Assembly: GCA_021799635.1 (NCBI GenBank)
Contig: JAJZAB010000001.1
Span: 284,505-348,504 of the forward strand
Length of the DNA: 64,000 nucleotides
Source: Microcaldota archaeon
GTDB lineage: Archaea > Micrarchaeota > Micrarchaeia > Micrarchaeales > Micrarchaeaceae
Direction of reading: 5' to 3'
Both the position numbers and the translations under genes were made by a program. The notes under the pieces are model-generated. The model was not told the origin of the DNA, searched no databases, and saw nothing but the letters and a program-made list of their open reading frames with translations. How positions within the stretch are numbered: the stretch's first letter is position 1; every line of letters starts with the position of its first letter. This document shows positions 1-64,000 of this stretch, piece by piece.

Positions 1-603
1 AAAGAGCTTTACAGAAGCGACCTTGAAGAAGGTATAAGTTCCATTGTAGCCATGGCCAAAAGGGCAGACATAGCCATACTGGTTGGCGGAGACCCGCTCA
101 TTGCCACAACGCACAAGACAATAATGATAGAGGCAAAAAAGAACGGCGTAGCTACAAAAATAATACATTCGGCATCAATAGTGCCAGCAGCTATAGGCGA
201 AAGCGGCCTGGATTTTTACAGGTTTGGCCAGGTATGCACAATACCAAAATGGTCTGAAAAATATAAACCAGTATCATTTTATGAAATTATTGAAAGAAAT
301 GTCTCAAACAACCTACACACAATCGTTTTATTGGATTTTGACCATAAGGAAGGCAGGTCTTTGGACTGTGCAGATGCCATAAATACTCTAAAGATAGCTG
401 AGGGAAAGTACCAGAAGAAAATAATAACCGATGATACTGCTATAATAATCATGCACAACCTATCCCTATCTGGCGAGCAGAAAATTATTTCGAAAGTAGG
501 GCTTGCAGGCAAAATAAGTTTTAATAGCGGCCCTACTCTTATAATAATACCATCAAAAATGTCCGATATTGAAAAGGAAGTAGTTGCCGCCATGTATGGG
601 TGA
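1..603 (+). CDS. dphB: Diphthine synthase, 5'-truncated by window edge
   Basis: SAM-dependent methyltransferase that trimethylates the modified histidine of elongation factor 2 during diphthamide synthesis. The frame is open from base 1, so the gene begins outside the window; about 200 C-terminal residues are visible. Family hallmarks are the GGDPLIATTH segment, the IHSASIV segment, YRFGQ followed by TIPKW, and LHTIVLLDFD. Nothing in the visible part is missing or shifted. It ends with TGA at 601-603, overlapping the upstream part of the endA frame, so the two are probably co-transcribed. Identification is by family resemblance and is strong; an internal ATG at 52 should not be taken as the start. 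Confidence 0.93.
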   Translation, partial: KELYRSDLEEGISSIVAMAKRADIAILVGGDPLIATTHKTIMIEAKKNGVATKIIHSASIVPAAIGESGLDFYRFGQVCTIPKWSEKYKPVSFYEIIERNVSNNLHTIVLLDFDHKEGRSLDCADAINTLKIAEGKYQKKIITDDTAIIIMHNLSLSGEQKIISKVGLAGKISFNSGPTLIIIPSKMSDIEKEVVAAMYG

Positions 604-604
604 T

Positions 605-1771
605 ATGATGCTTTCCCTAAAATATGATAGGAAATCCAACTCTGTATATTCTGATGACCAATCTACAATAGACATATTAAAGAATGGTAGCTTTGGTACC
701 CAAAAAGGAGGTATCCTGTCACTCATGCAAGAGGAGGCACTCTACCTGATAGACATAAGAAACGCAGAGTGTATCGAAAGCACCACAAAAGAGAATATTG
801 GATTTAGCCGCCTTGCCAGCAACTTTACCAAAAACAAAAGGCTGATCGCACGCTACTTCACCTATAGGGATTGGAGAGACCGCGGCCTGATAATAAAGGA
901 CAAGGCATTGATTGCACCAAGTGGATCCAAAAACCTAGTTAAAAGGTATCCATCATCAGAGGTCAGCATGAAAGGATACAAAATGACCGGGATTTTTTTC
1001 CCAGAAAACATTACCACCATAGTAGAAAGCACCGCAAGTGGCAAAAACATATACAGTAACCTGTGGTTTGGGCAATACGGCACATACAAAATGGGAGATA
1101 GGGGTACGCTCAATAAGTTTGACATTTTCGAAACTGTTTTCCTGATGGACAAAAATGTATTGGAAACACAAGGATACACCAGGAACGAAATATTTAAACT
1201 AGCATCTAAGAGGAGACCAGACTTCTCAAAGCTTTATGATGTTTATAAGGATTGGAGAGGCAAGGGGTACGTTGTCAAAACAGGCTTTAAATTCGGAACG
1301 CACTTCAGGATATATTTTCCAGGGGCAAAACCGCTGAGCAACGATTCCCCAAAAGTCCACTCAAGGCACGTAATACACGTCTTCCCTAGGGATTCGAAGA
1401 TGCTCATATCTGAGTGGGCCAGAGCCATAAGGGTTGCCCATTCAGTAAGGAAAACTTTTATACTTGCTATACCTGGCAAAAGCAGAAGAAAAAATATGCA
1501 GATAGATTTTGTACTCTATCACAGGAAAGGCAAGTCAATAGAGGATCCAAATACAGATAGCCCGAGATATGCAATGCTGTCCATAGCAGAGGACGAATAT
1601 ATAGGAGGTAGTGAACTGTCTTCTATAATAAACGAAGCGCAGTCACGCAGGCTTGAACTAATAATAGCCATTGCAGATAGGGAAACTGCAGTTACTTATT
1701 ATAAGGTAAGGAAGATAGATTTGCCGAAGAGCAACTACGAATACTATGAAATAGACTGGATGCAGCCGTAA
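605..1771 (+). CDS. endA: tRNA-splicing endonuclease, long three-unit form
   Basis: Cuts bulge-helix-bulge motifs in precursor tRNAs. About 388 residues, twice the length of the usual archaeal homotetramer subunit (about 180). The N-terminal part repeats the YRDWRDRGLI motif seen later as YKDWRGKGYV, so there is an N-terminal pseudo-subunit, a catalytic unit and a C-terminal extension. The catalytic triad is visible in the second unit: Tyr in FRIYFPG, His in HSRHVIHVF, Lys in SVRKTFILA. This layout matches the homodimeric three-unit (epsilon-2) enzyme known from ARMAN-2, which has relaxed substrate specificity. I chose ATG 605 (or 608) because GGTGAT lies just upstream; TTG 584 also keeps the frame open. 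An intron-containing tRNA-Lys lies immediately downstream on the other strand. Confidence 0.9.
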   Translation: MMLSLKYDRKSNSVYSDDQSTIDILKNGSFGTQKGGILSLMQEEALYLIDIRNAECIESTTKENIGFSRLASNFTKNKRLIARYFTYRDWRDRGLIIKDKALIAPSGSKNLVKRYPSSEVSMKGYKMTGIFFPENITTIVESTASGKNIYSNLWFGQYGTYKMGDRGTLNKFDIFETVFLMDKNVLETQGYTRNEIFKLASKRRPDFSKLYDVYKDWRGKGYVVKTGFKFGTHFRIYFPGAKPLSNDSPKVHSRHVIHVFPRDSKMLISEWARAIRVAHSVRKTFILAIPGKSRRKNMQIDFVLYHRKGKSIEDPNTDSPRYAMLSIAEDEYIGGSELSSIINEAQSRRLELIIAIADRETAVTYYKVRKIDLPKSNYEYYEIDWMQP

Positions 1772-1780
1772 TCCTATGCG

Positions 1781-1800
1781 GCCACGCGTGGCTTTACTAT
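1781..1800 (+). terminator. Hairpin after endA
   Basis: A perfect 12-base palindrome (GCCACGCGTGGC, 1781-1792) is followed by TTTACTATAT, ten bases after the endA stop and before the convergent tRNA-Lys. It may act as a terminator or processing element for endA. Evidence is sequence symmetry only. Confidence 0.35.
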
Positions 1801-1824
1801 ATAAAATTGCAATTAAAAATTAAG

Positions 1825-1911
<87 letters not shown>

Positions 1912-1922
1912 ACATCAGCATC

Positions 1923-2306
1923 TTATAGTTTAAAGAACAACATTATTATAGACAAGGCTATTATAACATCAAGCATCGAGCAATATATACATATCTCACC
2001 AATGCTATACATTGAGGATATTGAATAAATTATGCCACCTATTCCTATGAGTAACCATATTTCTGTTATTACTCCCTCCCTATTAAAATATATTAGGATA
2101 AAGGCAGCTACGAACCACACCAGAGAATATACGGCCAGAGGTACGCCGAAAACTACTGAATACTGACTAGTTATTACAGATGCACAATTTATTATCCCAG
2201 AGTGCAAACACACAAGCGCACCTGGATTGTAGTGCACATACACTAGGTAAACAGATATCAATATGCCTACCAAAAGCAGCCCCATAAGTATTTTCCTATT
2301 GTTCAT
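1923..2306 (-). CDS. VKOR-family membrane disulfide oxidoreductase
   Basis: Integral membrane protein of 127 residues that uses a quinone to reoxidise disulfide-forming thioredoxin-like proteins. It has about four hydrophobic helices, the loop cysteine pair C33 and C41 (in CLHSG and INCASV), the conserved SQYSVVFGVPLA segment, and the redox pair CIYC at 106-109. All four family cysteines are present. It starts one base after the GTPase stop, so it is translated from the same mRNA. A natural partner in this window is the CPYC-containing DUF929 protein at 29799-30671; that pairing is inference. Confidence 0.9.
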   Translation of the reverse strand: MNNRKILMGLLLVGILISVYLVYVHYNPGALVCLHSGIINCASVITSQYSVVFGVPLAVYSLVWFVAAFILIYFNREGVITEIWLLIGIGGIIYSISSMYSIGEICIYCSMLDVIIALSIIMLFFKL

Positions 2307-2307
2307 T

Positions 2308-3636
2308 CTATACTCTTTTTATTTTTTTAATAAATTTTTCCAGTATGTAATCTAGCTTTTTACCTATAGGGCTAAGTTCATAGTCCACCTGCACAATCGG
2401 CTTATTTACTTTCAATAAATTTTTTATTTTTGTAGGAGTAGCTGATATTACAATGTCGCACACGGCATTATTTATCGTTTCCTGTAGATCATCCAACTGG
2501 CGCCTGCTGTATCCCATCGCAGGAAGTTCATACAGAAGCTTTGGATATTTTTTAAATGTGTCCTCTAAAGTTCCAACAGCGTACTTTTTAGCCTCAACTA
2601 TCCTTCGTGCATGGTATTTTTTAGCAGCAACTGTCCCAGCACCAAATGGCATACCGCCATGCGTTATCGTTGGCCCGTCTTCTATTATCAGCGCCCTGCT
2701 GCCTTTTATTATATCTGGATTGTCCGCGGTGACTGTGGAATTTGCGTATACTATAATGGCATTATTATTAAGCGACCTTAATCCACACACACATTTCTCT
2801 ACATCCTTCTTCTTAGCTGAATTTACTTTGTTTACTACAAAAGCGTCAGTTATCCTAGCTACGGCTTCGCTAGGGTAGTAAAGGGATTCATCACCGGCTC
2901 TAAGAGGGTCGGCTATGGTTATTAACAAATCGGGGCTTATAAAAGGGGCATCATTATTGCCTCCATCCCACAATATCACGTCTGCCTCCTTTTCTGCCGC
3001 TTCCAGTACTTTCTTATAATCAACTCCTGCAAAAAGCAGGAAGCCGTTCCGTATGTGAGGTTCATAGTCTTCCCTTTCTTCAAGAGTGCATTTGTTTTTG
3101 TCCAAATCTTCAAGCTTTTCGAACCGCTCAACAATCTCATCTTTTAAAATCCCATAAGGCATTGGGTGCCTTATTATAACAACTTTCATACCCATGCTCC
3201 TAAGATATTTGGACACGTATCGCGACGTTTGGCTTTTTCCAGATCCAGTCCTAACAGCACATACCGCAATTACCGGCCTCTTCGAACGTATCATGGTTCT
3301 TTCCGGTGAAATTATCCAAAAATCAGCACCATTACTATTCGCTATGCTTGATTTGTGCATTACGTCTATGTATTTCAAATCACTATATGCCTGTACGCAC
3401 ACATCAGCCTCAAATTTTTTAATTAAGTTGGGGAGGTCAGACTCATCAAATATGGGTATCCCGTTAGGGTAAAGCTTTCCGCTCAACACAGGTGGGTATA
3501 ACCTATTGGCTATGAAAGGTATTTGATTTGCAGTAAATGCAACTACCTCAAATTCCCTATTATCCCTAAATAAAATGTTAAAATCATGAAAATCCCTCCC
3601 AGCCGCACCAAGTATTATTACCTTTTTTCTGCGCAT
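2308..3636 (-). CDS. P-loop GTPase, cyclic 2,3-diphosphoglycerate synthetase-like (COG2403)
   Basis: 442 residues. An N-terminal Rossmann-like part (KVIILGAAGRDFHDFN) is followed by a P-loop near residues 127-136 (AVRTGSGKSQTS) and a C-terminal nucleotide-binding region. Proteins of this family are annotated either as predicted GTPases or as cyclic 2,3-diphosphoglycerate synthetases, which make a thermoprotective solute in some methanogens; I cannot tell which applies. The ATG at 3636 is preceded by a GTGGGAG ribosome-binding site. It sits between the radical SAM gene (29-base gap) and VKOR (1-base gap), forming a three-gene operon. Confidence 0.75.
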   Translation of the reverse strand: MRRKKVIILGAAGRDFHDFNILFRDNREFEVVAFTANQIPFIANRLYPPVLSGKLYPNGIPIFDESDLPNLIKKFEADVCVQAYSDLKYIDVMHKSSIANSNGADFWIISPERTMIRSKRPVIAVCAVRTGSGKSQTSRYVSKYLRSMGMKVVIIRHPMPYGILKDEIVERFEKLEDLDKNKCTLEEREDYEPHIRNGFLLFAGVDYKKVLEAAEKEADVILWDGGNNDAPFISPDLLITIADPLRAGDESLYYPSEAVARITDAFVVNKVNSAKKKDVEKCVCGLRSLNNNAIIVYANSTVTADNPDIIKGSRALIIEDGPTITHGGMPFGAGTVAAKKYHARRIVEAKKYAVGTLEDTFKKYPKLLYELPAMGYSRRQLDDLQETINNAVCDIVISATPTKIKNLLKVNKPIVQVDYELSPIGKKLDYILEKFIKKIKRV

Positions 3637-3665
3637 AAAAATACTCCCACTAACAATATTTTATA

Positions 3666-4721
3666 TTAATAAATTACCTGTATACCATTATTTTTAGATT
3701 TTATGCAGGCTGGACCGACAACAGGTATTTTTTCTTTGCATTTGCTGCATCTCATATGGCTATCCATATACCATCCAACAACATCAAATCCATACCTACT
3801 TATAACAACAGCGCCGCACGAAGGGCAGTAAGTACTCTCATATTCATTACCAGGCATATTTCCTATATAAACGTATCTAAGGCCATTACGCCTAGCCACA
3901 CCATAATGTGCCTTCAAGCTTTCAAAAGAGGTGCAGTTGTAATCCAGCATCTTATAATCGGGATGAAAACTGGTAAAATGAATTGGTATGTCTCTGCTTA
4001 TATTATCAGACAACCACGAAGTAAGCACGTTGCAGGCGCCTAAAGAGTCACCCACTACTGGTATTATAAGATCCGTTATCTCTGTATGTATTTGCGATTC
4101 TTTAAGCGATATAAGTGCCTCTTTGATTGGTTCGTTTGATACTACAGCCTCAAACTTATTTGTAAATTTCTGTTCTCCATTGCCTTTAAAATCTACCACA
4201 ACTGCATCTATCAGGCCCCGCATTTTTTCTACTGTTTCCCTGGTCATATAACCATTTGTTACAAATAATGTTTTTATATTTTTTTTATGTGCAGCCTCTG
4301 CAACGTCAATAACATATTCTATAAATATGGTTGGTTCGTTAAATGTAAAGGCAATGCACTCCGTACCATAACCTAAGGCCATTTCTATAATTTCATCTGG
4401 GGCGGTATATTTACCTAAAATTTCCCTATCTTTAGAAATGTTATGATTTTGGCAGAAAAGGCACCCCCAATTGCACGATGAAGTGCCTATGCTCAAAACT
4501 GAGCTACCCGGCATAAAATGATTGAATGGCTTTTTTTCTATCGGATCTATCTGCATCGCAGCAACAACTCCATAGCTTACAAGCTTCAGGCTTCCTCCAA
4601 TGTTTTTTCTAACGAAGCAAAACCCGTGCGATCCTATGGGTATTTTGCATCGTCTAGCACAGGCTATACATTCTACCTTATTATCAGGCAACTGATTCCA
4701 CAGCACCGCATCTTTTATCAT
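3666..4721 (-). CDS. amrS: Radical SAM protein of the AmmeMemoRadiSam (PflA-like) family
   Basis: About 351 residues. The [4Fe-4S] motif CNWGCLFC is at residues 83-90, preceded by an N-terminal cysteine cluster CIACARRC (18-25) and followed by a C-terminal zinc-ribbon-like CPSC...CSKC. This N-terminal cluster plus the QNHNIS extension is typical of the AmmeMemoRadiSam radical SAM component, related to pyruvate formate-lyase activases; its substrate is unknown. ATG 4721 is preferred over GTG 4754, because the TTAAATATTTTTAAA promoter-like tract lies between them. It is divergent from gyrB. Confidence 0.85.
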   Translation of the reverse strand: MIKDAVLWNQLPDNKVECIACARRCKIPIGSHGFCFVRKNIGGSLKLVSYGVVAAMQIDPIEKKPFNHFMPGSSVLSIGTSSCNWGCLFCQNHNISKDREILGKYTAPDEIIEMALGYGTECIAFTFNEPTIFIEYVIDVAEAAHKKNIKTLFVTNGYMTRETVEKMRGLIDAVVVDFKGNGEQKFTNKFEAVVSNEPIKEALISLKESQIHTEITDLIIPVVGDSLGACNVLTSWLSDNISRDIPIHFTSFHPDYKMLDYNCTSFESLKAHYGVARRNGLRYVYIGNMPGNEYESTYCPSCGAVVISRYGFDVVGWYMDSHMRCSKCKEKIPVVGPACIKSKNNGIQVIY

Positions 4722-4860
4722 TAAAATAATTTCCCTTTTAAAAATATTTAACACTTATCCCAATAAATGAGTAGGGATAGGGCAACAACTGTTAACTACC
4801 AAAAAGGTTTTAAAGATAAAATTGATAATAATAGAAGGCGATTCCAAGCAGCTGATATAG

Positions 4861-6774
4861 ATGGATACTAATGAGTACTCTGCAAGAGACATAATGGTTC
4901 TTTCCGGCCCACAAGGAGTTAGGAAAAGACCAGCAATGTATATAGGATCAACTGGCAGCTCAGGTTTCATACACCTGCTCTACGAAGTGCTCGATAATGC
5001 CATAGATGAAGCCATAATGGGATATGCCAAAAACATATCAATAACACTTACAAGAGAAGACGGCATCGACGTTGCTGAAATTTCTGATGATGGAAGAGGC
5101 ATACCTATAGACATAATTCCAAAAGTCGGAAAACCAGCACTAGAGGTAATAATGACCTCATTGCACACTGGAGCCAAATTTGAAAATAAGGCATATAAAG
5201 TGTCTGGTGGGCTGCACGGCGTTGGTCTTACTGTAGTAAATTCTCTTTCTGAATACACAGAAGTAGTAGTTAAGAAAAACGGAAAGATATACAAACAGAG
5301 GTTTAGCAGGGGGGCTGTAGCAACCGAGATGGAAGAAATTGGTGAATACTCGGAAGATGGTAGTGGTACTACAATTAAATTTAAACCAGATAAAGAAATC
5401 TTTTCTGTTAAAAATTTTGATACAATAGAGTTAGTTGAAAGACTAAGAGACCTTTCCTACTTAAACCCTGGCATACACATTAAATTTATTGATGAAAGAG
5501 ACCCATCACAAAAAAAGGAGAATGAATTTTTCTCTAAAAATGGACTTCAAGATTTTTTAATACACATAAGGGGAGAAAAAGCGGAGCTAACAAAACCAAT
5601 TTATATAAAAAAACAGACCTCTTCAATATCTGTAGATTTAGTAATGCAGTATGTTGATTCATATTCCGAGGAAATACTATCCTTTGTTAACAAAATAAAA
5701 ACTGCTGAAGGTGGTACGCATGTGTCAGGATTTCACAGTGCATTGACAAAATCTATAACAAACTACGCAGATAATATATACAAAAAACAAAAAGGTATTC
5801 ATATTGAGGGTGAAGATACAAGAGAGGGTCTTATAACAATAATTTCGATATTGATGCAAAACCCAGAATTTGAAGGGCAAACGAAGGGAAAAATTGGTAA
5901 TCCAACACTAAAAAACTTTGTAGAAAACATATTCTATTCCGAATTTTCAAGATATCTAGAAGAAAATCCAGTAGAAGCTGAAAAGATAATGGGTAAAATT
6001 TATAGGGCCGCCGATGCCAGAGAATCAGCAAGAAGAGCAAGAGAATTAGCTAGGAAAAAAGGGCTATTTGAAGGTGCAGTACTGCCAGGTAAACTTTCAG
6101 ATTGCACCGAAAGTGACCCAGAAAAGTGTGAAATATTCATAGTAGAGGGGCAGAGCGCAGCAGGGTCAAGTAAAGAAGCTAGGGATCGCTTTTACCAAGC
6201 AATACTGCCGCTTAGGGGTAAGGTTTTAAATGTAGAAAAAGCCACCGAAGAAAAAATATTTTCTAATTCCGAGTTACACACTATGGTTACCGCGCTAGGA
6301 ACAGGTATAAAAGATTCATTTAGTGCCGACTCAGTAAGATATAAAAAAATAATATTACTAACTGATGCTGATGTTGATGGCAGCCATATAAGAACCCTTT
6401 TACTTACTTTCTTATACAGGTATATGCGACCTCTTATCGAAAGAGGGTATGTGTATATAGGTCAGCCGCCTCTTTACAAGATTATGCACGGGAAAGAAAC
6501 CAAATATGCTTATTCTGATCAACAGCTAAATGAGATAATGAATAGTTTTGGCGGGAAAGGGAGCGTTCAGAGATATAAGGGTCTTGGAGAAATGAATCCA
6601 ATACAGCTATGGGAAACAACCATGGATCCTAAAAGAAGGATTTTAAGGAAAATTAGAATAGGTGATGCGGAACTGGCAAATACTATGTTCAGTATACTTA
6701 TGGGGTTGGATGTTGAGCAAAGGAGACATTTTTTGGAAGAACATTCAAGCGAAGTAAAATTTCTGGACGTTTGA
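4861..6774 (+). CDS. gyrB: DNA gyrase subunit B
   Basis: ATPase subunit of the type IIA topoisomerase that introduces negative supercoils. 637 residues, close to the short bacterial and archaeal GyrB length. Visible are the GHKL ATPase motifs (EVLDNAIDEA, DDGRGIPID, GLHGVGLTVVN), the transducer region, and the Toprim domain with EGQSAAGSSKEA and DADVDGSHIRTL, ending in the QRYKGLGEMNP segment. In the Toprim motif the usual EGDSAGG is EGQSAAG, which deviates at two positions. GyrA follows 30 bases later. Gyrase in archaea is regarded as bacterial in origin. An ATTTTA-rich box (GGTTTTAAAG, about 4806-4815) is the likely promoter. Confidence 0.97.
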   Translation: MDTNEYSARDIMVLSGPQGVRKRPAMYIGSTGSSGFIHLLYEVLDNAIDEAIMGYAKNISITLTREDGIDVAEISDDGRGIPIDIIPKVGKPALEVIMTSLHTGAKFENKAYKVSGGLHGVGLTVVNSLSEYTEVVVKKNGKIYKQRFSRGAVATEMEEIGEYSEDGSGTTIKFKPDKEIFSVKNFDTIELVERLRDLSYLNPGIHIKFIDERDPSQKKENEFFSKNGLQDFLIHIRGEKAELTKPIYIKKQTSSISVDLVMQYVDSYSEEILSFVNKIKTAEGGTHVSGFHSALTKSITNYADNIYKKQKGIHIEGEDTREGLITIISILMQNPEFEGQTKGKIGNPTLKNFVENIFYSEFSRYLEENPVEAEKIMGKIYRAADARESARRARELARKKGLFEGAVLPGKLSDCTESDPEKCEIFIVEGQSAAGSSKEARDRFYQAILPLRGKVLNVEKATEEKIFSNSELHTMVTALGTGIKDSFSADSVRYKKIILLTDADVDGSHIRTLLLTFLYRYMRPLIERGYVYIGQPPLYKIMHGKETKYAYSDQQLNEIMNSFGGKGSVQRYKGLGEMNPIQLWETTMDPKRRILRKIRIGDAELANTMFSILMGLDVEQRRHFLEEHSSEVKFLDV

Positions 6775-6804
6775 GGTGATGCTATAGTCGACAACGCTGA
6801 GAAT

Positions 6805-9201
6805 GTGGATTCACTTATAGAAAAAGAAATGCAATCCAGTTACCTAGACTATGCCATGAGCGTCATAATAGGAAGGGCGTTGCCCGATGCAAGAGACGGC
6901 CTAAAGCCCGCACAGAGGAGAATACTATATGCAATGTATAGACTTAACAATGTACACGACCAGCCAACTAAAAAAAGTGCAAGAGTTGTAGGAGAAGTTA
7001 TAGGAAAATATCATCCACATGGCGACATAGCAGCATATGAAACTTTAATAAGGATGGCCCAAAACTTTACAATGAATCATACACTAGTGGAAGGACAGGG
7101 CAACATGGGATCTATAGATGGTGACCCTCCCGCGGCTCAAAGGTACACTGAAGTTAGGCTTAATCCACTAGCCGAAGAAATGCTTGATGACATTGATAAA
7201 AAATGCGTACCATTAGTGCCTAACTTCGACAATACTGAAGAAGAGCCACTAACACTGCCAACAAAGGTTCCAAGTCTATTAATAAATGGTGCGTCTGGGA
7301 TAGCCGTCGGAGTTGCAACAAGCATAATGCAACACAACATGGTTGAAGTTTGTGATGCGATAGCTGCATATCTAGATAATTATGATATAACAAAAGAGGA
7401 AATTTTAAAGTACATAAAGGGGCCCGATTTCCCTACAGGAGGAACGGTTTTCTACAATGAAGCACTAATGGCTTCATATATTAACGGCAGAGGATCATGT
7501 ACTATAAGAGGCAAACTTGATATCGAAGAGAAAAACGGGAAAAAGTCAATAGTGGTAACTGAGATACCGTATACTGTAAATAAGTCAAGCCTTGTGCAGA
7601 AGATTGCCGAGCTAGTAAAAGACAAAAAGATTTTGGGCATAGCAGACCTTAGGGATGAAAGCGGCAAGGAAGGAATCCGTATAGTAATAGATCTGCGCAG
7701 GGATGCAGAGCCGGATACTGTTATAAACACACTGTATCGGCACACGCAGTTACAGATAACCCTACCGGTAATCAACATAGCAGTGATAGGTAAAAACCTA
7801 ATAACATTAAACATTAAGGACTTCATAAAAGTTTTTGTAGAATACAGGATTGAAGTAATCAAAAAGCGCACTGCATACGAGCTTGAAATAGCTTCTGACA
7901 GGCTACACATTGTAGACGGTATAATAATTGCAATTAATGATATTAACGGAGTGATAGATAACATAAAGAGAAGTTCCGATGTCAAAGAAGCTAGAACAAA
8001 GTTAATGGAAATCTACAGCTTATCAGAAAAACAAGCAAATGCAATTCTTGAAATGAAGCTCAGCAAGCTTACAAATCTGGAGAGGGATGCCTTCGAAGCG
8101 GAAAAATCTGATTTAGAGGTCAGCATCAAAAACTTTAATGAAATACTATCAGATGAGAATAAAGTAAATAATATAATAAGAGAGGAAACGGCACTTATAA
8201 AAAGCAAATACGGCAGGCAAAGAAGGACATATATAGAAAAAAACGTTGAAATCGAAGAAATAGAAAATGAAGATTTAATAGCCGATGAAGACACCACAAT
8301 AATACTCACAAAAAATAATTATATAAAAAGACTGCCAACTGACATTTACAAGTCGCAAGGAAGGGGAGGGAAAGGCATAAAGTCGATAGAATTGCGAGAA
8401 GGAGATTTTGTAAAGCAGATTATATCGTGTAAAACAAAAGATTATTTATTATTACTCACAAACAAAGGTCGTTCATACTGGCTAAAAGCCTATCAAGTTC
8501 CAGAGGAAGGCAGATATAGTTCTGGGAAAGCTGCAATCAACATTGTTAAACTGCTTGATAATGAAATCATAGAAAAAATAGTAAATACTAGGACATTTTC
8601 TAACAGTTTCCTTAATATGATAACCAGGGGCGGGACAATCAAAAGGGTTAACGCTGAGAAGTTTTCAAAGCCAAGGTCGAATGGGATATTGGCCATGCCG
8701 ATCAGGAATAATGATTATCTTGCTGATGTTTGTGTTTCTGATGGCAAATCCGATCTTTTTATCGCAACTAAAAATGGTAAAGCACTCAGATTCTCTGAGA
8801 CGCAGCTACGTCCAATAGGGAGGAGTGCGCACGGGGTTAGAGGGATAAGGCTATCCACAGATGACATTGTTGTGAACTTGATTCAAGCAAAGGAGTCCGA
8901 TCTCATAGCAACAGTAACAGAAAATGGCTATGGAAAGCTCACAGAGCTTAAAAAATACAGGCTTCAGCATAGGGGTGGTAAAGGCGTCATTAACTTAAAA
9001 ATCAAACCCAAAACTGGTAAAGTTGTAAAGTCCTTAAATTTATCAGAAAAATCACAGATCCTACTAATAAACTCTAAAGGACTATCTATACAATTCCCAG
9101 TAAACAAAATAAGAGTTACAGGGAGGAGTGCTTCTGGAGTTAGGCTGATGAAACTTGATAGTGGTTCCCGTCTAGTAGATGCGCAGGAGCTATTATTATA
9201 A
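6805..9201 (+). CDS. gyrA: DNA gyrase subunit A
   Basis: Breakage-reunion subunit. 798 residues from GTG 6805. The catalytic tyrosine is Y114 in AAQRYTEVRL; the N-terminal SSYLDYAMSVI and PHGD motifs are intact. The C-terminal beta-pinwheel carries a GyrA-box-like QGRGGKG and a second HRGGKG blade, arguing for gyrase rather than ParC/Topo IV. The start is uncertain: the only strong ribosome-binding site, GGTGAT at 6775-6780, is 24 bases before GTG 6805 but three bases before an in-frame ATA at 6784. Operon with gyrB. Confidence 0.95.
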   Translation: MDSLIEKEMQSSYLDYAMSVIIGRALPDARDGLKPAQRRILYAMYRLNNVHDQPTKKSARVVGEVIGKYHPHGDIAAYETLIRMAQNFTMNHTLVEGQGNMGSIDGDPPAAQRYTEVRLNPLAEEMLDDIDKKCVPLVPNFDNTEEEPLTLPTKVPSLLINGASGIAVGVATSIMQHNMVEVCDAIAAYLDNYDITKEEILKYIKGPDFPTGGTVFYNEALMASYINGRGSCTIRGKLDIEEKNGKKSIVVTEIPYTVNKSSLVQKIAELVKDKKILGIADLRDESGKEGIRIVIDLRRDAEPDTVINTLYRHTQLQITLPVINIAVIGKNLITLNIKDFIKVFVEYRIEVIKKRTAYELEIASDRLHIVDGIIIAINDINGVIDNIKRSSDVKEARTKLMEIYSLSEKQANAILEMKLSKLTNLERDAFEAEKSDLEVSIKNFNEILSDENKVNNIIREETALIKSKYGRQRRTYIEKNVEIEEIENEDLIADEDTTIILTKNNYIKRLPTDIYKSQGRGGKGIKSIELREGDFVKQIISCKTKDYLLLLTNKGRSYWLKAYQVPEEGRYSSGKAAINIVKLLDNEIIEKIVNTRTFSNSFLNMITRGGTIKRVNAEKFSKPRSNGILAMPIRNNDYLADVCVSDGKSDLFIATKNGKALRFSETQLRPIGRSAHGVRGIRLSTDDIVVNLIQAKESDLIATVTENGYGKLTELKKYRLQHRGGKGVINLKIKPKTGKVVKSLNLSEKSQILLINSKGLSIQFPVNKIRVTGRSASGVRLMKLDSGSRLVDAQELLL

Positions 9202-9270
9202 ACGATAAACTACACAAAATCTATTAATTTACTAGTATATCTAAAGCTATAAGTAAAGGAAGTGGGTAGG

Positions 9271-9789
9271 ATGATATGGGTGCTTGTTGTAGGTAAAGTT
9301 AGCTATGAAAATAGCCTAGACTTATTTTTGGTCTCCAGAGCATTCGGTGCCTCAAACATAACAATAATTAGCCCTGGCAGAATTAATACAGAACAACTTA
9401 TTAAAAAATGCAACAAAATAAACAGAGATTGGGGGGGCAAAGTGGCCATCTCATTCTCAAATGATATAAATAAATTTATTAAGTCAAAAAAAAATTATAT
9501 AAAAATTTATTTAACTCGGTACGGCACTCCAATCAAAAAAGTTGAGTACATAATCAAGACCTACAAAAACATACTTCTAATGCTAAGCATGGAGGAGCAT
9601 GAAAAGAGGCTATACAAAATTGCCGATTTCAAAATAAGCATAACAAACCAGCCGCATTCAAGCGAAGCGGCCATCGCTATATTCTTGCATAATTTTTATA
9701 ATGGAAGGGAGTTAGCCATACATTTTGAGAATGCGAGGTACAAGATTGCGCCTTCAGGAGATAGCTTGCATATAGAAAAAATAAAATAG
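9271..9789 (+). CDS. trm56: tRNA (cytidine(56)-2'-O)-methyltransferase
   Basis: SPOUT-class enzyme that methylates the ribose of C56 in the tRNA T-loop, a euryarchaeal-type modification. About 172 residues. Family features are RAFGASNI, RDWGGKVAI, the LTRYGTPI segment, ITNQPHSSEAAIAIFLHNF, and the terminal YKIAPSG. It ends immediately before the convergent helicase gene. ATG 9271 or GTG 9262 are both possible starts. The target site lies in the same loop that carries an intron in the nearby tRNA-Lys gene. Confidence 0.87.
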   Translation: MIWVLVVGKVSYENSLDLFLVSRAFGASNITIISPGRINTEQLIKKCNKINRDWGGKVAISFSNDINKFIKSKKNYIKIYLTRYGTPIKKVEYIIKTYKNILLMLSMEEHEKRLYKIADFKISITNQPHSSEAAIAIFLHNFYNGRELAIHFENARYKIAPSGDSLHIEKIK

Positions 9790-12569
9790 CTATCGATTTA
9801 GGGACCAATACTTTTTGGTTCTTATAAATTGCTTTTGTGCTTCTATAAGGTCCGTGTAAAATAAGCTGTCTTCGTTTCTCATCATTAGTAGGGCTTTTGA
9901 TGCGCTGCGCGGCCCAACTCCATAAGTGGACAATGCCACAGCTGCTCTTCCGCCATAAGTATCAAACAAACTAGCTTCATCCATCATCTGCTTAAATAAA
10001 ATTTTGTCCCTTTGTGGTATTTTTTTTATCGAAAGTTTTCTATCTATTAAACTTTTTCTCTGTTCATTATACCTGCATATCATAGGACTGCCACATGCTT
10101 CACATCTAATATTTTTTTGATCTTTGAGCTCTACAAGAGACCTTTTGAATACGAAGCCACAGTAGGTGCAGACAAGATTTATTTCCTTTTTCAATAGAAA
10201 CCTAGAGAATGATTCAATCACCTCACTGCTGGGAATTAATGGCATTATCAGCTCTCTTGTGTAATAAACACCATTTAGTATTAATTTAGGCAATGGAGAC
10301 AGTTCAGCATTACTTACCTGATGGATTCTTGTATAACCAGTACGTACTTCGTCAATAAATTTTATTAGATTATTAACGTCGAAATAGTTGTTTATAAGTC
10401 CCCTAATAGTTTCTTTATACACTGGTGTGCCATCCAAAACCTTAATTATCCTTTTTGTAATCGACTTAGATATTGTGGCATTCTTGTCTATTATTCCAAA
10501 AAATCTAGCAACTGTTACAAACCAGTATCTAAAAAGCTCCGTATCCTTCACTGCCTCCTCCAAAAATTCCTTAATATTATCAGTCTTTATAGATTTTATG
10601 ACATCTGCTATATCTATAGAATTTGGCACTTCTACCAGTATAAAATACGGAGACACCTTTACTACTATACTTTTTCCTAACCTAACTGCGAGCATATGGG
10701 TAATAAGCCTGGCCAGGGCCTCATTTGCCATTGTACCAATCGGAGTATGCAGTACCTTATATTCATCAAAATTCTCTATAAATAAAACATTGTTTACCGA
10801 AAGCCCAAACTGCTTTTGATTTATCGACAAAGCCGCGCAACTTTCGTATACATCTTTATTTAAACAGTTTAGATCATTCAACGTTTTTATGTCATCAAGT
10901 ACTTTCATTACTGAATGTGATACCTCATAACTTATTGGGATATCTTCCCCGGTCCAATCAGGCACTGCAGCCATTAAATCTTCAGAAGGCTCTGCACTTA
11001 TAACATTTTCATCTATGCTTATCACCTTCCAAGTTAAACCTTTTGAGATAAAAACAGAACCCTCTTCCAAGCTGCTAGCAACAAATTTTTCATCCAATAA
11101 AGAAACCACTCTATTGTCCACAATATTTTTAACCAGTATTTTTTTGGTATCATTTATCATGCCAAGGTGATCGTAATAATACATTCTTGTTTTCGACCCT
11201 GCACTTATCAATTTGCCATCAAACCCTATCAAATGTTGTTTACACATAAAATCTAAAAGTTCATTAAGGGTCTCATTCTTTAGGTTTCTATAAGGAAATG
11301 CTCCAGTAACGATAGAATAAACTTCATCTATCAACATAGGACTTTTTTTAAGTACAATTCCGCAGATCTGATGACATAAAACATCCAAGGCATTCTCATG
11401 TAAATTAAAACTTTCAAGGGTCCCCGACTTCAAGTTCTTATATACTGCACATGATTCTAAAGCGTCTACTTCGTCTACTGTTATTATTACACCTCTGGAT
11501 GTGCCTAGCTCGGTGTGCCCACTCCTACCCATTCTCTGCGCCAGCCTTAACGATTGGCGCGGCGAACCATACTGTATCACAAGGTCAATACTACCTACAT
11601 CAATACCAAGTTCTAAGGAGCTTGTTGCAATAATTGATTTGATCGCGCCAGTTTTAAATTCATTCTCTATTTTTATCCTTTCAGTTTTGTCTAATGAACT
11701 ATGATGTACTCCAATGCCTCCAAAGCTTTTTATTTTATTCATGTACACGAGCCTGCTACCCAGAGCTTCAACAACTTGCCTTGTATTAGCAAATATTAAT
11801 GCGGATTTTGATTTTGATATATGATTTGCAATAGAAGTGAGGCGTGCTACAGCAGGTGCATCCAAACCAAATTTATTAGACATATCTTCTATGCTCTCAT
11901 GACAGTACTTAGGCATTTCCACCTTTAATTCTAATTTTTTACTCTGATTAACCATAGCTATTTTAAACGGCTTTTTATTACAAAGAAACAAACCAATCTT
12001 TTTTGGGTCTGATATTGTTGCACTTATCCCAATTCTACAGAAGTCTGGTGCAATCTTGGATAGTCTTTCCAAAGCTACAGTCAACATAGCTCCTCTTTTA
12101 TTAGAATAAAGCTCATGCACCTCGTCTACTACTATAAACTTAACTTTTTCTAAGTGTTGGCTAAACGATTTTGTTGGCAATATGCTCTGTAGCGTTTCTG
12201 GGGTAGTTAACAAAAATATAGGAGCAGTTTTGACTTGCTTTCTGCGTTCACTTTGCAGGGTGTCGCCGTGCCTTACAGATATTGTTATTCCTGCAGCGTG
12301 GCACAGGTCTTCAAGCCTTTTTAGCAGGTCCCTATTTAAAGCTCTTAACGGAGTTATATAAATAACCTTAATACCCCCGGCGTCATCCATTCTAGACAAA
12401 GAATCAATTATTGGAAGCACTACTGCTTCTGTTTTTCCAGATCCCGTCGGCGCAACTACTATACAATTATTCCCTTTTGATATTATAGGAATTGCAATTT
12501 TTTGTATCTCTGTAAAGCCTTTGTATTTTTTTAGAAAAGCATCATAGATATTGCTGATAAAATCGCCAT
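9790..12569 (-). CDS. Lhr-type superfamily 2 helicase; start codon disrupted
   Basis: ATP-dependent 3'-5' nucleic-acid helicase, about 920 residues. In order: Q-like motif (FTEIQKIAIP), Walker A (APTGSGKTEA, encoded near 12440-12470), TPLRALNRD, TTPETLQ, DEVH box (VVDEVHEL), SATISDP, helicase C motifs (IIATSSLELGIDVG, QRMGRSGH), Lhr-core domain, and a C-terminal zinc finger (CTYCG...CEACG). The motifs before residue MLPIID lie upstream of GTG 12420 in the same open frame, yet no ATG, GTG or TTG occurs in frame there. ATG 12567-12569 is one base out of frame: one extra G would restore it. The upstream surface-protein gene ends at 12574. Confidence 0.85.
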
Positions 12570-12573
12570 AAAA

Positions 12574-14577
12574 TTATTTTCTATGAATTTTACTTTTACT
12601 TTTTGTGTAAATTTTTTCTATTATTAATGCAACAAACATAAAAATAATTACAAATATTATTAAAATCAGGTCCTGAATAGTTATAAAAATCAAATTTACA
12701 TCGGTTCCATCTATAGTGTCCACACGCTCCCTTATTCCATAGTAATAAGCATAACCTTGCGCCGAGCCGAATGGAACATCTCTAAACAGAACAGTGCCAT
12801 TATTCCCCAGCGATGTAGATATGGAAGTGCCATTGCTAAATGAAATTAAAATAGTTGCATTTAACCGTTTTTTAAATAAACTTTCTGCCTTAATTAAAAT
12901 ATTATATACCGTAGCCTTTACGTAAATATTCTTAGGATTAGAAACGTTAAACTGGTAGTTTATCGGTATGAGTGTGTTTTTGTAATAAATATAATTTATG
13001 GTATATGGAACACCAGAAAATAGGAAAACACTGCCATTAACCCTTAAATTATCTAGTGATATATAGGACTCATTTATCGGATTACCATAGTCATCTTCTA
13101 TAATTATATGAGTTAGATACTGCCTCTTATAAATAGCGTTTAGGTTGATTGGTAAATCCACCAAAAAGCTAACTTTGCTGCTGTTGTATAAGTTGCTCCA
13201 TGAATAGAAAGAGAGCCTACTTGAGTTTGTCTCATTTAGATAAATTGGATTGATCGATATGTTTGCTGTGCTACCAGCATTATACCAGCCACCCCCAGCC
13301 ACTTCGCCATATTGGGAAGTAAGATTAACTAGATATTGTTTTTGCCAAAATGCAGATATATTTACAGGTCCATTAACTGCTATTTTAAATGATAAATTTT
13401 GATTTCCATCATTCCAACCCAAAAATTTATATCTTATACCCCTTGTCAAATTAAAAAGTCCGCTATTAAGCGATATATCTGCAGTTTCATTTGGATAATA
13501 CCAGCCACCTCCAGATACATTACCATATCCACTATTTATACTAACAAAATACTGCAATTTCCATTCGGCCTTTTCAGATATGTTCGTATCCATTGTTGCT
13601 TGGGCAAAATTTAAAGGACCGGTATAAGATCCGGCGTTGCTTCCCATCCAACCTTCAAAAACTGCCCTTTCTGTAGGACTTATATATACGTATTTTGGTA
13701 CGGAGAAATTTACAACAGATAGTGCCTTGTAATAACCATTTCCAATTACATTCCCATATTCGGATGTTATGTTAAGAAAATATATATTATTCCATAGGTT
13801 AGTATTGTTTGGCAAAAGTTTTATCCCTGAACCAACTTCAAAATAATCCCCCAGCCCGGCCACGCTTTCTACTCCATAAGGATTGCTTATGTTTGTCCTA
13901 CTGCCTTGGCCATACCCTCTGTAAATAAACGCATCTTGCACTATGTCTAAATTTTTGCCATTTAGTATATACATATTTTTAAAATAGACTGGACGCATGA
14001 AGATATCGTTAACGTTTGTATCTGCCAGCTCTCCGAATGCACTAGGTGATCCAGACCCAGACGACGAAACCCCAAGATTTATTGACCCAATAGTGTTGTT
14101 GTTTAAGTAAAATGACCACACACTCCCATTCGATTCGAAAGAGTATCTATTAAATGTCCCATTCTGTCCAACAGAATTATTTTCGCCTACGTCACCATAA
14201 AATTTGTTACCAGTGTAATTTGCAGGAAAGTACTCCCAAAACCACGTAGCATCTCCAGCCTTTAAATATACTGTACTATTGCACCCAAGCGGGCTGCAAT
14301 TGCTCGGGTAGTACCCTGTTGCATTTGGCACTTCGTATCCTACCTGTATAAAAGCGCCATTTTTCAGAGGCTCGCCAATCCAAAAACCAAATGAGCCATA
14401 TGTAGCATTTTGAGGCTCTATAGTCTGTATATACACCCCAGCTCCATTATTTTGAGAAGAGGTATAGCTCGTTTTTACTCCGGACTGAAACCAGTACTGG
14501 CTGAACGCAACTGTCTGTAATGTGCATATCACAACTAAAAAATAAAGTAGAAGTGCTGGCAATCTATATTTTTTCAT
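12574..14577 (-). CDS. Large surface protein with InlB-like beta repeats and C-terminal anchor
   Basis: 667 residues with an N-terminal signal peptide (hydrophobic residues 5-27), many N-x-S/T sites, and a C-terminal membrane helix (about 632-655) followed by a basic tail, so most of it is outside the cell. The centre has three repeats of about 70 residues, each built as tyrosine-rich strand, YGNV/YGEV, G-G-GWY or GNGYY, and an F-x-GW/YSW strand, resembling the bacterial InlB/flagellin-type repeats found in archaeal surface proteins. The N-terminal 260 residues look like a carbohydrate-binding or lectin-like beta fold, but I do not recognise a family. It overlaps dtdA by 14 bases and precedes the helicase. 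Confidence 0.7.
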   Translation of the reverse strand: MKKYRLPALLLYFLVVICTLQTVAFSQYWFQSGVKTSYTSSQNNGAGVYIQTIEPQNATYGSFGFWIGEPLKNGAFIQVGYEVPNATGYYPSNCSPLGCNSTVYLKAGDATWFWEYFPANYTGNKFYGDVGENNSVGQNGTFNRYSFESNGSVWSFYLNNNTIGSINLGVSSSGSGSPSAFGELADTNVNDIFMRPVYFKNMYILNGKNLDIVQDAFIYRGYGQGSRTNISNPYGVESVAGLGDYFEVGSGIKLLPNNTNLWNNIYFLNITSEYGNVIGNGYYKALSVVNFSVPKYVYISPTERAVFEGWMGSNAGSYTGPLNFAQATMDTNISEKAEWKLQYFVSINSGYGNVSGGGWYYPNETADISLNSGLFNLTRGIRYKFLGWNDGNQNLSFKIAVNGPVNISAFWQKQYLVNLTSQYGEVAGGGWYNAGSTANISINPIYLNETNSSRLSFYSWSNLYNSSKVSFLVDLPINLNAIYKRQYLTHIIIEDDYGNPINESYISLDNLRVNGSVFLFSGVPYTINYIYYKNTLIPINYQFNVSNPKNIYVKATVYNILIKAESLFKKRLNATILISFSNGTSISTSLGNNGTVLFRDVPFGSAQGYAYYYGIRERVDTIDGTDVNLIFITIQDLILIIFVIIFMFVALIIEKIYTKSKSKIHRK

Positions 14578-15382
14578 AATCTATACCTATATCATTTAAT
14601 TTTTCAATTATTTTGCTCCTTTGGTCTGAATTAATGCTTTTCCATTCTATAATCCCTTTTTCAACTTTCATGGCTGATCTTCCAACAGCTTGCGTTACCA
14701 TATCTGTTTTGTCTATATAATATTTTGGCATTATGTGTGCAAATGCGTATCCTTTTTGCATTGCCATTTTTGTAAATTTGCTAGCATAATGCATACCCCC
14801 AAAGCCGGATACAATAGTCTTTTGAACTTTATTACTTTTATCTAAAAGTGCGTCCATCACCGATTTTGCCACAATCTTAGCATAATCTTTATTTAAAAGC
14901 GCCTCAGCGGTACCTCCTATCTCCACAAACATTGATGGCGCATTCAAAAAAGGACCATGGTGCGTTGCTTCATAAATAACTGGAAAACCTGTCCAATTAT
15001 TTTTGAATAGATTGCTAATTATGTCAAACATATATGAGGGGGCAGCTGTGCTCAGGGAGCTAGGCTTGCCACCGAGCAATGCACTATCCGACCAGTTTCC
15101 CTCAGAATGTACCGTTAGTGACGCTATCCCCTTTGAGCTAGTATGGCTGCATACAAATACGACAAAGTCGGTCTTTGCCAAGTCATCTATAAAATCTGAT
15201 TTAAGGATGTCAGAATTAATTTCCAATAAACTAACATTGTCATATTTCAGGTGCTTCAACCCACCCAAATTTTCCGCTTCATCAAAGCCTACGCTATCAA
15301 TTATTGCTTCTGCTATGTTTTTTGATGTTAAGTTCTTATTTGAGTATACTATGAAAACCACAGTACCAGCCAAACTATACAA
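14564..15382 (-). CDS. dtdA: D-aminoacyl-tRNA deacylase, archaeal type (DTD2)
   Basis: Hydrolyses D-amino acids mischarged on tRNA. 272 residues, typical for the archaeal and plant DTD2 family. Diagnostic segments are VCSHTSSKGI, LTVHSEGNW, YEATHHGPF and the glycine-histidine FGGMHYASKFT motif. The predicted start is TTG 15382; no better ATG exists near the N-terminus, where TVVFIVYSNKN forms the first strand. It heads a minus-strand run with the surface protein and the helicase, and is divergent from nuoA. Confidence 0.93.
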   Translation of the reverse strand: MYSLAGTVVFIVYSNKNLTSKNIAEAIIDSVGFDEAENLGGLKHLKYDNVSLLEINSDILKSDFIDDLAKTDFVVFVCSHTSSKGIASLTVHSEGNWSDSALLGGKPSSLSTAAPSYMFDIISNLFKNNWTGFPVIYEATHHGPFLNAPSMFVEIGGTAEALLNKDYAKIVAKSVMDALLDKSNKVQKTIVSGFGGMHYASKFTKMAMQKGYAFAHIMPKYYIDKTDMVTQAVGRSAMKVEKGIIEWKSINSDQRSKIIEKLNDIGIDYEKI

Positions 15383-15426
15383 ATAAAAATATACTTTGTT
15401 ATATAATTGATGTTAGTTTAAAAATA

Positions 15427-15792
15427 GTGAATAGAATGTTATATAACTATGTAGCAGTGCTATTTTTTGCCATAGTGGCAATATTTGTCCCATATTCTAT
15501 GCTTATCGGCGCAAAGATGTTAAGACACAACATTCCAGCGAACCCTGTAAAAAACGCTCCATATGAAAGCGCAGAACTGCCAATCGGAGAAAATCGCGAT
15601 GTAATAAATGAATATCTCCCATACTTTATAATCTTTATCCCCTTTGAAGTAGTAGCTATGATATTGATACTTTGGTCAGCAGTATCAAAGCAGATAAGCT
15701 TCTATAACAACATACTTATTATATCGATGGTTATATTATCTATGCTTTTTTCCCTAGCCGGATACAAGATAATTCGTGGTGAAAATGACTGA
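15427..15792 (+). CDS. nuoA: Complex I subunit A
   Basis: Small membrane subunit of the proton-pumping NADH:quinone oxidoreductase-like complex. 121 residues, three hydrophobic helices. The family loop YESAELPIGENRD followed by the acidic-helix region (FIPFEVVAMILILW) is present. GTG 15427 would be leaderless with the TTATATAATT box near 15400; ATG 15436 is the alternative. The last 8 bases overlap nuoB's ATG. First gene of the nuoABCD cluster. Confidence 0.93.
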   Translation: MNRMLYNYVAVLFFAIVAIFVPYSMLIGAKMLRHNIPANPVKNAPYESAELPIGENRDVINEYLPYFIIFIPFEVVAMILILWSAVSKQISFYNNILIISMVILSMLFSLAGYKIIRGEND

Positions 15793-16405
15793 AACCAACG
15801 AAGTAGTGTATACAAAGGAACAATTCATCAATGCGGAAAAAGAGATGACTCTATTAACTAGAGAATCATTAAAGAGCTATAAAAAAGAATATGTACCTGC
15901 AATGTTTGCTAAATTCAGTGATATCACAAAGCTAGCTGCAAAAGATATCATAAGATGGGGAAGAGCGAACTCTCTATGGCCCCTGCAGTTCGGCCTTGCA
16001 TGTTGTGCCATGGAACTTATGGATTTCGGTGCCGCCAGAATAGATGCAGAAAGGAAAGGGTACCTAATGTTCAGGGGAACCCCAAGGCAATGCGATGTGA
16101 TGATAGTTGCAGGTTGGGTTACAAAATCTATAGTTCCTAGGGTTAAGAGGTTATACGAGCAGATGTCCAAGCCTAGCTATGTGATAGCTTATGGCGAATG
16201 TGCAACATCTGGGGGCCCATGGTGGGAAAGTTATAATATAGTAAAAGGAATAGATCAAGTATTGCCGGTTGATATATACGTTGCCGGCTGCCCACCAAAG
16301 CCTGAAAATCTTTTTAAAGCGCTGATGAAACTTCAAGATAGAATTAGGGGTAAATATGATAGAGATACAGCCAGAAGCCTTAGTGAAAACCTGCGAAGTA
16401 TATAA
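15785..16405 (+). CDS. nuoB: Complex I subunit B (cluster N2)
   Basis: Peripheral Q-module subunit holding the terminal [4Fe-4S] cluster N2. The four ligand cysteines are seen in LACCAMELM, GECATSGG and AGCPPKPE. ATG 15785 is chosen because GGTGA lies 2-7 bases upstream; two in-frame GTGs precede it inside nuoA. Length of about 206 residues is normal for a NuoB with a short N-terminal extension. It overlaps nuoC. Confidence 0.95.
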   Translation: MTETNEVVYTKEQFINAEKEMTLLTRESLKSYKKEYVPAMFAKFSDITKLAAKDIIRWGRANSLWPLQFGLACCAMELMDFGAARIDAERKGYLMFRGTPRQCDVMIVAGWVTKSIVPRVKRLYEQMSKPSYVIAYGECATSGGPWWESYNIVKGIDQVLPVDIYVAGCPPKPENLFKALMKLQDRIRGKYDRDTARSLSENLRSI

Positions 16406-16721
16406 GGAAAAAGGTTTTGACTATCTAAAAAAGATTACAGCTGTGGACTACATAGATCATTTAGAAATAGTCTACCTAATATACAATATCAGTACAAAAA
16501 AGGATGAGATAATAAAAACTAAAATCGGCGTAGAAAATCCATCAGTGGACACTGTAATAGATATATACAGGGCTGCTGATTGGTACGAACGCGAAATGTC
16601 AGAAATGTTCGGCATAACAATCAAGGGAAGGAAAACCAACAGGCTACTTTTGGAGCTGTGGAATGGTACCGAGCCTCCATTAAGAAAAAGTTTCATTTGG
16701 GGCAAAGACTACAAAAGATGA
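16356..16721 (+). CDS. nuoC: Complex I subunit C (30-kDa type)
   Basis: Q-module subunit, 121 residues, shorter than bacterial NuoC. The conserved signature DIYRAADWYEREMSEMFGI and the terminal PLRKSFIWGKDY are present. The start overlaps the nuoB end by 50 bases in another frame; a ribosome-binding site AGGGG precedes ATG 16356. NuoD starts four bases after its stop. It is separate from NuoD here, unlike in bacteria where nuoC and nuoD are fused. Confidence 0.92.
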   Translation: MIEIQPEALVKTCEVYKEKGFDYLKKITAVDYIDHLEIVYLIYNISTKKDEIIKTKIGVENPSVDTVIDIYRAADWYEREMSEMFGITIKGRKTNRLLLELWNGTEPPLRKSFIWGKDYKR

Positions 16722-16725
16722 TTTA

Positions 16726-17820
16726 ATGTCTATAATGAGGATAAATGTAGGCCCAATACACCCAGGCACTCATGGAGTTCTACGTCTTGTGGTTGATGTT
16801 GATGGTGATACTATAAAGAAAGTAGAGCCACACATAGGTTTCCTCCACAGGGGCGTAGAAAAACTTATGGAAACTAGAATGTACATGCAGAATCCATCAT
16901 ACACTGAAAAGCTTGATTATATAGCTCCATTGAGCTGGGATGATCTATACGTAAACACGGTTGAAAAAGCATTGGGAGTGCCGGTAAAAGAGCCAGCCAT
17001 GTATGAAAGGGTCATCCTTCTAGAGTTTCAAAGGATAGCAAGCCACCTCCTTTGGCTTGGTACTTTCTTGAATGATATAGGGCAATTATTTACGGTATTC
17101 ATGTGGTGTTTTAGAGATAGGGCAAAAGTTTTAAAATTGCTTGAAGATGTTTCTGGTAGCAGGATGTTCTATGTCAACTTAAGGATTGGGGGTATCAACA
17201 AGAACCTACCAGAAGATTTTCAGCAGAGGGCGTATGTCCTTTGCGACTATTTAGAAAATAAACTAAGCGAATATCTAGACGTGATAGAAGCCGACAATGT
17301 ATTTATGGAGCGCACACGAGGCATAGGCACCCTAAGCAAAAAGGATGCCATAGCTTATGGAGTTTCAGGCCCCGTACTTAGAGCGTCTGGAGTTGAAGAA
17401 GATGTTAGGAAATCACATCCTTACTACATTTACGATAAAATAAAATTTAGAGTCCCAGTCAAAACCCGCGGCGACTCGTACGATAGGTATAGGGTAAGGT
17501 ACGAGGAGATGATAGAAAGTATAAAGATAATCAGGAGGGCAGCAGATACAATGCCAGAAGGCGATGCCACTGGCATGCCTATAAGGCTGATAGGCCCCAA
17601 CGCTAAGCCTGATATAGTAGTAATGCAGGAAGAATTGCCAAGGGGTGAAGGGATAATATACATGGTGCCAGAAAAACAAAGGCCTTATAGAATATCGCTG
17701 AGGTCGCCGGCCTTCATAAACCTTGCGGTCCTTCCTATGATATCGGAAGGATACAAGTTTGCCGACCTTTTCTCAATTGTTGGTAGCCTTGATGTAATAT
17801 TTGCTGAGATAGATAGGTAG
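16726..17820 (+). CDS. nuoD: Complex I subunit D (49-kDa type)
   Basis: Q-module subunit that forms the quinone pocket with NuoB. 364 residues. GPIHPGTHGVLRL, PHIGFLHRGVEKLME, the quinone-site YTEKLDYIAP, and the C-terminal SLDVIFAEIDR are all present. No nickel-binding cysteine pairs are seen, which separates it from hydrogenase large subunits. The cluster stops here: no nuoE, F or G follows, only an intergenic region. Confidence 0.95.
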   Translation: MSIMRINVGPIHPGTHGVLRLVVDVDGDTIKKVEPHIGFLHRGVEKLMETRMYMQNPSYTEKLDYIAPLSWDDLYVNTVEKALGVPVKEPAMYERVILLEFQRIASHLLWLGTFLNDIGQLFTVFMWCFRDRAKVLKLLEDVSGSRMFYVNLRIGGINKNLPEDFQQRAYVLCDYLENKLSEYLDVIEADNVFMERTRGIGTLSKKDAIAYGVSGPVLRASGVEEDVRKSHPYYIYDKIKFRVPVKTRGDSYDRYRVRYEEMIESIKIIRRAADTMPEGDATGMPIRLIGPNAKPDIVVMQEELPRGEGIIYMVPEKQRPYRISLRSPAFINLAVLPMISEGYKFADLFSIVGSLDVIFAEIDR

Positions 17821-17988
17821 CATGTAGGAGTTATTTAACTGGGGTCTTTCCAAATAATTGCTTTTCGAAGCTCAATGGGCATTTTTGTCAACCTGGTGGG
17901 TTTGCACGAATATATTTTTTAAAATATTATGGCCAGCTAAGCATAGAACAAGTTATAAATAATCGAATTACAAATAATATCTGATTAA
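17821..17988. other. Intergenic region with prefoldin promoter
   Basis: 168 bases without a recognisable gene. It holds two AT-rich elements: TTTTTTAAAATATT near 17912-17927 and TTATAAATA at 17953-17961. The second lies about 28-36 bases before the prefoldin ATG and predicts a leaderless transcript. I see no tRNA or other RNA fold. Confidence 0.5.
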
Positions 17989-18336
17989 ATGGACAAAGAA
18001 CAAATAAACAAACTTACTTCTGAATATCAATCGCTTCAGGAGCAAATACAGTCGCTTTCGTTGCAGAAAGCTCAGCTTTCAGAACAAAATGAGGAGTTTA
18101 AAATCGCAGCGGCGGAATTGGATAAGGCCAAAGGGAAGGTCTATTCAGCCATAGGCGGAGCAATAGTAGAGACAACTGGGGATGAGGCCAAAAAGGAGCT
18201 TAAAGAAAGACAGGAATCCGTGGAGATGAGATTGAATATAGTAAACAAACAATACGATGATGCCATAAAGAAGGAGAAGTCTCTAAGGCAACAAATAGAA
18301 AGTATGATAAAGAATGAAAATCCAAATAGCAAATAA
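17989..18336 (+). CDS. pfdB: Prefoldin subunit beta
   Basis: Cytosolic co-chaperone that passes unfolded proteins to the thermosome. 115 residues with two long coiled-coil helices (about 3-45 and 75-112) joined by the hairpin segment AKGKVYSAIGGAIVETT, the hallmark of beta prefoldins. It starts a three-gene plus-strand operon with the DHH phosphoesterase (8-base gap) and Mre11 (7-base gap). The thermosome is encoded 4 kb away. Confidence 0.92.
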   Translation: MDKEQINKLTSEYQSLQEQIQSLSLQKAQLSEQNEEFKIAAAELDKAKGKVYSAIGGAIVETTGDEAKKELKERQESVEMRLNIVNKQYDDAIKKEKSLRQQIESMIKNENPNSK

Positions 18337-18344
18337 GGCGGCGC

Positions 18345-19325
18345 ATGCACAGCATTGATTTTAATTCACTTGTTTCCCTAATCTCAACCAATAAGAATGA
18401 AAAAACAATGCTCACCTTCCATTCTATAGGAGATATGGACTCAGTAGCCTCTGCTACTGTATTATCAAAAGCGTTTAATGATTCAATTGTATCATCCCCA
18501 GACAGGATAACCGCAAACTCGCGCAGCATGCTTGAAAAAATGGGCTACAAAGATGACACAATATCAAAAGTTTTTGTTGATGACGCCAAACTTGTAGTAA
18601 TGCTTGATGTCAACAATTTTTACGATTGCGGGTCATTCCAAGAAAAACTTGAGCAATTCAAAAATACAATAATTATAATAGATCATCACGCAAATACAAA
18701 TATAAAAAAAGATAACGTATACGTATTCAATGATGAGAAATATAACTCAGCATCAAGCATTGTTTTTGATTTAATAAATTCATTGGATATAAAAATAAAC
18801 CCAAACGATGCAATACTATTGGCTGCCGGAATAATATCAGATTCTGCTGAAATGCAAAACTCATCTGCGCACACATTCACCCAGCTTGGCCGTATCTTTG
18901 AGGCCTCAAAGCAGAACTACAATTCAATTTTAGGATACATGGAGCATATACCGTCACCGCAGGCCAGGGCTGATACAATAAATGATCTTGCAGAAGCTAG
19001 CGTTTCAATACAAAACAATATACTATTCATGTTCGGCAAGGCTCACGGCCATGCCAATGTAGCTGCAGATGATTCTATCAAAATAGGTGCTGATATTTCG
19101 CTGTTTTATTCTGACATAGGAGGAGGAATATCCATATCTGTTAGGATGAGACAAGGGCTTGAAAACGAGCTTAATCTGCATTTGGGGGTAATAATGAAAT
19201 CTATAGCTGCCATAATAGATGGAACCGGAGGAGGTCATCCGTGCGCCGCAGGCGCGTACGGCAAAAACCCAGGCGGAATAGGAAAATTTTTATCTGAATT
19301 TAATAAAATAATATTCAAGAACTGA
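18345..19325 (+). CDS. DHH/DHHA1 phosphoesterase
   Basis: 326 residues. Predicted to hydrolyse phosphodiester bonds in a small nucleotide or oligonucleotide (nanoRNase or RecJ-like). Motifs: GDMDSVASA (residues about 29-37), DVNN, DHHANTN near residue 110, and the C-terminal DHHA1 motif GGGHPCAAGAYG. All metal-binding aspartates and histidines appear present. The start at 18345 follows prefoldin by eight bases. Its substrate cannot be deduced; linkage to mre11 suggests, but does not prove, a role in nucleic acid metabolism. Confidence 0.85.
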   Translation: MHSIDFNSLVSLISTNKNEKTMLTFHSIGDMDSVASATVLSKAFNDSIVSSPDRITANSRSMLEKMGYKDDTISKVFVDDAKLVVMLDVNNFYDCGSFQEKLEQFKNTIIIIDHHANTNIKKDNVYVFNDEKYNSASSIVFDLINSLDIKINPNDAILLAAGIISDSAEMQNSSAHTFTQLGRIFEASKQNYNSILGYMEHIPSPQARADTINDLAEASVSIQNNILFMFGKAHGHANVAADDSIKIGADISLFYSDIGGGISISVRMRQGLENELNLHLGVIMKSIAAIIDGTGGGHPCAAGAYGKNPGGIGKFLSEFNKIIFKN

Positions 19326-19332
19326 TGATTTA

Positions 19333-20541
19333 ATGAAAATAGCAATAGTATCTGATATTCATCTCGGATACGATAGGTTCGCTGAGGATGCATATAAGCA
19401 GGCCAATGAGGCATTTGAAATGGCAGGAGAAGTTGCCGATGCAATACTAGTTCCTGGAGATGTTTTTGACAAGAGGTACCCCAAACCAGAGATAATAGCA
19501 CAAGCCATAAATATATTCAGGGAGCTGTCAAAAAAGGACTGGGGCGCCAGTGTTTCGGAATTTATTGGAAACGGAAAGATATTCACAAATGTACCAATAA
19601 TTGCAATACCTGGCACTCATGAAAGGATAGCTGAGGGTAGGGATAACGCACTCCGGCTTCTATCCCTGGCAGGTTTGCTGGTAGATACAAGCGAAGCTAC
19701 CACAGTATTACAAAAAGGCAAAGAAAAGGTCGCGGTGTTCGGGCTCGGCGGCCTTTCTGAGGAAATGGCAAAAGGCAAGATCGCTGAACTAGCCCCAAAG
19801 CCGGTTGAAGGGGCGTTTAACATATTCATGTTCCACCAATCTGTATACGAGATATTACCTTTCAGTGATAGTTTTATGCACTACAGCGACCTTCCGAAAG
19901 GCTTCGATCTTTACGTGTGCGGCCACATACACAGCAGCATTAAGGTGATTGTAAACGGTAAGCCGTTCCTTATACCTGGTAGCACTGTTATAACACAGCT
20001 AAAAGATCAAGAGCAGGAAAAAAAGGGTTTCATTCTTTTCGATACACAGGACAGTTCATACAATTTCATACAAATAAATTCAAGGCCATTCATATCAAAG
20101 AAGCTGCATTTTGAAGGCGCTGCGCCAAAAGAAATAATAGAAAAAACCGAGGACGAAATAAAAAGCATAATATCAAATGAAAATTGTAAACCTATAATAA
20201 AAATAAAAATAGAGGGCAGCCTGTCTCCTGGATTCAGCAATTCAGACATTCGGATGAGAACTATAGAATCAAGCTACTCCAAAGACGCTTTCCTATCAAT
20301 AGACATGTCGCAGCTAGTAGACCAAGAATCAGAGGCAAGAATAGAAGAAGTAAGAGAAGGAAAGGTAGGCAGCCTTCCCATAAAAGAGCTTGGGATGCTT
20401 ACCTTCCTATCTAAACTTGAAAAAGCTGGAGTAAACAAATCGATAGATTACGATAAACTGTTCAACATCTTATCCGGGCATGAATCAAAGGAAAAAGTTA
20501 TTAAATCATCAATAGAGCTGCTTTTTAAAGGCGAGTCTTAA
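19333..20541 (+). CDS. mre11: Mre11-like DNA repair nuclease
   Basis: Metallophosphoesterase, 402 residues, of the family that processes double-strand breaks with Rad50. Motifs: SDIHLGYDRF (residues 7-16), PGDVFDKR, PGTHERI (the usual GNHE is GTHE), FHQSVYE, and CGHIHSSI. The C-terminal 150 residues lack strong motifs but have the length of the capping and Rad50-binding region. No rad50 or herA is adjacent; two HerA-like ATPases occur elsewhere in the window. Could be another DNA-active phosphoesterase of this family. Confidence 0.85.
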   Translation: MKIAIVSDIHLGYDRFAEDAYKQANEAFEMAGEVADAILVPGDVFDKRYPKPEIIAQAINIFRELSKKDWGASVSEFIGNGKIFTNVPIIAIPGTHERIAEGRDNALRLLSLAGLLVDTSEATTVLQKGKEKVAVFGLGGLSEEMAKGKIAELAPKPVEGAFNIFMFHQSVYEILPFSDSFMHYSDLPKGFDLYVCGHIHSSIKVIVNGKPFLIPGSTVITQLKDQEQEKKGFILFDTQDSSYNFIQINSRPFISKKLHFEGAAPKEIIEKTEDEIKSIISNENCKPIIKIKIEGSLSPGFSNSDIRMRTIESSYSKDAFLSIDMSQLVDQESEARIEEVREGKVGSLPIKELGMLTFLSKLEKAGVNKSIDYDKLFNILSGHESKEKVIKSSIELLFKGES

Positions 20542-20547
20542 GCTCCA

Positions 20548-20781
20548 TTATTTCGAGTGCTCTATTATGCCCAAGACTTTGTTTATTTGTTCCTTGTTGC
20601 TCAAATCGACTATCTCATTCAAGCACTCCAGATGCTTTGGGTTACATTTCCTATCCTTTTTGTTCCTAGTAGCTGTTATTATTTTGACAAAGCCATCATC
20701 TAGGATTGCAGTTATAATTGCTCTGTTACCTGCATCCCTACCATACCTCTTTACGCAGACTCTTCCTTCTTGTAGCAACAT
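20548..20781 (-). CDS. rpl14e: Ribosomal protein L14e
   Basis: Large-subunit protein, 77 residues, matching the short archaeal L14e. N-terminal EGRVCVKRYGRDAG, TAILDDGFVKI and RKCNPKHLECL are the family features (KOW-like SH3 barrel). Last gene of the minus-strand set DUF106, L34e, cmk, L14e, whose order is conserved in many archaea. It is convergent with mre11, six bases apart. Confidence 0.95.
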   Translation of the reverse strand: MLLQEGRVCVKRYGRDAGNRAIITAILDDGFVKIITATRNKKDRKCNPKHLECLNEIVDLSNKEQINKVLGIIEHSK

Positions 20782-20793
20782 TAAATCACTATT

Positions 20794-21318
20794 TTAAACA
20801 AATTTCTTTTTATCTCTAAGCATTGCAAGCATTGAGATTACCGATACAGCTTCACTCACCGATACAGCATCGCTGTTTATTCTTATATCAATTGCTGAAA
20901 GGTCAAAATCTTTGTGATACGCCCTCCTGTACTGCGCAGCGGTAAGGGCATCCTTCTTCCTTATGTATTTTATGCAATATTTAATGCTTTTCTTTTTTTC
21001 TTTGGATAGCCGGTATGCCCTGTTTTTTTCATCGGAATCCAGCCATATCCTCAGGGTTGCATCTTTTATTATCCACGGACAGTGCCATGTAGTTATTACA
21101 CAATCAATGTGCTTTGATTCTTTAATAATGTTTTCGTCAAATTCAAGTGCGTACCTTGCAGTTGTATTCTCAAGCATTTTCAGCAACTTAGCATCACTAA
21201 CCGCCGCATTTTTGTACGATTGGCTTATGTGCCTTATGCCAAGCTCGTCAGAAATGGCTGCACCTAGAGTGGTCTTTCCACTTCCGGTAAGACCACTTAT
21301 ACATATCTTCATAAGCAT
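20794..21318 (-). CDS. cmk: Cytidylate kinase, archaeal type
   Basis: Phosphorylates CMP and dCMP. 174 residues. The P-loop GLTGSGKTT is at residues 9-17; ARYALEFDENI, the DCVITTWHCPW segment, LRIWLD and the basic lid RKKDALTAAQYRRAY follow. ATG 21318 overlaps the L34e stop by one base (TGATG), a translational-coupling arrangement; ATG 21312 is an alternative. Placement between L34e and L14e is the standard archaeal neighbourhood. Confidence 0.93.
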   Translation of the reverse strand: MLMKICISGLTGSGKTTLGAAISDELGIRHISQSYKNAAVSDAKLLKMLENTTARYALEFDENIIKESKHIDCVITTWHCPWIIKDATLRIWLDSDEKNRAYRLSKEKKKSIKYCIKYIRKKDALTAAQYRRAYHKDFDLSAIDIRINSDAVSVSEAVSVISMLAMLRDKKKFV

Positions 21319-21644
21319 CAGTGTGCGACAAGCTGCAGCACGTAAGCCCTTTCCCTAGCGTTTATCTCGTCGAGCTTCATCTCCCCCTGCTCAACTCTAC
21401 TACCCAGATTTATTATGTTTGCAGTGCATCCAGAGCACAGGACCCCCCCAAAAAGCCTGTTGTTTGTCATCCTAGTCTTCCCTCCAACCCTGCTTATTCC
21501 ATTCAGCTCTGCCCCACATATGGCGCAGTGCGGCATAGACGCTATCTTGCGCCTGTAGTGTATTACGTTCCTGCCCTTAGACGTAACCCTATTGTATCTT
21601 TTGAAACTTCGTGATCTGTGCATTGGTTTAGGCAAATAAGGCAC
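21318..21644 (-). CDS. rpl34e: Ribosomal protein L34e
   Basis: Large-subunit protein, 108 residues. Basic N-terminus (HRSRSFKRYNRVTSKGRNV), HYRRK, and a zinc-binding CAICG...CSGC ribbon surrounding RLFGGVL are diagnostic. Directly followed by cmk with a one-base overlap. 43 bases separate it from the upstream DUF106 gene. Confidence 0.94.
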   Translation of the reverse strand: MPYLPKPMHRSRSFKRYNRVTSKGRNVIHYRRKIASMPHCAICGAELNGISRVGGKTRMTNNRLFGGVLCSGCTANIINLGSRVEQGEMKLDEINARERAYVLQLVAH

Positions 21645-21687
21645 CAGTTTATATCATATGTGTGAAAAGGTATTTAGAGCCTTTTAT

Positions 21688-22209
21688 CTAGGTTTTGGTC
21701 GCAGTGCCGGCCATGGCTAACCTTTCAATTTTTGCCTTCCTCCTATCATAAAGCATTATTGAAATGGAGCTTATAAGTCCAAGGAAGAACACCGTAACAA
21801 AGAAAAGCCCACGGTACTGTAGTGAAAAATTGTACGATGCCAAGGAGAACGTTGCAACATCAGCTTTCAAACCACCGAACAGGGCCGGTACAATCAAGTA
21901 ATATACTATCAAAAATGTAGGTATCAGCACAAAAGTGGCTTTCATGTTTGAGGTCATGCTCTCCTTTACCAAAGGCATCATTTCGCTTTGTTTCCTGTTC
22001 AATTCATCTTTTGGCGCATTGCCCTTTATCATATCATTGAGCTCCTTCGAATGTATCTTTATTTTCTCCTGCAGTTCCCTTACCCTTTTCGGATTTGATA
22101 ACTTTCTCTGTAGAGTAGCAGCCATGATGGTATACGCTACACCAATTATTACTATGTAAATCTCTGCCGACATGGGCATTGACGTAGCAGCCAGCATAAA
22201 TAATAGCAT
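21688..22209 (-). CDS. DUF106 / EMC3-like membrane insertase (archaeal YidC-like)
   Basis: 173 residues. N-terminal helix (about 13-30), a cytoplasmic coiled coil (about 34-75, KRVRELQEKIKIHSKE region), then two or three hydrophobic helices. This is the topology of the Oxa1/YidC superfamily members in archaea that help insert membrane proteins. Usually next to secY, adk and L34e; here it precedes L34e. Its promoter shows an ACATATATATAAAAGG box 25-40 bases upstream of ATG 22209. Confidence 0.85.
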   Translation of the reverse strand: MLLFMLAATSMPMSAEIYIVIIGVAYTIMAATLQRKLSNPKRVRELQEKIKIHSKELNDMIKGNAPKDELNRKQSEMMPLVKESMTSNMKATFVLIPTFLIVYYLIVPALFGGLKADVATFSLASYNFSLQYRGLFFVTVFFLGLISSISIMLYDRRKAKIERLAMAGTATKT

Positions 22210-22345
22210 ATTTGTGCACCGGATTATTATCCTTTTATATATATGTAAACATGAAATATTTATATGTTTAGAAAACAGCGATATCGAGCTAAAAGCCTAG
22301 CTTTGGCTACGGTGCCAGCACATACCGGGAACTTAGAGTGCCGGA
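22210..22345. other. Intergenic region between DUF106 and thermosome
   Basis: 136 bases. The right side near 22230-22260 holds the minus-strand TATA element of the DUF106 operon. AAAGCCTAGCTTT at 22292-22304 can form a short hairpin downstream of the thermosome stop and may be its terminator. No gene seen. Confidence 0.4.
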
Positions 22346-24010
22346 TCAATCCATATCCGGCATTCCGCCTCCATGACCTCCCATGCCTCCGCCAGGACCT
22401 CCAGGCGGCGCCCTTCCCTTTGAGCTGATTATGTCATCTATCCTGAGTATTATCTCCGCAGCCTCGCTGGCGCTGTATATAGCCTGCTGCTTTACCTTCA
22501 GCGGCTCAAACACACCCTGCTTCGACATATCTCCTATATTGTTCTTCAGGATGTCTACTCCATGGACACCTCCGTCTTTTGACCTATGCCTGCTCCTAAG
22601 CTGCACTAGGGTGTCTATCGCATCCATGCCAGCGCTTTCAGCCAGGGTTTTTGGAATTACCTCTATGGCGTCTGCAAACTTTTGTATGGCTAGCTGTTCC
22701 CTTCCTCCCACATCATTCGAGTAGTTTCTCAGTGCGTTTGCTATATCTATTTCTATGCTGCCACCACCAATAACATACAGCCCGTTGATCATAACGCTGG
22801 AGACGGCCCCTATAACATCTGTTATCGAACGCTCCACTTCATCAACGACCTGCTGATTACCCCCTCTTACAAATATGGTGACGCTCTTCGGGTCCCTGCA
22901 CTTCTCTACAAAAACCATGCGTTCTCCGCCTATCTTTCTCTCCTCTATTATGCCGGCGTAGCCTAGATCCTTGTCATTCAGGTCGTCCAGGCTTGTCACT
23001 ATCTTGGCACCGGTTGCTCTAGAAAGCTTCTCTATATCGCTTTTCTTTATGCGCCTTACGGCGATTATGCCTGATTTTGAGAGATAGTGCTGTGCGACGT
23101 CGTCTATACCCTTCTGGGTAAACACAACATTTGCACCACTCTTCTCTATCTTCTTGACCATTTCCTTAAGCATGCGCTCCTCCTGCTGCAGGAACGCCTG
23201 CATCTGCTCCGGCGAAGTTATCTCTATCTTTGCATCAGTTTCCGTTTTTTCTATCTCTAGGGCAACGTCGAGAAGTGCTATCTTTGCATTTGATACGCTT
23301 CTTGGCATCCCAGGATGTGATATCTCCTTGTCTATCAATACTCCGTTTATAAGCTCGGTGTCGTTTATGCCTCCTCCGCTCTTCTTTTCCACTTTTATGA
23401 AATCATGGTCTATTACGGTTTCACCAGATGCACTCTTTTCCATCACCTGCTTCACTGCCTTTATTACCAGCTTGGAAAGGTGTGCCTTGGTGCTCTCGTC
23501 CCCCACGTTCTTAGAACCCATAGATACAAGTGCTATTTTCTGCAGTGTGTTATCGTCGTTTATGTCGACCTTTTTGGCTACTTCGTTCAGCACAGCCGAT
23601 GCCTTCTCGGCCGCCATCTTGTAACCTCTTATTATAGTTGTTGGGTGTATTCCTTGCTCTATAAGGTCCCCTGCACCCTTGAGCAGCTCTCCGGCCATTA
23701 TAACTACTGTAGTAGTACCATCTCCCACCTCCTTATCCTGTGTCTTTGCGATGTCTACCATAATCTTAGCTACTGGGTGTTCTACATTCATTTCGTCAAG
23801 TATGGTGGCTCCATCGTTGGTTATTACTATATCGCCAAGTTCGCTAACAAGCATTTTATCCATACCTTTCGGACCTAGCGTAGTCTTTACCGCGCTTGCC
23901 ACCGCAACAGCAACAGAGATATTTGTTCTCTGTGCATCCCTTCCAAGTATCCTAGATGCTCCCTCCGGGAGCAATAGTATCTGTTGTCCTCCTATTTGAT
24001 TTTCTGCCAT
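22346..24010 (-). CDS. thsA: Thermosome (group II chaperonin) subunit
   Basis: ATP-driven protein-folding chamber subunit, 554 residues. ATPase motifs [18 protein letters not shown] and GDGTTTVV lie in the N-terminal part; the apical, helical-protrusion and equatorial regions follow, and the C-terminus ends in the glycine/methionine tail typical of chaperonins. It stands alone, with a long leader: a TTTTAAATATC element near 24128-24140 is about 120 bases upstream of the ATG. Only one thermosome gene is in the window. Prefoldin beta is encoded nearby. Confidence 0.97.
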
Positions 24011-24216
24011 GGTTTCACCATTTTTAAGCGTCTTATGTCAGTGTCCTGTTCGTTGCAGATGACCTAATAATAAGAAATATGTATTTTTCCTATACTTACA
24101 TACATACAATATATATGCTATATTAAGATATTTAAAACTTGCGCTAGGTTTTTCTTATCCAACAATCCCGCCAAAACAAAGGGTAAAGCCCTCGGGCAAG
24201 ATTTGATTTTTGGTGA
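24011..24216. promoter_or_regulatory. Thermosome leader/promoter and mrp tail
   Basis: 206 bases. It contains TATA-like elements on the minus strand around 24105-24140 and a purine-rich GGTGAAACC just before the thermosome ATG (the ribosome-binding site). GCCCTCGGGC at 24186-24195 forms a four-pair hairpin after the mrp stop. Heat-shock regulation would be expected for the family, but I see no named operator. Confidence 0.4.
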
Positions 24217-25068
24217 TCAAATGTTGCCTGCTTGCACCGCCTCAGGGTCAAATTTGCTGTTTGGCAAGATCTTTTTTATTATACCATCAAAACTCAGGTA
24301 TGTACGCTCGTCCTCTAACACTGGCACAATTCCAGAATCACTGTATTCATTGAATGTATTGTTTAATTCTATAGTCCCAAGCAGTTCCGTTTTCAGAGCC
24401 TCCACAGCATCAATCGTGTTCTTGCTTGGTCTCCCATCAGACATGTTCTCTATCACTCCTATTATATTGGCTCCAAGCCTTTTTGCCATAAGCCCAGACC
24501 TCACAGAATTCACGCAGGCGATTTTTTGTGGGTTTGTAACTATTATAAATCCATCTAGGTTTAGAAGCTGCATTATTGTTAGCGGGGCGTCGCTAGTGCC
24601 AGGGCTCAAGTCTATTATGAGGTAGTCCAGTTCCCCCCAGTCAGTATACTCAAAAAAGTCCCCGAGCATTTTAGTTATTATCGGCCCGCGCCATATTATT
24701 GGTCTTTTAAGCTCGTCCACCAACATAGCCGTGGATGCAACTTTAACGCCGTTTTTTTCTATAGGCTTAAGCGGTGCGTGTGGGTCCATCTTATCAGTTA
24801 TGCCAAGAAACATGGTTATATTTGGGCAGTCTATGTCAGCATCAAGCAGGCCCACTTTAAACCCCTGTTTCATAAGCGTGTAAGCTACGTTTATTGCAAT
24901 AGTAGTTTTGCCAACACCGCCCTTGGCGCTGTATATACCTATTTTGTGCTTTATCTTTGATAGTTTCTCCTTTATGCGCCGTTTCTGGTCTATAACCTTT
25001 AGAAATGAAGGGTGCATGTTTGGTGGTGCAGATGCGCCATTTTCTTCGTGTCCTAAGTCATTTACCAT
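24217..25068 (-). CDS. mrp: Mrp/NBP35-family ATPase
   Basis: P-loop ATPase thought to carry and transfer Fe-S clusters. 283 residues. Deviant Walker A YSAKGGVGKTT (residues about 46-56), DADIDCPN, and the Walker B region DYLIIDLSPGTSDAP. The CxxC cluster-binding motif common in this family near the C-terminus is not seen, so cluster binding is less certain. The first 40 residues are a basic leader. Fe-S clients in the window include NuoB, NuoI and the radical SAM enzyme. Confidence 0.9.
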   Translation of the reverse strand: MVNDLGHEENGASAPPNMHPSFLKVIDQKRRIKEKLSKIKHKIGIYSAKGGVGKTTIAINVAYTLMKQGFKVGLLDADIDCPNITMFLGITDKMDPHAPLKPIEKNGVKVASTAMLVDELKRPIIWRGPIITKMLGDFFEYTDWGELDYLIIDLSPGTSDAPLTIMQLLNLDGFIIVTNPQKIACVNSVRSGLMAKRLGANIIGVIENMSDGRPSKNTIDAVEALKTELLGTIELNNTFNEYSDSGIVPVLEDERTYLSFDGIIKKILPNSKFDPEAVQAGNI

Positions 25069-25109
25069 GTTTATGCTACCGTAATCTAGCTATTAATATG
25101 TTTTGAAGA

Positions 25110-25173
25110 ATATCTGGAATTGAGTAATGCGGTCATCAGCATCCAGCCAACTCCCAAACTAAGCTATACCGCA
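25110..25173 (-). ncRNA. tRNA-like 5' fragment, possible split-tRNA half
   Basis: Read on the minus strand from 25173: TGCGGTA (acceptor-like), TA, a D-arm GCTT-AGTTTGG-GAGT whose stem pairs with two G-U pairs, then GCTGG followed by ATGCTGA, which resembles an anticodon stem and loop with anticodon GCT (Ser). CCAG at 25114-25117 could close the stem across a 20-base insertion. No T-arm and no 3' acceptor follow. A TTTTAAAC element (25187-25195) is correctly spaced upstream. It could be a 5' half of a split tRNA, a decayed tRNA, or chance. Confidence 0.35.
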
Positions 25174-25270
25174 AAAGCAATGATAGTTTAAAATAACTTT
25201 GTGTTTATAATAACTTTACATTTCAAAAGAATAGTAATTTTACTTATTTTGAAATAAATAATGGTAATAC

Positions 25271-25642
25271 ATGGTGTATAACATGAAAATAAGCGAGCTG
25301 AAGGCTGGCGCTAGCAACGTAACCATAACTGCAAAAGTGGTCCAAAAGGAGGAACCTAGAGAAGTTGTAACTAAATACGGGAAAAGGCTAAGCGTAGCCA
25401 ACATAACCCTTCAGGACGAGTCTGGAAGCATACCGATGTCGCTGTGGGGGGATACAATCGGAGAAGTAGACGTAGGCGATACCGTTGAGGTATCAAATGG
25501 ATACGTAAATGAATTTAGGGGGTCACCACAGCTATCCACCGGAAAATTCGGAAAGATAAAAGTGGTAGAAAAGGGATCCGGCGCCGAATCACAGGAATCT
25601 TCCGAATATTCAGAAGATATCCCGTCAGAGGAAGACGCATAG
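25271..25642 (+). CDS. ssb: Single-stranded DNA-binding protein, one OB fold
   Basis: 123 residues: one OB fold (about 8-100) and an acidic, serine-rich flexible tail ending in SEEDA. It resembles the crenarchaeal SSB: VTITAKVVQKEE, a conserved NITLQDESGSIPMSLWGD core with the invariant LWG, and VEVSNGYVNEFRGSPQLS. Binds and protects single-stranded DNA; the tail probably recruits partners. ATG 25271 or 25283. It is convergent with the flippase-like gene, five bases apart. Confidence 0.88.
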   Translation: MVYNMKISELKAGASNVTITAKVVQKEEPREVVTKYGKRLSVANITLQDESGSIPMSLWGDTIGEVDVGDTVEVSNGYVNEFRGSPQLSTGKFGKIKVVEKGSGAESQESSEYSEDIPSEEDA

Positions 25643-25647
25643 AATTA

Positions 25648-26712
25648 TCATACCCTCCGGAGCTTGGCCTTTTTTCCCTTTTTCTCCTTTATTCTAGGAT
25701 CCCAGTATCTCAGCGTGTAGAAGAAGAATATCGCACCTATTATTATGCCAAACCATAGCGATGCAAATCTAGACATTATTGTCGCCGCTGAGCTTATTGT
25801 TGTGCTAAGATGAAAAACACTGCTTGTTAGTGCCACAAGCGCGCCGTCTTCAACCCCTATATTGCCAGGCACCGCGGATATCATGCCGAACATAAGGGAT
25901 GATGAATAAACAAATACTGTGCCGGCAGGGTATGGGATTACCCCTATAGCCAAAAGCGAGAAATAGAGGGTCAGCGAATTCAGCAGCGCAGCAGGTATGG
26001 TAACAATTAATGATACAAGGTAGACCTTTGACGTATTTAGCTTGTTCTGCGAATGGAAGTACTCCTCTCCATAAGGCGTGAATGTCTTTATGAACCTGCT
26101 TTTTTTGAAAATATTTTTTATTATGTTATAAAGCCAATCATTTAGTATAAAGGCAAACGGCAGCAAGAGTACAACATCTATTATAACTATGTAGGTTATA
26201 TACCTATGAAAGTATATGGCTGCAAGGAGTGCGAGTATCGCAAACCCCAAGAAGTCTGTAAATATATCCATTGTGACTATCGGGACTATGTTAACAAACC
26301 TTATCTTTGTTATCCTATTTAATGTATAAGCAGCAATTACCCTACCTATTTTACCAGGGGTTATATTCATCGAGTAAAGCGAAAGATATACTGCCAGGTT
26401 CTTTTTAATCGGCACTTTCAGTCCAGTTACCTTGATATAATAATTCCACTTTACAAATCTTAGCAGATAGCCGCCAAGCACCGAAACAAAAGCCAATAGG
26501 TATATGTATAAATTTGCACTGATTATAATGCTTATTACTTTACCTATTCCTCCAATAAGCGCTATGATTATAAATACAACTAGGCTTACTCCAAATCCGG
26601 CTCCAACAAACAATGACGCCTTTCTTGCAAGCTGAAGGTATCCCTTCCTGTCCAATTTATCCTGGTGAGTTATGGCATACCAGAAAGACTTTTTTTTAGC
26701 CAAATAAACCAC
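25648..26712 (-). CDS. UPF0104 / LPG-synthase-TM-like membrane protein
   Basis: 354 residues with about eight hydrophobic helices. The conserved segments LRFVKWNYYIKVTGLKVPIKK, ITPGKIGR, and the late VPGNIGVEDGALV motif mark the flippase-like (AglD-type) family, often linked to lipid-linked glycans. Basic C-terminal tail. Its start overlaps the last base of the upstream GT4 glycosyltransferase, so the two are a unit. Likely works in envelope glycan assembly; the substrate is unknown. Confidence 0.82.
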   Translation of the reverse strand: MVYLAKKKSFWYAITHQDKLDRKGYLQLARKASLFVGAGFGVSLVVFIIIALIGGIGKVISIIISANLYIYLLAFVSVLGGYLLRFVKWNYYIKVTGLKVPIKKNLAVYLSLYSMNITPGKIGRVIAAYTLNRITKIRFVNIVPIVTMDIFTDFLGFAILALLAAIYFHRYITYIVIIDVVLLLPFAFILNDWLYNIIKNIFKKSRFIKTFTPYGEEYFHSQNKLNTSKVYLVSLIVTIPAALLNSLTLYFSLLAIGVIPYPAGTVFVYSSSLMFGMISAVPGNIGVEDGALVALTSSVFHLSTTISSAATIMSRFASLWFGIIIGAIFFFYTLRYWDPRIKEKKGKKAKLRRV

Positions 26713-27893
26713 TAATATTTTAACAGGCCGCCGAATTCTTTTTCGTACTCCTTCGCTATCTTATCCCAGTTGTGCTCCCTTATTATTATATTCCTGCTTT
26801 TCTTGGTCATCCTGTCCACTTTTTTCCTATCGTTTATAATTGTATCAATTAGCTGATAGGTCTTTTTTTTGATGCTGTCAACGTCACCAGGCTTGGCGTA
26901 AAATCCAGAATCCTTAAGCATTTCGGGAACCCCTCCAACCCTTGTAGCAACAATAGGGGTCCTGCTAGACATGGCTTCCATAACTGCTATAGAGGCAGGT
27001 TCGTATAGAGACGCAGACACAAATAGATCGGCGCAGTTGTAGTAGAAAGGAAGCACCTCTTCTTTTATTCCACTAACAATCTTAAATTGTTTGTCTATAC
27101 CGATGTTCTTAGCCATATATTTCAGCGTATCCTTTAGGTACCCCTTGCCTATGATGAGCAGCATTATGTTGAGATCCCTATGCTCTTTTATCAGCTCTGC
27201 CACCGCGCCGAGCAGATATATCTGCCCTTTCTGAACTACCAACCTACCATTGTTAAGTATATTTAACGAATCGGATAACCCAATGGTATCTTTAAGCTCT
27301 TTCACCGCAGCATCAGCTTTTCTAGGTGTGTATCTGCTATAATCAACGCCGTTATATATAACGCGCGTCCTTTTTGACCTTCTGTAGGCTTTAGGGACTG
27401 TGCTCTCAAGTGTATTCCTAGATACCGCTGTTATAAGATCGGCATACTGCATTATCCTTCTGCCCCATAGCATCTCATATAAATAACCACCATTATTGGT
27501 TATAGTATCTATATTTTTTGGTACGGCATCGTGCAGTGTAAGCGCTATTTTTTTATTGGTTTTCTTTATTTTCCCTACAGTATCAAAATAATAGAGATAT
27601 CTGTTGTTTATGTGATATACCTCTGCATCGGTTTCTGCCAATACATCCTTCAGACCCCACATTATCGGCATCGGCATTGGCAGCTTTGGTATGTCCAGAT
27701 ACCGGGTTCTTAGCCTTACTATTTTTATCCCATTTACATAATCTACCGAATGTTTTTTCTGTTTGCTATTTAAACTTGCTGATATTACAGTTACGTTGTG
27801 TTTTTTTGCAAGCCTACTGTATACTTCATAAAGGACTTTTTCAGTACCCCCCGAGTATGGGTAAAAAAATGGATTGAGAACGCATATGTCCAA
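26712..27893 (-). CDS. GT4-family glycosyltransferase
   Basis: 393 residues with two Rossmann domains of a GT-B fold. FYPYSGGTEKVLYEV near the N-terminus binds the acceptor; NGRLVVQKGQIYLL and the EPASIAVMEAMSSRTPIVATRVGGVPE motif bind the nucleotide sugar. Retaining transferase, cytoplasmic face of the membrane. Next to the flippase-like protein and divergent from a sulfatase-fold enzyme, which suggests a surface-glycan locus. Donor and acceptor cannot be told from sequence. Confidence 0.9.
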   Translation of the reverse strand: MDICVLNPFFYPYSGGTEKVLYEVYSRLAKKHNVTVISASLNSKQKKHSVDYVNGIKIVRLRTRYLDIPKLPMPMPIMWGLKDVLAETDAEVYHINNRYLYYFDTVGKIKKTNKKIALTLHDAVPKNIDTITNNGGYLYEMLWGRRIMQYADLITAVSRNTLESTVPKAYRRSKRTRVIYNGVDYSRYTPRKADAAVKELKDTIGLSDSLNILNNGRLVVQKGQIYLLGAVAELIKEHRDLNIMLLIIGKGYLKDTLKYMAKNIGIDKQFKIVSGIKEEVLPFYYNCADLFVSASLYEPASIAVMEAMSSRTPIVATRVGGVPEMLKDSGFYAKPGDVDSIKKKTYQLIDTIINDRKKVDRMTKKSRNIIIREHNWDKIAKEYEKEFGGLLKY

Positions 27894-28307
27894 TAAATCA
27901 CCTATATAAGAACTCTGTTTTCCGGCATTTTATCAACATCCTTTTATTAAAATCATTCCCTCTCCCAAAACGCCGAATTTGTCTCCGTACAGCGCATTTC
28001 CGTTCATATCCTTATCCAAACAGAAGATTTCAATCTTGCTAATCCAATCCTCTAATACATTTTACCTCTGTTTTATCATTTCCTCTCCTATCTGTAAAAA
28101 CGGCGTTTTTAAATCACGCCACTACATTTTGCAACAGGATATTTAACAATTATTGAATTTTAAATACCATAACAAATACTACTGTTTAAAAATCATTATA
28201 CACATATACAATACTATAAAAATATAAATGTTATAAAACATTATACCAATCAGCCACGATAACAGATATTCAGTTATATAAAAATAGAAAATCAAACGTA
28301 GGTATTT
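27894..28307. other. 414-base region between divergent glycan genes
   Basis: Holds one interrupted small frame (27933-28079, listed separately) and several TATA-like elements: TTTTTAAAT at 28106-28114 (minus), and TTTTAAATA near 28158 and TTTAAAAATC near 28184 on the plus side. The 28180-28300 part is very AT-rich and contains the sulfatase promoter. No tRNA or repeat seen. Confidence 0.5.
27933..28079 (-). pseudogene. Small frame with in-frame TAA, 48 codons
   Basis: From ATG 28079 the frame reads MIKQR, then TAA, then 42 codons to TGA at 27933. The downstream part (for example LEDWISKIEIFCLDKD and GDKFGVLGEG) has protein-like composition. GGAGAGG sits before the ATG and a TATA element 27-35 bases upstream. 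It precedes the GT4 gene by 40 bases. It may be a broken gene, a sequencing error, or start from an unseen codon. Function unknown. Confidence 0.35.
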
Positions 28308-29729
28308 ATGGACAAAAACATTATAGTGCTGATGCTTGATACTGTAAGAGCAGAGGATGTCCATCACAACAGCAATCTGAGCACAATAGGATACATAGCC
28401 AGGAACGGCACCAACTATACCAATGCAGTTGCACCTGGAACGTGGACAGCACCTACACACGCCTCTCTTTTTACGAATTCCAAGGTTACCCGGATAAAAG
28501 AGGCATCACAAGATTTCTTTAGGAATGGGACTATAAAGATAGATCCATGGATGGTTAGGACAAAATTCTTAAACGAAGGAGCGGAGACTATAGCAAGCAA
28601 GCTTTCAGAGTACAATTATTATTCGGTACTATTTTCCAATAACCCATTTTTGACGAGCTACACAAACCTTGCAATAGGATTTGACAAGGTTTATGATGTA
28701 TGGATGTACTCCAATGCAAAATATAACGAAAAGCTAGTAGAAAAGATGTCGTTTATAATCAACGGTGGTTCAAAAGTAAGGAAAAGGATGTATAAGGTAA
28801 GCTACGCCATGTCGAAACTTATGCCTGTGCCAGTCCTTGACAGTGTCTACCTTAAATTGAGGGCCAAACTAAACAAAAAGGTTGCCGAAGCGGACGGAAC
28901 CTATCGCTTGGATCGAGGTGCAATTGATACAAACAAGGAGCTTAGCAACTACCTTAAATACAATTACAACTACAAGCAGCAATTCATATTCATAAATTAT
29001 ATAGAAGCCCACGAAAATTATCCAATAAGCAAGGATAAGGTACAGGATAAGTGGCTTTACCTGAGCGGCGTGGAGGAAATGGATGAAAACACAACTAGGT
29101 CACTGCACAACGGCTACCTCAGAAGAATATCCTACCTGGACAAGAGAGTTGGTGAAGTCATAAACATACTTAACAAGAATGGCATGCTTGACAACGCCAC
29201 TCTGATAATAACATCAGACCACGGCCAAGCCTTCGGCGAACATAAAATGCTGTATCACGCCATGCCTCCATACGAGGAAGTTGCAAAGGTGCCACTCATC
29301 GCAATAAACTACGAGAACGGCAAGGCGATAAAGGTCAGGGATCAGGTGGATAAGCCCGTCAGCCTTCTCTCCCTCCACGATGCCATAATAAGGCTTGCTT
29401 CGGGCAAGGAGGACTACCTAAACGGCAACATAAGGGGTAGTAGGTATACGACATGCGAGCACACCGGGATAAGCGAGGGATGGGATGAGGAGCTTTTGCT
29501 GCTACTGAAAAAGAGGGCAAACAACGCAAGAAAGATATATGCGGCTAAGAAAAAATATAATAGAAAAGCTACAGCGGTGTACAAAGGAAACATGAAACTG
29601 ATCCACTTTTTCGGGGCAAAACCTGACGAGCTCTACAATATCGAAAATGATCCAAAAGAGACCACAAACATAATAGGCCAAAACAGGAGTATTGCTATCG
29701 ACATGCTGCAATACCTGCACGGAGAATGA
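28308..29729 (+). CDS. Sulfatase/phosphoglycerol-transferase-fold enzyme
   Basis: Alkaline-phosphatase superfamily, 473 residues. N-terminal NIIVLMLDTVRAED binds metal; the nucleophile region is GTWTAPTHASL, with threonine rather than the Cys/Ser of true sulfatases, closer to phosphoethanolamine or phosphoglycerol transferases. SDHGQAFGEH carries further metal ligands. No signal peptide or membrane segment is visible, so it appears cytosolic. Divergent from glycosyltransferase and flippase genes, suggesting envelope polymer modification. Confidence 0.82.
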   Translation: MDKNIIVLMLDTVRAEDVHHNSNLSTIGYIARNGTNYTNAVAPGTWTAPTHASLFTNSKVTRIKEASQDFFRNGTIKIDPWMVRTKFLNEGAETIASKLSEYNYYSVLFSNNPFLTSYTNLAIGFDKVYDVWMYSNAKYNEKLVEKMSFIINGGSKVRKRMYKVSYAMSKLMPVPVLDSVYLKLRAKLNKKVAEADGTYRLDRGAIDTNKELSNYLKYNYNYKQQFIFINYIEAHENYPISKDKVQDKWLYLSGVEEMDENTTRSLHNGYLRRISYLDKRVGEVINILNKNGMLDNATLIITSDHGQAFGEHKMLYHAMPPYEEVAKVPLIAINYENGKAIKVRDQVDKPVSLLSLHDAIIRLASGKEDYLNGNIRGSRYTTCEHTGISEGWDEELLLLLKKRANNARKIYAAKKKYNRKATAVYKGNMKLIHFFGAKPDELYNIENDPKETTNIIGQNRSIAIDMLQYLHGE

Positions 29730-29798
29730 TCAGATCAACAAGATCAACACACGTATTTTCCCAGTAAGCAATGCACAAATGCACATTTACTGCGTGTT

Positions 29799-30671
29799 TC
29801 AACTGCCAAGTATCTTGCTCACGTACGGTTGGCTACATACGTTTTGCGGGGTATAATTATCTATCGCACATATTTCAGCTGTGAATATGTTTGCCTGCCC
29901 CAAAATGGCCTGAGATATGGTCGAATTCGCATCAGATATGTTTGTTATTATCTGCCCCCAGTTCTTCCCCCTTATGAAGCCTGGGCTTATCGATGGAGGC
30001 ACTCCTATCTGAACGCTTTTGTTCCCAAAATCAATAAATGGGATGCTTTCGCCAGGATCGTAATTTGCAATAGCGCTATTCTGTAGTTGATTGGTCTGCT
30101 GCAGCGTCTGATACGGGTATACGTTGGTAAGTATCTCCGCTTCATCGAAATCAATTATGCTACTAGTATATGTTGAATTGTAAAACGTAAAGGTCGGCGT
30201 GTTGCTGAATACATCACTGGCGCTTGAAGTCATATAGTGAAGATTAGTGAAATTTCCAAAGCGCATAAGTGCTATTATCATACCCCATCTTGTCAGCGCG
30301 CAGTAAGGGCAGAAGTCAGCCCCAACGTATATAACCACTGGTTTTCCGTCCACCATTGTAACGTTTGTCGAGCTTATGTGGCTTGGGTATGGGGAAACTA
30401 TTCCAGGTCCTACCATATTGGCAAGTGTGTTATTTCCAGATATTCTTTTTAAAGCTGACATCTGCGGCTGCGTAACGAGCTGGTTGTCGTAATGTATAAG
30501 GTTTGCCCCAGAACTTTCGTTCATGTACACGAGAATCAGGGCAATAGCTGCTATTACAATTATAATACCAAGATAAACAAACCGCCTATTAATCCCTCTC
30601 TTCTCTGGGGTTTTTTCATTGCCACCCTGGGGTTTGGGCTTAGGTGATGCAGCGTATTGACTCTGGTCCAC
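29799..30671 (-). CDS. DUF929 thioredoxin-like membrane-anchored protein
   Basis: About 290 residues. A basic, proline-rich cytoplasmic N-terminus, one membrane helix (about 32-49), then an extracytoplasmic domain. [17 protein letters not shown] gives a CPYC redox centre typical of DUF929 proteins; two more cysteines lie near the C-terminus. A likely disulfide carrier that VKOR (1923-2306) could reoxidise. GTG 30671 is the first usual start, but the frame is open upstream to about 30770; a TATA box at 30752-30760 predicts transcription start near 30728. Confidence 0.82.
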
Positions 30672-30799
30672 TGTATTTTCAGTCAGGGCATATACATCAC
30701 GCGGCTTTATTGTGATTCCGCCAAAATTCAGCTCAAGTTCTCTGAAATTCGTATTTATAATAACACCTCCGACACCACATAGATTACACTAACGTCCTG

Positions 30800-31318
30800 C
30801 TACCCGCATCTGAACAATTTATAGTAAGCTAGTGCGGCTATGGTTTTAGTATCTATTATTTTATTATCCCTTACCATATTTATTGCTTCCGCAATACTTA
30901 CAAAGGCATTTGATATGACTTCATCTTCATCCTGGTGCTTTTTGCCTTTACTCAATCCCCTGGCCAAATAGAAGTGATGCATAGCAACATTGTTACCAGG
31001 CGTAGGATAGGAATGGAACATCACAGAAACATCTTCGGCAGTATATCCGGTCTCCTCTCCAAGCTCCCTCCTTACTGCTTCTTTTTTGTTCTCTCCCTTC
31101 CTAATATGCCCTGCCGGAAGTTCGTACAATGTCTTTTTTATTGATGGTCTATATTGCCTTTCAAGTATAATCTTTCCACTGTCGGTCAACGGCAAGATAA
31201 CTACTGCATCTGTTTCAACAATTCTGACCACTTTGGCTTTATGGCCTTTTATAAGCTGATATTCCTCTTCTATATAAAAGTTACCACAAGAATATTTAAC
31301 ACTCTTTGACTTTTGCAT
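30800..31318 (-). CDS. Nudix hydrolase, ADP-ribose pyrophosphatase type
   Basis: 172 residues. The Nudix box is complete: G-x5-E-x7-R-E-x-x-E-E-x-G in GHIRKGENKKEAVRREL followed by GEETGY. Upstream, VVRIVETDAVVILPLTDSG, ERQYRP and ELPAG match the ADP-ribose and sugar-nucleotide subgroup. It clears nucleoside diphosphate compounds in the cytosol. ATG 31318 is preceded by GGTGCT. TTATAAATA at 31331-31339 is close to the start. Confidence 0.9.
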   Translation of the reverse strand: MQKSKSVKYSCGNFYIEEEYQLIKGHKAKVVRIVETDAVVILPLTDSGKIILERQYRPSIKKTLYELPAGHIRKGENKKEAVRRELGEETGYTAEDVSVMFHSYPTPGNNVAMHHFYLARGLSKGKKHQDEDEVISNAFVSIAEAINMVRDNKIIDTKTIAALAYYKLFRCG

Positions 31319-31376
31319 AGCACCACTTTAATATTTATAAGCATATTAATAAATAGGAATATAAAATCAATGACGC

Positions 31377-31510
31377 GGGGTTGTAGTGTAACTTGGCAGC
31401 GCGGCAGGCTCCAGATGTTTATAAAATATTGAGCAAAGGCTATGATTAGGATCTGGAATTAAGATTTATGAAGTAACCTGCAAATCCGGGTTCAAATCCC
31501 GGCAACCCCA
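31377..31510 (+). tRNA. tRNA-Trp(CCA) with about 61-nt anticodon-loop intron
   Basis: Acceptor GGGGTTG/CAACCCC with discriminator A, D-arm GTGT...GCGC, anticodon stem GCAGG/CCTGC, anticodon CCA at 31411-31413, variable AAAT, T-arm CCGGG-TTCAAAT-CCCGG. The intron, if placed after position 37 as usual, spans 31415-31475; the mature tRNA is 73 nt. No CCA encoded. Within the intron ATCTGGA (31451-31457) is complementary to TCCAGAT (31410-31416), which spans the anticodon. In several archaea the Trp intron acts as a C/D guide; convincing C and D boxes are not seen here. Confidence 0.93.
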
Positions 31511-31643
31511 ACTTTTCTTAGGCTTGCAGGAAATTTGTTTATAATAAAACATAGATTACGTTATAAATTTTATCATTAATGTTATCTGGAAGTTTTATTT
31601 CTTTTTAAATTGGCTTTTAATTATCCCCCGCGAGAAAATCAAG

Positions 31644-32117
31644 TCAAACAGCTTTACTTCTGTCATAACTTTCCGTATCCGCAGCTTGGGGATTTTGCCC
31701 CTCACCAGCTGTTTTATACCTACCGCCACGCTTGCTCTGCTTTTCCAAGCGCGCATTCGCAAACTCTATGCCCAGATCCTCCTCTCCCTGATTGTCCATC
31801 CATGCTTTTATATAAATTGCTATGTTTTTGAATGGCTTTGTATACCTATCAGTAAGCTCATACGCCCCGCCTTCGTGTTTGAGCAATCCTACCTGAACCG
31901 CATAATCAAGATATCTCTTAGCAGTTGCTATCGGTATGTGTGGTGGTGCCTCCTTGAGCCTCATCTTTCCTTTCTTTTTTACTTCAAGCAGGAGCGCAGA
32001 AAACCTATATGCTTCGGTCTCATTCTCAAAGAATATCTTGGCCAGGCTCCTGACATTTACGCTCTTCAGTTTTTCTTTTAGTGGTGCATCTTCAAACTCC
32101 CAGTACTTTATTGCCAT
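31644..32117 (-). CDS. Conserved small winged-helix-like protein
   Basis: 157 residues. I do not recognise a named family. The centre (about 40-95: FSALLLEVKKKGKMRLKE to VQVGLLKHEGGAYELTD) looks like a winged helix-turn-helix: a recognition helix PIATAKRYLDYAVQ then a wing ending YELTDRY. The C-terminal 35 residues are charged, basic and probably disordered. It follows the DRG GTPase by 16 bases on the same strand, so it is co-transcribed. Could be a DNA-binding regulator. Confidence 0.6.
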   Translation of the reverse strand: MAIKYWEFEDAPLKEKLKSVNVRSLAKIFFENETEAYRFSALLLEVKKKGKMRLKEAPPHIPIATAKRYLDYAVQVGLLKHEGGAYELTDRYTKPFKNIAIYIKAWMDNQGEEDLGIEFANARLEKQSKRGGRYKTAGEGQNPQAADTESYDRSKAV

Positions 32118-32133
32118 CCAATCACTATATATA

Positions 32134-33243
32134 TCATCTTTCCTTTATAAAAGTTATTCTATCCCCATCCTCAAGGACGTGGTCCACTCCAACCCTCTGC
32201 CTAAGAAATTTTACGCTTTTCCCGTTCACATAAGCGCACTTCAGGTCGTCCAAAATCTCAGTGTGGAATTTTTTTGCAACCTGCCCCACCGTAGAGCCAT
32301 TTTTTAAAACCATAGGCATAGCCCCTTCTCTGTCCCTTTTTTGGGTAAGGTAGACTGTCATTATATCAAGGTTTTTGTATATTTCTTCCTTCAACCTCTC
32401 AATATTATAACCAAGCTTTGCGCTGATTGGGACTACCGTCATCTTATGCTGCTCCGAAAGCTTCTTCGCCACGGCTTCGTAAGAGCTATTTGTGTCTATC
32501 TTGTTGAGTGCCACTATGCCTCTGATATAAATAGACTTGTTCGCAACTAAGTCTATCAGGTCATCCTCTGAAACCTGGCAATTTATCTTTATGTGCACGT
32601 TGTGCTTTCCAAGCCCAGAGAGGATGGTCTCAACGTCTTTATCCTTTATAGTTGACTTGTTCATATCTATCTTTATTCCAGCCTCCCCTCCGGAATCCAT
32701 AATCTGTATATTTGGCCTGGTCTCATTTATATGGATCTTTAGTTGCCTGAGCTCGTTCAGCAGCAGCCCAAGATGCTCTGTAGCGTTTATTTCTATTACA
32801 AATACTACCAGGTCGGCAACTTTCATAGCTGAAATTACCTTTATCCCGCCCCCAGCGCCAAGGTGCGCTCCCTCGATAAGCCCAGGCATGTCAAATATCT
32901 GGATGTGTGAATCTTTGTAAAGCATCACCCCTGGTATTATTTCAGTTGTAGTGAAGGCGTACTGCGCTGTTTTTGACCTTGTGTTGCACATTGAGTTTAT
33001 GAGCGAGGATTTCCCGGTGCTGGGAAATCCAACCAGTGCAACTGTTGCGTCTCCGGTCTTCTTAACGAAAAAACCGGTACCGCGCTGCCGCTTCCTAGAC
33101 TCTATTATTTCCATCTTCACACTGGCTATCTTTGCCCTAAGCAGTCCGAGGTGCTTGTTGGTCGCCTTGTTGTACTTTGTTTTGGAATACTCCTCTTTCA
33201 GCCTCTCAAGCTTTTCCTCCAAAACCTGTCCATTTTCAGACAT
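32134..33243 (-). CDS. drg: DRG-type GTPase with TGS domain
   Basis: Translation-associated GTPase of the Obg/DRG family, 369 residues. N-terminal helix-turn-helix (KYNKATNKHLGLLRAKIAS), G1 GFPSTGKSS (about 72-80), G3 DMPGLIEGAHLGAGGG, G4 NKID, and a C-terminal TGS domain (about 295-369). The KKTGDATVALVGFPS context and the insertion after G3 fit archaeal DRG. Headed by an AT-rich promoter at 33245-33310, divergent from the mini-gene at 33374. Confidence 0.93.
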   Translation of the reverse strand: MSENGQVLEEKLERLKEEYSKTKYNKATNKHLGLLRAKIASVKMEIIESRKRQRGTGFFVKKTGDATVALVGFPSTGKSSLINSMCNTRSKTAQYAFTTTEIIPGVMLYKDSHIQIFDMPGLIEGAHLGAGGGIKVISAMKVADLVVFVIEINATEHLGLLLNELRQLKIHINETRPNIQIMDSGGEAGIKIDMNKSTIKDKDVETILSGLGKHNVHIKINCQVSEDDLIDLVANKSIYIRGIVALNKIDTNSSYEAVAKKLSEQHKMTVVPISAKLGYNIERLKEEIYKNLDIMTVYLTQKRDREGAMPMVLKNGSTVGQVAKKFHTEILDDLKCAYVNGKSVKFLRQRVGVDHVLEDGDRITFIKER

Positions 33244-33330
33244 AAAATCATCAATTCATTCACTTACATACATGTTTATTTACGTAGATAAATTTATGTT
33301 TATTGATATTTGGTATATAATTAGATTGAT

Positions 33331-33338
33331 TTAAATAT
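33331..33338 (+). promoter_or_regulatory. TATA box of the mini-gene
   Basis: TTTAAATA lies 36-43 bases before ATG 33374; predicted transcription start is about 33360, giving a leader of about 12 bases containing GTGGATGA. Confidence 0.5.
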
Positions 33339-33373
33339 TACCACAGTAAGACTAGATTACAAAAGTGGATGAA

Positions 33374-33418
33374 ATGGCAAAGAAAAAGAGTTCTTCGCAT
33401 CATAAGAAGAAGAGATAG
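33374..33418 (+). CDS. 14-residue lysine/histidine-rich peptide gene
   Basis: Encodes MAKKKSSSHHKKKR followed by TAG. It has its own TATA box, a purine-rich GTGGATGA before the ATG and a T-rich tract downstream, so it looks like a complete transcription unit. Eight of 14 residues are Lys, Arg or His. Tiny very basic peptides such as L41e act in the ribosome, but I see no specific L41e match. It lies between drg and srp54 in a translation-rich stretch. Coding status is inferred, not shown. Confidence 0.5.
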   Translation: MAKKKSSSHHKKKR

Positions 33419-33431
33419 GGCTCTGTCTCTT

Positions 33432-33462
33432 CTCTGTTTTATTTTCTATTTTTTTTTATCTT
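33432..33462 (+). terminator. T-rich terminator
   Basis: After the mini-gene the plus strand runs through pyrimidine-rich DNA ending in TTTTATTTTCTATTTTTTTTTATCTT-type tracts (nine T at about 33448-33457). Archaeal terminators are typically such T tracts. Confidence 0.5.
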
Positions 33463-33502
33463 GTTGGTTTATCTGACTGGCACCCAAAAGCAAGCACTAC
33501 TT

Positions 33503-34798
33503 CTACATGAATTTTGCGAACCTTTTCTTAAACCCCCTGTCATTTTTCATCAAATCAAACATCTTCCTCATCTTATTAAAATCTGAAATCAGCTCATGTA
33601 CCTCCTTCTCAGTCGTGCCGCTCCCCTTGGCTATCCTCCTCACCCTTTCGGGGTTGTGAAGCAGCTTTTCATTCAGCCTCTCCTCCTTTGTCATCGAAGA
33701 TATTATTACCTTGTATTTGTTCAACTTCTCCTCTCCCCTTTCCACTACCTCTTTTGGGAGATCTACGGCGCCCATCATCCCAAAAACGTTCTTCAGAGGT
33801 CCCATACCTCCCATTGTCTTCAACTGAAGGTAAAAAGTTTCGAAATTCAGGTCCTCCAGCTGCATGTCATCAGGGTTCAGCTTCGACTCCTCCAGCGCCC
33901 TCTGAACGCTTCCTACAAGGCCGGCTATATCTGGTATTCCCAAAAGGCCTCCTATAAACTTTTCAGAGCTGTACGGTTCTATGTCCGGAAGCTTCTCCCC
34001 AACGGTTATAAACATCACCCTGGCTTTGGATGCAGCAGCGGCGCTTAGTGCTCCTCCCCCCCTTCCTGATCCATCCATTTTCGTCACTATAACCCCGCTT
34101 ATCTTTATCACTTTGTCAAACTCTTCAGCCTGCTTTCCAGCAATTTGGCCAGTGTCTGCACTTATTACAAGTATAGCCTCGTCAGGTTTTGCCTCTTTTG
34201 AAACAGCCTTGAGTTCGTCTATGAGGTCTCTGTCCAGTGCATTTCTGCCGCTGGTATCCCATATTATGACCTGCTTATCCTTTAACCTCTCAAGCCCGAG
34301 CTTTGCTATTTTTGCCGCGTCTTTTTCCCCTTTAATTCCGAAAAAAGTGACGTTGGCTTGCTTTGCCAGAGTTTCGAGCTGTTCAAAAGCCGCCGGCCTT
34401 TGCACATCGCAGCATACAACCGCAGAGCTAAGCCCCCTATCCTGGTAGTACTTTGCCAGCTTCGCCGCAGTTGTCGTCTTGCCTGCTCCGTACAGCCCCA
34501 TAAGCAGTATCCTATGCTTTTTCAGCAGCGGCTCGTAAGACGCACCCATAAGGGCAACAAGCTCATCATAAACCACGCTGGTGATGTAGTCCGTGGGCGC
34601 CACTCCCTGAGGCGGCTTGCTCTTCAGGGCCTTTTCCTCTATCCTTTTTGTAAGGTCAAGCACAAGCCTAACCCCTACATCTGCGCTAAGCAGGGTCTTC
34701 TGGAGCTCTTTGTTGAACTCCCTTATGGTCTTAGCGTCTATTATAGTAGAGCGGGTGATTATTGCTATTGCCTTTCTAAGGCCTTCTCCAAGGTCCAT
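33503..34798 (-). CDS. srp54: Signal recognition particle GTPase SRP54
   Basis: Binds signal sequences and 7S RNA to target ribosomes to the membrane. 431 residues. N domain (about 1-90); G domain with MGLYGAGKTTTAAKLA, DTSGRNALD and TKMDGSGRGGGAL; M domain from about 300 with the methionine-rich FGMMG, GSGTTEKEV and MRKMFDLMKN segments. Complete. TATA-like sequence TTATTAATTG lies just upstream of ATG 34798. Confidence 0.97.
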   Translation of the reverse strand: MDLGEGLRKAIAIITRSTIIDAKTIREFNKELQKTLLSADVGVRLVLDLTKRIEEKALKSKPPQGVAPTDYITSVVYDELVALMGASYEPLLKKHRILLMGLYGAGKTTTAAKLAKYYQDRGLSSAVVCCDVQRPAAFEQLETLAKQANVTFFGIKGEKDAAKIAKLGLERLKDKQVIIWDTSGRNALDRDLIDELKAVSKEAKPDEAILVISADTGQIAGKQAEEFDKVIKISGVIVTKMDGSGRGGGALSAAAASKARVMFITVGEKLPDIEPYSSEKFIGGLLGIPDIAGLVGSVQRALEESKLNPDDMQLEDLNFETFYLQLKTMGGMGPLKNVFGMMGAVDLPKEVVERGEEKLNKYKVIISSMTKEERLNEKLLHNPERVRRIAKGSGTTEKEVHELISDFNKMRKMFDLMKNDRGFKKRFAKFM

Positions 34799-34901
34799 AA
34801 AACCAGCTGTTATTAATTGATAGTATGTCTAGTTTTGGTATTTATATACTTCTATGGCTTATTTCTATTGTTAATATATTTTAAGGCATGTGGTGTTTTT
34901 G

Positions 34902-36029
34902 ATGAAGCTTGTGATGGCGCAGTCAAACCTTACACTGATGGGCGGCGCCGAGCTCGTTCTGCTGAGGATAGCGCAAAAATACAATCCTGTAATATACACG
35001 GCAGAATACAAAAAGGAGAATACGTTTCCTGAGTTCAGGGAGTTTGACGTAAGGACAATAAGCAAGGGGGTCATGTCCAAGGTGCTGCCGTACGGCAGGG
35101 CAAGCCAGGGCATCGACTACGGCCTGGCGTTCTACAACTTCGTAGTCAAAGAGGACTATGATGTAATAAACGCGCACCTGGCGCCATCACACTGGATAAG
35201 GAATAAAAACGAAAGGGTGCTGTGGTACTGTCATACCCCCCTGCGCGACATATATGATCTCTATGAGTACAGGATGTCGCTCAGGAAACCATACCAGAGG
35301 CCTATCTACAGGCTCGGCGGCGCGATAGTAAGAAGAATGGACAAGGGAGTGGTGAAGAATATAGAATTTATATTCGCAAATAGCAGGAATACCAGTTCAA
35401 GAATAATGAAGTATTACGGAAGGAGGGCTGAGGTCCTGAACGGCGGCGTAGATACAGGTCTCTACAGCAACGGCGGGGACGGAAAGTATTTCCTGTATCC
35501 GTCAAGGTTCTCTCCAAATAAAAGGCAGGAATATGCAATAGAGGCATTCAAAACGTTCAAAAAAAAGCACAGGGGATACAAGCTAGTGCTGTGTGGCAGC
35601 CTATCCAATGACAGCTTTTATTTCCACTACTACAAAAAAATAGTGATGCTGGCAGCAAAAGCCGGGAACGTAGAGATAATACCAAACATAAGCGAAGAGA
35701 GACTCCTTTCCCTATATTCCAGGGCCACCGCGGTGCTATACCCGCCCATAAATGAGGATTACGGCCTTGTGCCGATACAGGCAATGGCAAGCGGCAAACC
35801 TGTGATAGCCGTGAACGAGGGAGGAGTAAAAGAAACAGTAAAGAACGGGAAAACGGGGTTTCTTGTGGGCAGCGAGTCAGAGATGGCGAAAAGAATGGCA
35901 GAGGTTGCAGCTTCAGCAGGACTTTCGGAGTCAATGGGCAAGGAAGGAATCAAGCTTGTGAAGGAAAGATATACATGGAAGGGATTTTTCGAAAGGTTTG
36001 ACAAGCAGTTAAAAAAGATGTCAAAATAG
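34902..36029 (+). CDS. GT4-family glycosyltransferase
   Basis: 375 residues, GT-B fold. NLTLMGGAELVLLR at the N-terminus, SRFSPNKRQEYAIEAFK at the domain boundary, and the donor site PPINEDYGLVPIQAMASGKPVIAVNEGG. ATG 34902 is preferred; GTG codons at 34890 and 34893 keep the frame open. A TAATATATTTTAAGG element (34872-34886) suggests a near-leaderless start. Faces the TBP gene convergently, 30 bases apart. Donor sugar unknown. Confidence 0.9.
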   Translation: MKLVMAQSNLTLMGGAELVLLRIAQKYNPVIYTAEYKKENTFPEFREFDVRTISKGVMSKVLPYGRASQGIDYGLAFYNFVVKEDYDVINAHLAPSHWIRNKNERVLWYCHTPLRDIYDLYEYRMSLRKPYQRPIYRLGGAIVRRMDKGVVKNIEFIFANSRNTSSRIMKYYGRRAEVLNGGVDTGLYSNGGDGKYFLYPSRFSPNKRQEYAIEAFKTFKKKHRGYKLVLCGSLSNDSFYFHYYKKIVMLAAKAGNVEIIPNISEERLLSLYSRATAVLYPPINEDYGLVPIQAMASGKPVIAVNEGGVKETVKNGKTGFLVGSESEMAKRMAEVAASAGLSESMGKEGIKLVKERYTWKGFFERFDKQLKKMSK

Positions 36030-36059
36030 GTTTATTCCTTCTGATTCCTTCTGGCTTCC

Positions 36060-36419
36060 TCACTTCCCGGCAGGAGTAAGCTCAATCACGTACTTCGATA
36101 TGACCTTGGCCGCGTAGTCTAGCACCTTCTTTATCTTCGCCTCGGTGTTCGTTCCTGTGCATATCATCTTTCCGTTCTTGAAAAGTATAATCCTGGATCG
36201 TGGCTCAGTTATCTTGAAAATAGCTCCTGGGAACTGCTCAGGTTCGTAATCTACCGCCTTGACCTCCTTAGACAGCGCGTAAAGGTCTATCACGGCATGC
36301 AGGTCTGCGCTAACCACAATGTTCTGTATCTCTATAGGCGGGTTAGACAGCGGTCCATCCATCTGCTTCTGACCGCCCTGTTTTTTTGGTTTGGATTTTG
36401 CCGTTTTAACACCGGACAT
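36060..36419 (-). CDS. TATA-binding protein with only one TBP repeat
   Basis: 119 residues. Archaeal TBP has two direct repeats (about 180-190 residues); here a 27-residue basic, glutamine/glycine-rich N-terminus is followed by one repeat (about 28-116). Strong matches: IQNIVVSADL, VDYEPEQFPGAIF, ITEPRSRIILFKNGKMICTGT and a final helix. The gene is intact, with a TGA stop, no decayed second repeat downstream (the next gene ends at 36029) and its own TATA-like element. It would need to homodimerise to form the saddle. A full-length TBP may exist elsewhere in the genome. Confidence 0.87.
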   Translation of the reverse strand: MSGVKTAKSKPKKQGGQKQMDGPLSNPPIEIQNIVVSADLHAVIDLYALSKEVKAVDYEPEQFPGAIFKITEPRSRIILFKNGKMICTGTNTEAKIKKVLDYAAKVISKYVIELTPAGK

Positions 36420-36435
36420 AATATTATATATAGAA

Positions 36436-36450
36436 AGATTTATATATTCT
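36436..36450. promoter_or_regulatory. Shared TATA element between TBP and reductase genes
   Basis: GATTTATATATTC is TATA-like on both strands. It lies about 24 bases from the TBP start (minus) and about 31 bases from ATG 36475 (plus), so one element could serve both as leaderless promoters. Confidence 0.4.
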
Positions 36451-36474
36451 AAGCAATTCCATCTCTTGATTCAA

Positions 36475-37584
36475 ATGCAAAAGAAAGTAGTAATAGTCGG
36501 TGCAGGGACTGCAGGACTTATACTTGCCAAGCAGCTCGCCTTGGGTGGCGTTGACACCACCGTGCACGAGGCCAAGAAGGCGATAGGTGACGGCATTGAA
36601 AAGGCATCCGGAATACTATCAATAGAAGGATTGAGCAGCCTTGGGATCGACTACGCGGACTCTGTTACAAACATACTAGATACCGCAATCCTGCACGCCG
36701 GAAGGGAGCAGCTGGTGATAAAGACGACAGGAGCGAAGGCCTTTGTTGTAGACAGGCGCGAGCTTGCAAGGCTGTGCGCAAAGGAGGCTACGGCGGCCGG
36801 GGCAAAAATAGTCCTAGACAGCCGGCTGGGCAGGGAGGAGCTTAAGAGTATTGCGGATGGATGCATACTGGTGGGCGCAGACGGCGCTGTTTCAAACGTA
36901 GCAAGCACGTTCGCCTTCCCAAAAATAAACGAATATGTCCTGACATACAAGACGGAATACGAGAACGTCGATATTGACGACTACCATACTGCAGAGCTGT
37001 TCTTTTCAAATAACTCATCCCATCGGTTTTTTGCATGGACTGTGCCATATTCAAAAGAGAGGCTTGAGGTAGGCATAGGCGAAAGCATGCACTCCAAGCG
37101 CAACAGCAAGTCCGCGTTCAACACATTCATAAACAGCTCCGCCATCAGCGGCAGGCTCGATAAAGCGAAGCAGATATACGGCTGCGCAAGCATAATACCA
37201 TTGGAGTGCAGGAAGGAGACAGTAAAGGGCAACGTCCTTCTTATAGGAGATGCTGCCGGGCAGGTAAAGGCCACGACCGGCGGAGGGGTCATATTCGGCG
37301 GAATGTGTGCCAAATCCGCCGCAAGGGCCATACTTGACCATATAAACAAAGGCACAAAACTGGAAATGTATGACAAAGCGTGGAGGAAAGACTACGGCCT
37401 TGATCTAAAACTCCACAAGCTCATACACGAATACTATTCATCGCTCAGCAGCAGCGGTTTTGAGATGGTGCTTAAGATATCAAAGATAGCCGGGGTCGGC
37501 AGTTTCCTTGGCAAATATGGGGACATGGACAAGCCAAGCACAATCCTGAAGAATTTTATACTCAGGGGCAATAAGATTCGTTGA
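36475..37584 (+). CDS. Geranylgeranyl-reductase-family flavoprotein
   Basis: FAD-dependent reductase, 369 residues. VIVGAGTAGLILAKQLA (FAD-binding GxGxxG), VVDRRELARLC, and the second FAD motif LIGDAAGQVKATTGGGVIFGG followed by CAKSA. Members saturate the isoprenoid chains of archaeal lipids. ATG 36475 is favoured over the upstream in-frame start at 36391, which would overlap the TBP gene. Whether its substrate is digeranylgeranylglycerophospholipid or another isoprenoid is unknown. Confidence 0.85.
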   Translation: MQKKVVIVGAGTAGLILAKQLALGGVDTTVHEAKKAIGDGIEKASGILSIEGLSSLGIDYADSVTNILDTAILHAGREQLVIKTTGAKAFVVDRRELARLCAKEATAAGAKIVLDSRLGREELKSIADGCILVGADGAVSNVASTFAFPKINEYVLTYKTEYENVDIDDYHTAELFFSNNSSHRFFAWTVPYSKERLEVGIGESMHSKRNSKSAFNTFINSSAISGRLDKAKQIYGCASIIPLECRKETVKGNVLLIGDAAGQVKATTGGGVIFGGMCAKSAARAILDHINKGTKLEMYDKAWRKDYGLDLKLHKLIHEYYSSLSSSGFEMVLKISKIAGVGSFLGKYGDMDKPSTILKNFILRGNKIR

Positions 37585-37650
37585 TGAACGCACTATACAA
37601 AAGCAATAAAAACCAATCATACGCATGGATAAATCGTATAGGGCGATCCA

Positions 37651-38211
37651 GTGTTAAAGAATTCGTTCATAAAAGTTGCAGCAAGCATGGATTCGGATTC
37701 TGATCTCTTAGGCAAAGTGCCAAAGCTGGTAGAAGGGGACTTTAGTATTATAATAGTTAGGAAGAGCCTAGAACTGGACCAAAGCAAGGCATCAATATCA
37801 GTTGTGGATAAAGAGCAGCGCATACCGGTAAAATTCCTGTTTATCGAAAAGAGGGCCGATGAGGAGTTTCTGGCCACAACGTTCTTCAAAGGCAGGAGTG
37901 AAGCCAGTCCGGTAACTGTCGGCTTCACCTCAGACGTTTCCCTGAACGGGAACGCGGTCAACGTCAAGTGTGTCACAGATGGAAAGGCAAAGGGTGTGTT
38001 TGTGTTAAAGGGGCTTGACGACCTGCGAAACCTGTTCCTGGAGAAGAACATGGGCAAAGCAGATCGCATTATAAACAAATTTGCCATGGATCCAGAGACG
38101 CTGCTGATACCAAGCGCAGCGTGCGAAAAGCTTGATATAAGTGAGGGCAGCAAGCTTGCGCTGTGGCGCGATCCGATTTCGAAACCGCTCGAAAGCTTTA
38201 TTAGGAAATAG
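37651..38211 (+). CDS. Uncharacterised soluble protein
   Basis: 186 residues from GTG 37651 (ATG 37687 is an alternative). No membrane segment or clear family motif. Features: a beta-rich N-terminal half, GNAVNVKCVTDGKAKG, a central LKGLDDLRNLF helix, and a C-terminal LDISEGSKLALWRDP stretch reminiscent of, but not proof of, an AbrB-like swapped hairpin. It converges on nuoN with six bases between stops and follows the reductase by 66 bases. Function unknown. Confidence 0.55.
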   Translation: MLKNSFIKVAASMDSDSDLLGKVPKLVEGDFSIIIVRKSLELDQSKASISVVDKEQRIPVKFLFIEKRADEEFLATTFFKGRSEASPVTVGFTSDVSLNGNAVNVKCVTDGKAKGVFVLKGLDDLRNLFLEKNMGKADRIINKFAMDPETLLIPSAACEKLDISEGSKLALWRDPISKPLESFIRK

Positions 38212-38217
38212 CCGTAT

Positions 38218-39636
38218 TCATATCCCAACAATCGCCTTTGCTGCCAGCGAAGAGGCGTTTATTAGCGGCTGTGGATACACTCCAAAAAAGATTACAAAAA
38301 TAAGGCAGAGCGATACCACTATTGCGACATTCCTGTCCAGGTTAGATTTCCTTACCGGCTTCTTCAGGAAGATCTGGTTTATCACCTTAGCGTAATAGTA
38401 TATGGATATGAAGCTGTTTATTATTCCTATAAGGGCCAGTGCCACGTCATTTCCGTATACGCTGCTTGAAAAGAGCAGGAATTTCCCCACAAATCCGACC
38501 AGCGGCGGGATTCCAGCCATAGAGAGCATGAATATGGTAAGGCTTATGGCCGCGAAGGCATTTATTCCGTTCAATCCAGAGTAATCGTCAAGAGTGTAGA
38601 GGTGTTTTGACTCAAGCCACATGACGATCGCAAAAGCCCCTATTATCATGAACATGTGCGCAAATATGTAAAATATGCTGGCCTCTACGCCCAGATGGCT
38701 AGCAACAGATATGCCTATGAAGATGTAACCGGCCTGAGAGATTGATGAATAGGCAAAAAGCCTCTTTATGTTCTTCTGCACAAGGGCCAAAAGGTTGCCG
38801 AAAAACATCGTAAACACAGACAAAACAAGGAAAATGTCCGAGTACAGGAGGGAGCTCCCAAGGAACTTGTAAGCCGCAAAGACCACTACAAATATTTCAA
38901 GTATGGCTACGAAAGATACCTTTTTGTTTATGCCCGCAATAAGTGCGGTTATGTTTGCCGGAGACCCCTCATAAACATCAGGGACCCAGAGGTTGAACGG
39001 GAACGCCGCCGCGTCGAGGGAGAGGGCCCCTGCAAAAAGTATGAGCGACAGCCCTAGAAGGTACTTTCCTATAGTAGAAGTACCGGCCAGCTCCAGGACA
39101 AGCTTTGAATCGTACGGCAGCAGCATAGCCAGGGCGAATGTAAATATGGCAATTGAGATTGCACTGAGCAGGAAAAGCTTTACCGCCGGTTCCACGAACT
39201 TCTTACCGTTCACTATTATCATGAAGCTGCTCGATAGTGACACCACCTCAAGCCCAACCAGTATCGGTATTAGCGAGTAGGCGAAAGTAACAAGGAATAC
39301 CCCCACTGCAACGAAAGAGAGGAGTACGGAGAAGGTTTCAAAATCAGCAGAGTAGTCATAGGAGAGCAGGGCTATGAAGGCTATCGCCACTGGGAATACA
39401 GTAAAGAAAAGCGCGGAAAAAGCATCAGCCTGGAATACCTGGATGAATATAAATGATCCTCCAGACAGCATTATTATGAACGATGCAATGGAGGCTGCGA
39501 AGAGCAGCGTGATTGTGCTGACCAGGGCCAGCTTCTTGGACTTTACAAACACTGAAACCAGGTTGGTTACCACCATAAGCACAAGGGCTGACACTATGGT
39601 GAATGAAAGATAAGCCATGTTGAATAGAATAACCAT
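38218..39636 (-). CDS. nuoN: Complex I subunit N (antiporter-like)
   Basis: 472 residues, about 14 helices. Hallmarks are the conserved Glu and Lys helices of antiporter-like subunits (IPILVGLEVVSLSSSFMI, IAGINKKVSF, FAYSSISQAGYIFIGI) and the PPLVGFVGKF segment. Last gene of the nuoHIJKLMN cluster; its stop is six bases from the convergent gene. It pumps protons with NuoL and NuoM. Confidence 0.94.
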   Translation of the reverse strand: MVILFNMAYLSFTIVSALVLMVVTNLVSVFVKSKKLALVSTITLLFAASIASFIIMLSGGSFIFIQVFQADAFSALFFTVFPVAIAFIALLSYDYSADFETFSVLLSFVAVGVFLVTFAYSLIPILVGLEVVSLSSSFMIIVNGKKFVEPAVKLFLLSAISIAIFTFALAMLLPYDSKLVLELAGTSTIGKYLLGLSLILFAGALSLDAAAFPFNLWVPDVYEGSPANITALIAGINKKVSFVAILEIFVVVFAAYKFLGSSLLYSDIFLVLSVFTMFFGNLLALVQKNIKRLFAYSSISQAGYIFIGISVASHLGVEASIFYIFAHMFMIIGAFAIVMWLESKHLYTLDDYSGLNGINAFAAISLTIFMLSMAGIPPLVGFVGKFLLFSSSVYGNDVALALIGIINSFISIYYYAKVINQIFLKKPVRKSNLDRNVAIVVSLCLIFVIFFGVYPQPLINASSLAAKAIVGI

Positions 39637-39644
39637 CTAAATCC

Positions 39645-41072
39645 CTATATCAAGGCGTAATTTACCATTCTAAGTATTATGAATGGCATAACACCAAAAG
39701 CCAATATTAATGCCAGCAGTATAAAATAACCGGCCTTCTGCCTGAAACCCATAAAGTCAACTGCAGAAGTATGCTCCTTTGTGGAGAAAAATGACCTGTT
39801 TATAACGAAATAAAGGAAGCCGCCCAGCAATACCAAAGAGAAGAGAGGTATGACTCCAATGTAGCCAAACGCATTTATCGCCCCTATAAACATAAGCACG
39901 TCGGCTATGAAGCTGGCGGTCAGCGGTACTCCCGTGACAGCAAATATCCCGGCAAGGAATACATAAGAGGTAAGCTTTTCCCCAAACGCGATTCCCCTCA
40001 GCACGTTCACATTCCTCTCGAAGAAGACGTGCTCTATCACCCCGGCGGAAAGGAACATCACCGCAACAACCAGCCCGTGCGCCAGCATTCCATACAGCGC
40101 GCCGTACACGCCGAAATTGTTCAGCGTAGTTATGGAAAACATTATTATTGACATCTCTATTATGGTGGTATAGGCAACAATCCTCTTTATATCGGTCTGC
40201 TGCATTATCAGGAAGACCGCATAAAATGCCGATACTGCTGATATCACGGCAACGTAGGGCGCATAGGCCTTCGCTATGGCAAAAGAGGTGAATATTATCA
40301 GCATTCCGAATCCGCCGAACTTGGTCAAAACGCCGGAAAGGACCATAGAGCCCTGGGTTGACGCCTCAGTATGTGCGTCAGGCAACCATGAGTGCAACGG
40401 GAATATTGGCATGTTTATCATGAAGGCTATGAAAAACAGGAAGAATACATAGTGTTGTATGTAGGCCGGCATCTGCAGCGCAAGCGTGCCAAGCTGGTTT
40501 AGGTTGAGGGAGTGCCCCGGCGAATAGAAGTAAACCAGTATTATGCCAAGCAGCAGCATCGCGCTGGCAAATATTTCATATACTATAAACTTGTATGAAG
40601 CCTTCTTCCTATTTGCAGAGCCAAGCACGTTTATCATAAAAAATGGCGCTATAACGCCAATGTCCCAGAAGATGAAGAAGACGAAAAGGTTACCTGAAAG
40701 GAACAGCCCAGTTGCGCCGATCTGGAAAAGCACCAACAGCGCACTGGAGAGGACCTCCCTTTCTCTTTTTATATTTCCGCTCAGCGCGGTCACAAGTATC
40801 ACTGCAGACGACATGAGGAGAAGCACAAGGATGAACAAGTTCACCCTCAAGTCCAGTGTTATGCCAAGGGATGGTATGTATCTGAAGCTTTCAGTCATGT
40901 CTGCGCTCCCAGAAATAAGCGATTCGAAAAGTATGTATATGGTTATGATAAAGTTGACAAGCCCGGAAAGTACGGCCAGGCTGCCTGCGTGCCTCCTCAG
41001 GGCCAGTATGAGCCCCAGGAACATGGCGGGGAATATTATCATCAGCAGCAAAAACGGTATAACCATAGTCAC
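39645..41072 (-). CDS. nuoM: Complex I subunit M (antiporter-like)
   Basis: 475 residues, about 14 helices. Conserved motifs: FFIFWDIGVIAPFFMI (Glu/Asp helix), the LHSWLPDAHTEAST segment with the SGVLTKFGGFG lysine helix, IKRIVAYTTIIEMSI and GVPLTASF. It begins four bases inside the nuoL end (41069-41072 overlap), indicating coupled translation. Normal length for NuoM. Confidence 0.95.
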   Translation of the reverse strand: MTMVIPFLLLMIIFPAMFLGLILALRRHAGSLAVLSGLVNFIITIYILFESLISGSADMTESFRYIPSLGITLDLRVNLFILVLLLMSSAVILVTALSGNIKREREVLSSALLVLFQIGATGLFLSGNLFVFFIFWDIGVIAPFFMINVLGSANRKKASYKFIVYEIFASAMLLLGIILVYFYSPGHSLNLNQLGTLALQMPAYIQHYVFFLFFIAFMINMPIFPLHSWLPDAHTEASTQGSMVLSGVLTKFGGFGMLIIFTSFAIAKAYAPYVAVISAVSAFYAVFLIMQQTDIKRIVAYTTIIEMSIIMFSITTLNNFGVYGALYGMLAHGLVVAVMFLSAGVIEHVFFERNVNVLRGIAFGEKLTSYVFLAGIFAVTGVPLTASFIADVLMFIGAINAFGYIGVIPLFSLVLLGGFLYFVINRSFFSTKEHTSAVDFMGFRQKAGYFILLALILAFGVMPFIILRMVNYALI

Positions 41073-42901
41073 AACACCAGCATAGCTATTATAAGCACAA
41101 GGCCAATTGCGAAGGCTATTATGTAAGTATTTACGGAGCCGTTCTCCAGCTTCCTCAGGGCGCCCCCTATCCCCACTGTGCTGCTACCTCCGGCATACAA
41201 TAGCCGGTTAAGCTCGAAGTCAAAAACCCCGATAGACCTAGATATCAACATTATCCCAGCGGCCACGTATCCGTAGAATGCATTTACGAAGAAGCCCACT
41301 GACAAGAACCTCCTCACAGCGCTTTTTTCTGAAAATGCGTTGGCCTTAATTGCAAAGAGCGCAACCGCGGCTGCAACCCCGGCCACCGCGGCGGCACTCT
41401 CTACCAGTGCATCATAGTATCCTATTTTTGCTTCATTGATGAAGCTGAACGCAGCCATCCCAGGCAGTGCGCTGGCAGCCGGTGATATGGCAGGGTAAAA
41501 AAATATGAAGGCCGAGAAGAGAAACACAAAAATCACCAGCAGGACCTGCGGAATGATGATGTTCTTGCTGATCGAGGCATAGTTGGCATCAATGCTCTTC
41601 GTGTGGTTCGCCTTCTGCTGTTTCATCGGTATGAAGAGCCATCTGAATATGTACAAAGCAGTAAGGAAGTCTAAGACTGTAAGTGCCGTGTAAATTATCA
41701 TGTTCGAAGATCCTGCAGCATCGACCGCAACCTTGCCGAAGAACCCGCTGAGTGGGAAGATCCCAGCCAGGGAGAGTGAGCCCACAAGCGCGATGACGAA
41801 TATCCCCCGGCTCCTACCGAACGACCTGGTCTTATAAATATCCACTACGTCATCGTTTGCTTTCATTATTGTGCCTGCGCTCATGAATATCAGCGCCTTG
41901 TAGAAAGTCTGCACTACGAAGAGCAGCAGCGCAGCAGGCAGTGCATTCATGCCTATAGCAACGAACATAAGCCCAAGGTCCTCAATGGTGGAGTAGGCAA
42001 GTATCTTCTTCAGATGCAGGGACGAGACCGCGTTGAGCGCTCCTATGAACGCGGTTATGATCCCTATAACAAGTATTATATCTAGCATTCCTGCAATCTG
42101 GTATAGGGGCAGCAAAAGCACCACCATAAATACCCCGGCCTTGACCATTGTCGATGAATGCAGGAAAGCGGAGACCGGGGTTGGGCCTTCCATGGCATCG
42201 GAAAGCCACTCGTGGAATGGGAATTGTGCTGACTTGGTTAAAGCTGCTATTAGTATGAAGGCAAGCCCTACGTAGAGCACCATAGGCACGGCAGGCAGGC
42301 TAGCAAAATAGGACTCCGTAGAACTGAACGCGAAACTGTGGACGCTGCTCCACAATATGAGAATGCCGGCCAGCAGGAATATATCCCCTATTATTATGGT
42401 TGTTATCGCCTTTCTTCCAGCAAATGCAGGCTCCGGCCTCTGATACCAGAACCCTATCAAAAGATAGCTTGTTATCCCAAGCCCTTCCCACGCGATGAAA
42501 AGGGTAAGGAATCCTGCAGACATCGCAAACAGGAGCATTGATGCTGCAAATATGCTCAGCTCAAAGTAATATCTACTCTGCTCGCTTGGTACGTCCATGT
42601 ATCCGGCAGAGTACCAGAATATAAGCGGTGACACTATGGAAACCAGGAGCAGGAGCAGCATGTTGATGGAAGACGTTGATATGTTGAGCTGGAAGCTGTA
42701 CGACAGGAAGCTGAACCACTGCACAGCGTAGGCGCTGGACAGCGGCTGGTATGCGAACGAATACGCTACCATTGCAGAGGAGCCAAGCGAACCCAGCAAG
42801 CCAAAGTATTTGGCGTACCGCTGCGCGTCTGCCGACGCCCCGGCTAGCAACGCCAGGAATCCTCCCAAGAGGAGCGGGACCATGAACAAAAGTGGCAGCA
42901 T
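41069..42901 (-). CDS. nuoL: Complex I subunit L (antiporter-like)
   Basis: 610 residues, 14-16 helices. FIAWEGLGITSYLLIGFW, QFPFHEWLSDAMEGPTPVSAFLHSSTMVKAG and ILAYSTIEDLGLMF carry the conserved proton-channel Glu, Lys and His. The C-terminal region (about 480-610), where the lateral helix occurs, is present. It overlaps nuoM by four bases and follows nuoK by four. Confidence 0.96.
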   Translation of the reverse strand: MLPLLFMVPLLLGGFLALLAGASADAQRYAKYFGLLGSLGSSAMVAYSFAYQPLSSAYAVQWFSFLSYSFQLNISTSSINMLLLLLVSIVSPLIFWYSAGYMDVPSEQSRYYFELSIFAASMLLFAMSAGFLTLFIAWEGLGITSYLLIGFWYQRPEPAFAGRKAITTIIIGDIFLLAGILILWSSVHSFAFSSTESYFASLPAVPMVLYVGLAFILIAALTKSAQFPFHEWLSDAMEGPTPVSAFLHSSTMVKAGVFMVVLLLPLYQIAGMLDIILVIGIITAFIGALNAVSSLHLKKILAYSTIEDLGLMFVAIGMNALPAALLLFVVQTFYKALIFMSAGTIMKANDDVVDIYKTRSFGRSRGIFVIALVGSLSLAGIFPLSGFFGKVAVDAAGSSNMIIYTALTVLDFLTALYIFRWLFIPMKQQKANHTKSIDANYASISKNIIIPQVLLVIFVFLFSAFIFFYPAISPAASALPGMAAFSFINEAKIGYYDALVESAAAVAGVAAAVALFAIKANAFSEKSAVRRFLSVGFFVNAFYGYVAAGIMLISRSIGVFDFELNRLLYAGGSSTVGIGGALRKLENGSVNTYIIAFAIGLVLIIAMLVL

Positions 42902-42905
42902 CTAT

Positions 42906-43220
42906 TCACTTGTCTTCTCTATATTTTGCAAGCCTGGTCACATCAAGGCTTACCTGCAGTTTGGCTACGTATCTGTAGAATGCAACCAAGGCTATCACTT
43001 CTATTGCGGCTATGGACCATATGGCGAACAGAAGCGCCAGCACCTCCCCTCCAGACACATAGCTGTAAATGGAGATTGCCATCAGTGAACTACCCACAAG
43101 TATTATTTCAATAGAGAGTATCATTATGATCAAGTGCCTTGATGCAGAGATACCGGCCACGCCTATCGAGAATAGTCCGAAAGCCAGGAGAATGAACATG
43201 TAAAATATCTGAAACATCAC
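42906..43220 (-). CDS. nuoK: Complex I subunit K
   Basis: 104 residues, three helices. GLFSIGVAGISASRHLIIMILSIEIILVGSSLM carries a conserved membrane glutamate (EIILV), and the second glutamate (IWSIAAIEVIALVAFYR) is also present. Overlaps nuoJ by four bases. Confidence 0.93.
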   Translation of the reverse strand: MMFQIFYMFILLAFGLFSIGVAGISASRHLIIMILSIEIILVGSSLMAISIYSYVSGGEVLALLFAIWSIAAIEVIALVAFYRYVAKLQVSLDVTRLAKYREDK

Positions 43221-43717
43221 ATTGCCTTAAGTTTGTTCAACAGCAGTATGGCCCCAAGCGCCAGGAGCGAGAGCATAATGACGACTGTGTAAAGTGAAAC
43301 TATAGTGTAAGAGGAGCTGAAAGAGCTGACCAGCTGGCTGCTGGAATAAACGTTCACAGTAGAGTTTATCTGGCTTCCGGAAAAGCCGCCTGGGCTGTTG
43401 GAGTAGGCACCATAAGCCATCACAGAGAAGAGCGCCAGCGATACTACGACAAGCGGTATTTTATTGGTGTACCTGAATTTTGAATAGCTTGCCGATGCAA
43501 CTCCTACAAAGAGATAGATTGAAACCCCGCCAACCATTATAAAAAGCTGTATAAGCGCCAGGATGGTCTGCTGCAGCTCAAGGAAGAGCAGCGAATTGAG
43601 TAGGAATACTATGGTCAGGAACACTGCAACGTGCAGCACGTCCCTGAGCAAAAAAACCAGCACGGAAGCTATTATTATGAGTGCCGTTATGACTAATACC
43701 GGTATGTAAATCATCAT
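43217..43717 (-). CDS. nuoJ: Complex I subunit J
   Basis: 166 residues, five helices. FLLNSLLFLELQQTILALIQLFIMVGGVSIYLFVGV contains the family's glycine-rich pi-bulge helix region; the last helix is LLALGAILLLNK. Operon position between nuoI (12-base gap) and nuoK (4-base overlap) supports the call. The sequence is divergent in its middle part. Confidence 0.9.
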   Translation of the reverse strand: MMIYIPVLVITALIIIASVLVFLLRDVLHVAVFLTIVFLLNSLLFLELQQTILALIQLFIMVGGVSIYLFVGVASASYSKFRYTNKIPLVVVSLALFSVMAYGAYSNSPGGFSGSQINSTVNVYSSSQLVSSFSSSYTIVSLYTVVIMLSLLALGAILLLNKLKAM

Positions 43718-43729
43718 ATCATCTGATGA

Positions 43730-44092
43730 TTATTTTAGGTCCTCGGGCCTGTTTATAAACTCCCTCCTGTCAAACTTTTCAAAATTGTAATCCTTTGTCA
43801 GTACAAGGCAGGCTGTAGGGCAGACCTCCTCGCACAAAGCACAGAACAGGCAGCGCTCAAAATTGATTTCAGGCATCTCCTTCTTACCCCTCTCAGTATT
43901 CACCTCCACCATATTTATAGTCTGGTTAGGGCATATTCTGGCGCAGGCAGCGCAGCTTATGCATGTTTTCATGTCCAGCTTGTGTATGCCCCTGTAGTTA
44001 TCTGCAACCGCCTCTCTTTCTTCAGGATATTCCAGCGTCTCGGGAGAGCGCAGAGCCTCCTTGGCAACCCCTGCAAGAGACTTTATTACCAT
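43730..44092 (-). CDS. nuoI: Complex I subunit I, two [4Fe-4S] clusters
   Basis: 120 residues. Two ferredoxin motifs: CISCAACARICPNQ and CLFCALCEEVCPTACL. These hold clusters N6a and N6b, feeding NuoB. Shorter than bacterial NuoI (about 180). This is the outermost electron carrier encoded here, so a ferredoxin or F420 donor might hand electrons directly to it. Confidence 0.94.
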   Translation of the reverse strand: MVIKSLAGVAKEALRSPETLEYPEEREAVADNYRGIHKLDMKTCISCAACARICPNQTINMVEVNTERGKKEMPEINFERCLFCALCEEVCPTACLVLTKDYNFEKFDRREFINRPEDLK

Positions 44093-44100
44093 GAATTCAC

Positions 44101-45171
44101 CTAGTGGATAAATATTACAAATGTAACTAATAAATTAACTACTGCGAGAGGCATCATGTAGGTCCATCCAAGCCTGAGTATCCTGTCTATCCTCATCCTT
44201 ACCATAGTAACCCTTATTATTATGACGAATAAGGATATCAGCACCACCTTTATGATGGTCCACGCGAATGGGGGCAGTATGCTTGGACCCAGATATCCCC
44301 CCAGGAAAAGCACCGATATTATAAGTGAACCGGTGAACAGCCTGGCGTAGTCAAGGAAAAGCACAACTCCGTAATAAGGCGCGCTTACGTCAGTGAGCCA
44401 TCCGGCTATGAGCTCGCTGTCCCCCTCCCTTATGTCGAAAGGAGGCCTTTCGAACTCCGCCAGCATTATTATGAAGAAAACGATGAAACCGAGCGGCATC
44501 ACCAGGGCGAACCACACCGAGTGCTGCGCGGCTATTATGGCCTGGAAATTGTAGCTGTTGGCCAGCATTGCTACCGATATTATCACTATGAGCAGCGGTA
44601 TCTCATAGCTGATCAGCATGACCACAGACCTTTCCGCCCCTATGGATGCAAATTTGTTCCCGCTGCTCCACCCGGCAAGGAAAATAAAAAGCGGAGTGAA
44701 CGAGAGCACAAGGAACACTATTATGAGGCCCAGGCTTGTGTCAAGGCCTACGTAGGTTTGGGTAAGCGGCAGGAAGACAAGCATGAAAATAAACGCGGCG
44801 ACCATAGCAGGTATGGCGGTCTGGAAAAGCACCCTGTCAGCCTTTTCTGGTATTATATTCTCCTTCCCGAGGAGTTTTACAAGGTCTGCGAGGTTCTGCA
44901 GGAAGCCGAACTTTCCAACGTAGGTCGGACCATGGCGGCTCTGCATCCTTGCCATAAATTTTCTTTCCACCCATCCTATCATATATATGAAAATGGTGAC
45001 CAGTATTATCAGCGGCACCACAAACAGCAGCAGCGCAACCAGCAATGATAGCGCAGTGAGATACGGTTGCCCCACGTATGCCCCAAGTGCAGCCTGGATA
45101 ATGTAAAAATATTTCTGTATAAACGCCGATGATATCTCAAACATCATTATCATCTTTGCTTCTACTCTCAT
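44101..45171 (-). CDS. nuoH: Complex I subunit H
   Basis: Membrane subunit at the quinone site, about 356 residues. WVERKFMARMQSRHGPTYVGKFGFLQNLADLVKLLGKE, the SYEIPLLIVIISV segment, EFERPPFDIREGDSELIAGW and RMRIDRILRLGW are all diagnostic. Starts at ATG 45171 (near-leaderless with an AAATAAATAAAAAT box) or 45192; several further ATG codons follow. First gene of the minus-strand nuo cluster. Confidence 0.95.
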   Translation of the reverse strand: MRVEAKMIMMFEISSAFIQKYFYIIQAALGAYVGQPYLTALSLLVALLLFVVPLIILVTIFIYMIGWVERKFMARMQSRHGPTYVGKFGFLQNLADLVKLLGKENIIPEKADRVLFQTAIPAMVAAFIFMLVFLPLTQTYVGLDTSLGLIIVFLVLSFTPLFIFLAGWSSGNKFASIGAERSVVMLISYEIPLLIVIISVAMLANSYNFQAIIAAQHSVWFALVMPLGFIVFFIIMLAEFERPPFDIREGDSELIAGWLTDVSAPYYGVVLFLDYARLFTGSLIISVLFLGGYLGPSILPPFAWTIIKVVLISLFVIIIRVTMVRMRIDRILRLGWTYMMPLAVVNLLVTFVIFIH

Positions 45172-45212
45172 ATTTTTATTTATTTGCAGCATATAATGAA
45201 AAGGGCATTCAG

Positions 45213-45476
45213 ATGTCTGGAGCGGATTTTTCGGAAATAATAAAGAAAGGCGAGATAAAGGTGAGGGTCAGGAGGGCCGGCATGATGCAGTTTGTGCTGC
45301 TAAAAATCCGCAGGGTTGATATCGGCAGGGAAAAGTCCGTAGAGCTGTATACGGACAGGATGCTGGAGCTGAGCGAGATGACGAGGATTGCGGAGGAGAC
45401 CGGCCTGCCCGTAGAAGCGGAAAATGGCAAGGTCTTTCCGGCCGGAAAGGGGGCAAAGGACTTCATTGGTTTCTAG
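45213..45476 (+). CDS. Uncharacterised 87-residue protein
   Basis: 87 residues, basic N-terminal half (IIKKGEIKVRVRRAGMMQFVLLKIRRVDIG) and acidic helical middle; no membrane segment, no motif I can name. It is divergent from nuoH and overlaps the end of the opposite-strand surface-protein gene by four bases. It could start further upstream in the same frame (45129), but that would cover the nuoH promoter. Function unknown. Confidence 0.6.
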   Translation: MSGADFSEIIKKGEIKVRVRRAGMMQFVLLKIRRVDIGREKSVELYTDRMLELSEMTRIAEETGLPVEAENGKVFPAGKGAKDFIGF

Positions 45477-47173
45477 CCTCCAAGCCCTATGTTCGTGATA
45501 TTAAGGACTCCTGAAGTGCTCCTCTCAGAGCCGTTGTAAAAGTAGCCTATTGAAATGGAGTAGCTGCTGGTTATTCCAACTGGAGCCGTAGGTATGGTGT
45601 AGCAGAGCAATCCAACGTCAGCGCTGGAGCCTTCAGGCACTGTGTAGTTTACGCTTTCGTTATGCCTCTCACCAGGTGCGTAGCAGGACACGCTGTTTAT
45701 TATCACCCGCCCGGCTAGCGCGTTGGTTATGTTTAGCACAGCAGTGTCGGCCGAGTAGTTGAAGCTGACAAAGGAGCATTTTAGCGAGGCGTTGTAGATA
45801 AGGCACGAATTCCTGTACTTGCTGCTCCACCTGGCAGGGCTTTCGCTCACGTTGAGCGCCTTTATCAGGTTGACCCCGTTCTGGTTTGCGATTATAACGT
45901 TTCCTGCGGCGACCAGGGAGAACAGCGATACGGTGTAGTTGCTGGTAACCTCAGTTTCGTTTATCATGTCATAACCGTTGGTAGCTGCAGACCTTGCCTG
46001 CACGTAGCTTGAGCATATGTCAGCAGTTCCGTTGCTGTATATGATACCAGGGCAGCTTTCATTGAACGAGGATATGTTGACGGGCTCGGCGTTCCTGGCT
46101 ATGTAACTTACAAAGTATCCATACTGGTTCTGGAAAAGATTGGAAGTCTCCAGCTGCTTTCTGTTGTAGGAGATTATGCCGCCAAGATAACTGGAGTTCC
46201 TGTAGAAGAATTCAGAGTTGTACTTTCTCAGCGCAGTGCTTGAATTGTAGGCCGCGCTGGCATCCGCCTGCGCTGTGCCATTGTATAACTTGGTAACTAC
46301 GCCAGCACAGCTCGTCCCGCCCGTGGTGTTTTGGTACACCACTATCTTGGTCCAGCCTCCAGAATAGAAAGTGCAGAGGCTGGTCGTGCTATTTATTGCG
46401 GCGATTGTCGCATCGCTGCCATTCGCTTCGATTGGTTTTGCGTTCAGCGAGAAGCTGGACACAATGTCACTGACAAGCTTTGGCGTCAGAGTGCCCTGCA
46501 GCCAAATGGAGTACCCCGTGCCTCCTGCATTGTAAGGCACCAGGGCGCCCTCAGCTATGTTTATAGTTCCTGCAAGGTCGCCAAGCACAGCAGACAATAT
46601 AGAGTTGGCCGGCCCCATGGTGTAGTTGAACATACCAATACCGTACTGGTCGGCGAGCAGGTATGATACCGAGGTGCCGTTGCCAAAAAACGAAAACCCA
46701 GTTGCTGATCCAAAGCCGTTGTTCGGTATCGAAGAGAAAGGCCGCGGGACCTGCTCGGCGCTCACGTTCACTGTTAGGGTGCTTTCCGCGTGCTGCCTGT
46801 CTACAATGTCAAGCAGCTGCCCTGGGTCTGCCACAGCCTCGAACTGGTATGTGCCGTTTGATGGATAAATGTAGCTCTCGTTTATTCCGGCGCTCTGGCC
46901 GGCAGGTATGGTGACCTTGTAAGTATCTATGGGATTGCCGTTAAGGTAGAGCACTACCGGCATGCTGCTTATGCCGGAATGCCCGGTGTTGTTCACCAGT
47001 ACCTTGAAACTTAATGTTTGGAATGGGTATGAATTGCTAGGCAGTTCTGCTGCGATGCTTACAAAAACGCTGTAGCTTTTGCTCGTGGCGCGGCTCACAA
47101 CGAATGCCACCACAGCAACTATCACTATGGCTATGACAAGGTAAGCTATAGTTGTTTTTGCATCCATCTTCAC
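45473..47173 (-). CDS. Membrane-anchored surface protein with CARDB-like domain
   Basis: 566 residues. One N-terminal helix (residues 7-28) then an extracytoplasmic region with about 30 N-x-S/T sites. Residues 33-135 have the CARDB/Ig-like pattern (FKVLVNNTGHSGISSMPVVLYLNG, YKVTIPAGQSAG). The remainder is beta-rich and unrecognised, with a few cysteines. It follows the wHTH gene by six bases, so that regulator may control it. Probably part of the cell surface. Confidence 0.65.
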   Translation of the reverse strand: MKMDAKTTIAYLVIAIVIVAVVAFVVSRATSKSYSVFVSIAAELPSNSYPFQTLSFKVLVNNTGHSGISSMPVVLYLNGNPIDTYKVTIPAGQSAGINESYIYPSNGTYQFEAVADPGQLLDIVDRQHAESTLTVNVSAEQVPRPFSSIPNNGFGSATGFSFFGNGTSVSYLLADQYGIGMFNYTMGPANSILSAVLGDLAGTINIAEGALVPYNAGGTGYSIWLQGTLTPKLVSDIVSSFSLNAKPIEANGSDATIAAINSTTSLCTFYSGGWTKIVVYQNTTGGTSCAGVVTKLYNGTAQADASAAYNSSTALRKYNSEFFYRNSSYLGGIISYNRKQLETSNLFQNQYGYFVSYIARNAEPVNISSFNESCPGIIYSNGTADICSSYVQARSAATNGYDMINETEVTSNYTVSLFSLVAAGNVIIANQNGVNLIKALNVSESPARWSSKYRNSCLIYNASLKCSFVSFNYSADTAVLNITNALAGRVIINSVSCYAPGERHNESVNYTVPEGSSADVGLLCYTIPTAPVGITSSYSISIGYFYNGSERSTSGVLNITNIGLGG

Positions 47174-47179
47174 TACCTA

Positions 47180-47638
47180 CTACCTGCCCTTCAGCTCTTT
47201 CAGAGCAGTGATCATCTTCTCCTTTATCGGCAGGACCTCAGAGTTAAAATAGCCGTTAACCCAGGAATCCTCATTGTATCTTTCGTTCACGTTGGCCCTG
47301 GAAAGGAAAAAGACGCCCTTAGAGTTGCCCACTATGTTCGCCTTCTTGAGCTGCAGCAGATGATAGCGCAGGGTCTTCTCATTGATGGGCTCCCAATATT
47401 TTGATATGTATTCAGACATCTCCGGTACGCTGGGGTCCTTCTTTTCTACGAACTGGAAGTATAGTATCGAGTCCAGCACCGCCACCGCGCTCTGCCTTGA
47501 CTCCCCAGGGTTTATCACTCCCAAGGCAAGGGCAAGCCATCTCACCAGCGACCTCCTCGTTTCTACAACCTCCTTTGTAATAATTATATTCCTAAGGGTT
47601 ATCTCCCTTTCTATGAATTTTGATTCATTTAGCTTCAT
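47180..47638 (-). CDS. Winged-helix-like regulator
   Basis: 152 residues. Basic N-terminus, then RRSLVRWLALALGVINPGESRQ, a helix-rich middle and a winged-helix-like segment (NEKTLRYHLLQLKKANIVGNSKG followed by a FFLSR wing). Family not named by me. It shares a transcript with the surface protein that starts seven bases after its stop. A tRNA-scale 105-base promoter region separates it from the divergent gene at 47745. Confidence 0.6.
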   Translation of the reverse strand: MKLNESKFIEREITLRNIIITKEVVETRRSLVRWLALALGVINPGESRQSAVAVLDSILYFQFVEKKDPSVPEMSEYISKYWEPINEKTLRYHLLQLKKANIVGNSKGVFFLSRANVNERYNEDSWVNGYFNSEVLPIKEKMITALKELKGR

Positions 47639-47744
47639 CGTATCACGGCAGAAAAAGTCACACGTAACGCAGCAGCAACTAATAATCTATTGCAATAATC
47701 ATTACTAAATACTTTTCCAAAATAATTTAAAGAGCGGTGATCAG

Positions 47745-48170
47745 ATGGGAAAAATAGATATGTCTGCCGATTTTGACCAGGGTGCCCTCAAAGCCTATTC
47801 GAAGAACGAGGCGTACCTAATAATTACACTGGCAAACCCTTCAGATACAGGGATATACTGGTGCGAGTGCGAAGTTAGGGTTAGGCCGCCACTATCCCTA
47901 GTCCACGATGGGGAGCTCAACAGCGGAAAGGCCCACATAGGCATACTGCAACCCAGGATACCAATAAACAAAAAGATCAAAATATTTACCAGGCCCAACA
48001 ACTACCCCGACGAGTATCCTGTAGAGATAACGGTTTTCGTGTATGATGAAGGCGGGGCCATATCAGAAAGAATAGAAAGGAAGGTTACCATAAGCTGCAA
48101 GGAGGCGCCCAGCGAGGTGACAGATTCGGCCGCCAGGGACGGAGGCGCTCTGCCATCTAGCCCTCAATAA
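47745..48170 (+). CDS. Small beta-rich protein of unknown function
   Basis: 141 residues, no signal peptide. The pattern EAYLIITLANPSDTGIYWCECEVRVRPPLSL to VEITVFVYDE resembles an Ig-like or C2-like beta sandwich; there are three cysteines and a proline/serine-rich disordered tail. GGTGAT lies five to ten bases before ATG 47745 and TTTAAAG about 16 bases upstream. Its 3' end overlaps the convergent acylphosphatase gene by 14 bases. Function unknown. Confidence 0.6.
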   Translation: MGKIDMSADFDQGALKAYSKNEAYLIITLANPSDTGIYWCECEVRVRPPLSLVHDGELNSGKAHIGILQPRIPINKKIKIFTRPNNYPDEYPVEITVFVYDEGGAISERIERKVTISCKEAPSEVTDSAARDGGALPSSPQ

Positions 48171-48459
48171 CGAAGCTGTTGTATCTTCCAGCGGCCGCCG
48201 TGTCGGCGGCCTTCCTGCCTCTTGAAACCTCAATGCTCATAACATCAGGTCCATACTTTATTTTCACATCTATGGATTTTATGAAGCCCCTTATTGATAC
48301 CGCGTTCCCGCACGCCAGTATCTCTACAGAACCGTTCTCAGCATTCCTCACCATACCAGTAAGCTTGAACCTCCTCGCCTGCTCGGCCACAAGCCTCCTA
48401 TATCCAACCCCCTGCACGACCCCGTGCACCACAATCCATGCGCTGGCCACCAAGAGCAC
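48157..48459 (-). CDS. acyP: Acylphosphatase
   Basis: Hydrolyses acyl phosphates. 100 residues, usual size. VVHGVVQGVGYRRLV holds the catalytic arginine and phosphate loop; GMVRNAENGSVEI holds the catalytic asparagine. Two N-terminal starts, GTG 48459 or TTG 48453, fit. Follows the CDP-alcohol phosphotransferase gene by 15 bases. Confidence 0.92.
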   Translation of the reverse strand: MLLVASAWIVVHGVVQGVGYRRLVAEQARRFKLTGMVRNAENGSVEILACGNAVSIRGFIKSIDVKIKYGPDVMSIEVSRGRKAADTAAAGRYNSFVIEG

Positions 48460-48474
48460 CGCTCTTCCAATCCG

Positions 48475-49035
48475 TCACGACAGGCTTTCGTATATTTCAG
48501 CAATCCCCCTGACCATTATGTAAATGAACAGCACTCCGATAAGGAAATAGCCCAGATAAAGGTAATTGCCAAAGACCGAAGACGTTACATACATCCATGA
48601 AAGATAGGAAAAAACAACGAATTTCACCACGCCAATGCCTCCCCTGCCTATGCTTGAAGAATACACATACCTGGCAAGCCTGGTCTTCATCTTTGAGGAT
48701 GTGCCCCTGGCTCCCATAAGCGCATCGGCAAAGGAGTGTCGCAGCACTACTAAGAACAGTATGAACAGCGGCACTATCCTCAAGTACGCGAAAACTATCC
48801 AGAGCACGTATTCAGTCACCCTGTCCCCGGCTACGTCGAGCCTGCCGCCGTACCAGCTGGGCTTTCCGCCATTTTTCACCGCCCCCTTAGCAAAATAACC
48901 ATCAAGGTAGTCAAGAAGGAACATTACCGCCATCAGTATTATTATCGCTGCCGCTGCCACCTTAAAAATTATCATGTATGCTATTACAAAGACCATCAGC
49001 GTCCTAACCAGCGTAGTAGCGTCAGCCAATTTCAT
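48475..49035 (-). CDS. CDP-alcohol phosphatidyltransferase
   Basis: Membrane enzyme of phospholipid headgroup synthesis, about 186 residues. The catalytic motif is split: DYLDGYFAKG, then GGRLDVAGD; the usual D-x2-D-G-x2-A-R has K at the Arg position (FAKG), and the D-x3-D end is present as LDVAGD. Five or six helices. Which alcohol it joins to CDP-lipid is unknown. In a minus-strand run with Yip1-like protein and acylphosphatase. Confidence 0.8.
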   Translation of the reverse strand: MKLADATTLVRTLMVFVIAYMIIFKVAAAAIIILMAVMFLLDYLDGYFAKGAVKNGGKPSWYGGRLDVAGDRVTEYVLWIVFAYLRIVPLFILFLVVLRHSFADALMGARGTSSKMKTRLARYVYSSSIGRGGIGVVKFVVFSYLSWMYVTSSVFGNYLYLGYFLIGVLFIYIMVRGIAEIYESLS

Positions 49036-49086
49036 TGCTATCACTGCAATACACTGCGCCCGCAGGCCATAGCGCGCGCAATCCGG

Positions 49087-49782
49087 CTAGCCGGTGAACG
49101 GCATTCCGTTCGCAGCTATCCCAATCAGCACCGAAGCGTAGACAAATATTAAAATCAATACTATTATGAAAAATGTCGCAAAATAGGTTGTGAACGACTG
49201 CATCCTTGTTATCTTCTGCTGATTTGCCGCGGCAATTATAAATATCACGAGCTGCCAGACGGCCACTATGGGCAAGAACACAATCTTTAATACAGGTACG
49301 AAAAACGTCCAGCTAAAGAGCAGGAACGGCATGTAAGAGTACATAATGGCAGAGAAGGTCTTTCCGTATCCCCTGGCGTATGTCATCAGCAGGCGCCTTC
49401 CGACAAGCTGGTATATGGCTGCGTTGACCAGAATGCTTATAGGAACAAGCACCAGCAAAAAAACTATTCCCCCTATGAACACTGCAATGGCTACGCCAAC
49501 ATAGGGTGAAATGCTGCTTATAAGACCACCAAAAATGCTGAGCCCTCCCACTCCGCACCCAGCAGTTACCGGCGTTCCAATCGGCACTGCGGAAGCGGAA
49601 CAGGGACTGCCAGCATAAAGTGAGAAAGCGATCCCGAAAATCAGGAAGAGTATGAACGGCAGTATGCTGGCAGAATAGTATACCTTCATGGCGGAGTATA
49701 CGTCAAGGTTCCTGGATGTGTTCTTCCCTGGGTGCAACAGCGACCCATAGGCGTTCTTTACATCAGATGAGAATGCCAACAA
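49087..49782 (-). CDS. Yip1-domain membrane protein
   Basis: 231 residues. Five helices with the Yip1 layout: SLLHPGKNTS entrance, three helices in the middle, and the end helices with a QLVIFIIAAANQQKITRMQS loop. Archaeal Yip1-like proteins have no defined role. Upstream gene is the HerA-like ATPase (45-base gap), downstream CDP-alcohol phosphotransferase. Confidence 0.7.
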   Translation of the reverse strand: MLAFSSDVKNAYGSLLHPGKNTSRNLDVYSAMKVYYSASILPFILFLIFGIAFSLYAGSPCSASAVPIGTPVTAGCGVGGLSIFGGLISSISPYVGVAIAVFIGGIVFLLVLVPISILVNAAIYQLVGRRLLMTYARGYGKTFSAIMYSYMPFLLFSWTFFVPVLKIVFLPIVAVWQLVIFIIAAANQQKITRMQSFTTYFATFFIIVLILIFVYASVLIGIAANGMPFTG

Positions 49783-49827
49783 ACCACAATCCTATTACAA
49801 ATAAAGATATTATAAAACTTTGCACCT

Positions 49828-51624
49828 CTACCAACGGCTGAAATCGTAGCTTTCCAGAGACCTGATGTCAGCCACATCAACGCCGTCCATAACGAAGCCG
49901 CTCTTATAAAAGTCGAAGCTTCCGCTGCTCACAAATACAATGGTCCTGGCGAAGCCCCATGCTTTTCTGGAAGCAAGCATTTTCCGCGTTTCCGCAGGGT
50001 TTTTGGCCCCTGTTTCGTACTCAACCGCTACCCTGGATCCGTTTATGTAAGCAACTATATCCGGGCCTCTTTTGGATCTGTTTACGTAGTGCTTTATGCC
50101 ACGCGCTTCAAGCTTCTCAGAAATCAGCATCACATTCCCTTCATGGCCAGCGCTGGGCGAGCTCCTGTGCGTCATCACTATGGTCCTTGGCGCTCCTCCA
50201 CCGTCCAGCTCAGCCACATCCAGGGAGCCCTCGCCTATCATCCTGTCTATAAGCTGTTTCCCGAACCTGCGCTCAAGGGAGGAGTATTCGACAGGAAGCC
50301 TTGCCAGCTCTGCAGCCCCACATTCTGCTTCCAGGTCGCTCCTGCCAGGGCTTTCCACACCAAAGTGCTTCATAAGGCTGGATATTCTAGCAGTGCGCAC
50401 AACCACTGGGTCCCTCATAAGGGAGCTCACCACCATAGCTTCATTCTGCCTGAGCGCCCTGAGCCTTTTCCTAACAGCATCCCTCCTGGCCGGGTCGTTG
50501 CCCGACATAGCGTTCGATATGTAGTTTATCTCAGATGGCTCCCTTGGATAGAAAGAGACCATGGTGGCGGCGTTGGCCGTTATCTGCCTGTCCAGGTTTG
50601 ACGTTATATGAGTTGCTATTATTATTCCTATGCCGTACTTCCTGCCCTCCTCTACAATCTTTCTTATTATGCTCGAATCATTTCTTGTGCTGCCTATTAT
50701 GAACTGCGCCTCATCTATCATTATGTACATCCGCAGCCCCCTTTCCATTTCGCCGCTCTTCATGCTTATGTAAAGCCTCCTGAGCAGCTCGTGGATGTAG
50801 ATGAACTGCGCCTCCCCGCTCCCTATAGAAGGGAGGGAGAAGGAGCTGACGCCTGAGGTCAGCTTCCCAACGTCTATGAAATTTGAAGTGAAAGCCGGCC
50901 CCGCCAGCAGCGACATCCTCTCCTTCAGGTGCAGCAGTGTATTCCTTTCCGATGCGCTCCTAGAATTCTTTATGAATATGTTGAGCTCAGAAATCAGGTC
51001 TGCGATACTCGGCGTTTTCTCCACATTCCTGTCCCCCATGCCCCTGGCTCCCTTCTTCCTGTAGGTGTACCATATGCATTCCGCAAGCTTTGTTGACTGT
51101 ATGTAACCAAGAGAAAACGCGTCCTTGAGGAGCGAAGCCAGCTCAGAGGTCCTTTCTGATACGGTAGCGCCACCAAGGTCGAACATGTTTACTCCAGAGT
51201 ACTTGGAGTTGTACACGTTGCCGTTCAGCAGCCTCACCACATCCTCGTGCTCCCCGTGCGAGTCGAAGACTATCGCAGGCAGCCCAGCCCTGACTATGTC
51301 TATCATGATTGATTTGAAGAGAGTGCTCTTCCCGAAGCCGCTCATCCCAACTATTATTATGTGCGGGTTCGCCTCCTTCCTTGGAAATACCAGTACCTTG
51401 CCGCGCTTCCTCCTCCAACAAACTGATAAAAGGGACTCAGCTTTCGGCACCCTGCCCCCGAATCTGTACGAGATCATCCTTATCTGCCTAAGCGTGCATT
51501 CCGCCTCTCCTATCCCTATTGACAACAAACCGCTCCGGCCTCCAAAATTGGATACCAACTGTGCAACCAGGCTCACTCCAAGCCTTGTTGCTATACTACT
51601 AATAAAATTTTTTATTTTTTCCAT
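49828..51624 (-). CDS. HerA-like ATPase with C-terminal nuclease-like domain
   Basis: About 598 residues. RecA-like ATPase: Walker A GMSGFGKSTL (about 93-102), IVFDSHGEHED, Walker B MYIMIDEAQF, and an arginine-finger-like region. HAS-barrel not obvious at the N-terminus. The C-terminal 85 residues read RGPDIVAYI then VAVEYETG, with the D...E-x-E arrangement of PD-(D/E)XK nucleases, but the usual Lys is not seen at the catalytic spot. Such proteins translocate or process DNA (HerA/NurA, VirB4). ATG 51624 is chosen because TTTATTAAGG lies about 24 bases upstream. No NurA gene adjacent. Confidence 0.8.
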   Translation of the reverse strand: MEKIKNFISSIATRLGVSLVAQLVSNFGGRSGLLSIGIGEAECTLRQIRMISYRFGGRVPKAESLLSVCWRRKRGKVLVFPRKEANPHIIIVGMSGFGKSTLFKSIMIDIVRAGLPAIVFDSHGEHEDVVRLLNGNVYNSKYSGVNMFDLGGATVSERTSELASLLKDAFSLGYIQSTKLAECIWYTYRKKGARGMGDRNVEKTPSIADLISELNIFIKNSRSASERNTLLHLKERMSLLAGPAFTSNFIDVGKLTSGVSSFSLPSIGSGEAQFIYIHELLRRLYISMKSGEMERGLRMYIMIDEAQFIIGSTRNDSSIIRKIVEEGRKYGIGIIIATHITSNLDRQITANAATMVSFYPREPSEINYISNAMSGNDPARRDAVRKRLRALRQNEAMVVSSLMRDPVVVRTARISSLMKHFGVESPGRSDLEAECGAAELARLPVEYSSLERRFGKQLIDRMIGEGSLDVAELDGGGAPRTIVMTHRSSPSAGHEGNVMLISEKLEARGIKHYVNRSKRGPDIVAYINGSRVAVEYETGAKNPAETRKMLASRKAWGFARTIVFVSSGSFDFYKSGFVMDGVDVADIRSLESYDFSRW

Positions 51625-51681
51625 TGTAAAACCCCATAAATCCGGCAACCTTAATAAACATTGGTTATCTAACTATATCGT

Positions 51682-51805
51682 GCCAGGGTGGCAGAATCTG
51701 GTAACGCGCCGGTCTTGAGTTTTGAAAATATCAAGAGCTGATCTGTGATGCAAAAAGAAAACCGGTGCCCGCAAGGGCTTTAGGGTTCAAATCCCTACCC
51801 TGGCG
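51682..51805 (+). tRNA. tRNA-Ser(TGA) with about 40-nt intron
   Basis: Acceptor GCCAGGG/CCCTGGC with discriminator G (Ser), D-arm GCAG...CGC, anticodon stem CCGGT/ACCGG, anticodon TGA at 51716-51718, long variable arm GCCC-GCAA-GGGC, T-arm TAGGG-TTCAAAT-CCCTA. The intron placed after position 37 is about 51720-51759. It can pair internally: CTTGA (51714-51718) with TCAAG (51731-51735). No CCA encoded. Class II fold and G73 separate it from tRNA-Leu. Confidence 0.92.
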
Positions 51806-51826
51806 CCTCAGCAACGTAGAAAAAGC

Positions 51827-52252
51827 TTACTGCTGTCTTGCCACATCCAACTTTCCTCCTCCCAAATACGGGTACTTCAGAGTATCCACAAGCCTTGTCT
51901 TTATTTTCAACGTCGCGTCTGGATTTAGGACATATATCATGCAGTTCCTGTTCGCATACATAAAATCCTGCCTGCAGTAGCCGCAGAGCGCGGCGCGCTG
52001 TTCTTTGGACAGGCTTGTAACGAATATGCTCTGTATGTCAGTGTAACCTTCAGATATGGCCTTCAGCAGCGCAACCCTCTCCGCGTGGAAGCAGGTGCTT
52101 GTTGCCAGTTCTATGTTGCAGCCGCTGAAAACCCTCGTCCTTGCCCCATTGGATGCAATCACGGATGCGCCGACCCTCCTCCCAGATATGCCCGCCTGTG
52201 AATGCTTCAGGCTTGCTATGGCCGCTTTCACAGCCTTGTCATATGTTTTCAT
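51827..52252 (-). CDS. cdd: Cytidine deaminase
   Basis: Converts cytidine to uridine. About 141 residues. The zinc motif is CFHAERVALL (Glu is the proton shuttle) with CGYCRQDF supplying two more cysteines; the usual PCxxC reads LCGYC. NGARTRVFSGCNIELAT matches the substrate loop. ATG 52252 (after GGTGGT) is favoured; 52285 is also in frame. Convergent with tRNA-Ser. Confidence 0.9.
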   Translation of the reverse strand: MKTYDKAVKAAIASLKHSQAGISGRRVGASVIASNGARTRVFSGCNIELATSTCFHAERVALLKAISEGYTDIQSIFVTSLSKEQRAALCGYCRQDFMYANRNCMIYVLNPDATLKIKTRLVDTLKYPYLGGGKLDVARQQ

Positions 52253-52328
52253 AGAACCACCATATTTTTTGAACAGTTTTACCATACCTGTAGCATGCGG
52301 ATTATTTAATACTTACTTAGGATTAAGC

Positions 52329-52411
52329 ATTACGAAATATTACGACGGCATTCCCAAAAGTTAAAAAACAAAAACCGAAACAAAACCGAAATACAACAAA
52401 TCATATAAAAA
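52329..52411 (+). promoter_or_regulatory. Operator-like direct repeats and TATA of surface gene
   Basis: ATTACGA occurs at 52329-52335 and 52339-52345 (10-base spacing). An 11-base unit (AAAACCGAAAC/T) is repeated in tandem at 52371-52392. TATA element CATATAAAAACC is at 52402-52413, about 30 bases before ATG 52441. Tandem repeats just upstream of a TATA box are a typical place for a regulator to bind. Confidence 0.4.
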
Positions 52412-52440
52412 CCTTTCTAAGCATAATATAATGTGATTTC

Positions 52441-53946
52441 ATGAGCAGCACGGTAAAATATGCCGCGGCAGCAGTTGTCATAGTAATAATTGCGGCTTTG
52501 ATTGTCATAAGTTATACTGGTGTAAAGTCCGTCAAATCAGCCAGCGGTGTTGGGACCACATCTCTGGCCTTTCAGCTCACCGATCCGCCGTTCGTTCCTC
52601 TCGGAACCCAGGCACTGGTGGTGGATTACTCCTCAATAAAGGTGCATGAAATCGGCTCAAACGGCACAGCGACATGGGTTAACTCAAGCCAGAGCGGCAG
52701 CGTAGACCTTATGTCTCTTGTAAACCTGACGCAGACAATAGCAGAGCTTCAGGTGAGCACCAATTCGGTAATAAACCAGGCAGAATTCAACATAACATCA
52801 GCGAGCATAACAGTGAACGGCACAACATATCCTGTATCAGTTCCAGAGCCGCTGATAACTGCAAACGTGACTGGAAGCACATCTATAAACTCCACAGCTA
52901 CTCCAAGCATAATAGTAGACATGTCACCAACCGTTCTGTCAATTTACACATCAAACTCCACTCTGTTCGTAATGGTCCCATCTGTAAGGGCTGTGATAGT
53001 GCCAGGTATAAACCATGGAGTAATTAGGGTCGGCGCTAAAGCAAACCTTACAGCTACGGACAGGGATTATCTCGGAAGGGTCAGGCCAAACATAACTATA
53101 ACAAACGCCCAGCTTTCAGAAAACAACAACTACACCACAATTTCTGTTACAGTCAAGGACAACTCAAACGCGAGCGCTACGCTGCAGAACATGCTGCTTT
53201 TCGGAATACCATCAGTAAGGGTTTTTCCATACGCAAATGCTACGGCTTCATCAAATTCCACGATCGGCGTGCAGCCGCAGGCTCCGGTGATGTCTGTAGG
53301 GGTAAACAGCACCCTCAGCACTTACAACAACCGCGGCTCCGCAAGCAACGGCAGCCAATCCTCTGCAGGCGGATACAACCACCTCTCTGCCGTTATAAAC
53401 GGTGGCGTGGTGAACGTGTCAAGCAACGGCAGCCTGGAGACATCAACGCGCGTAGAGCAGTCCGCCAGCTCGGAAGCTGAGATAAACCAGGGGCTGTTCA
53501 TAGAAAGATTCCGCGTCCTGAATTTCAGAATACTGTCAAACGGCACCCTCGCCCTGCCATTTGAGGGCGGAATAGGCCGCAGCGACAGGTGCATAAATCC
53601 GGTAGCGGCAACATCAGCAAATGCCTCTGTTGGTGGGGGCGCCGCTTCAGCAAACTCCAGCACGTATGTAAACATTTCAATATACTGCCTGCCCTACAAC
53701 CAAAGCGGATACACCCTGCAGCCAGGCCAGTCAGTTACGCTCACGTTTAATGGAATAATAAGCTTCGGGGGGGAGTGCTCTTATCCTATAAGGCCAGTGC
53801 CGCTGGAGGCAAGCCCGCAGCTGGTGCACCTTCCGATAAGTATGTACTGCCCAATAACGGCCGGAGTAGTGCCAGGATCAACATATCGCATTGTTGTGAT
53901 TGGAGAGCGCGGCGCGCACGCAACAGCAAACGTCACCGCGGAATAA
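52441..53946 (+). CDS. Membrane-anchored surface protein, DUF4382-like
   Basis: 501 residues. N-terminal helix (residues 8-26) as anchor or signal, then a glycosylatable beta-rich ectodomain with many N-x-S/T sites. Conserved start FQLTDPPFVPLGTQALVVDY, followed by a VDLMSLVNLTQTIAEL repeat element, match the DUF4382 family. C-terminal half has a Cys-rich YCLPYNQSGYTLQPGQSVTLTFNG module that is also in the next gene. It is 20 bases from the regulator gene with a related ectodomain. Expressed from its own TATA box. Confidence 0.75.
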   Translation: MSSTVKYAAAAVVIVIIAALIVISYTGVKSVKSASGVGTTSLAFQLTDPPFVPLGTQALVVDYSSIKVHEIGSNGTATWVNSSQSGSVDLMSLVNLTQTIAELQVSTNSVINQAEFNITSASITVNGTTYPVSVPEPLITANVTGSTSINSTATPSIIVDMSPTVLSIYTSNSTLFVMVPSVRAVIVPGINHGVIRVGAKANLTATDRDYLGRVRPNITITNAQLSENNNYTTISVTVKDNSNASATLQNMLLFGIPSVRVFPYANATASSNSTIGVQPQAPVMSVGVNSTLSTYNNRGSASNGSQSSAGGYNHLSAVINGGVVNVSSNGSLETSTRVEQSASSEAEINQGLFIERFRVLNFRILSNGTLALPFEGGIGRSDRCINPVAATSANASVGGGAASANSSTYVNISIYCLPYNQSGYTLQPGQSVTLTFNGIISFGGECSYPIRPVPLEASPQLVHLPISMYCPITAGVVPGSTYRIVVIGERGAHATANVTAE

Positions 53947-53966
53947 AGCACTGGAAGTGAGTATTC

Positions 53967-55511
53967 TTGAGCAAAAACTGGGAGACAAAGGAGCTTATAA
54001 TACGGATGCTTGGAGAGAAGCAGATGACCCTGACTGACATATCTGCCAAGCTTGGCCTGGCTCCATCCACGGTAAGCCAGCACATCAAGGAGCTACTGAG
54101 AATGGGTGCAATAAGGGAGACCGCCCAGCAATACAGCAAGAAGTGGAGGTACTACGAGGCAGTGCCAGAATTCAACGTTTCAAAGATAACTAGGAAGATA
54201 GGGGAAAGCATAACGATAAAGACAGGCGGGATTATAACTGCAGTATACATAATATCAATAATCGCGGTAGTCATAGCCATAAACCTTCTACTCCAGCACC
54301 AATATGTTGTGCAGCTCACCGATCCGCCGTTCGTTCCTCTCGGAACCCAGGCGCTTCTTATAAACTACTCAAACGTGGAGCTGCACGTCACCGGCTCATC
54401 TGCCAGCGCGGGTGCGGTGTACACAAACTATTCTGGCACTATAAACCTGATGAACCTGACAAACCTTACCCAGACCATAGCCATAGTTAACAAGCCCGGC
54501 AAGGAGGAATTCAATTCAATAAGCTTCAACATAAGCTCTGCTGAAATAGTGATAGGCAACCAGACGTATCCGGTAAATGTGCCGGAAAGCACCGTTAATG
54601 TGGCCATACGCAGCGAAAAAGGCAACCCAGAAGGCGCGCTGATAGACTTCATGCCAAGCGTGCTGGAAGTATACAGGTCAAACCAGAGCCTGTTCGTACT
54701 GGTGCCCTCGGCCACTGCGGTTCAGATACCGAGGTCCTATCTGGTAAGCGCCAGCCACGTAGGCCTTAGGAGTAAGCTCAACCCCGCAGAGCTGGCCACG
54801 CTGGCGTCAGAGTCCAGCAAGCTTTCAATAACCAACGCCACAATCACGCAGGAAGGCAAATACACGATTATAAGAATCGAGGTGGTGAACAACGGGAATT
54901 CGACTGTAGTTGTGAGGCGTGCAATAGTCTATGGATACCTGCAGAGCGTGAACTCTTCAAACAGCAGCTATGCCATACTACCCCGCGCATCGGGTAGCTC
55001 TTCCAGCCGGCAGGGCATTGAATACTACGGCATACCCAACTATGCCTTCGGATTGGGCCAGGCCGCAGGGGTCAACGCCCAGCTGCCAAACGTTACGCCG
55101 GTCATATCCAAGATAGTGTCGATAGGTATCAACAGCTCCAACGCCGTAGGCCAGATAAAGGGGATAATAAAGGGCAGCCTCAACAGCACAGCCCGCTCTC
55201 CAGCCGAAGACGTCACTCCGGTCCCGGACATCCCATCGCAAAAATGGATCGCTTTTGCGCACAGCTACCACAACACCATGAACTTCCTGGTGGCTTCCAA
55301 CGGCACCCTTCTAGTTCCATACCAGTGGGGGCAGCTCTCAAACTATAGCGGCTACGTGCTGCAGCCAAAGCAGTCGGCTACGCTCACCTTCAACGGAAGC
55401 ATTGCCATCGGCAGCCCGGGCAGCTTCATTTCCGTCATACCAAACGAGACCTACGGCGTAGTTGTCATCGGCAGCCTCGGGGCTTATTCCAGCAAGAACT
55501 ACACATCCTGA
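53967..55511 (+). CDS. Transmembrane regulator: winged helix, membrane helix, DUF4382-like ectodomain
   Basis: 514 residues. N-terminal ArsR-type winged helix (about 8-65: ELIIRMLGEKQMTLTDISAKLG, PSTVSQHIKELLRMGAI), a juxtamembrane linker, one helix (about 85-108), then an ectodomain closely related to that of the previous gene: YVVQLTDPPFVPLGTQALLINYS, INLMNLTNLTQTIAI, and the terminal YVLQPKQSATLTFNG module. One-component sensor design: a surface ligand could change DNA binding on the inside. Start is TTG 53967 with GGAAGTGAG upstream. The next gene starts after 76 bases. Confidence 0.8.
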   Translation: MSKNWETKELIIRMLGEKQMTLTDISAKLGLAPSTVSQHIKELLRMGAIRETAQQYSKKWRYYEAVPEFNVSKITRKIGESITIKTGGIITAVYIISIIAVVIAINLLLQHQYVVQLTDPPFVPLGTQALLINYSNVELHVTGSSASAGAVYTNYSGTINLMNLTNLTQTIAIVNKPGKEEFNSISFNISSAEIVIGNQTYPVNVPESTVNVAIRSEKGNPEGALIDFMPSVLEVYRSNQSLFVLVPSATAVQIPRSYLVSASHVGLRSKLNPAELATLASESSKLSITNATITQEGKYTIIRIEVVNNGNSTVVVRRAIVYGYLQSVNSSNSSYAILPRASGSSSSRQGIEYYGIPNYAFGLGQAAGVNAQLPNVTPVISKIVSIGINSSNAVGQIKGIIKGSLNSTARSPAEDVTPVPDIPSQKWIAFAHSYHNTMNFLVASNGTLLVPYQWGQLSNYSGYVLQPKQSATLTFNGSIAIGSPGSFISVIPNETYGVVVIGSLGAYSSKNYTS

Positions 55512-55587
55512 GCCTTCATGCAACGCTGTAAACGCAACAGCACGGAGCTCTTAAATAATCATTATCAAAAATACTACTGGGGATGAG

Positions 55588-55875
55588 ATGCACGCAAAAA
55601 CAGAATCCGTAGGTGTCGATGCAAGGCTGAAGCGCGCGATAAGGTCAGCCTTGGATGAGAACCCTGCTGAAGGGAAAACAGTATCAGATATCCTGAAAAG
55701 GCTGGATAGCACAGAGCTCTCATGGGAGCTGGTTTCAAGCACACCCTTCTTCATGAGGAAGTCTGTAGAAAGGGTTGAGGGCGCTCTGGCCGACATGATA
55801 AAGTCTGGAAGCGTATGCACTGACGAAGACACTGAGGGAAAGGCAGCGGATGTGAAATATAGAATACGGACTTAA
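55588..55875 (+). CDS. Small helical, probably DNA-binding, protein
   Basis: 95 residues. RLKRAIRSALDENPAEGKTVSDILKRL and MRKSVERVEGALADMIKSGSVC give two helical units with the look of a winged helix. Acidic C-terminal end. It has its own promoter (TTAAATAATC about 40 bases upstream). Family unknown to me. Confidence 0.5.
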   Translation: MHAKTESVGVDARLKRAIRSALDENPAEGKTVSDILKRLDSTELSWELVSSTPFFMRKSVERVEGALADMIKSGSVCTDEDTEGKAADVKYRIRT

Positions 55876-55939
55876 GGAATAAAGCAGTAAAAGAAAAAAA
55901 AGGGAAAAATAAAAAAAACAAAGCCAAAACTGCCATCTA

Positions 55940-56239
55940 CTACGCTCTGCGCGGTGCACGGCACAGGCTGTACCTTACGCTATCACAGTCTATGCTGCAG
56001 TTCAGCTGATAGGTGACTTCGGTAAGCTGCTCGTCTAGGAACCTTTCGCTTATCTTCCTGCACTCTATAGCTTCCTTCACCATGCGCTCAATGCTTTTTG
56101 CAAGGACAACGTTTCCCATCTCTTTTCTGGCAACCGCTTCCTCTTCCAAAAGCTGCGCACCGCACACCCTGTCCATTTTATCTATGTACTCCATTATTGC
56201 CGAGTAGAGCTTGCGCTCCTCTGCGGTTTTTTGCTCCAT
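55940..56239 (-). CDS. Small helical protein with cysteines
   Basis: About 99 residues, mainly helical (a long amphipathic, coiled-coil-like stretch ERKLYSAIMEYIDKMDRVC to VLAKSIERMVKEAIECRK), with five cysteines, four in the C-terminal half (CRK, NCSIDCDS, LCRAP). The cysteine pattern CSIDC might bind metal. The promoter side contains a GCGCT-GATCA-AGCGC hairpin (56277-56291). Function unknown. Confidence 0.45.
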   Translation of the reverse strand: MEQKTAEERKLYSAIMEYIDKMDRVCGAQLLEEEAVARKEMGNVVLAKSIERMVKEAIECRKISERFLDEQLTEVTYQLNCSIDCDSVRYSLCRAPRRA

Positions 56240-56251
56240 CGCCTGCACCAA

Positions 56252-56407
56252 AATTCGGGTTTGATCTGCTTATACGGCGCTGATCAAGCGCTTCTTCCTC
56301 ATTTATTATATAAAAATATACTTATTTATACTTTACTATAAATTATATATTAAAAGAAATGTTTTTATATTTTACGTTCCTATATTTTACTGCCGTCTGC
56401 GGCCTCA
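56252..56407. other. AT-rich divergent promoter region
   Basis: 156 bases. A short hairpin (56277-56291), then several TATA-like tracts on both strands (TTTATTATATAAAAATA, TATAAATTATATA, TTTTTATATTTTAC). These serve the divergent genes at 56239 and 56408. No gene seen. Confidence 0.4.
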
Positions 56408-56758
56408 GTGGCCACCGCGGCACCAAATTCGGGCCTGTGCGCGAACGCACAGGCTTTTGTTGATCTTATGTTTGAGAGCATAAGCAGGTTTTACTCAGAT
56501 TCCACCCGGCATTACAGGGTATTTGCAGCTGTCATGTTTGCCTGCTCCGCAGCCATGATATATTCGGGTGCTGTGGCAGGGATCCTCCTGATGGACCCAA
56601 ACACGAGCGCAGCCCTGTACTATCCAATCCCAATAATAATGGCAGCCGGGTTTGCAAGGCAGATGCGCTCCAGGGCCCCGCATCTCAAGGCTGGACAGGC
56701 TGTCACCATAGCTGCCGCAGTGGCAATGTCCGCCATTGCTATATGGCTGATGATTTGA
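56408..56758 (+). CDS. Small membrane protein upstream of HerA-like ATPase
   Basis: 116 residues, three hydrophobic segments (about 42-62, 71-83, 97-115). Begins at GTG 56408 or ATG 56468. Its 3' end overlaps the following ATPase gene by 16 bases, so the two are translated together and may form one complex, as coupling proteins do with membrane partners. No family recognised. Confidence 0.6.
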   Translation: MATAAPNSGLCANAQAFVDLMFESISRFYSDSTRHYRVFAAVMFACSAAMIYSGAVAGILLMDPNTSAALYYPIPIIMAAGFARQMRSRAPHLKAGQAVTIAAAVAMSAIAIWLMI

Positions 56759-59004
56759 CGCATACAAGCTGCTTCCTGGTAAGCTCTGTGCCGAGCAGGC
56801 CATTCGACAGAGAGATGCTGCTCAACAGGCTGGCTGGAACCAGTTTCATGCTGTGCTTTGACATAAGGGGCAGAAGGACCATCCTAATAATAAATGGAAG
56901 CAGCGAAGAGGACAACTCAAAGGCGGCAGCCAGCATAAGCTCCTCCATAGCTGGGCTGGCCTTCCGCGCCGTGGAGCCTCCGCAGCTTCCAGAAGGGGGC
57001 GTGGAGGTGATGTCCCTGTACAGGAAGGTCGAGAGCATACCGCAGAACTTCATGGCAGACATTTTCGATTCAGGTATAGAGGACGGGCTTCTCTTCATCT
57101 CCTTCCTGGCTGAGCATGACGCAAGGATAAAGGATGCCAAGGAATACCTGGAGGGGGAGCTGAACCGGATAGGCGTGCGGGAGAACACAAGCTTTGTAAA
57201 GGGAGGGGTAGGCAGCAGGTACAGCAAATCCGTCCAGAGGGAAATATTTGACAGGTCTGAAGAGTCCGAGCTGCTCGGCGAGCTAATAAATTCCATGAAC
57301 CAGTCGCTGCTCTCCAACAATTCCGCCTATAGGATATTCTTCTTCGCCAGCAGCTCTCCAAGGCTGAGGGGTTACCTTGCCTCTAAATTCATAGTGTTCA
57401 AAAGCTTTGAAGGAAAGGCCGGAAGCCTTGAGGATATTTTTGGCATGGCGTCAAGCCTGAGGTGCATACCGTTCGGCTCAGGCTTCGCCATGGGGCTCCT
57501 CTGCCTTGGAGCAGGCGCCAGGGTCAGCCACGTGGTGCCTACAGGCTCGCAGGTGAATTCAGGAGGGGACATTCCCCTAGGCACATTGCTGAAGGACGGC
57601 GCGCACGATACCAGCGTCAGGGTGTGCGTGGCGCGCCAGTCGATCAACCTTGGGTTCATCATCAGCGGCCTCCCAGGCTCAGGCAAGACAAGGGAGGCCA
57701 TGTCTGTAGTAGATTCTGTTATGAAAGCCGGGAATACTAAAATAATTATAATATCCCCAACCAGCGAATGGAACGACTTCGCCCTGTCCCACGGCATGCA
57801 CCTGGTCAGGGCCTGCTCTGACGGCATTCCAATCAATTTCTTCAGGTGCCCGGCCGGCTCCGACGTACCATCATTCTATCAGGGGCTTGCCATGATAATT
57901 TCAGCTGCATCTGGGGCCGGCCCGTACCAGAATCCTATGGAAAAATGCATGCTGAACGCATTCAGGAGGTCGTACGCTGGCACAGCCGAGCCAGACCCGG
58001 CATCGGTATACTACGACATAGAGGATTCTATAGCGGCCATGCACGGCAAGGCGACCCCCTCAGGGGTAAGGTACACCAAGCACGGAGAAAACATAAAGTC
58101 AAGTCTCGAGAACATCGTTTCTATACTTGGCAGGGACGAGTATTCCTCAAGGTACGGCGCCAAGATGGAAGACCTCCTGGAAGGCGGCGCCGTATTCGAC
58201 CTGTCAATGGCTGGGGTTGGGGAAAAGCAGTACATGTACGCCATGCTGCTTAACCAGGTATATTCCATAGGATCTACCTTCGATGTCCACGGCGACGAAG
58301 AGCTGAGGATGCTGATATGCCTTGAGGAAGCGCAGATGGTTTTTAAGGAACAGAGTTCGGCCGCGGTGGAAGACCTCAAGTCCAGGATACAGGACTTCAG
58401 GAAGCGCGGGATAGGGCTGCTACTGCTCACCCACAGCGTCACAGACATAGACGTCGGCATAAGGAGGCTCTGCCAGCTCAAGATATACCTCAAGCAGGCG
58501 CCAGACGCAGCACAGGTGGCAGCCAGGGACCACGTGTTCAGCGCCGCAAAGGACGATGACATAATAGCAAAGCTGAAGAGCCTGGACTCAAGGGTGGGTG
58601 CGCTAAACTACGTGTGCAGGGAAGGCAGTGAGAAGCTCTCGAACGATTCCGTATTTATAAGGACGCTGCAGTACGATGATGTACGGCACAGCGGCCAAAG
58701 CCGCAGCGCATTCCATAAAATGGACGGATTTGCAAGGCCGCAAAGCATACAGTCCAGCATAACCATCATCACAGGCGGCTCCGGCCAGAGGGCCGGAGGA
58801 CAGACGAGATACCTGCTGCTCAGGTATCTGGGCAGCGTAGTGGCGGAGCGGCAGGTAGAAGCAGAACAGAATTCTGGCGCTGCAGAAATAACCATAGAAC
58901 TCAAGGATGGCAGGCAGTACGAGGCAGAGCTGCTTGATGAGAGAAGGAGGATAAAAAGAAGGATGCGCCTGCAGGCCTCAAATAAAATATACATTAATGA
59001 ATGA
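56743..59004 (+). CDS. HerA/VirB4-like ATPase
   Basis: 753 residues. An N-terminal alpha/beta part (1-290) of the kind seen in type IV secretion VirB4 proteins, followed by RecA-like ATPase: Walker A GLPGSGKT (309-316), IIISPTSEWND, SLENIVSILGRDE, Walker B LICLEEAQMVF, LLTHSVTDI. A basic, glutamine-rich C-terminal tail of about 150 residues (last 45 residues are KRRMRLQASN-type basic). It may move DNA or protein across the membrane with the protein encoded upstream. Not a classical HerA, as no HAS barrel is visible. Confidence 0.8.
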   Translation: MADDLTHTSCFLVSSVPSRPFDREMLLNRLAGTSFMLCFDIRGRRTILIINGSSEEDNSKAAASISSSIAGLAFRAVEPPQLPEGGVEVMSLYRKVESIPQNFMADIFDSGIEDGLLFISFLAEHDARIKDAKEYLEGELNRIGVRENTSFVKGGVGSRYSKSVQREIFDRSEESELLGELINSMNQSLLSNNSAYRIFFFASSSPRLRGYLASKFIVFKSFEGKAGSLEDIFGMASSLRCIPFGSGFAMGLLCLGAGARVSHVVPTGSQVNSGGDIPLGTLLKDGAHDTSVRVCVARQSINLGFIISGLPGSGKTREAMSVVDSVMKAGNTKIIIISPTSEWNDFALSHGMHLVRACSDGIPINFFRCPAGSDVPSFYQGLAMIISAASGAGPYQNPMEKCMLNAFRRSYAGTAEPDPASVYYDIEDSIAAMHGKATPSGVRYTKHGENIKSSLENIVSILGRDEYSSRYGAKMEDLLEGGAVFDLSMAGVGEKQYMYAMLLNQVYSIGSTFDVHGDEELRMLICLEEAQMVFKEQSSAAVEDLKSRIQDFRKRGIGLLLLTHSVTDIDVGIRRLCQLKIYLKQAPDAAQVAARDHVFSAAKDDDIIAKLKSLDSRVGALNYVCREGSEKLSNDSVFIRTLQYDDVRHSGQSRSAFHKMDGFARPQSIQSSITIITGGSGQRAGGQTRYLLLRYLGSVVAERQVEAEQNSGAAEITIELKDGRQYEAELLDERRRIKRRMRLQASNKIYINE

Positions 59005-59084
59005 CTGCAGTATCCAAGCCAAAATGCAGCAATCGGAGCACTGACTGGGCATCATACGCAAGTAAACATCCAACCACAGAAAGA

Positions 59085-59092
59085 TTTAAAAA
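59085..59092 (+). promoter_or_regulatory. TATA box, peptide cassette 1
   Basis: TTTAAAAA preceded by AGA, about 38-45 bases before ATG 59130; identical element at 59547-59554 in copy 2. Predicted start near 59112-59118. Confidence 0.55.
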
Positions 59093-59129
59093 CAGATACA
59101 GTAAAGTCTAATTGATAAGAGGTGGAATA

Positions 59130-59162
59130 ATGAACGGCGGAGGAGAAGGCGGCGGAACATAG
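59130..59162 (+). CDS. 10-residue glycine-rich peptide gene, copy 1a
   Basis: MNGGGEGGGT, then TAG. Preceded by AGAGGTGGAATA, a strong ribosome-binding site (five to ten bases from the ATG), and by the cassette TATA box. It is repeated 45 bases on and again in copy 2 with different internal residues but the same length, start, first four residues and Thr-stop end. That constancy suggests coding; an RNA role is the alternative. Confidence 0.5.
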   Translation: MNGGGEGGGT

Positions 59163-59174
59163 CAAGGTGGAATA

Positions 59175-59207
59175 ATGAATGGCGGAGGTTGCGGCGGAGA
59201 AACATAG
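59175..59207 (+). CDS. 10-residue glycine-rich peptide gene, copy 1b
   Basis: MNGGGCGGET, then TAG. AAGGTGGAATA before ATG 59175 repeats the ribosome-binding site of copy 1a. It arose by a 45-base tandem duplication and ends five bases before the truncated regulator's stop. The only peptide of the set with a cysteine. Confidence 0.5.
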   Translation: MNGGGCGGET

Positions 59208-59212
59208 TCGCA

Positions 59213-59539
59213 TTAGCTTTTTGATTTTTCTTCAGACATTATCCTTAGTCTTTTTGCTTGTAGTGAGAGCGTATTGTCAAACTTCCTGAATCCTAGATAT
59301 CCTACAATACACTCAGCCACTACCGATGTTTTTATCCCAATACCATTAACTTTCTTCTCCATCTCCCTTTTAATATCATCTACGCTTCCTTCATACACAG
59401 GCGCCAGGAATACTGCGCCATTAGGCGCAGAGGAATACAGCAGGCCACAGCGCGCTACAATGTCACTGCCCAACATCATGTTTTTTTGCGCTTGGGATCC
59501 TTCGACTGTGATCTTATACAAGCATAAACATCCAACCAC
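59213..59539 (-). pseudogene. Truncated copy of the tandem Lrp-type regulator
   Basis: The last about 73 codons (59213-59436) match the C-terminus of the 59630-60988 regulator (PNGAVFLAPVYEGSVDD, KTSVVAECIVGYLGF, EEKSKS end). The first 30 or so codons (MVGCLCLYKITV) have no counterpart there and overlap the copy 2 promoter. Reads as a 3' remnant left by duplication, fused to unrelated sequence. Confidence 0.7.
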
Positions 59540-59546
59540 AGAAAGA

Positions 59547-59554
59547 TTTAAAAA
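59547..59554 (+). promoter_or_regulatory. TATA box, peptide cassette 2
   Basis: TTTAAAAA, 38-45 bases before ATG 59592, in a 56-base block identical to copy 1. Confidence 0.55.
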
Positions 59555-59591
59555 CAGATACAGTAAAGTCTAATTGATAAAAGGTGAAATG

Positions 59592-59624
59592 ATGAACGGC
59601 GGAAGTGGAGGCGGCGAAACATAG
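59592..59624 (+). CDS. 10-residue glycine-rich peptide gene, copy 2
   Basis: MNGGSGGGET, then TAG. Ribosome-binding site AAAGGTGAA five bases before ATG 59592. Codon 2 is AAC as in copy 1a, where copy 1b has AAT. Its stop is five bases from the convergent regulator's stop codon, so transcription through it would be antisense to that gene. Confidence 0.5.
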   Translation: MNGGSGGGET

Positions 59625-59629
59625 TCGCG

Positions 59630-60988
59630 TTAACTTTTTGATTTTTCTTCAGACATTACTCTCAGTATTTTTGTTTGTGGTGAGAGCGTATTGTCAAACT
59701 TCCTGAATCCTAGGTATCCTACAATACACTCAGTCACTACCGATGTTTTTATCCCAATACCATTAACTTTCTTCTCCATCTCCCTTTTAATGTCATCTAC
59801 GCTTCCTTCATACACAGGCGCCAGGAACACTGCGCCATAAGGTGCAGAGGAATCCCCACAAAATATGTACTTGTTGGCCGGCCTGCCAGTCTCTTCTATA
59901 ATATCAATCAGATATGCAGCCCTTGTCTCATTGAACGCGACAATATCTTTCTGTACAGCATAAAGCAAAGCGCAGTACTTAACCTGTGGGTTTTGCATAG
60001 TTATGGTGGCCCTTTCTATAAGCTTTCTTTCCAGCAGTTTATAGTACGTATACTGGGCACTGCCGCTGCTAAGGCCGTTCCTTTTGTCAATGTCTGAGAA
60101 AGGCGCACCGGCATCATTATTAAGGTCCATTAGCACAGCATACTCGCTTCTGAACAGCTGGTCAGGCCTCTTCCGCATGCTTTCCCTTGCCTTCTGCCAC
60201 ACCCTATCCTTAAGAAGGGAAAAGAACTCCATCCTTAAAGGTATATATCCGTAGCCCTCAAGCGTATATCCAACATTCCATATTGCAGGAAAGCCGGCAA
60301 ACACCCGGCTAGACCTGAAGAAGTATACTGTATCTTCCAGCTTCAGCGTAGATTCAGCTATGATATAAATTAGGAGGTCGTAGTCGCCGTACATGACCAA
60401 GGAGAGCTGCACCCGCGGCTCTGCCTCCAGCAGCTTTTTAACCGCCGCCACATCAGGCTTCCCTGCCAAAAATTTCACGGTTATGATGTATCTTGTGAAC
60501 CCAAACCTCTCCGGATACACCTCAATAGTCCTCCTTATCCCATAATTCTTTTCTAGCATTTTCAGCCTGTACGTAACAGTGCTTTTCCCTACCCCGACCG
60601 CGCTAGAAATTTCATTTATCGATGCCCTGGAATCCATGCTTATCTTTGTAAGTATGCCAAGATCTATTTTGTCGGGGTTCTGCATTGTATATGCGTGGCC
60701 TTCAGCACCGGCCTTCTCCCCTGCCCTTATATGTTTGTCAAGGTTCTCGACCTTTGTTGTATCCTTGCGGTGAATCGCAGGGATGAATTCACCCGCATCG
60801 CTTATGCTGCCGATGTAGAATGATACCATCCTACTCTTCTTCATCCCCGGGTCGAACAGGTACTTATATTCGTATACGCAGTACCTGTTCTTTATAATGG
60901 AAATAGTGATGCGGTTTCTGGTGTTTCGCCTGAGCTCCTCCAGTTTGTCCAGTACATCCTTCGGATATTCCTTTATCCTGTTCCGCAT
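59630..60988 (-). CDS. Tandem Lrp/AsnC-type regulator with transposase-like N-terminus
   Basis: 452 residues. Residues 1-100 (NRITISIIKNRYCVYEYKYLFDPGMKKSRM) resemble the N-terminal module found in some archaeal transposases. A winged helix follows (about 108-155: DLGILTKISMDSRASINEISS, VGKSTVTYRLKMLE), then a RAM-like effector domain (to about 270), then a second winged helix (about 300-345: YAVLMDLNNDAG, QYTYYKLLERKLI) and a second effector domain ending KSKS. Two Lrp units in one chain. Faces the peptide gene. AT-rich promoter at 60989-61060. Confidence 0.75.
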   Translation of the reverse strand: MRNRIKEYPKDVLDKLEELRRNTRNRITISIIKNRYCVYEYKYLFDPGMKKSRMVSFYIGSISDAGEFIPAIHRKDTTKVENLDKHIRAGEKAGAEGHAYTMQNPDKIDLGILTKISMDSRASINEISSAVGVGKSTVTYRLKMLEKNYGIRRTIEVYPERFGFTRYIITVKFLAGKPDVAAVKKLLEAEPRVQLSLVMYGDYDLLIYIIAESTLKLEDTVYFFRSSRVFAGFPAIWNVGYTLEGYGYIPLRMEFFSLLKDRVWQKARESMRKRPDQLFRSEYAVLMDLNNDAGAPFSDIDKRNGLSSGSAQYTYYKLLERKLIERATITMQNPQVKYCALLYAVQKDIVAFNETRAAYLIDIIEETGRPANKYIFCGDSSAPYGAVFLAPVYEGSVDDIKREMEKKVNGIGIKTSVVTECIVGYLGFRKFDNTLSPQTKILRVMSEEKSKS

Positions 60989-61427
60989 ATTTAAAATTTT
61001 ATATTTAAATATATAAATAACTATCTAATTTTATCTTTTAGTATTTAATAATATATTATATTTAAGAAAATATACGAATAAATGCTATTCCTGTGCTATA
61101 AACATATTCTTAAAATACCAAAAATTAAGGAATCGTTTAAATAAAAGTTCTTTCATAATATCTAATCAGTGGAAGATGTGGGATAATGAGTGGGATTAAA
61201 AATACGTCTTTATGGAAAATAAAGGCTTATCTTATTCCTCTAGATCATTTACCCAACCCTAGATCTACCCATTCGACTCCCTCCCACTCTTCCACTACTA
61301 CCCCCAAAAATGGACTGGTTGCGCATCTTTTAACATTATATCTAATACGTATGAATGCTTTTTCTCTTCAGCCTCTGCAAGCGCAGCAGCGCCCCGAGGC
61401 ACAAATAGTATAAAAAATGGTAAGTAG
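60989..61427. other. AT-rich region with weak reading frames
   Basis: 439 bases. Regulator promoter at the left (TTTATATTTAAATATATAAATA on the minus side). TTTAAATA at 61136-61143 lies 33-40 bases before ATG 61176, where an 8-codon frame (MWDNEWD, TAA at 61197-61199) begins; a 75-codon frame from ATG 61186 has low-complexity composition and is doubtful. Another TATA-like box is at 61407-61416. Confidence 0.4.
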
Positions 61428-61622
61428 ATGATTGGTGGAATAGGAAACGAGAAAACAGGCGCATGCAAAAATGCGGAAACGTACGCGTGCTGGATGTGCA
61501 ACGAGGTCCATACAGACCCGGCAGCCTATCTGTGGCACATAAGGAGCTGCAAGAGCAGGGAAATCGGCAGGCAGGGCCATGGCAGGAACGGAGCAACTGC
61601 GAAGGGAAAAGCTGGTTTTTAG
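61428..61622 (+). CDS. Small C2HC-type zinc-finger protein
   Basis: 64 residues. One clear zinc-finger motif, CWMCNEVHTDPAAYLWHIRSC (C-x2-C-x13-H-x3-C), in the middle; a basic, glycine-rich tail. ATG 61428 starts the frame; the TATA-like tract lies only 12-21 bases upstream, so transcription may start elsewhere. A single finger often binds DNA or a partner protein. Stop overlaps the reading frame of the next gene. Confidence 0.55.
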   Translation: MIGGIGNEKTGACKNAETYACWMCNEVHTDPAAYLWHIRSCKSREIGRQGHGRNGATAKGKAGF

Positions 61623-61639
61623 ATAGAACTAGTGATTGC

Positions 61640-61924
61640 TTGGCACCGACTACAAAAACATCAAAATTGCCGCGGAAGAAAACCAACATCCACAAATTCT
61701 ATCTCCTAAGGCCAAAGGAGAACGCCAACATAGATGTCCTCGCGGACCAGCTCATATCCCTAAAGAACGTCAGGGAGGTATTTGTGACTGATGGGGACTA
61801 CGGCTTTATAGTGAAGACCAGGTTTTCTGAAGGGAAAGAGCCTAAAAACGTCACCAGGTACATAACCAAGCACATAGGGCAGGATTATGGGAAGGTGGTG
61901 AGCTACTACCGCTACAAGAAATGA
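61640..61924 (+). CDS. Lrp effector-domain-like protein
   Basis: About 94 residues from TTG 61640 (an ATG 61463 is in frame but overlaps the zinc-finger gene and has poor composition). KFYLLRPKENANIDVLADQLISLKNVREVFVTDGDYGFIVKTRF is the beta-alpha-beta RAM pattern of Lrp/AsnC effector domains without a DNA-binding part. Ends VVSYYRYKK. Such stand-alone domains can act as effector partners of full-length regulators. Twelve bases after the zinc finger's stop. Confidence 0.6.
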   Translation: MAPTTKTSKLPRKKTNIHKFYLLRPKENANIDVLADQLISLKNVREVFVTDGDYGFIVKTRFSEGKEPKNVTRYITKHIGQDYGKVVSYYRYKK

Positions 61925-61972
61925 GATGCAGAATAGTTTAAATATTTTATATCTATAATATTAAGTGATATT

Positions 61973-62404
61973 ATGCAAAACAAAATAGTGGACAGCCAAA
62001 CTGCAGGATCCCAGAAGCCGATATCTTCTACAGTGCCGCAGCAAGCAACCATAAATAACCAGAAATACTTTATAATAAGGTATAGGGCAGGCAGCGGTCC
62101 AACCGCTGAGCAGAGTGCTGGCATAGCAAAAGGGTTAGGTGCGGTTCAGCTCAGTTACGATGAAGCGAAGGGATACATGCAAAGCCTAGAGTTTTTTTCC
62201 AAATTTGTCAACTCTTTCAAGGAAGGCGATAGTGCACATCTGAAGAACGATAAAGGGGAACAAGAAGGCACGTCTACCCTGATGTACAGGGACAGCCAAT
62301 GGATTTCCTTCATCAAAGTGCCATCAACCACAAAGGCAAACGCCGTAGTGATAAAAATGGCAGACAAGGACGCACAGATGCTCCGCACAAGCAACGATAT
62401 CTAG
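61973..62404 (+). CDS. Uncharacterised 143-residue protein
   Basis: No signal peptide or membrane segment. A Gln/Ser-rich N-terminus (about 1-28), then an alpha/beta part (YFIIRYRAG, AEQSAGIAKGLGAVQLSYDEAKGYMQSLEFF, WISFIKVPSTTKANAVVIKMAD). TATA-like TTTAAATATTTT lies 20-30 bases upstream. I do not recognise a family. Sits among accessory genes. Confidence 0.5.
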   Translation: MQNKIVDSQTAGSQKPISSTVPQQATINNQKYFIIRYRAGSGPTAEQSAGIAKGLGAVQLSYDEAKGYMQSLEFFSKFVNSFKEGDSAHLKNDKGEQEGTSTLMYRDSQWISFIKVPSTTKANAVVIKMADKDAQMLRTSNDI

Positions 62405-62658
62405 CAGGTCGGGGATGCAAAGGAGACAAAGTCATAAAAGTTTGCCCTGAACTGACACTGTTTGTTGGGTCTGCAGTATTGAAACAGGGTGGTGGGTTTG
62501 AACCCGCAACCTACCGAAGCGCTAGAATTTACGCCGTAAATTTCCGACTCTGTAAAATGATCCATTTTACGCAACCTCAATCGAACTCGACATTCCAAGC
62601 AGAATATGAAAACTGAACTTTAAATACCGAGCGGGTTCAGTTCTGGTGAAATCGAACC
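62405..62658. other. Intergenic region with inverted repeats
   Basis: 254 bases. Two hairpins: AATTTAC-GCC-GTAAATT (62526-62542) and GTAAAATG-ATC-CATTTTAC (62552-62570). A GGGTTTGAACCC segment at 62495-62506 looks like a T-arm but lacks the rest of a tRNA. GGTTC...GAACC (62634-62658) is a hairpin that may end transcription of the minus-strand gene. TTTAAATA at 62620-62627. Confidence 0.5.
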
Positions 62659-64000
62659 TTAAGTTTTCGCACCCATTGAATAATAAGCGCCTCTGTACTT
62701 TCCAACCTTTTTAATCTTGCCTTGTTTTACTAATTCGTTTAAGTCATTTGTCGCCGTAGGTTGAGATACACTAAACATCTTTGCATATTCGGCACTTTTT
62801 ATGGTGTGTTTCTCTTTAAGATAGCTTAAAGCTTGTTTTTGTCTTTCATTTTCAAAGTTGATAGGAAGCACCCTCCTTGAACTCCTCTCATTATAAAGTA
62901 TTATCCTGAAGCTGTTCCCCAAAAAGTTAAACTCCGGATCTGGCATACCGTGCTCTCGCATTGACTTCCTTATTAACCTGATTCCCAACCCTAAACCTTC
63001 TCCGTAGCCGAGAACTTGTAGCATTTGATAGCAGATTGGATTTCTATGCTGTGGTGTCTTATCCCAGTTTTTAATTGTCTGCCCGTATAAGAGCCCTCCA
63101 GGATTTGTAACTTGCATCCTATCTTGGAAAATCTCAATAAGTACGCACTGGGTGTTGAAATAATCTCTATGTCCTAGCGCGTTTGTAATAACTTCTCGCA
63201 GTGCGTTTTCTGGATAAGTAATAAGCTCTTCTCTCTTTGTACCCACTATCGTATACTGTTTGCCGATGTTCGCTGAGACTAATATAAATGTTTTTTCTAT
63301 GAGTTCAGGTATGGTGCCTTCTAGTCGGTTATCGAATTCTATTTTATCCAAAGCCGGTTCTACTCCAGAGTATTTCACAACACGGACTTCAAGATTAGTA
63401 AAGAATAGTTTGGGATCTTTGGCAAAAAACATAAGTGCGACATTCTTAATGTAGAAATCACCGTCATAATTTGCTACATGAAGACCAGCAAGCATGCGCT
63501 TAAGTTTATCACCCTTCAAATTTTCCTCAGGTATATCGCGTAACTTAAAGAAAGTTCCCAATTTCTGTAGGTTGATATCATCCAATTTTGCTGCAGTTTT
63601 CTGCTCCTCAAAATCTAAAACCGCTCTATTTTTAAGGAAACTGATGAGGTCCTCCGCTTCAAGTCGTATATTTGTTGTACCTTGCCTAACATAACACCTG
63701 CCCTCAAAAAAACAAGCACTTTGCGATAGCGGGAATGGCTCAATTTTCACCGCTATTAATGTCTTTTCTTGTGCATCATCTTTTACGAAAGATTGTTCCA
63801 TGTTTGGTCTAGGTTTACAGCTGTCAAGTACCGATCTAAGTAGTTTTGACTCTTCGTCAGTGTCTCTAATCCCCAAAAGTTCTTTTTTGGCGTTGACACC
63901 AAATACTATCGTTCCTCCGCTTGAATTGGCAAACGCACATATGGTTTTTCCCACCTCTTTATCAACTTTTGTTTTGAACTCCGAAGTAGGGCTTTCCCAG
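62659..64000 (-). CDS. AlbA_2/Schlafen-like and GHKL-like protein with wHTH, 5'-truncated
   Basis: About 445 C-terminal residues visible; the frame is open to the window edge. N-terminal SEFKTKVD then GKTICAFANSSGGTIVFGV is the AlbA_2 (divergent AAA-4) domain. The middle has the NALREVITNALGHRDYF and NPGGLLYG motifs of the RecG-like ATP-binding C-terminal domain. A winged helix ends it (SAEYAKMFSVSQPTATNDL). Found in accessory regions as a predicted transcriptional or defence-linked protein; function unproven. Confidence 0.8.
   Translation of the reverse strand, partial: WESPTSEFKTKVDKEVGKTICAFANSSGGTIVFGVNAKKELLGIRDTDEESKLLRSVLDSCKPRPNMEQSFVKDDAQEKTLIAVKIEPFPLSQSACFFEGRCYVRQGTTNIRLEAEDLISFLKNRAVLDFEEQKTAAKLDDINLQKLGTFFKLRDIPEENLKGDKLKRMLAGLHVANYDGDFYIKNVALMFFAKDPKLFFTNLEVRVVKYSGVEPALDKIEFDNRLEGTIPELIEKTFILVSANIGKQYTIVGTKREELITYPENALREVITNALGHRDYFNTQCVLIEIFQDRMQVTNPGGLLYGQTIKNWDKTPQHRNPICYQMLQVLGYGEGLGLGIRLIRKSMREHGMPDPEFNFLGNSFRIILYNERSSRRVLPINFENERQKQALSYLKEKHTIKSAEYAKMFSVSQPTATNDLNELVKQGKIKKVGKYRGAYYSMGAKT

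Follow-up and report, generated by a model that had tools for sequence, protein, structure and literature searches.

A gene on the minus strand of the window (the whole stretch of 64,000 nucleotides that was analysed) raises the question of whether an archaeon can transcribe with half a TATA-binding protein (TBP). TBP, which archaea and eukaryotes alike need for transcription, is regarded as invariably two-lobed, with both lobes going back to one ancient duplication (PMC4910066, PMC7221094), and a review describes it as two-lobed likewise (PMC7289017). A genome study of DPANN archaea counts TBP as conserved and passes over its size (PMC8407392), and a Micrarchaeota paper from 2025 leaves it unmentioned (PMC12892359). 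The open-licence PMC literature yielded no earlier account in which the sole TBP has a single lobe; a description elsewhere is possible.

The single-lobe gene of the window

The gene, referred to here as copy B, runs on the minus strand from its ATG at 36419 to its stop at 36060 (36060..36419) and encodes 119 amino acids. It contains only one TBP domain, in which residues 29-110 correspond to profile positions 2-85 of 85 (Pfam, E=7.3e-23). This bears out the sequence-only reading, which had seen one good TBP repeat here. The closest PDB entries in a phmmer search were archaeal TBPs (1mp9, 2z8u and 1pcz), with the best match on 1mp9 (E=4e-36) and with both repeats of each entry matched. The lobe (36090..36335, minus strand) consists of five strands and two helices. 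Its core was predicted by AlphaFold2 with a pLDDT of 90-98, and the model superimposes on one half of human TBP (1cdw) with 0.8 Å over 82 columns (Foldseek, probability 1.00). Measured against the models of canonical TBP, the single lobe, with 81.6 bits, stays far under all TBP cut-offs of NCBIfam (181-347 bits). The N-domain of bacterial RNase HIII likewise consists of one TBP-type lobe and binds a duplex; however, it is fused to RNase H and is no transcription factor, and the single lobes match its profile only weakly (E=0.12 or worse). An assignment of copy B to this domain type was rejected, as the protein has no RNase H type 2 fusion and one Pfam domain only.

It had also been claimed that no remnant of a second repeat follows the gene. 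This holds in any frame: a six-frame profile search of 1.2 kb on either side of copy B found no second-lobe remnant, the best loose match having E=0.49. The single-lobe gene recurs as a conserved family in more than 40 relatives of the window genome, and dN/dS values of 0.014-0.052 (pairs with unsaturated synonymous sites) indicate strong purifying selection. Taken together, the recurrence and the selection exclude chance, sequencing error and truncation. The basic N-terminal tail, which the sequence-only reading had described as well, is present in the window gene (residues 1-27, 36339..36419, minus strand; 6 K/R and 1 D/E; pLDDT 63-77). However, it is not conserved among the orthologues, several of which begin almost at the lobe, and it is thus no defining part of copy B.

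The YEPEQFPG stirrup (residues 58-65, 36225..36248, minus strand), a C-lobe signature according to PMC7221094, is 100% conserved in all single lobes. It comprises F63 as the first intercalating Phe and the TFB-contact pair E59 and E61 (L3.2/L3.4). The second intercalating Phe, F80 (L5.1), is 100% conserved in every lobe and belongs to the FKNGK motif (residues 80-84, 36168..36182, minus strand), of which 'KNGK' is the form typical of the Micrarchaeota single-lobe clade. Altogether, Y58, E59, P60, E61, Q62, F63, P64, G65, F80 and G83 are kept in every single lobe, and the universal lobe residues N33, F63, F80, G83, K84 and G89 are conserved. Copy B additionally carries the family-specific fixed substitutions V36, I78 and N91, which could mark a changed role.

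Canonical archaeal TBPs (Sulfolobus 1mp9, M. jannaschii 2z8u, Pyrococcus 1pcz/1ais) share with copy B the lobe fold, the contacts to TATA and TFB and the partner TFB, but they have two lobes per chain where the window protein has one. Their N and C lobes are distinct and the glutamates contacting TFB belong to the C lobe only, where positions L3.2 and L3.4 contact TFIIB/TFB (PMC7221094; the contact pairs follow that paper plus our own residue numbering). In the clade, by contrast, the Glu pair is found in 100% of all lobes, compared to 16%/74% in canonical N lobes. Thus, each lobe of the clade could in principle act as a TFB-binding stirrup. When scored with profiles of the canonical N and C lobes, the clade's single lobes fall in between and are slightly C-like with +3 to +6 bits (true N lobes -29, true C lobes +33).

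TFB was present in 42 of the 44 genomes searched, with G174 and the window genome (G000) as the only exceptions, and the equivalent of human R169 and the PRT motif were kept in 26/26 aligned TFBs. The window genome, in which TFB was not found, is an 88%-complete assembly. A loss of TFB from it was rejected because every close relative searched has the gene; as nearly all relatives searched carry TFB, an assembly gap is the most likely cause.

TBP genes in the genome and in other archaea

The window genome comprises 748,639 bp on four contigs and contains two TBP-lobe genes, namely, copy B and copy A (locus L001 at C4:477270, 110 aa), neither of which is two-lobed. The sequence-only reading had proposed to search the genome and its relatives for a two-repeat TBP, and none was detected in the genome or its family. 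A lineage-specific profile search of the whole window genome at E<=10 found only the two single-lobe genes, so that a hidden full-length TBP elsewhere in it was rejected, and nine other genomes profile-searched at E<=10 likewise yielded single lobes only. Ca. Mancarchaeum acidiphilum Mia14, a member of the family that was grown as a co-culture and has a closed circular genome of 952,257 bp (PMC5498576), carries the A and B pair as well; it has exactly two TBP genes, both single-lobe. The family's only two-lobe TBP gene (G017:C43, L003) is of canonical type and lies on an 8.4-kb contig. It is read as a probable contaminant, since its lobes group with Nitrosopumilus and Bathyarchaeota. What the sequence-only reading had named as evidence against itself did not turn up: no full-length TBP exists elsewhere in the genome, the DNA-contact residues are intact and the gene is not truncated.

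In the Micrarchaeota family of the window genome (f1), exactly two TBP lobes were counted in 38/42 matched genomes, and the A and B types occurred in every member in which both copies were typed. The sister family f2 has exactly one single-lobe gene in 18 of its 27 matched genomes and two in the remaining 9/27; the second copy was of the B type in all four cases examined (L115-L118). One of the f2 genomes (G027), a single contig of 771,545 bp, contains exactly one single-lobe TBP gene at a search threshold of E<=10. Given that some genomes have exactly one such gene, a working saddle would need a homodimer in them. More than one TBP gene per genome is likewise known from haloarchaea, but the haloarchaeal TBPs are each full two-lobe proteins and most plasmid matches cover >90% of a two-lobe query.

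Among the other families of the class, about a dozen have single-lobe genes, often exactly one per genome, and about nine a two-lobe gene. A second, small group of phylum level, labelled Diapherotrites at NCBI, mostly has single lobes, which are 88-92 aa long. Among Iainarchaeota, two-lobe genes prevail, and the single-lobe state occurs in one genome (G296). For Nanoarchaeota, a TBP match was obtained in 99/100 genomes, and the matches listed were two-lobe apart from occasional partial or extra ones; the surveyed Aenigmatarchaeota and Thermoproteota were two-lobe with the same kind of exceptions.

Several additional TBP-like genes were encountered in this survey. Many Iainarchaeota possess, besides their two-lobe TBP, a further ORF (~95-120 aa) that matches the TBP lobe weakly (E ~1e-3 to 1e-7; examples are G311:C7:25815-26012 and G327:C46:71835-72029). 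Family f7 (G057 and G065; L094, L095, L096) has extra single-lobe TBP copies besides the housekeeping copy, two of which are ~1 kb apart on the same contig and 97% identical in DNA. A protein of 719 aa from the second single-lobe group (L234:1985-4144, plus strand, G184:C8) has four degenerate TBP lobes, after which come a hydrophobic stretch and an extended C-terminal portion. The gene at L235:1291-1944 (plus strand, G191:C1) encodes a predicted lipoprotein of 217 aa with two TBP lobes (LAGC signal assigned by eye), in which the TBP fold is apparently exported from the cell. Five records titled Candidatus Marsarchaeota (L126, L133, L134, L136, L166) carry TBP genes of Micrarchaeota families, and these genomes are apparently mislabelled.

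Relation of single-lobe and two-lobe genes

Copy A is surrounded by rpl21e, DUF655 and the RNAP subunit gene rpo4/rpoF. L21e adjoins copy A in 50/55 loci, the single lobes of other families in 31/43, those of the second group in 11/18 and the two-lobe TBPs of the clade in 38/49, and the rpl21e/DUF655/rpoF context was found in 0/31 canonical TBP loci. On account of this common locus, the single- and two-lobe genes of the clade are considered as versions of one housekeeping gene.

Between the halves of the clade's two-lobe TBPs, identity reaches 84% in protein and 85% in DNA (L224, L225, L158, L049, L062), compared with 35-56% for two-lobe TBPs in archaea outside the clade. The linkers between the profile ends have 9-16 residues in the clade compared to 6-10 in canonical genes, and many of them look like the N-tails of single-lobe genes. 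In a lobe tree, the N, C and single lobes of the clade were placed together and apart from the canonical N and C lobes. The AU test, carried out on a reduced set of 86 lobes without bootstrap and on 84 columns, rejected one ancient duplication (delta lnL 114, p=0.0003) as well as one shared later duplication (delta lnL 80, p=0.0017). It accepted a position of the clade lobes outside the canonical N/C lobes, with N and with C (p-AU 0.49, 0.53 and 0.41). These comparisons favour a repeated re-fusion of single lobes as the origin of the clade's two-lobe TBPs, for which gene conversion between the halves is a confounder. If conversion explained everything, the two-lobe TBPs of the clade would be the original canonical gene, its halves alike only through conversion, and the single lobes would be repeated independent losses. 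Near-identical tandem halves do convert readily and the trees rest on 84 columns only. However, single lobes are found at one locus across two phylum-level groups and many families, the clade linkers are longer than canonical ones and resemble single-lobe N-tails, and the trees reject both an ancient and a shared later duplication; losses combined with conversion are therefore rather unlikely, though far from negligible.

A fusion of this kind also shows what two such lobes may form. For the natural fusion L225, whose halves are 81% identical, AlphaFold2 predicted a full saddle with a pLDDT of 94.8, which matches Pyrococcus 1ais with TM scores of 0.90/0.93. Predicted as one chain, this saddle is the closest stand-in at hand for a dimer of single lobes. 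Another two-lobe TBP (L224:1345-2466, plus strand) bears a Lys/Ala-rich, histone-H1-like tail of ~140 residues. In the f2 genome G148, a tandem TBP copy (L057, at the end of contig C39) is identical in 99/102 nt and broken by the contig end; it is possibly a very recent fusion, or else an assembly effect.

The sequence-only reading had likened such a homodimer to the proposed ancestral TBP. The prototype of TBP postulated for the time before its duplication (Adachi et al. 2016, PMC4910066) likewise required a one-lobe gene. The single lobes of Micrarchaeota differ from it in being real genes in living cells, and the trees do not place them before the duplication. The trees fit a pre-duplication survivor as well as a secondarily halved TBP; by profile score, the single lobes are slightly nearer to the C lobe. 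It seems doubtful, and we offer it with much reserve, that the single-lobe TBP of Micrarchaeota and the neighbouring phylum-level group is a homodimeric survivor predating the internal duplication, from which two-lobe TBPs would have arisen more than once, here independently of the duplication in other archaea and eukaryotes.

A paired-lobe model and its alternatives

With a probability of roughly three in four, copy B is a genuine single-lobe TBP that, with copy A, makes up the family's only TBPs, the lobes pairing into a TATA-bending saddle bound by TFB. From the genes, copy numbers, residues, fold and synteny observed, and from the repeated two-lobe origin, for which gene conversion is a confounder, we infer the dimerisation, the binding of DNA and TFB and the division between A and B. 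Two lobes (A-A, B-B or A-B) would pair via the edge strand by which ordinary TBP connects its repeats and so rebuild a symmetric saddle able to bend TATA DNA. The idea of the sequence-only reading that paired single repeats rebuild the saddle gains strong inferential support from the lack of a two-repeat TBP in the genome and its family and from several lineages with one single-lobe gene; in the family of the window genome, the pair may be a homodimer or an A-B heterodimer. TFB would bind one of the two equivalent stirrups. As both are equivalent, it would be left to TFB, through its contact with the BRE, to set the direction, as happens in ordinary archaea too (PMC7289017). Copy A, at the rpl21e-DUF655-rpoF locus, would be the housekeeping TBP and sufficient in one-gene lineages. 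Copy B, a later paralogue that is kept in every f1 member examined and optional in f2, would be either A's partner or another TBP that serves some of the promoters.

The sequence-only reading had alternatively considered a second, specialised TBP-like factor. It was right in that the window gene is the second paralogue and copy A holds the housekeeping locus, but copy B has kept its DNA- and TFB-contact residues. A specialised copy B might, for example, act as a modulator, forming heterodimers with A that switch promoters or block them, with A-A as the housekeeping TBP. The location of B away from the conserved housekeeping locus and its own fixed substitutions are compatible with this, and so is the absence of B from most f2 genomes (18/27 have one gene), in which A alone suffices. 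However, all DNA-intercalating and TFB-contact residues are kept in B, the gene is under strong purifying selection and it occurs in every A/B-typed f1 genome; such a specialised role is a serious but less probable possibility. It is quite improbable that a single lobe binds DNA as a monomer without any saddle. RNase HIII does demonstrate that one lobe is able to contact the minor groove of a duplex (PMC7221094), but the single lobes retain all TATA contacts, including the two intercalating phenylalanines, as well as the two contacts to TFB. Moreover, the same gene was repeatedly fused into a two-lobe saddle in close relatives, so that the lobes presumably work as a pair. For a truncated gene, a frameshift or an assembly gap masking a normal two-lobe TBP, the probability is practically nil: the window assembly is 88% complete, but dozens of genomes, including a closed circular one, share the single-lobe state, a second-lobe remnant is absent and the gene is under purifying selection. 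This explanation was regarded as refuted by the searches at E<=10, the remnant search, the dN/dS values and the closed genome.

Under the paired-lobe model, a natural archaeal group apparently transcribes with a half-size TBP, and its relatives apparently re-fused the halves repeatedly. The proposed homodimeric stage of TBP thereby becomes directly testable with real proteins. A symmetric TBP also raises the question of how promoter direction is set, a role so far assigned to TFB and the BRE (PMC7289017).

Copy B has a gene context of its own. A conserved neighbour is a gene for a GT4-family glycosyltransferase (34890..36029, plus strand; Pfam; synteny in 27/28 loci). On the other side, a FAD-binding/geranylgeranyl-reductase-like gene (36475..37584, plus strand; Pfam; synteny in 20/28 loci) diverges from copy B, with the ATG at 36475 chosen by us as its start. 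A search for a symmetric promoter motif in the 64-kb window alone gave a signal too noisy to use. In the upstream scan, most A genes and many B genes were preceded by TATA-like elements. The 55-bp divergent intergenic region (36420..36474) contains TATATAAAT 27 bp ahead of the copy B start codon and, read backwards, the same element lies upstream of the FAD enzyme gene. This near-palindromic TATA-like element could be usable in both directions, which would fit a symmetric TBP.

Follow-up and report, generated by a model that had tools for sequence, protein, structure and literature searches.

The window, by which we mean the whole 64,000-nt stretch of Micrarchaeota DNA that was analysed, derives from a genome of 748,639 bp that is 88% complete; among named genomes, bins of Ca. 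Micrarchaeota are its closest relatives. It contains two genes on the + strand that are separated by 20 bp; all features of these genes and of their promoter described below are on the same strand. The first gene (52441–53946) encodes a DUF4382-like surface protein of 501 aa, which, as judged from its open reading frame, Pfam and hydropathy, has an N-terminal membrane anchor and an all-beta ectodomain. Specifically, a hydrophobic helix spans residues 4–25, and residues 39–136 match DUF4382 (PF14321) with 28.6 bits against a cut-off of 25. In Haloferax, the DUF4382 protein HVO_1030 is an exported lipobox protein with AglB-dependent glycosylation according to the available text of PMC8241124, which fits a surface role for a DUF4382 protein.

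The second gene (53967–55511) encodes a membrane-tethered transcription regulator of 514 aa, hereafter the sensor, identified by its open reading frame, a domain search and a structure model. Its TTG start is assigned on the agreement of the N-terminus, MSKNWETK, with MSKTWETK of its relatives. The protein comprises a cytoplasmic winged helix-turn-helix (residues 2–66; 53970–54164), a single membrane helix (residues 89–108 by both hydropathy and helix prediction; 54231–54290) and an ectodomain (residues 111–514; 54297–55508). The winged helix matches HTH_5, of the MarR/ArsR winged-helix superfamily, with 34.2 bits against a Pfam cut-off of 22 (E-value 2.3e-8), and its fold matches ZitR (VIA-align Z 12.5, 63 residues aligned, 1.1 Å). 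Membership of the ArsR/SmtB metalloregulators (NCBIfam NF033788) was rejected, with 28.8 bits against a family cut-off of 55, and cysteine is absent from residues 1–66. With the HTH_5 domain and the membrane helix in one protein, the sensor falls within the transmembrane transcription regulators (TTRs), defined in the available text of PMC10269533 as single proteins that carry one or more membrane regions in addition to a DNA-binding domain. The initial annotation had described both reading frames in this way, as an anchored DUF4382-like surface protein and a membrane-spanning one-component regulator with a winged helix and one membrane helix, and the domain, hydropathy and model data agree with it.

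In structure model m109d19ed54b7, the sensor ectodomain is composed of a beta-rich segment (residues 111–329), a low-confidence linker (333–423) and a further beta-rich segment (424–513). The 63-row AlphaFold model of the sensor has a mean pLDDT of 80, with a confident winged helix and ectodomain and a disordered 333–423 segment. The sensor ectodomain, which by itself gets no Pfam match, is homologous to the surface protein (phmmer 5e-46), so the earlier proposal that the two ectodomains are related is correct. The family name DUF4382 applies directly to gene one and to sensor relatives such as L023 (25.8 bits) and L039 (66.2 bits), while PF14321 (cut-off 25 bits) is absent from the best 25 of 27 families at E up to 1 for the sensor ectodomain. 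A second DUF4382 match was not found in the window's genome.

No solved structure is related to the ectodomain by sequence (best E 0.36), and Foldseek returned nothing at an E of 0.001 or better for either the sensor model or the surface protein model. With VIA-align, the membrane-distal part of the sensor (residues 281–514; 54807–55508) resembles the Pyrobaculum type IV pilin 8fk7 (Z 10.4, 95 aligned, 2.9 Å). The best structural matches of the surface protein are an exo-chitosanase domain (Z 8.0, 90 aligned, 2.8 Å) and, next, the Bacteroides adhesion protein 3ufi (Z 7.9, 112 aligned, 3.1 Å), both of which lie within the range of common beta-sandwich matches. Neither Foldseek nor VIA-align named a ligand for either ectodomain model.

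Upstream of the surface gene lies a direct repeat, AAAACCGAAA-C-AAAACCGAAA (52371–52391), in which a 10-bp unit occurs twice with an 11-bp period. It is followed after 12 bp by a TATA-like box, ATATAAAA (52404–52411), and then by the start codon of the surface gene at 52441. As a repeat per se it is marginal, a run as long being present in 66 of 2000 shuffles; the window's AAAACCGAAA repeat recurs, however, in the upstream regions of relatives, the reading of which brought it to light. The initial annotation had pointed to repeats at 52329–52392 as a site for the regulator. The 3′ part, 52371–52391, stands, being strongly conserved before related genes, and the 5′ part (ATTACGA twice) was dropped, as it was not noticed in those upstream regions of relatives that were read.

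To score the site, we used the window's own half-site in two copies with a 10–12-bp period. After the removal of near-copies and short flanks, the upstream sets contained 46 genes for winged-helix membrane proteins (some with other ectodomains), 47 surface genes including that of the window, and 670 controls from unrelated genes of the same loci; the region upstream of the window's sensor was excluded because it lies inside the operon. A score of at least 16/20 was reached by 32 of the 46 winged-helix membrane genes, 3 of the 46 other surface genes and 2 of the 670 controls, and a score of at least 17/20 by 29, 1 and 0, respectively. Shuffled sensor upstream regions scored at least 16 in 3 of 1840 cases. 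Furthermore, 28 of the 31 related promoters have a TATA-like box whose start is 10–15 bp downstream of the repeat. Inverted repeats were considered as operators and set aside, as they were seen in few promoters only.

In a scan of the window's genome with up to 3 mismatches and an 11-bp period, 52371–52391 is the sole match, and a 12-bp-period pattern adds one extra, weaker place. Across 31 genomes, 20 sites with up to 2 mismatches were found versus 13 with a reversed control pattern. This difference in number is weak by itself, and the case depends on where the sites lie: 15 of the 20 adjoin a sensor, surface or MacB gene, with no exception among the 10 that have at most 1 mismatch. With the 12-bp period, a further 18 places were obtained in these 31 genomes, of which nine have no sensor, surface or MacB gene beside them. 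The upstream counts and the genome sites together indicate that the repeat follows the sensor gene, and the AAAACCGAAA direct repeat is probably the operator of the sensor.

The arrangement of the window, with the surface gene first behind the repeat promoter and the sensor gene second, is also that of G042, the sole other tandem surface–sensor operon found among the listed matches, where a repeat (18/20) precedes the surface gene and none precedes the sensor gene. The congener G002 has a single good half-site (16/20). Operator-like repeats with 1–2 mismatches also stand before genes whose products have a hydrophobic N-terminus but lack a winged helix (L167 and L168 in G018, L137 in G001), which are possible further targets. 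In two other loci (L039:5684-7045 and L041:5330-6730), the same winged helix and membrane helix are fused to a canonical DUF4382 domain (66–67 bits), with the same repeat upstream.

The recognition helix and the repeat vary together among relatives. One clade of sensors mostly has the recognition helix APSTVSKH and AAAA[G/A]CGAAA repeats, and most other sensors have APSTVSQH or a close form and AAAACCGAAA repeats; the Q-type window with AAAACCGAAA and the K-type L077 with AAAAGCGAAA exemplify the two site types. We compared operator base 5 with the helix residue in 35 of 47 genes; we dropped ten whose site fell below 16/20 or whose helix was unread, and two in which the bases were mixed. All 13 genes with K have G/A, and of the 22 with Q or E, 20 have C; the other 2 (one near-identical pair) combine Q with G/A. 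L070, which lies outside the K clade, has K and G/A. This association represents two or three changes on the tree and is non-significant once relatedness is respected; with so few independent changes, the link between residue and base is a hint of recognition and not a proof.

These data bear on whether the repeat might instead be the site of another, soluble regulator of envelope genes, with the membrane protein being a target rather than the reader. Repeats before a few genes without a winged helix would fit such a regulator; they precede one surface gene of G010 and MacB operons of the genomes G006 and G025. We nevertheless regard it as rather improbable, given that the repeat tracks the winged-helix gene much more closely than it does the surface gene, is found at a single place in the genome of the window, and has a fifth base that tracks the recognition-helix residue.

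A profile of 15 sensors matches 144 of the 148 genomes of the archaeal order, with sensors and free-standing surface proteins counted together, and its matches in the same class outside the order are weak; the sensor architecture is conserved throughout the order. Forty regions from relatives encode 18 sensors that carry this ectodomain and 17 free surface proteins, as well as 7 winged-helix membrane proteins whose ectodomains are of other types; among three of the latter run against Pfam, L039 and L041 carry canonical DUF4382 and L045 does not. In a set of 65 named loci we counted 28 sensors, all with the hydrophobic helix, and 39 free surface proteins; a single short winged-helix membrane protein was also present. 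In one locus (L063:6001-8189), a 167-aa winged-helix membrane protein is encoded directly before a full sensor gene. Free surface-protein genes of the window family are also present on contigs labelled Marsarchaeota G1 and G2 (L112, L125), by transfer or mis-binning. Within the window itself, a small reading frame (59213–59539) repeats near-exactly the C-terminal part of an adjacent larger winged-helix reading frame (59630–60988), a partial tandem duplication.

The surface and sensor genes are side by side in none of the 65 named loci; both occur in L084 and in L087, at a spacing of about 3.7 kb. Of the matches listed from the 148 genomes, only those of the window and of G042 are adjacent, G042 having them in the same order, 10 bp apart. 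Under the criterion that the initial annotation had proposed, the pairing is thus not a conserved unit, nor is the adjacent partner gene conserved with the regulator as in a co-component system.

MacB sets apart, no conserved neighbours were found for the window's own sensor, and two recurrent neighbour families of four genes each lie beside MacB-linked or related sensors. In the sister clade with K-type sensors, a full set of ATPase, CARDB/NPCBM-associated anchored protein and MacB/FtsX permease is encoded no further than 5 kb from 13 of the 19 sensor genes, and two more sensor genes adjoin an ATPase on a contig that ends soon after; one of the other 29 genes has such a set within this distance. 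The set is 13–96 bp downstream on the same strand, or divergent, with L098 having it 1.3 kb downstream. One locus (L084:791-7467) encodes on one strand, in order, the sensor, an ABC ATPase, a CARDB/NPCBM-associated anchored protein, a MacB permease and a surface protein. MacB was rejected as a target in the window's genome (G000), which has no MacB_PCD match, and MacB operons were rejected as a general regulon, as the repeat is at the ATPase promoter in just 2 of 13 that lack an adjacent sensor.

The initial annotation had suggested that the sensor may sense its neighbour or a shared ligand. In a specific form of the former idea, the sensor ectodomain would be in direct physical contact with the surface protein next door and would report whether that protein is present or damaged. 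The homologous ectodomains, the operon and the shared gene order in G042 are consistent with such contact, as is the surface gene that ends the sensor–MacB row in G020, G145 and L084, but the two genes are not adjacent in most genomes, and we consider direct contact unlikely.

A 41-bp sequence is identical in both genes of the window, the first copy at the first ectodomain strand of the surface gene (52573–52613) and the second just after the membrane helix of the sensor (54312–54352); in nine other sensor/surface gene pairs, exact matches extend over 10–20 bp at most. The locus of G002 that is syntenic with 55.9–59 kb of the window begins with a single gene for a winged helix, a membrane helix and an ectodomain. 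In the HTH tree (48 of 55 sequences after near-copy removal), the G002 winged helix is the closest relative of that of the window sensor (59% identity, support 99/92). The G002 ectodomain, in contrast, is closest to the window surface protein (48.5% identity, versus 32% with the window sensor ectodomain) and forms a clade with it and G006 (98/99). The window sensor ectodomain groups among free surface proteins (96/99, on a long branch), and G011 and G017, with surface genes in that clade, share genes with the left flank of the window. A tree holding the window sensor and G002 ectodomains together is rejected only at p 0.031, with the window row long-branched. A second ectodomain tree omitted six truncated or very long rows (L031, L032, L033, L035, L036 and L038) and the first residues of each ectodomain, which are the shared motif. 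On the family tree, the ectodomain changed between the fused and free states at least six to seven times, three of these changes being forced by well-supported branches.

The discordance between the winged-helix and ectodomain trees implies exchange of ectodomains. The simplest reading would be a recent exchange or conversion between the window's two genes in this lineage, possibly by way of the 41-bp exact repeat at the module junction. A bolder and doubtful extension is that the same winged helix and membrane helix are refitted, by exchange at a short identical junction, with the current ectodomain of the surface layer, keeping the sensor matched at all times to the surface protein under its control. 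If true, the cell would have a self-matching system of surface sensing, which in an episymbiont might serve contact with a host or neighbour.

Such frequent changes between fused and free states, and the several ectodomain types found on the same winged helix and membrane helix, could also mean that the product of gene two is in the main a surface protein whose cytoplasmic foot binds DNA or the nucleoid, making it a tether between membrane and DNA that does not respond to signals. A dedicated predicted operator whose spacing to the TATA-like box is fixed, and the linkage to MacB-type operons in one clade, fit regulation better, and we judge a passive tether to be quite improbable.

Taken together, we favour, with a probability of roughly 0.65, a membrane-tethered one-component regulator that controls the surface-protein operon to which it belongs and is thereby autoregulated. 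The surface and sensor genes would form one operon under one operator, and the N-terminal winged helix of the sensor would bind the direct repeat of AAAACCGAAA, which lies immediately before the promoter. From there, an archaeal regulator could recruit or block basal factors, and control might be by activation or repression. The ectodomain would read the cell surface. Since it is of the same family as the surface protein of the operon, the likeliest signal would be the state or a ligand of the surface layer, through a shared ligand or contact between like ectodomains. The signal would then cross the one membrane helix and set the output of the sensor's own operon.

In BlaR1 with beta-lactamase, and in RsgI with the carbohydrate modules of the cellulosome, the outer domain of the sensor is paralogous to the effector, with which it shares its ligand, and the output is a protease or an anti-sigma factor. 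Unlike BlaR1 and RsgI, the window sensor has its DNA-binding domain in the same chain. ToxR/ToxS exemplifies the co-component systems, with a membrane-tethered regulator and an envelope partner; the window differs from ToxR/ToxS in that its partner protein shares homology with the ectodomain of the sensor itself, and in that the adjacency of the two genes is not conserved. The window pair resembles co-component systems, as presented in the available text of PMC10269533, in having a membrane-tethered regulator with an adjacent envelope partner gene.

Archaeal membrane-bound one-component regulators that have been studied include ArnR and ArnR1 of Sulfolobus acidocaldarius, described in the available text of PMC6396743. 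Like the window sensor, they are archaeal, membrane-bound, one-component and have an N-terminal HTH, and they control cell-surface structures via promoter boxes, a further likeness (PMC6396743). Their layout of an HTH, a putative HAMP and sensing domain and two C-terminal membrane segments is different (PMC6396743), and assignment of the sensor to the ArnR family was rejected for its single membrane helix right after the HTH and its C-terminal ectodomain. A large beta ectodomain and a paralogous surface protein, both of which the window system has, are not in the description of ArnR/ArnR1 that we compared (PMC6396743). The TTR census of Demey et al. 2023 counts 1,384 archaeal cases in 367 of 404 species; TTRs, like the window sensor, combine a DNA-binding domain and a membrane helix in one protein, the single-pass form being the commonest (PMC10269533, available text). 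The earlier statement that such sensors are little known in archaea was therefore too strong. To the TTR plan, the window system adds a predicted operator and a paralogous surface partner. The terms 'duf', 'micrarchaeota' and 'dpann' have no match in the available main text of the census (PMC10269533), and in the open-access literature searched we found no description of a membrane regulator from Micrarchaeota, nor of any regulator whose ectodomain is of the DUF4382 type, of the operator of such a regulator, or of the exchange of its ectodomain with that of a surface protein.

DPANN archaea have few two-component systems, with one in the single Micrarchaeota genome counted in the available text of PMC5847659. 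The sensor family suggests how such two-component-poor archaea may read their surroundings. It also offers a compact case, with a predicted operator, a recognition residue and an ectodomain, that could be tested in vitro without culturing the organism.
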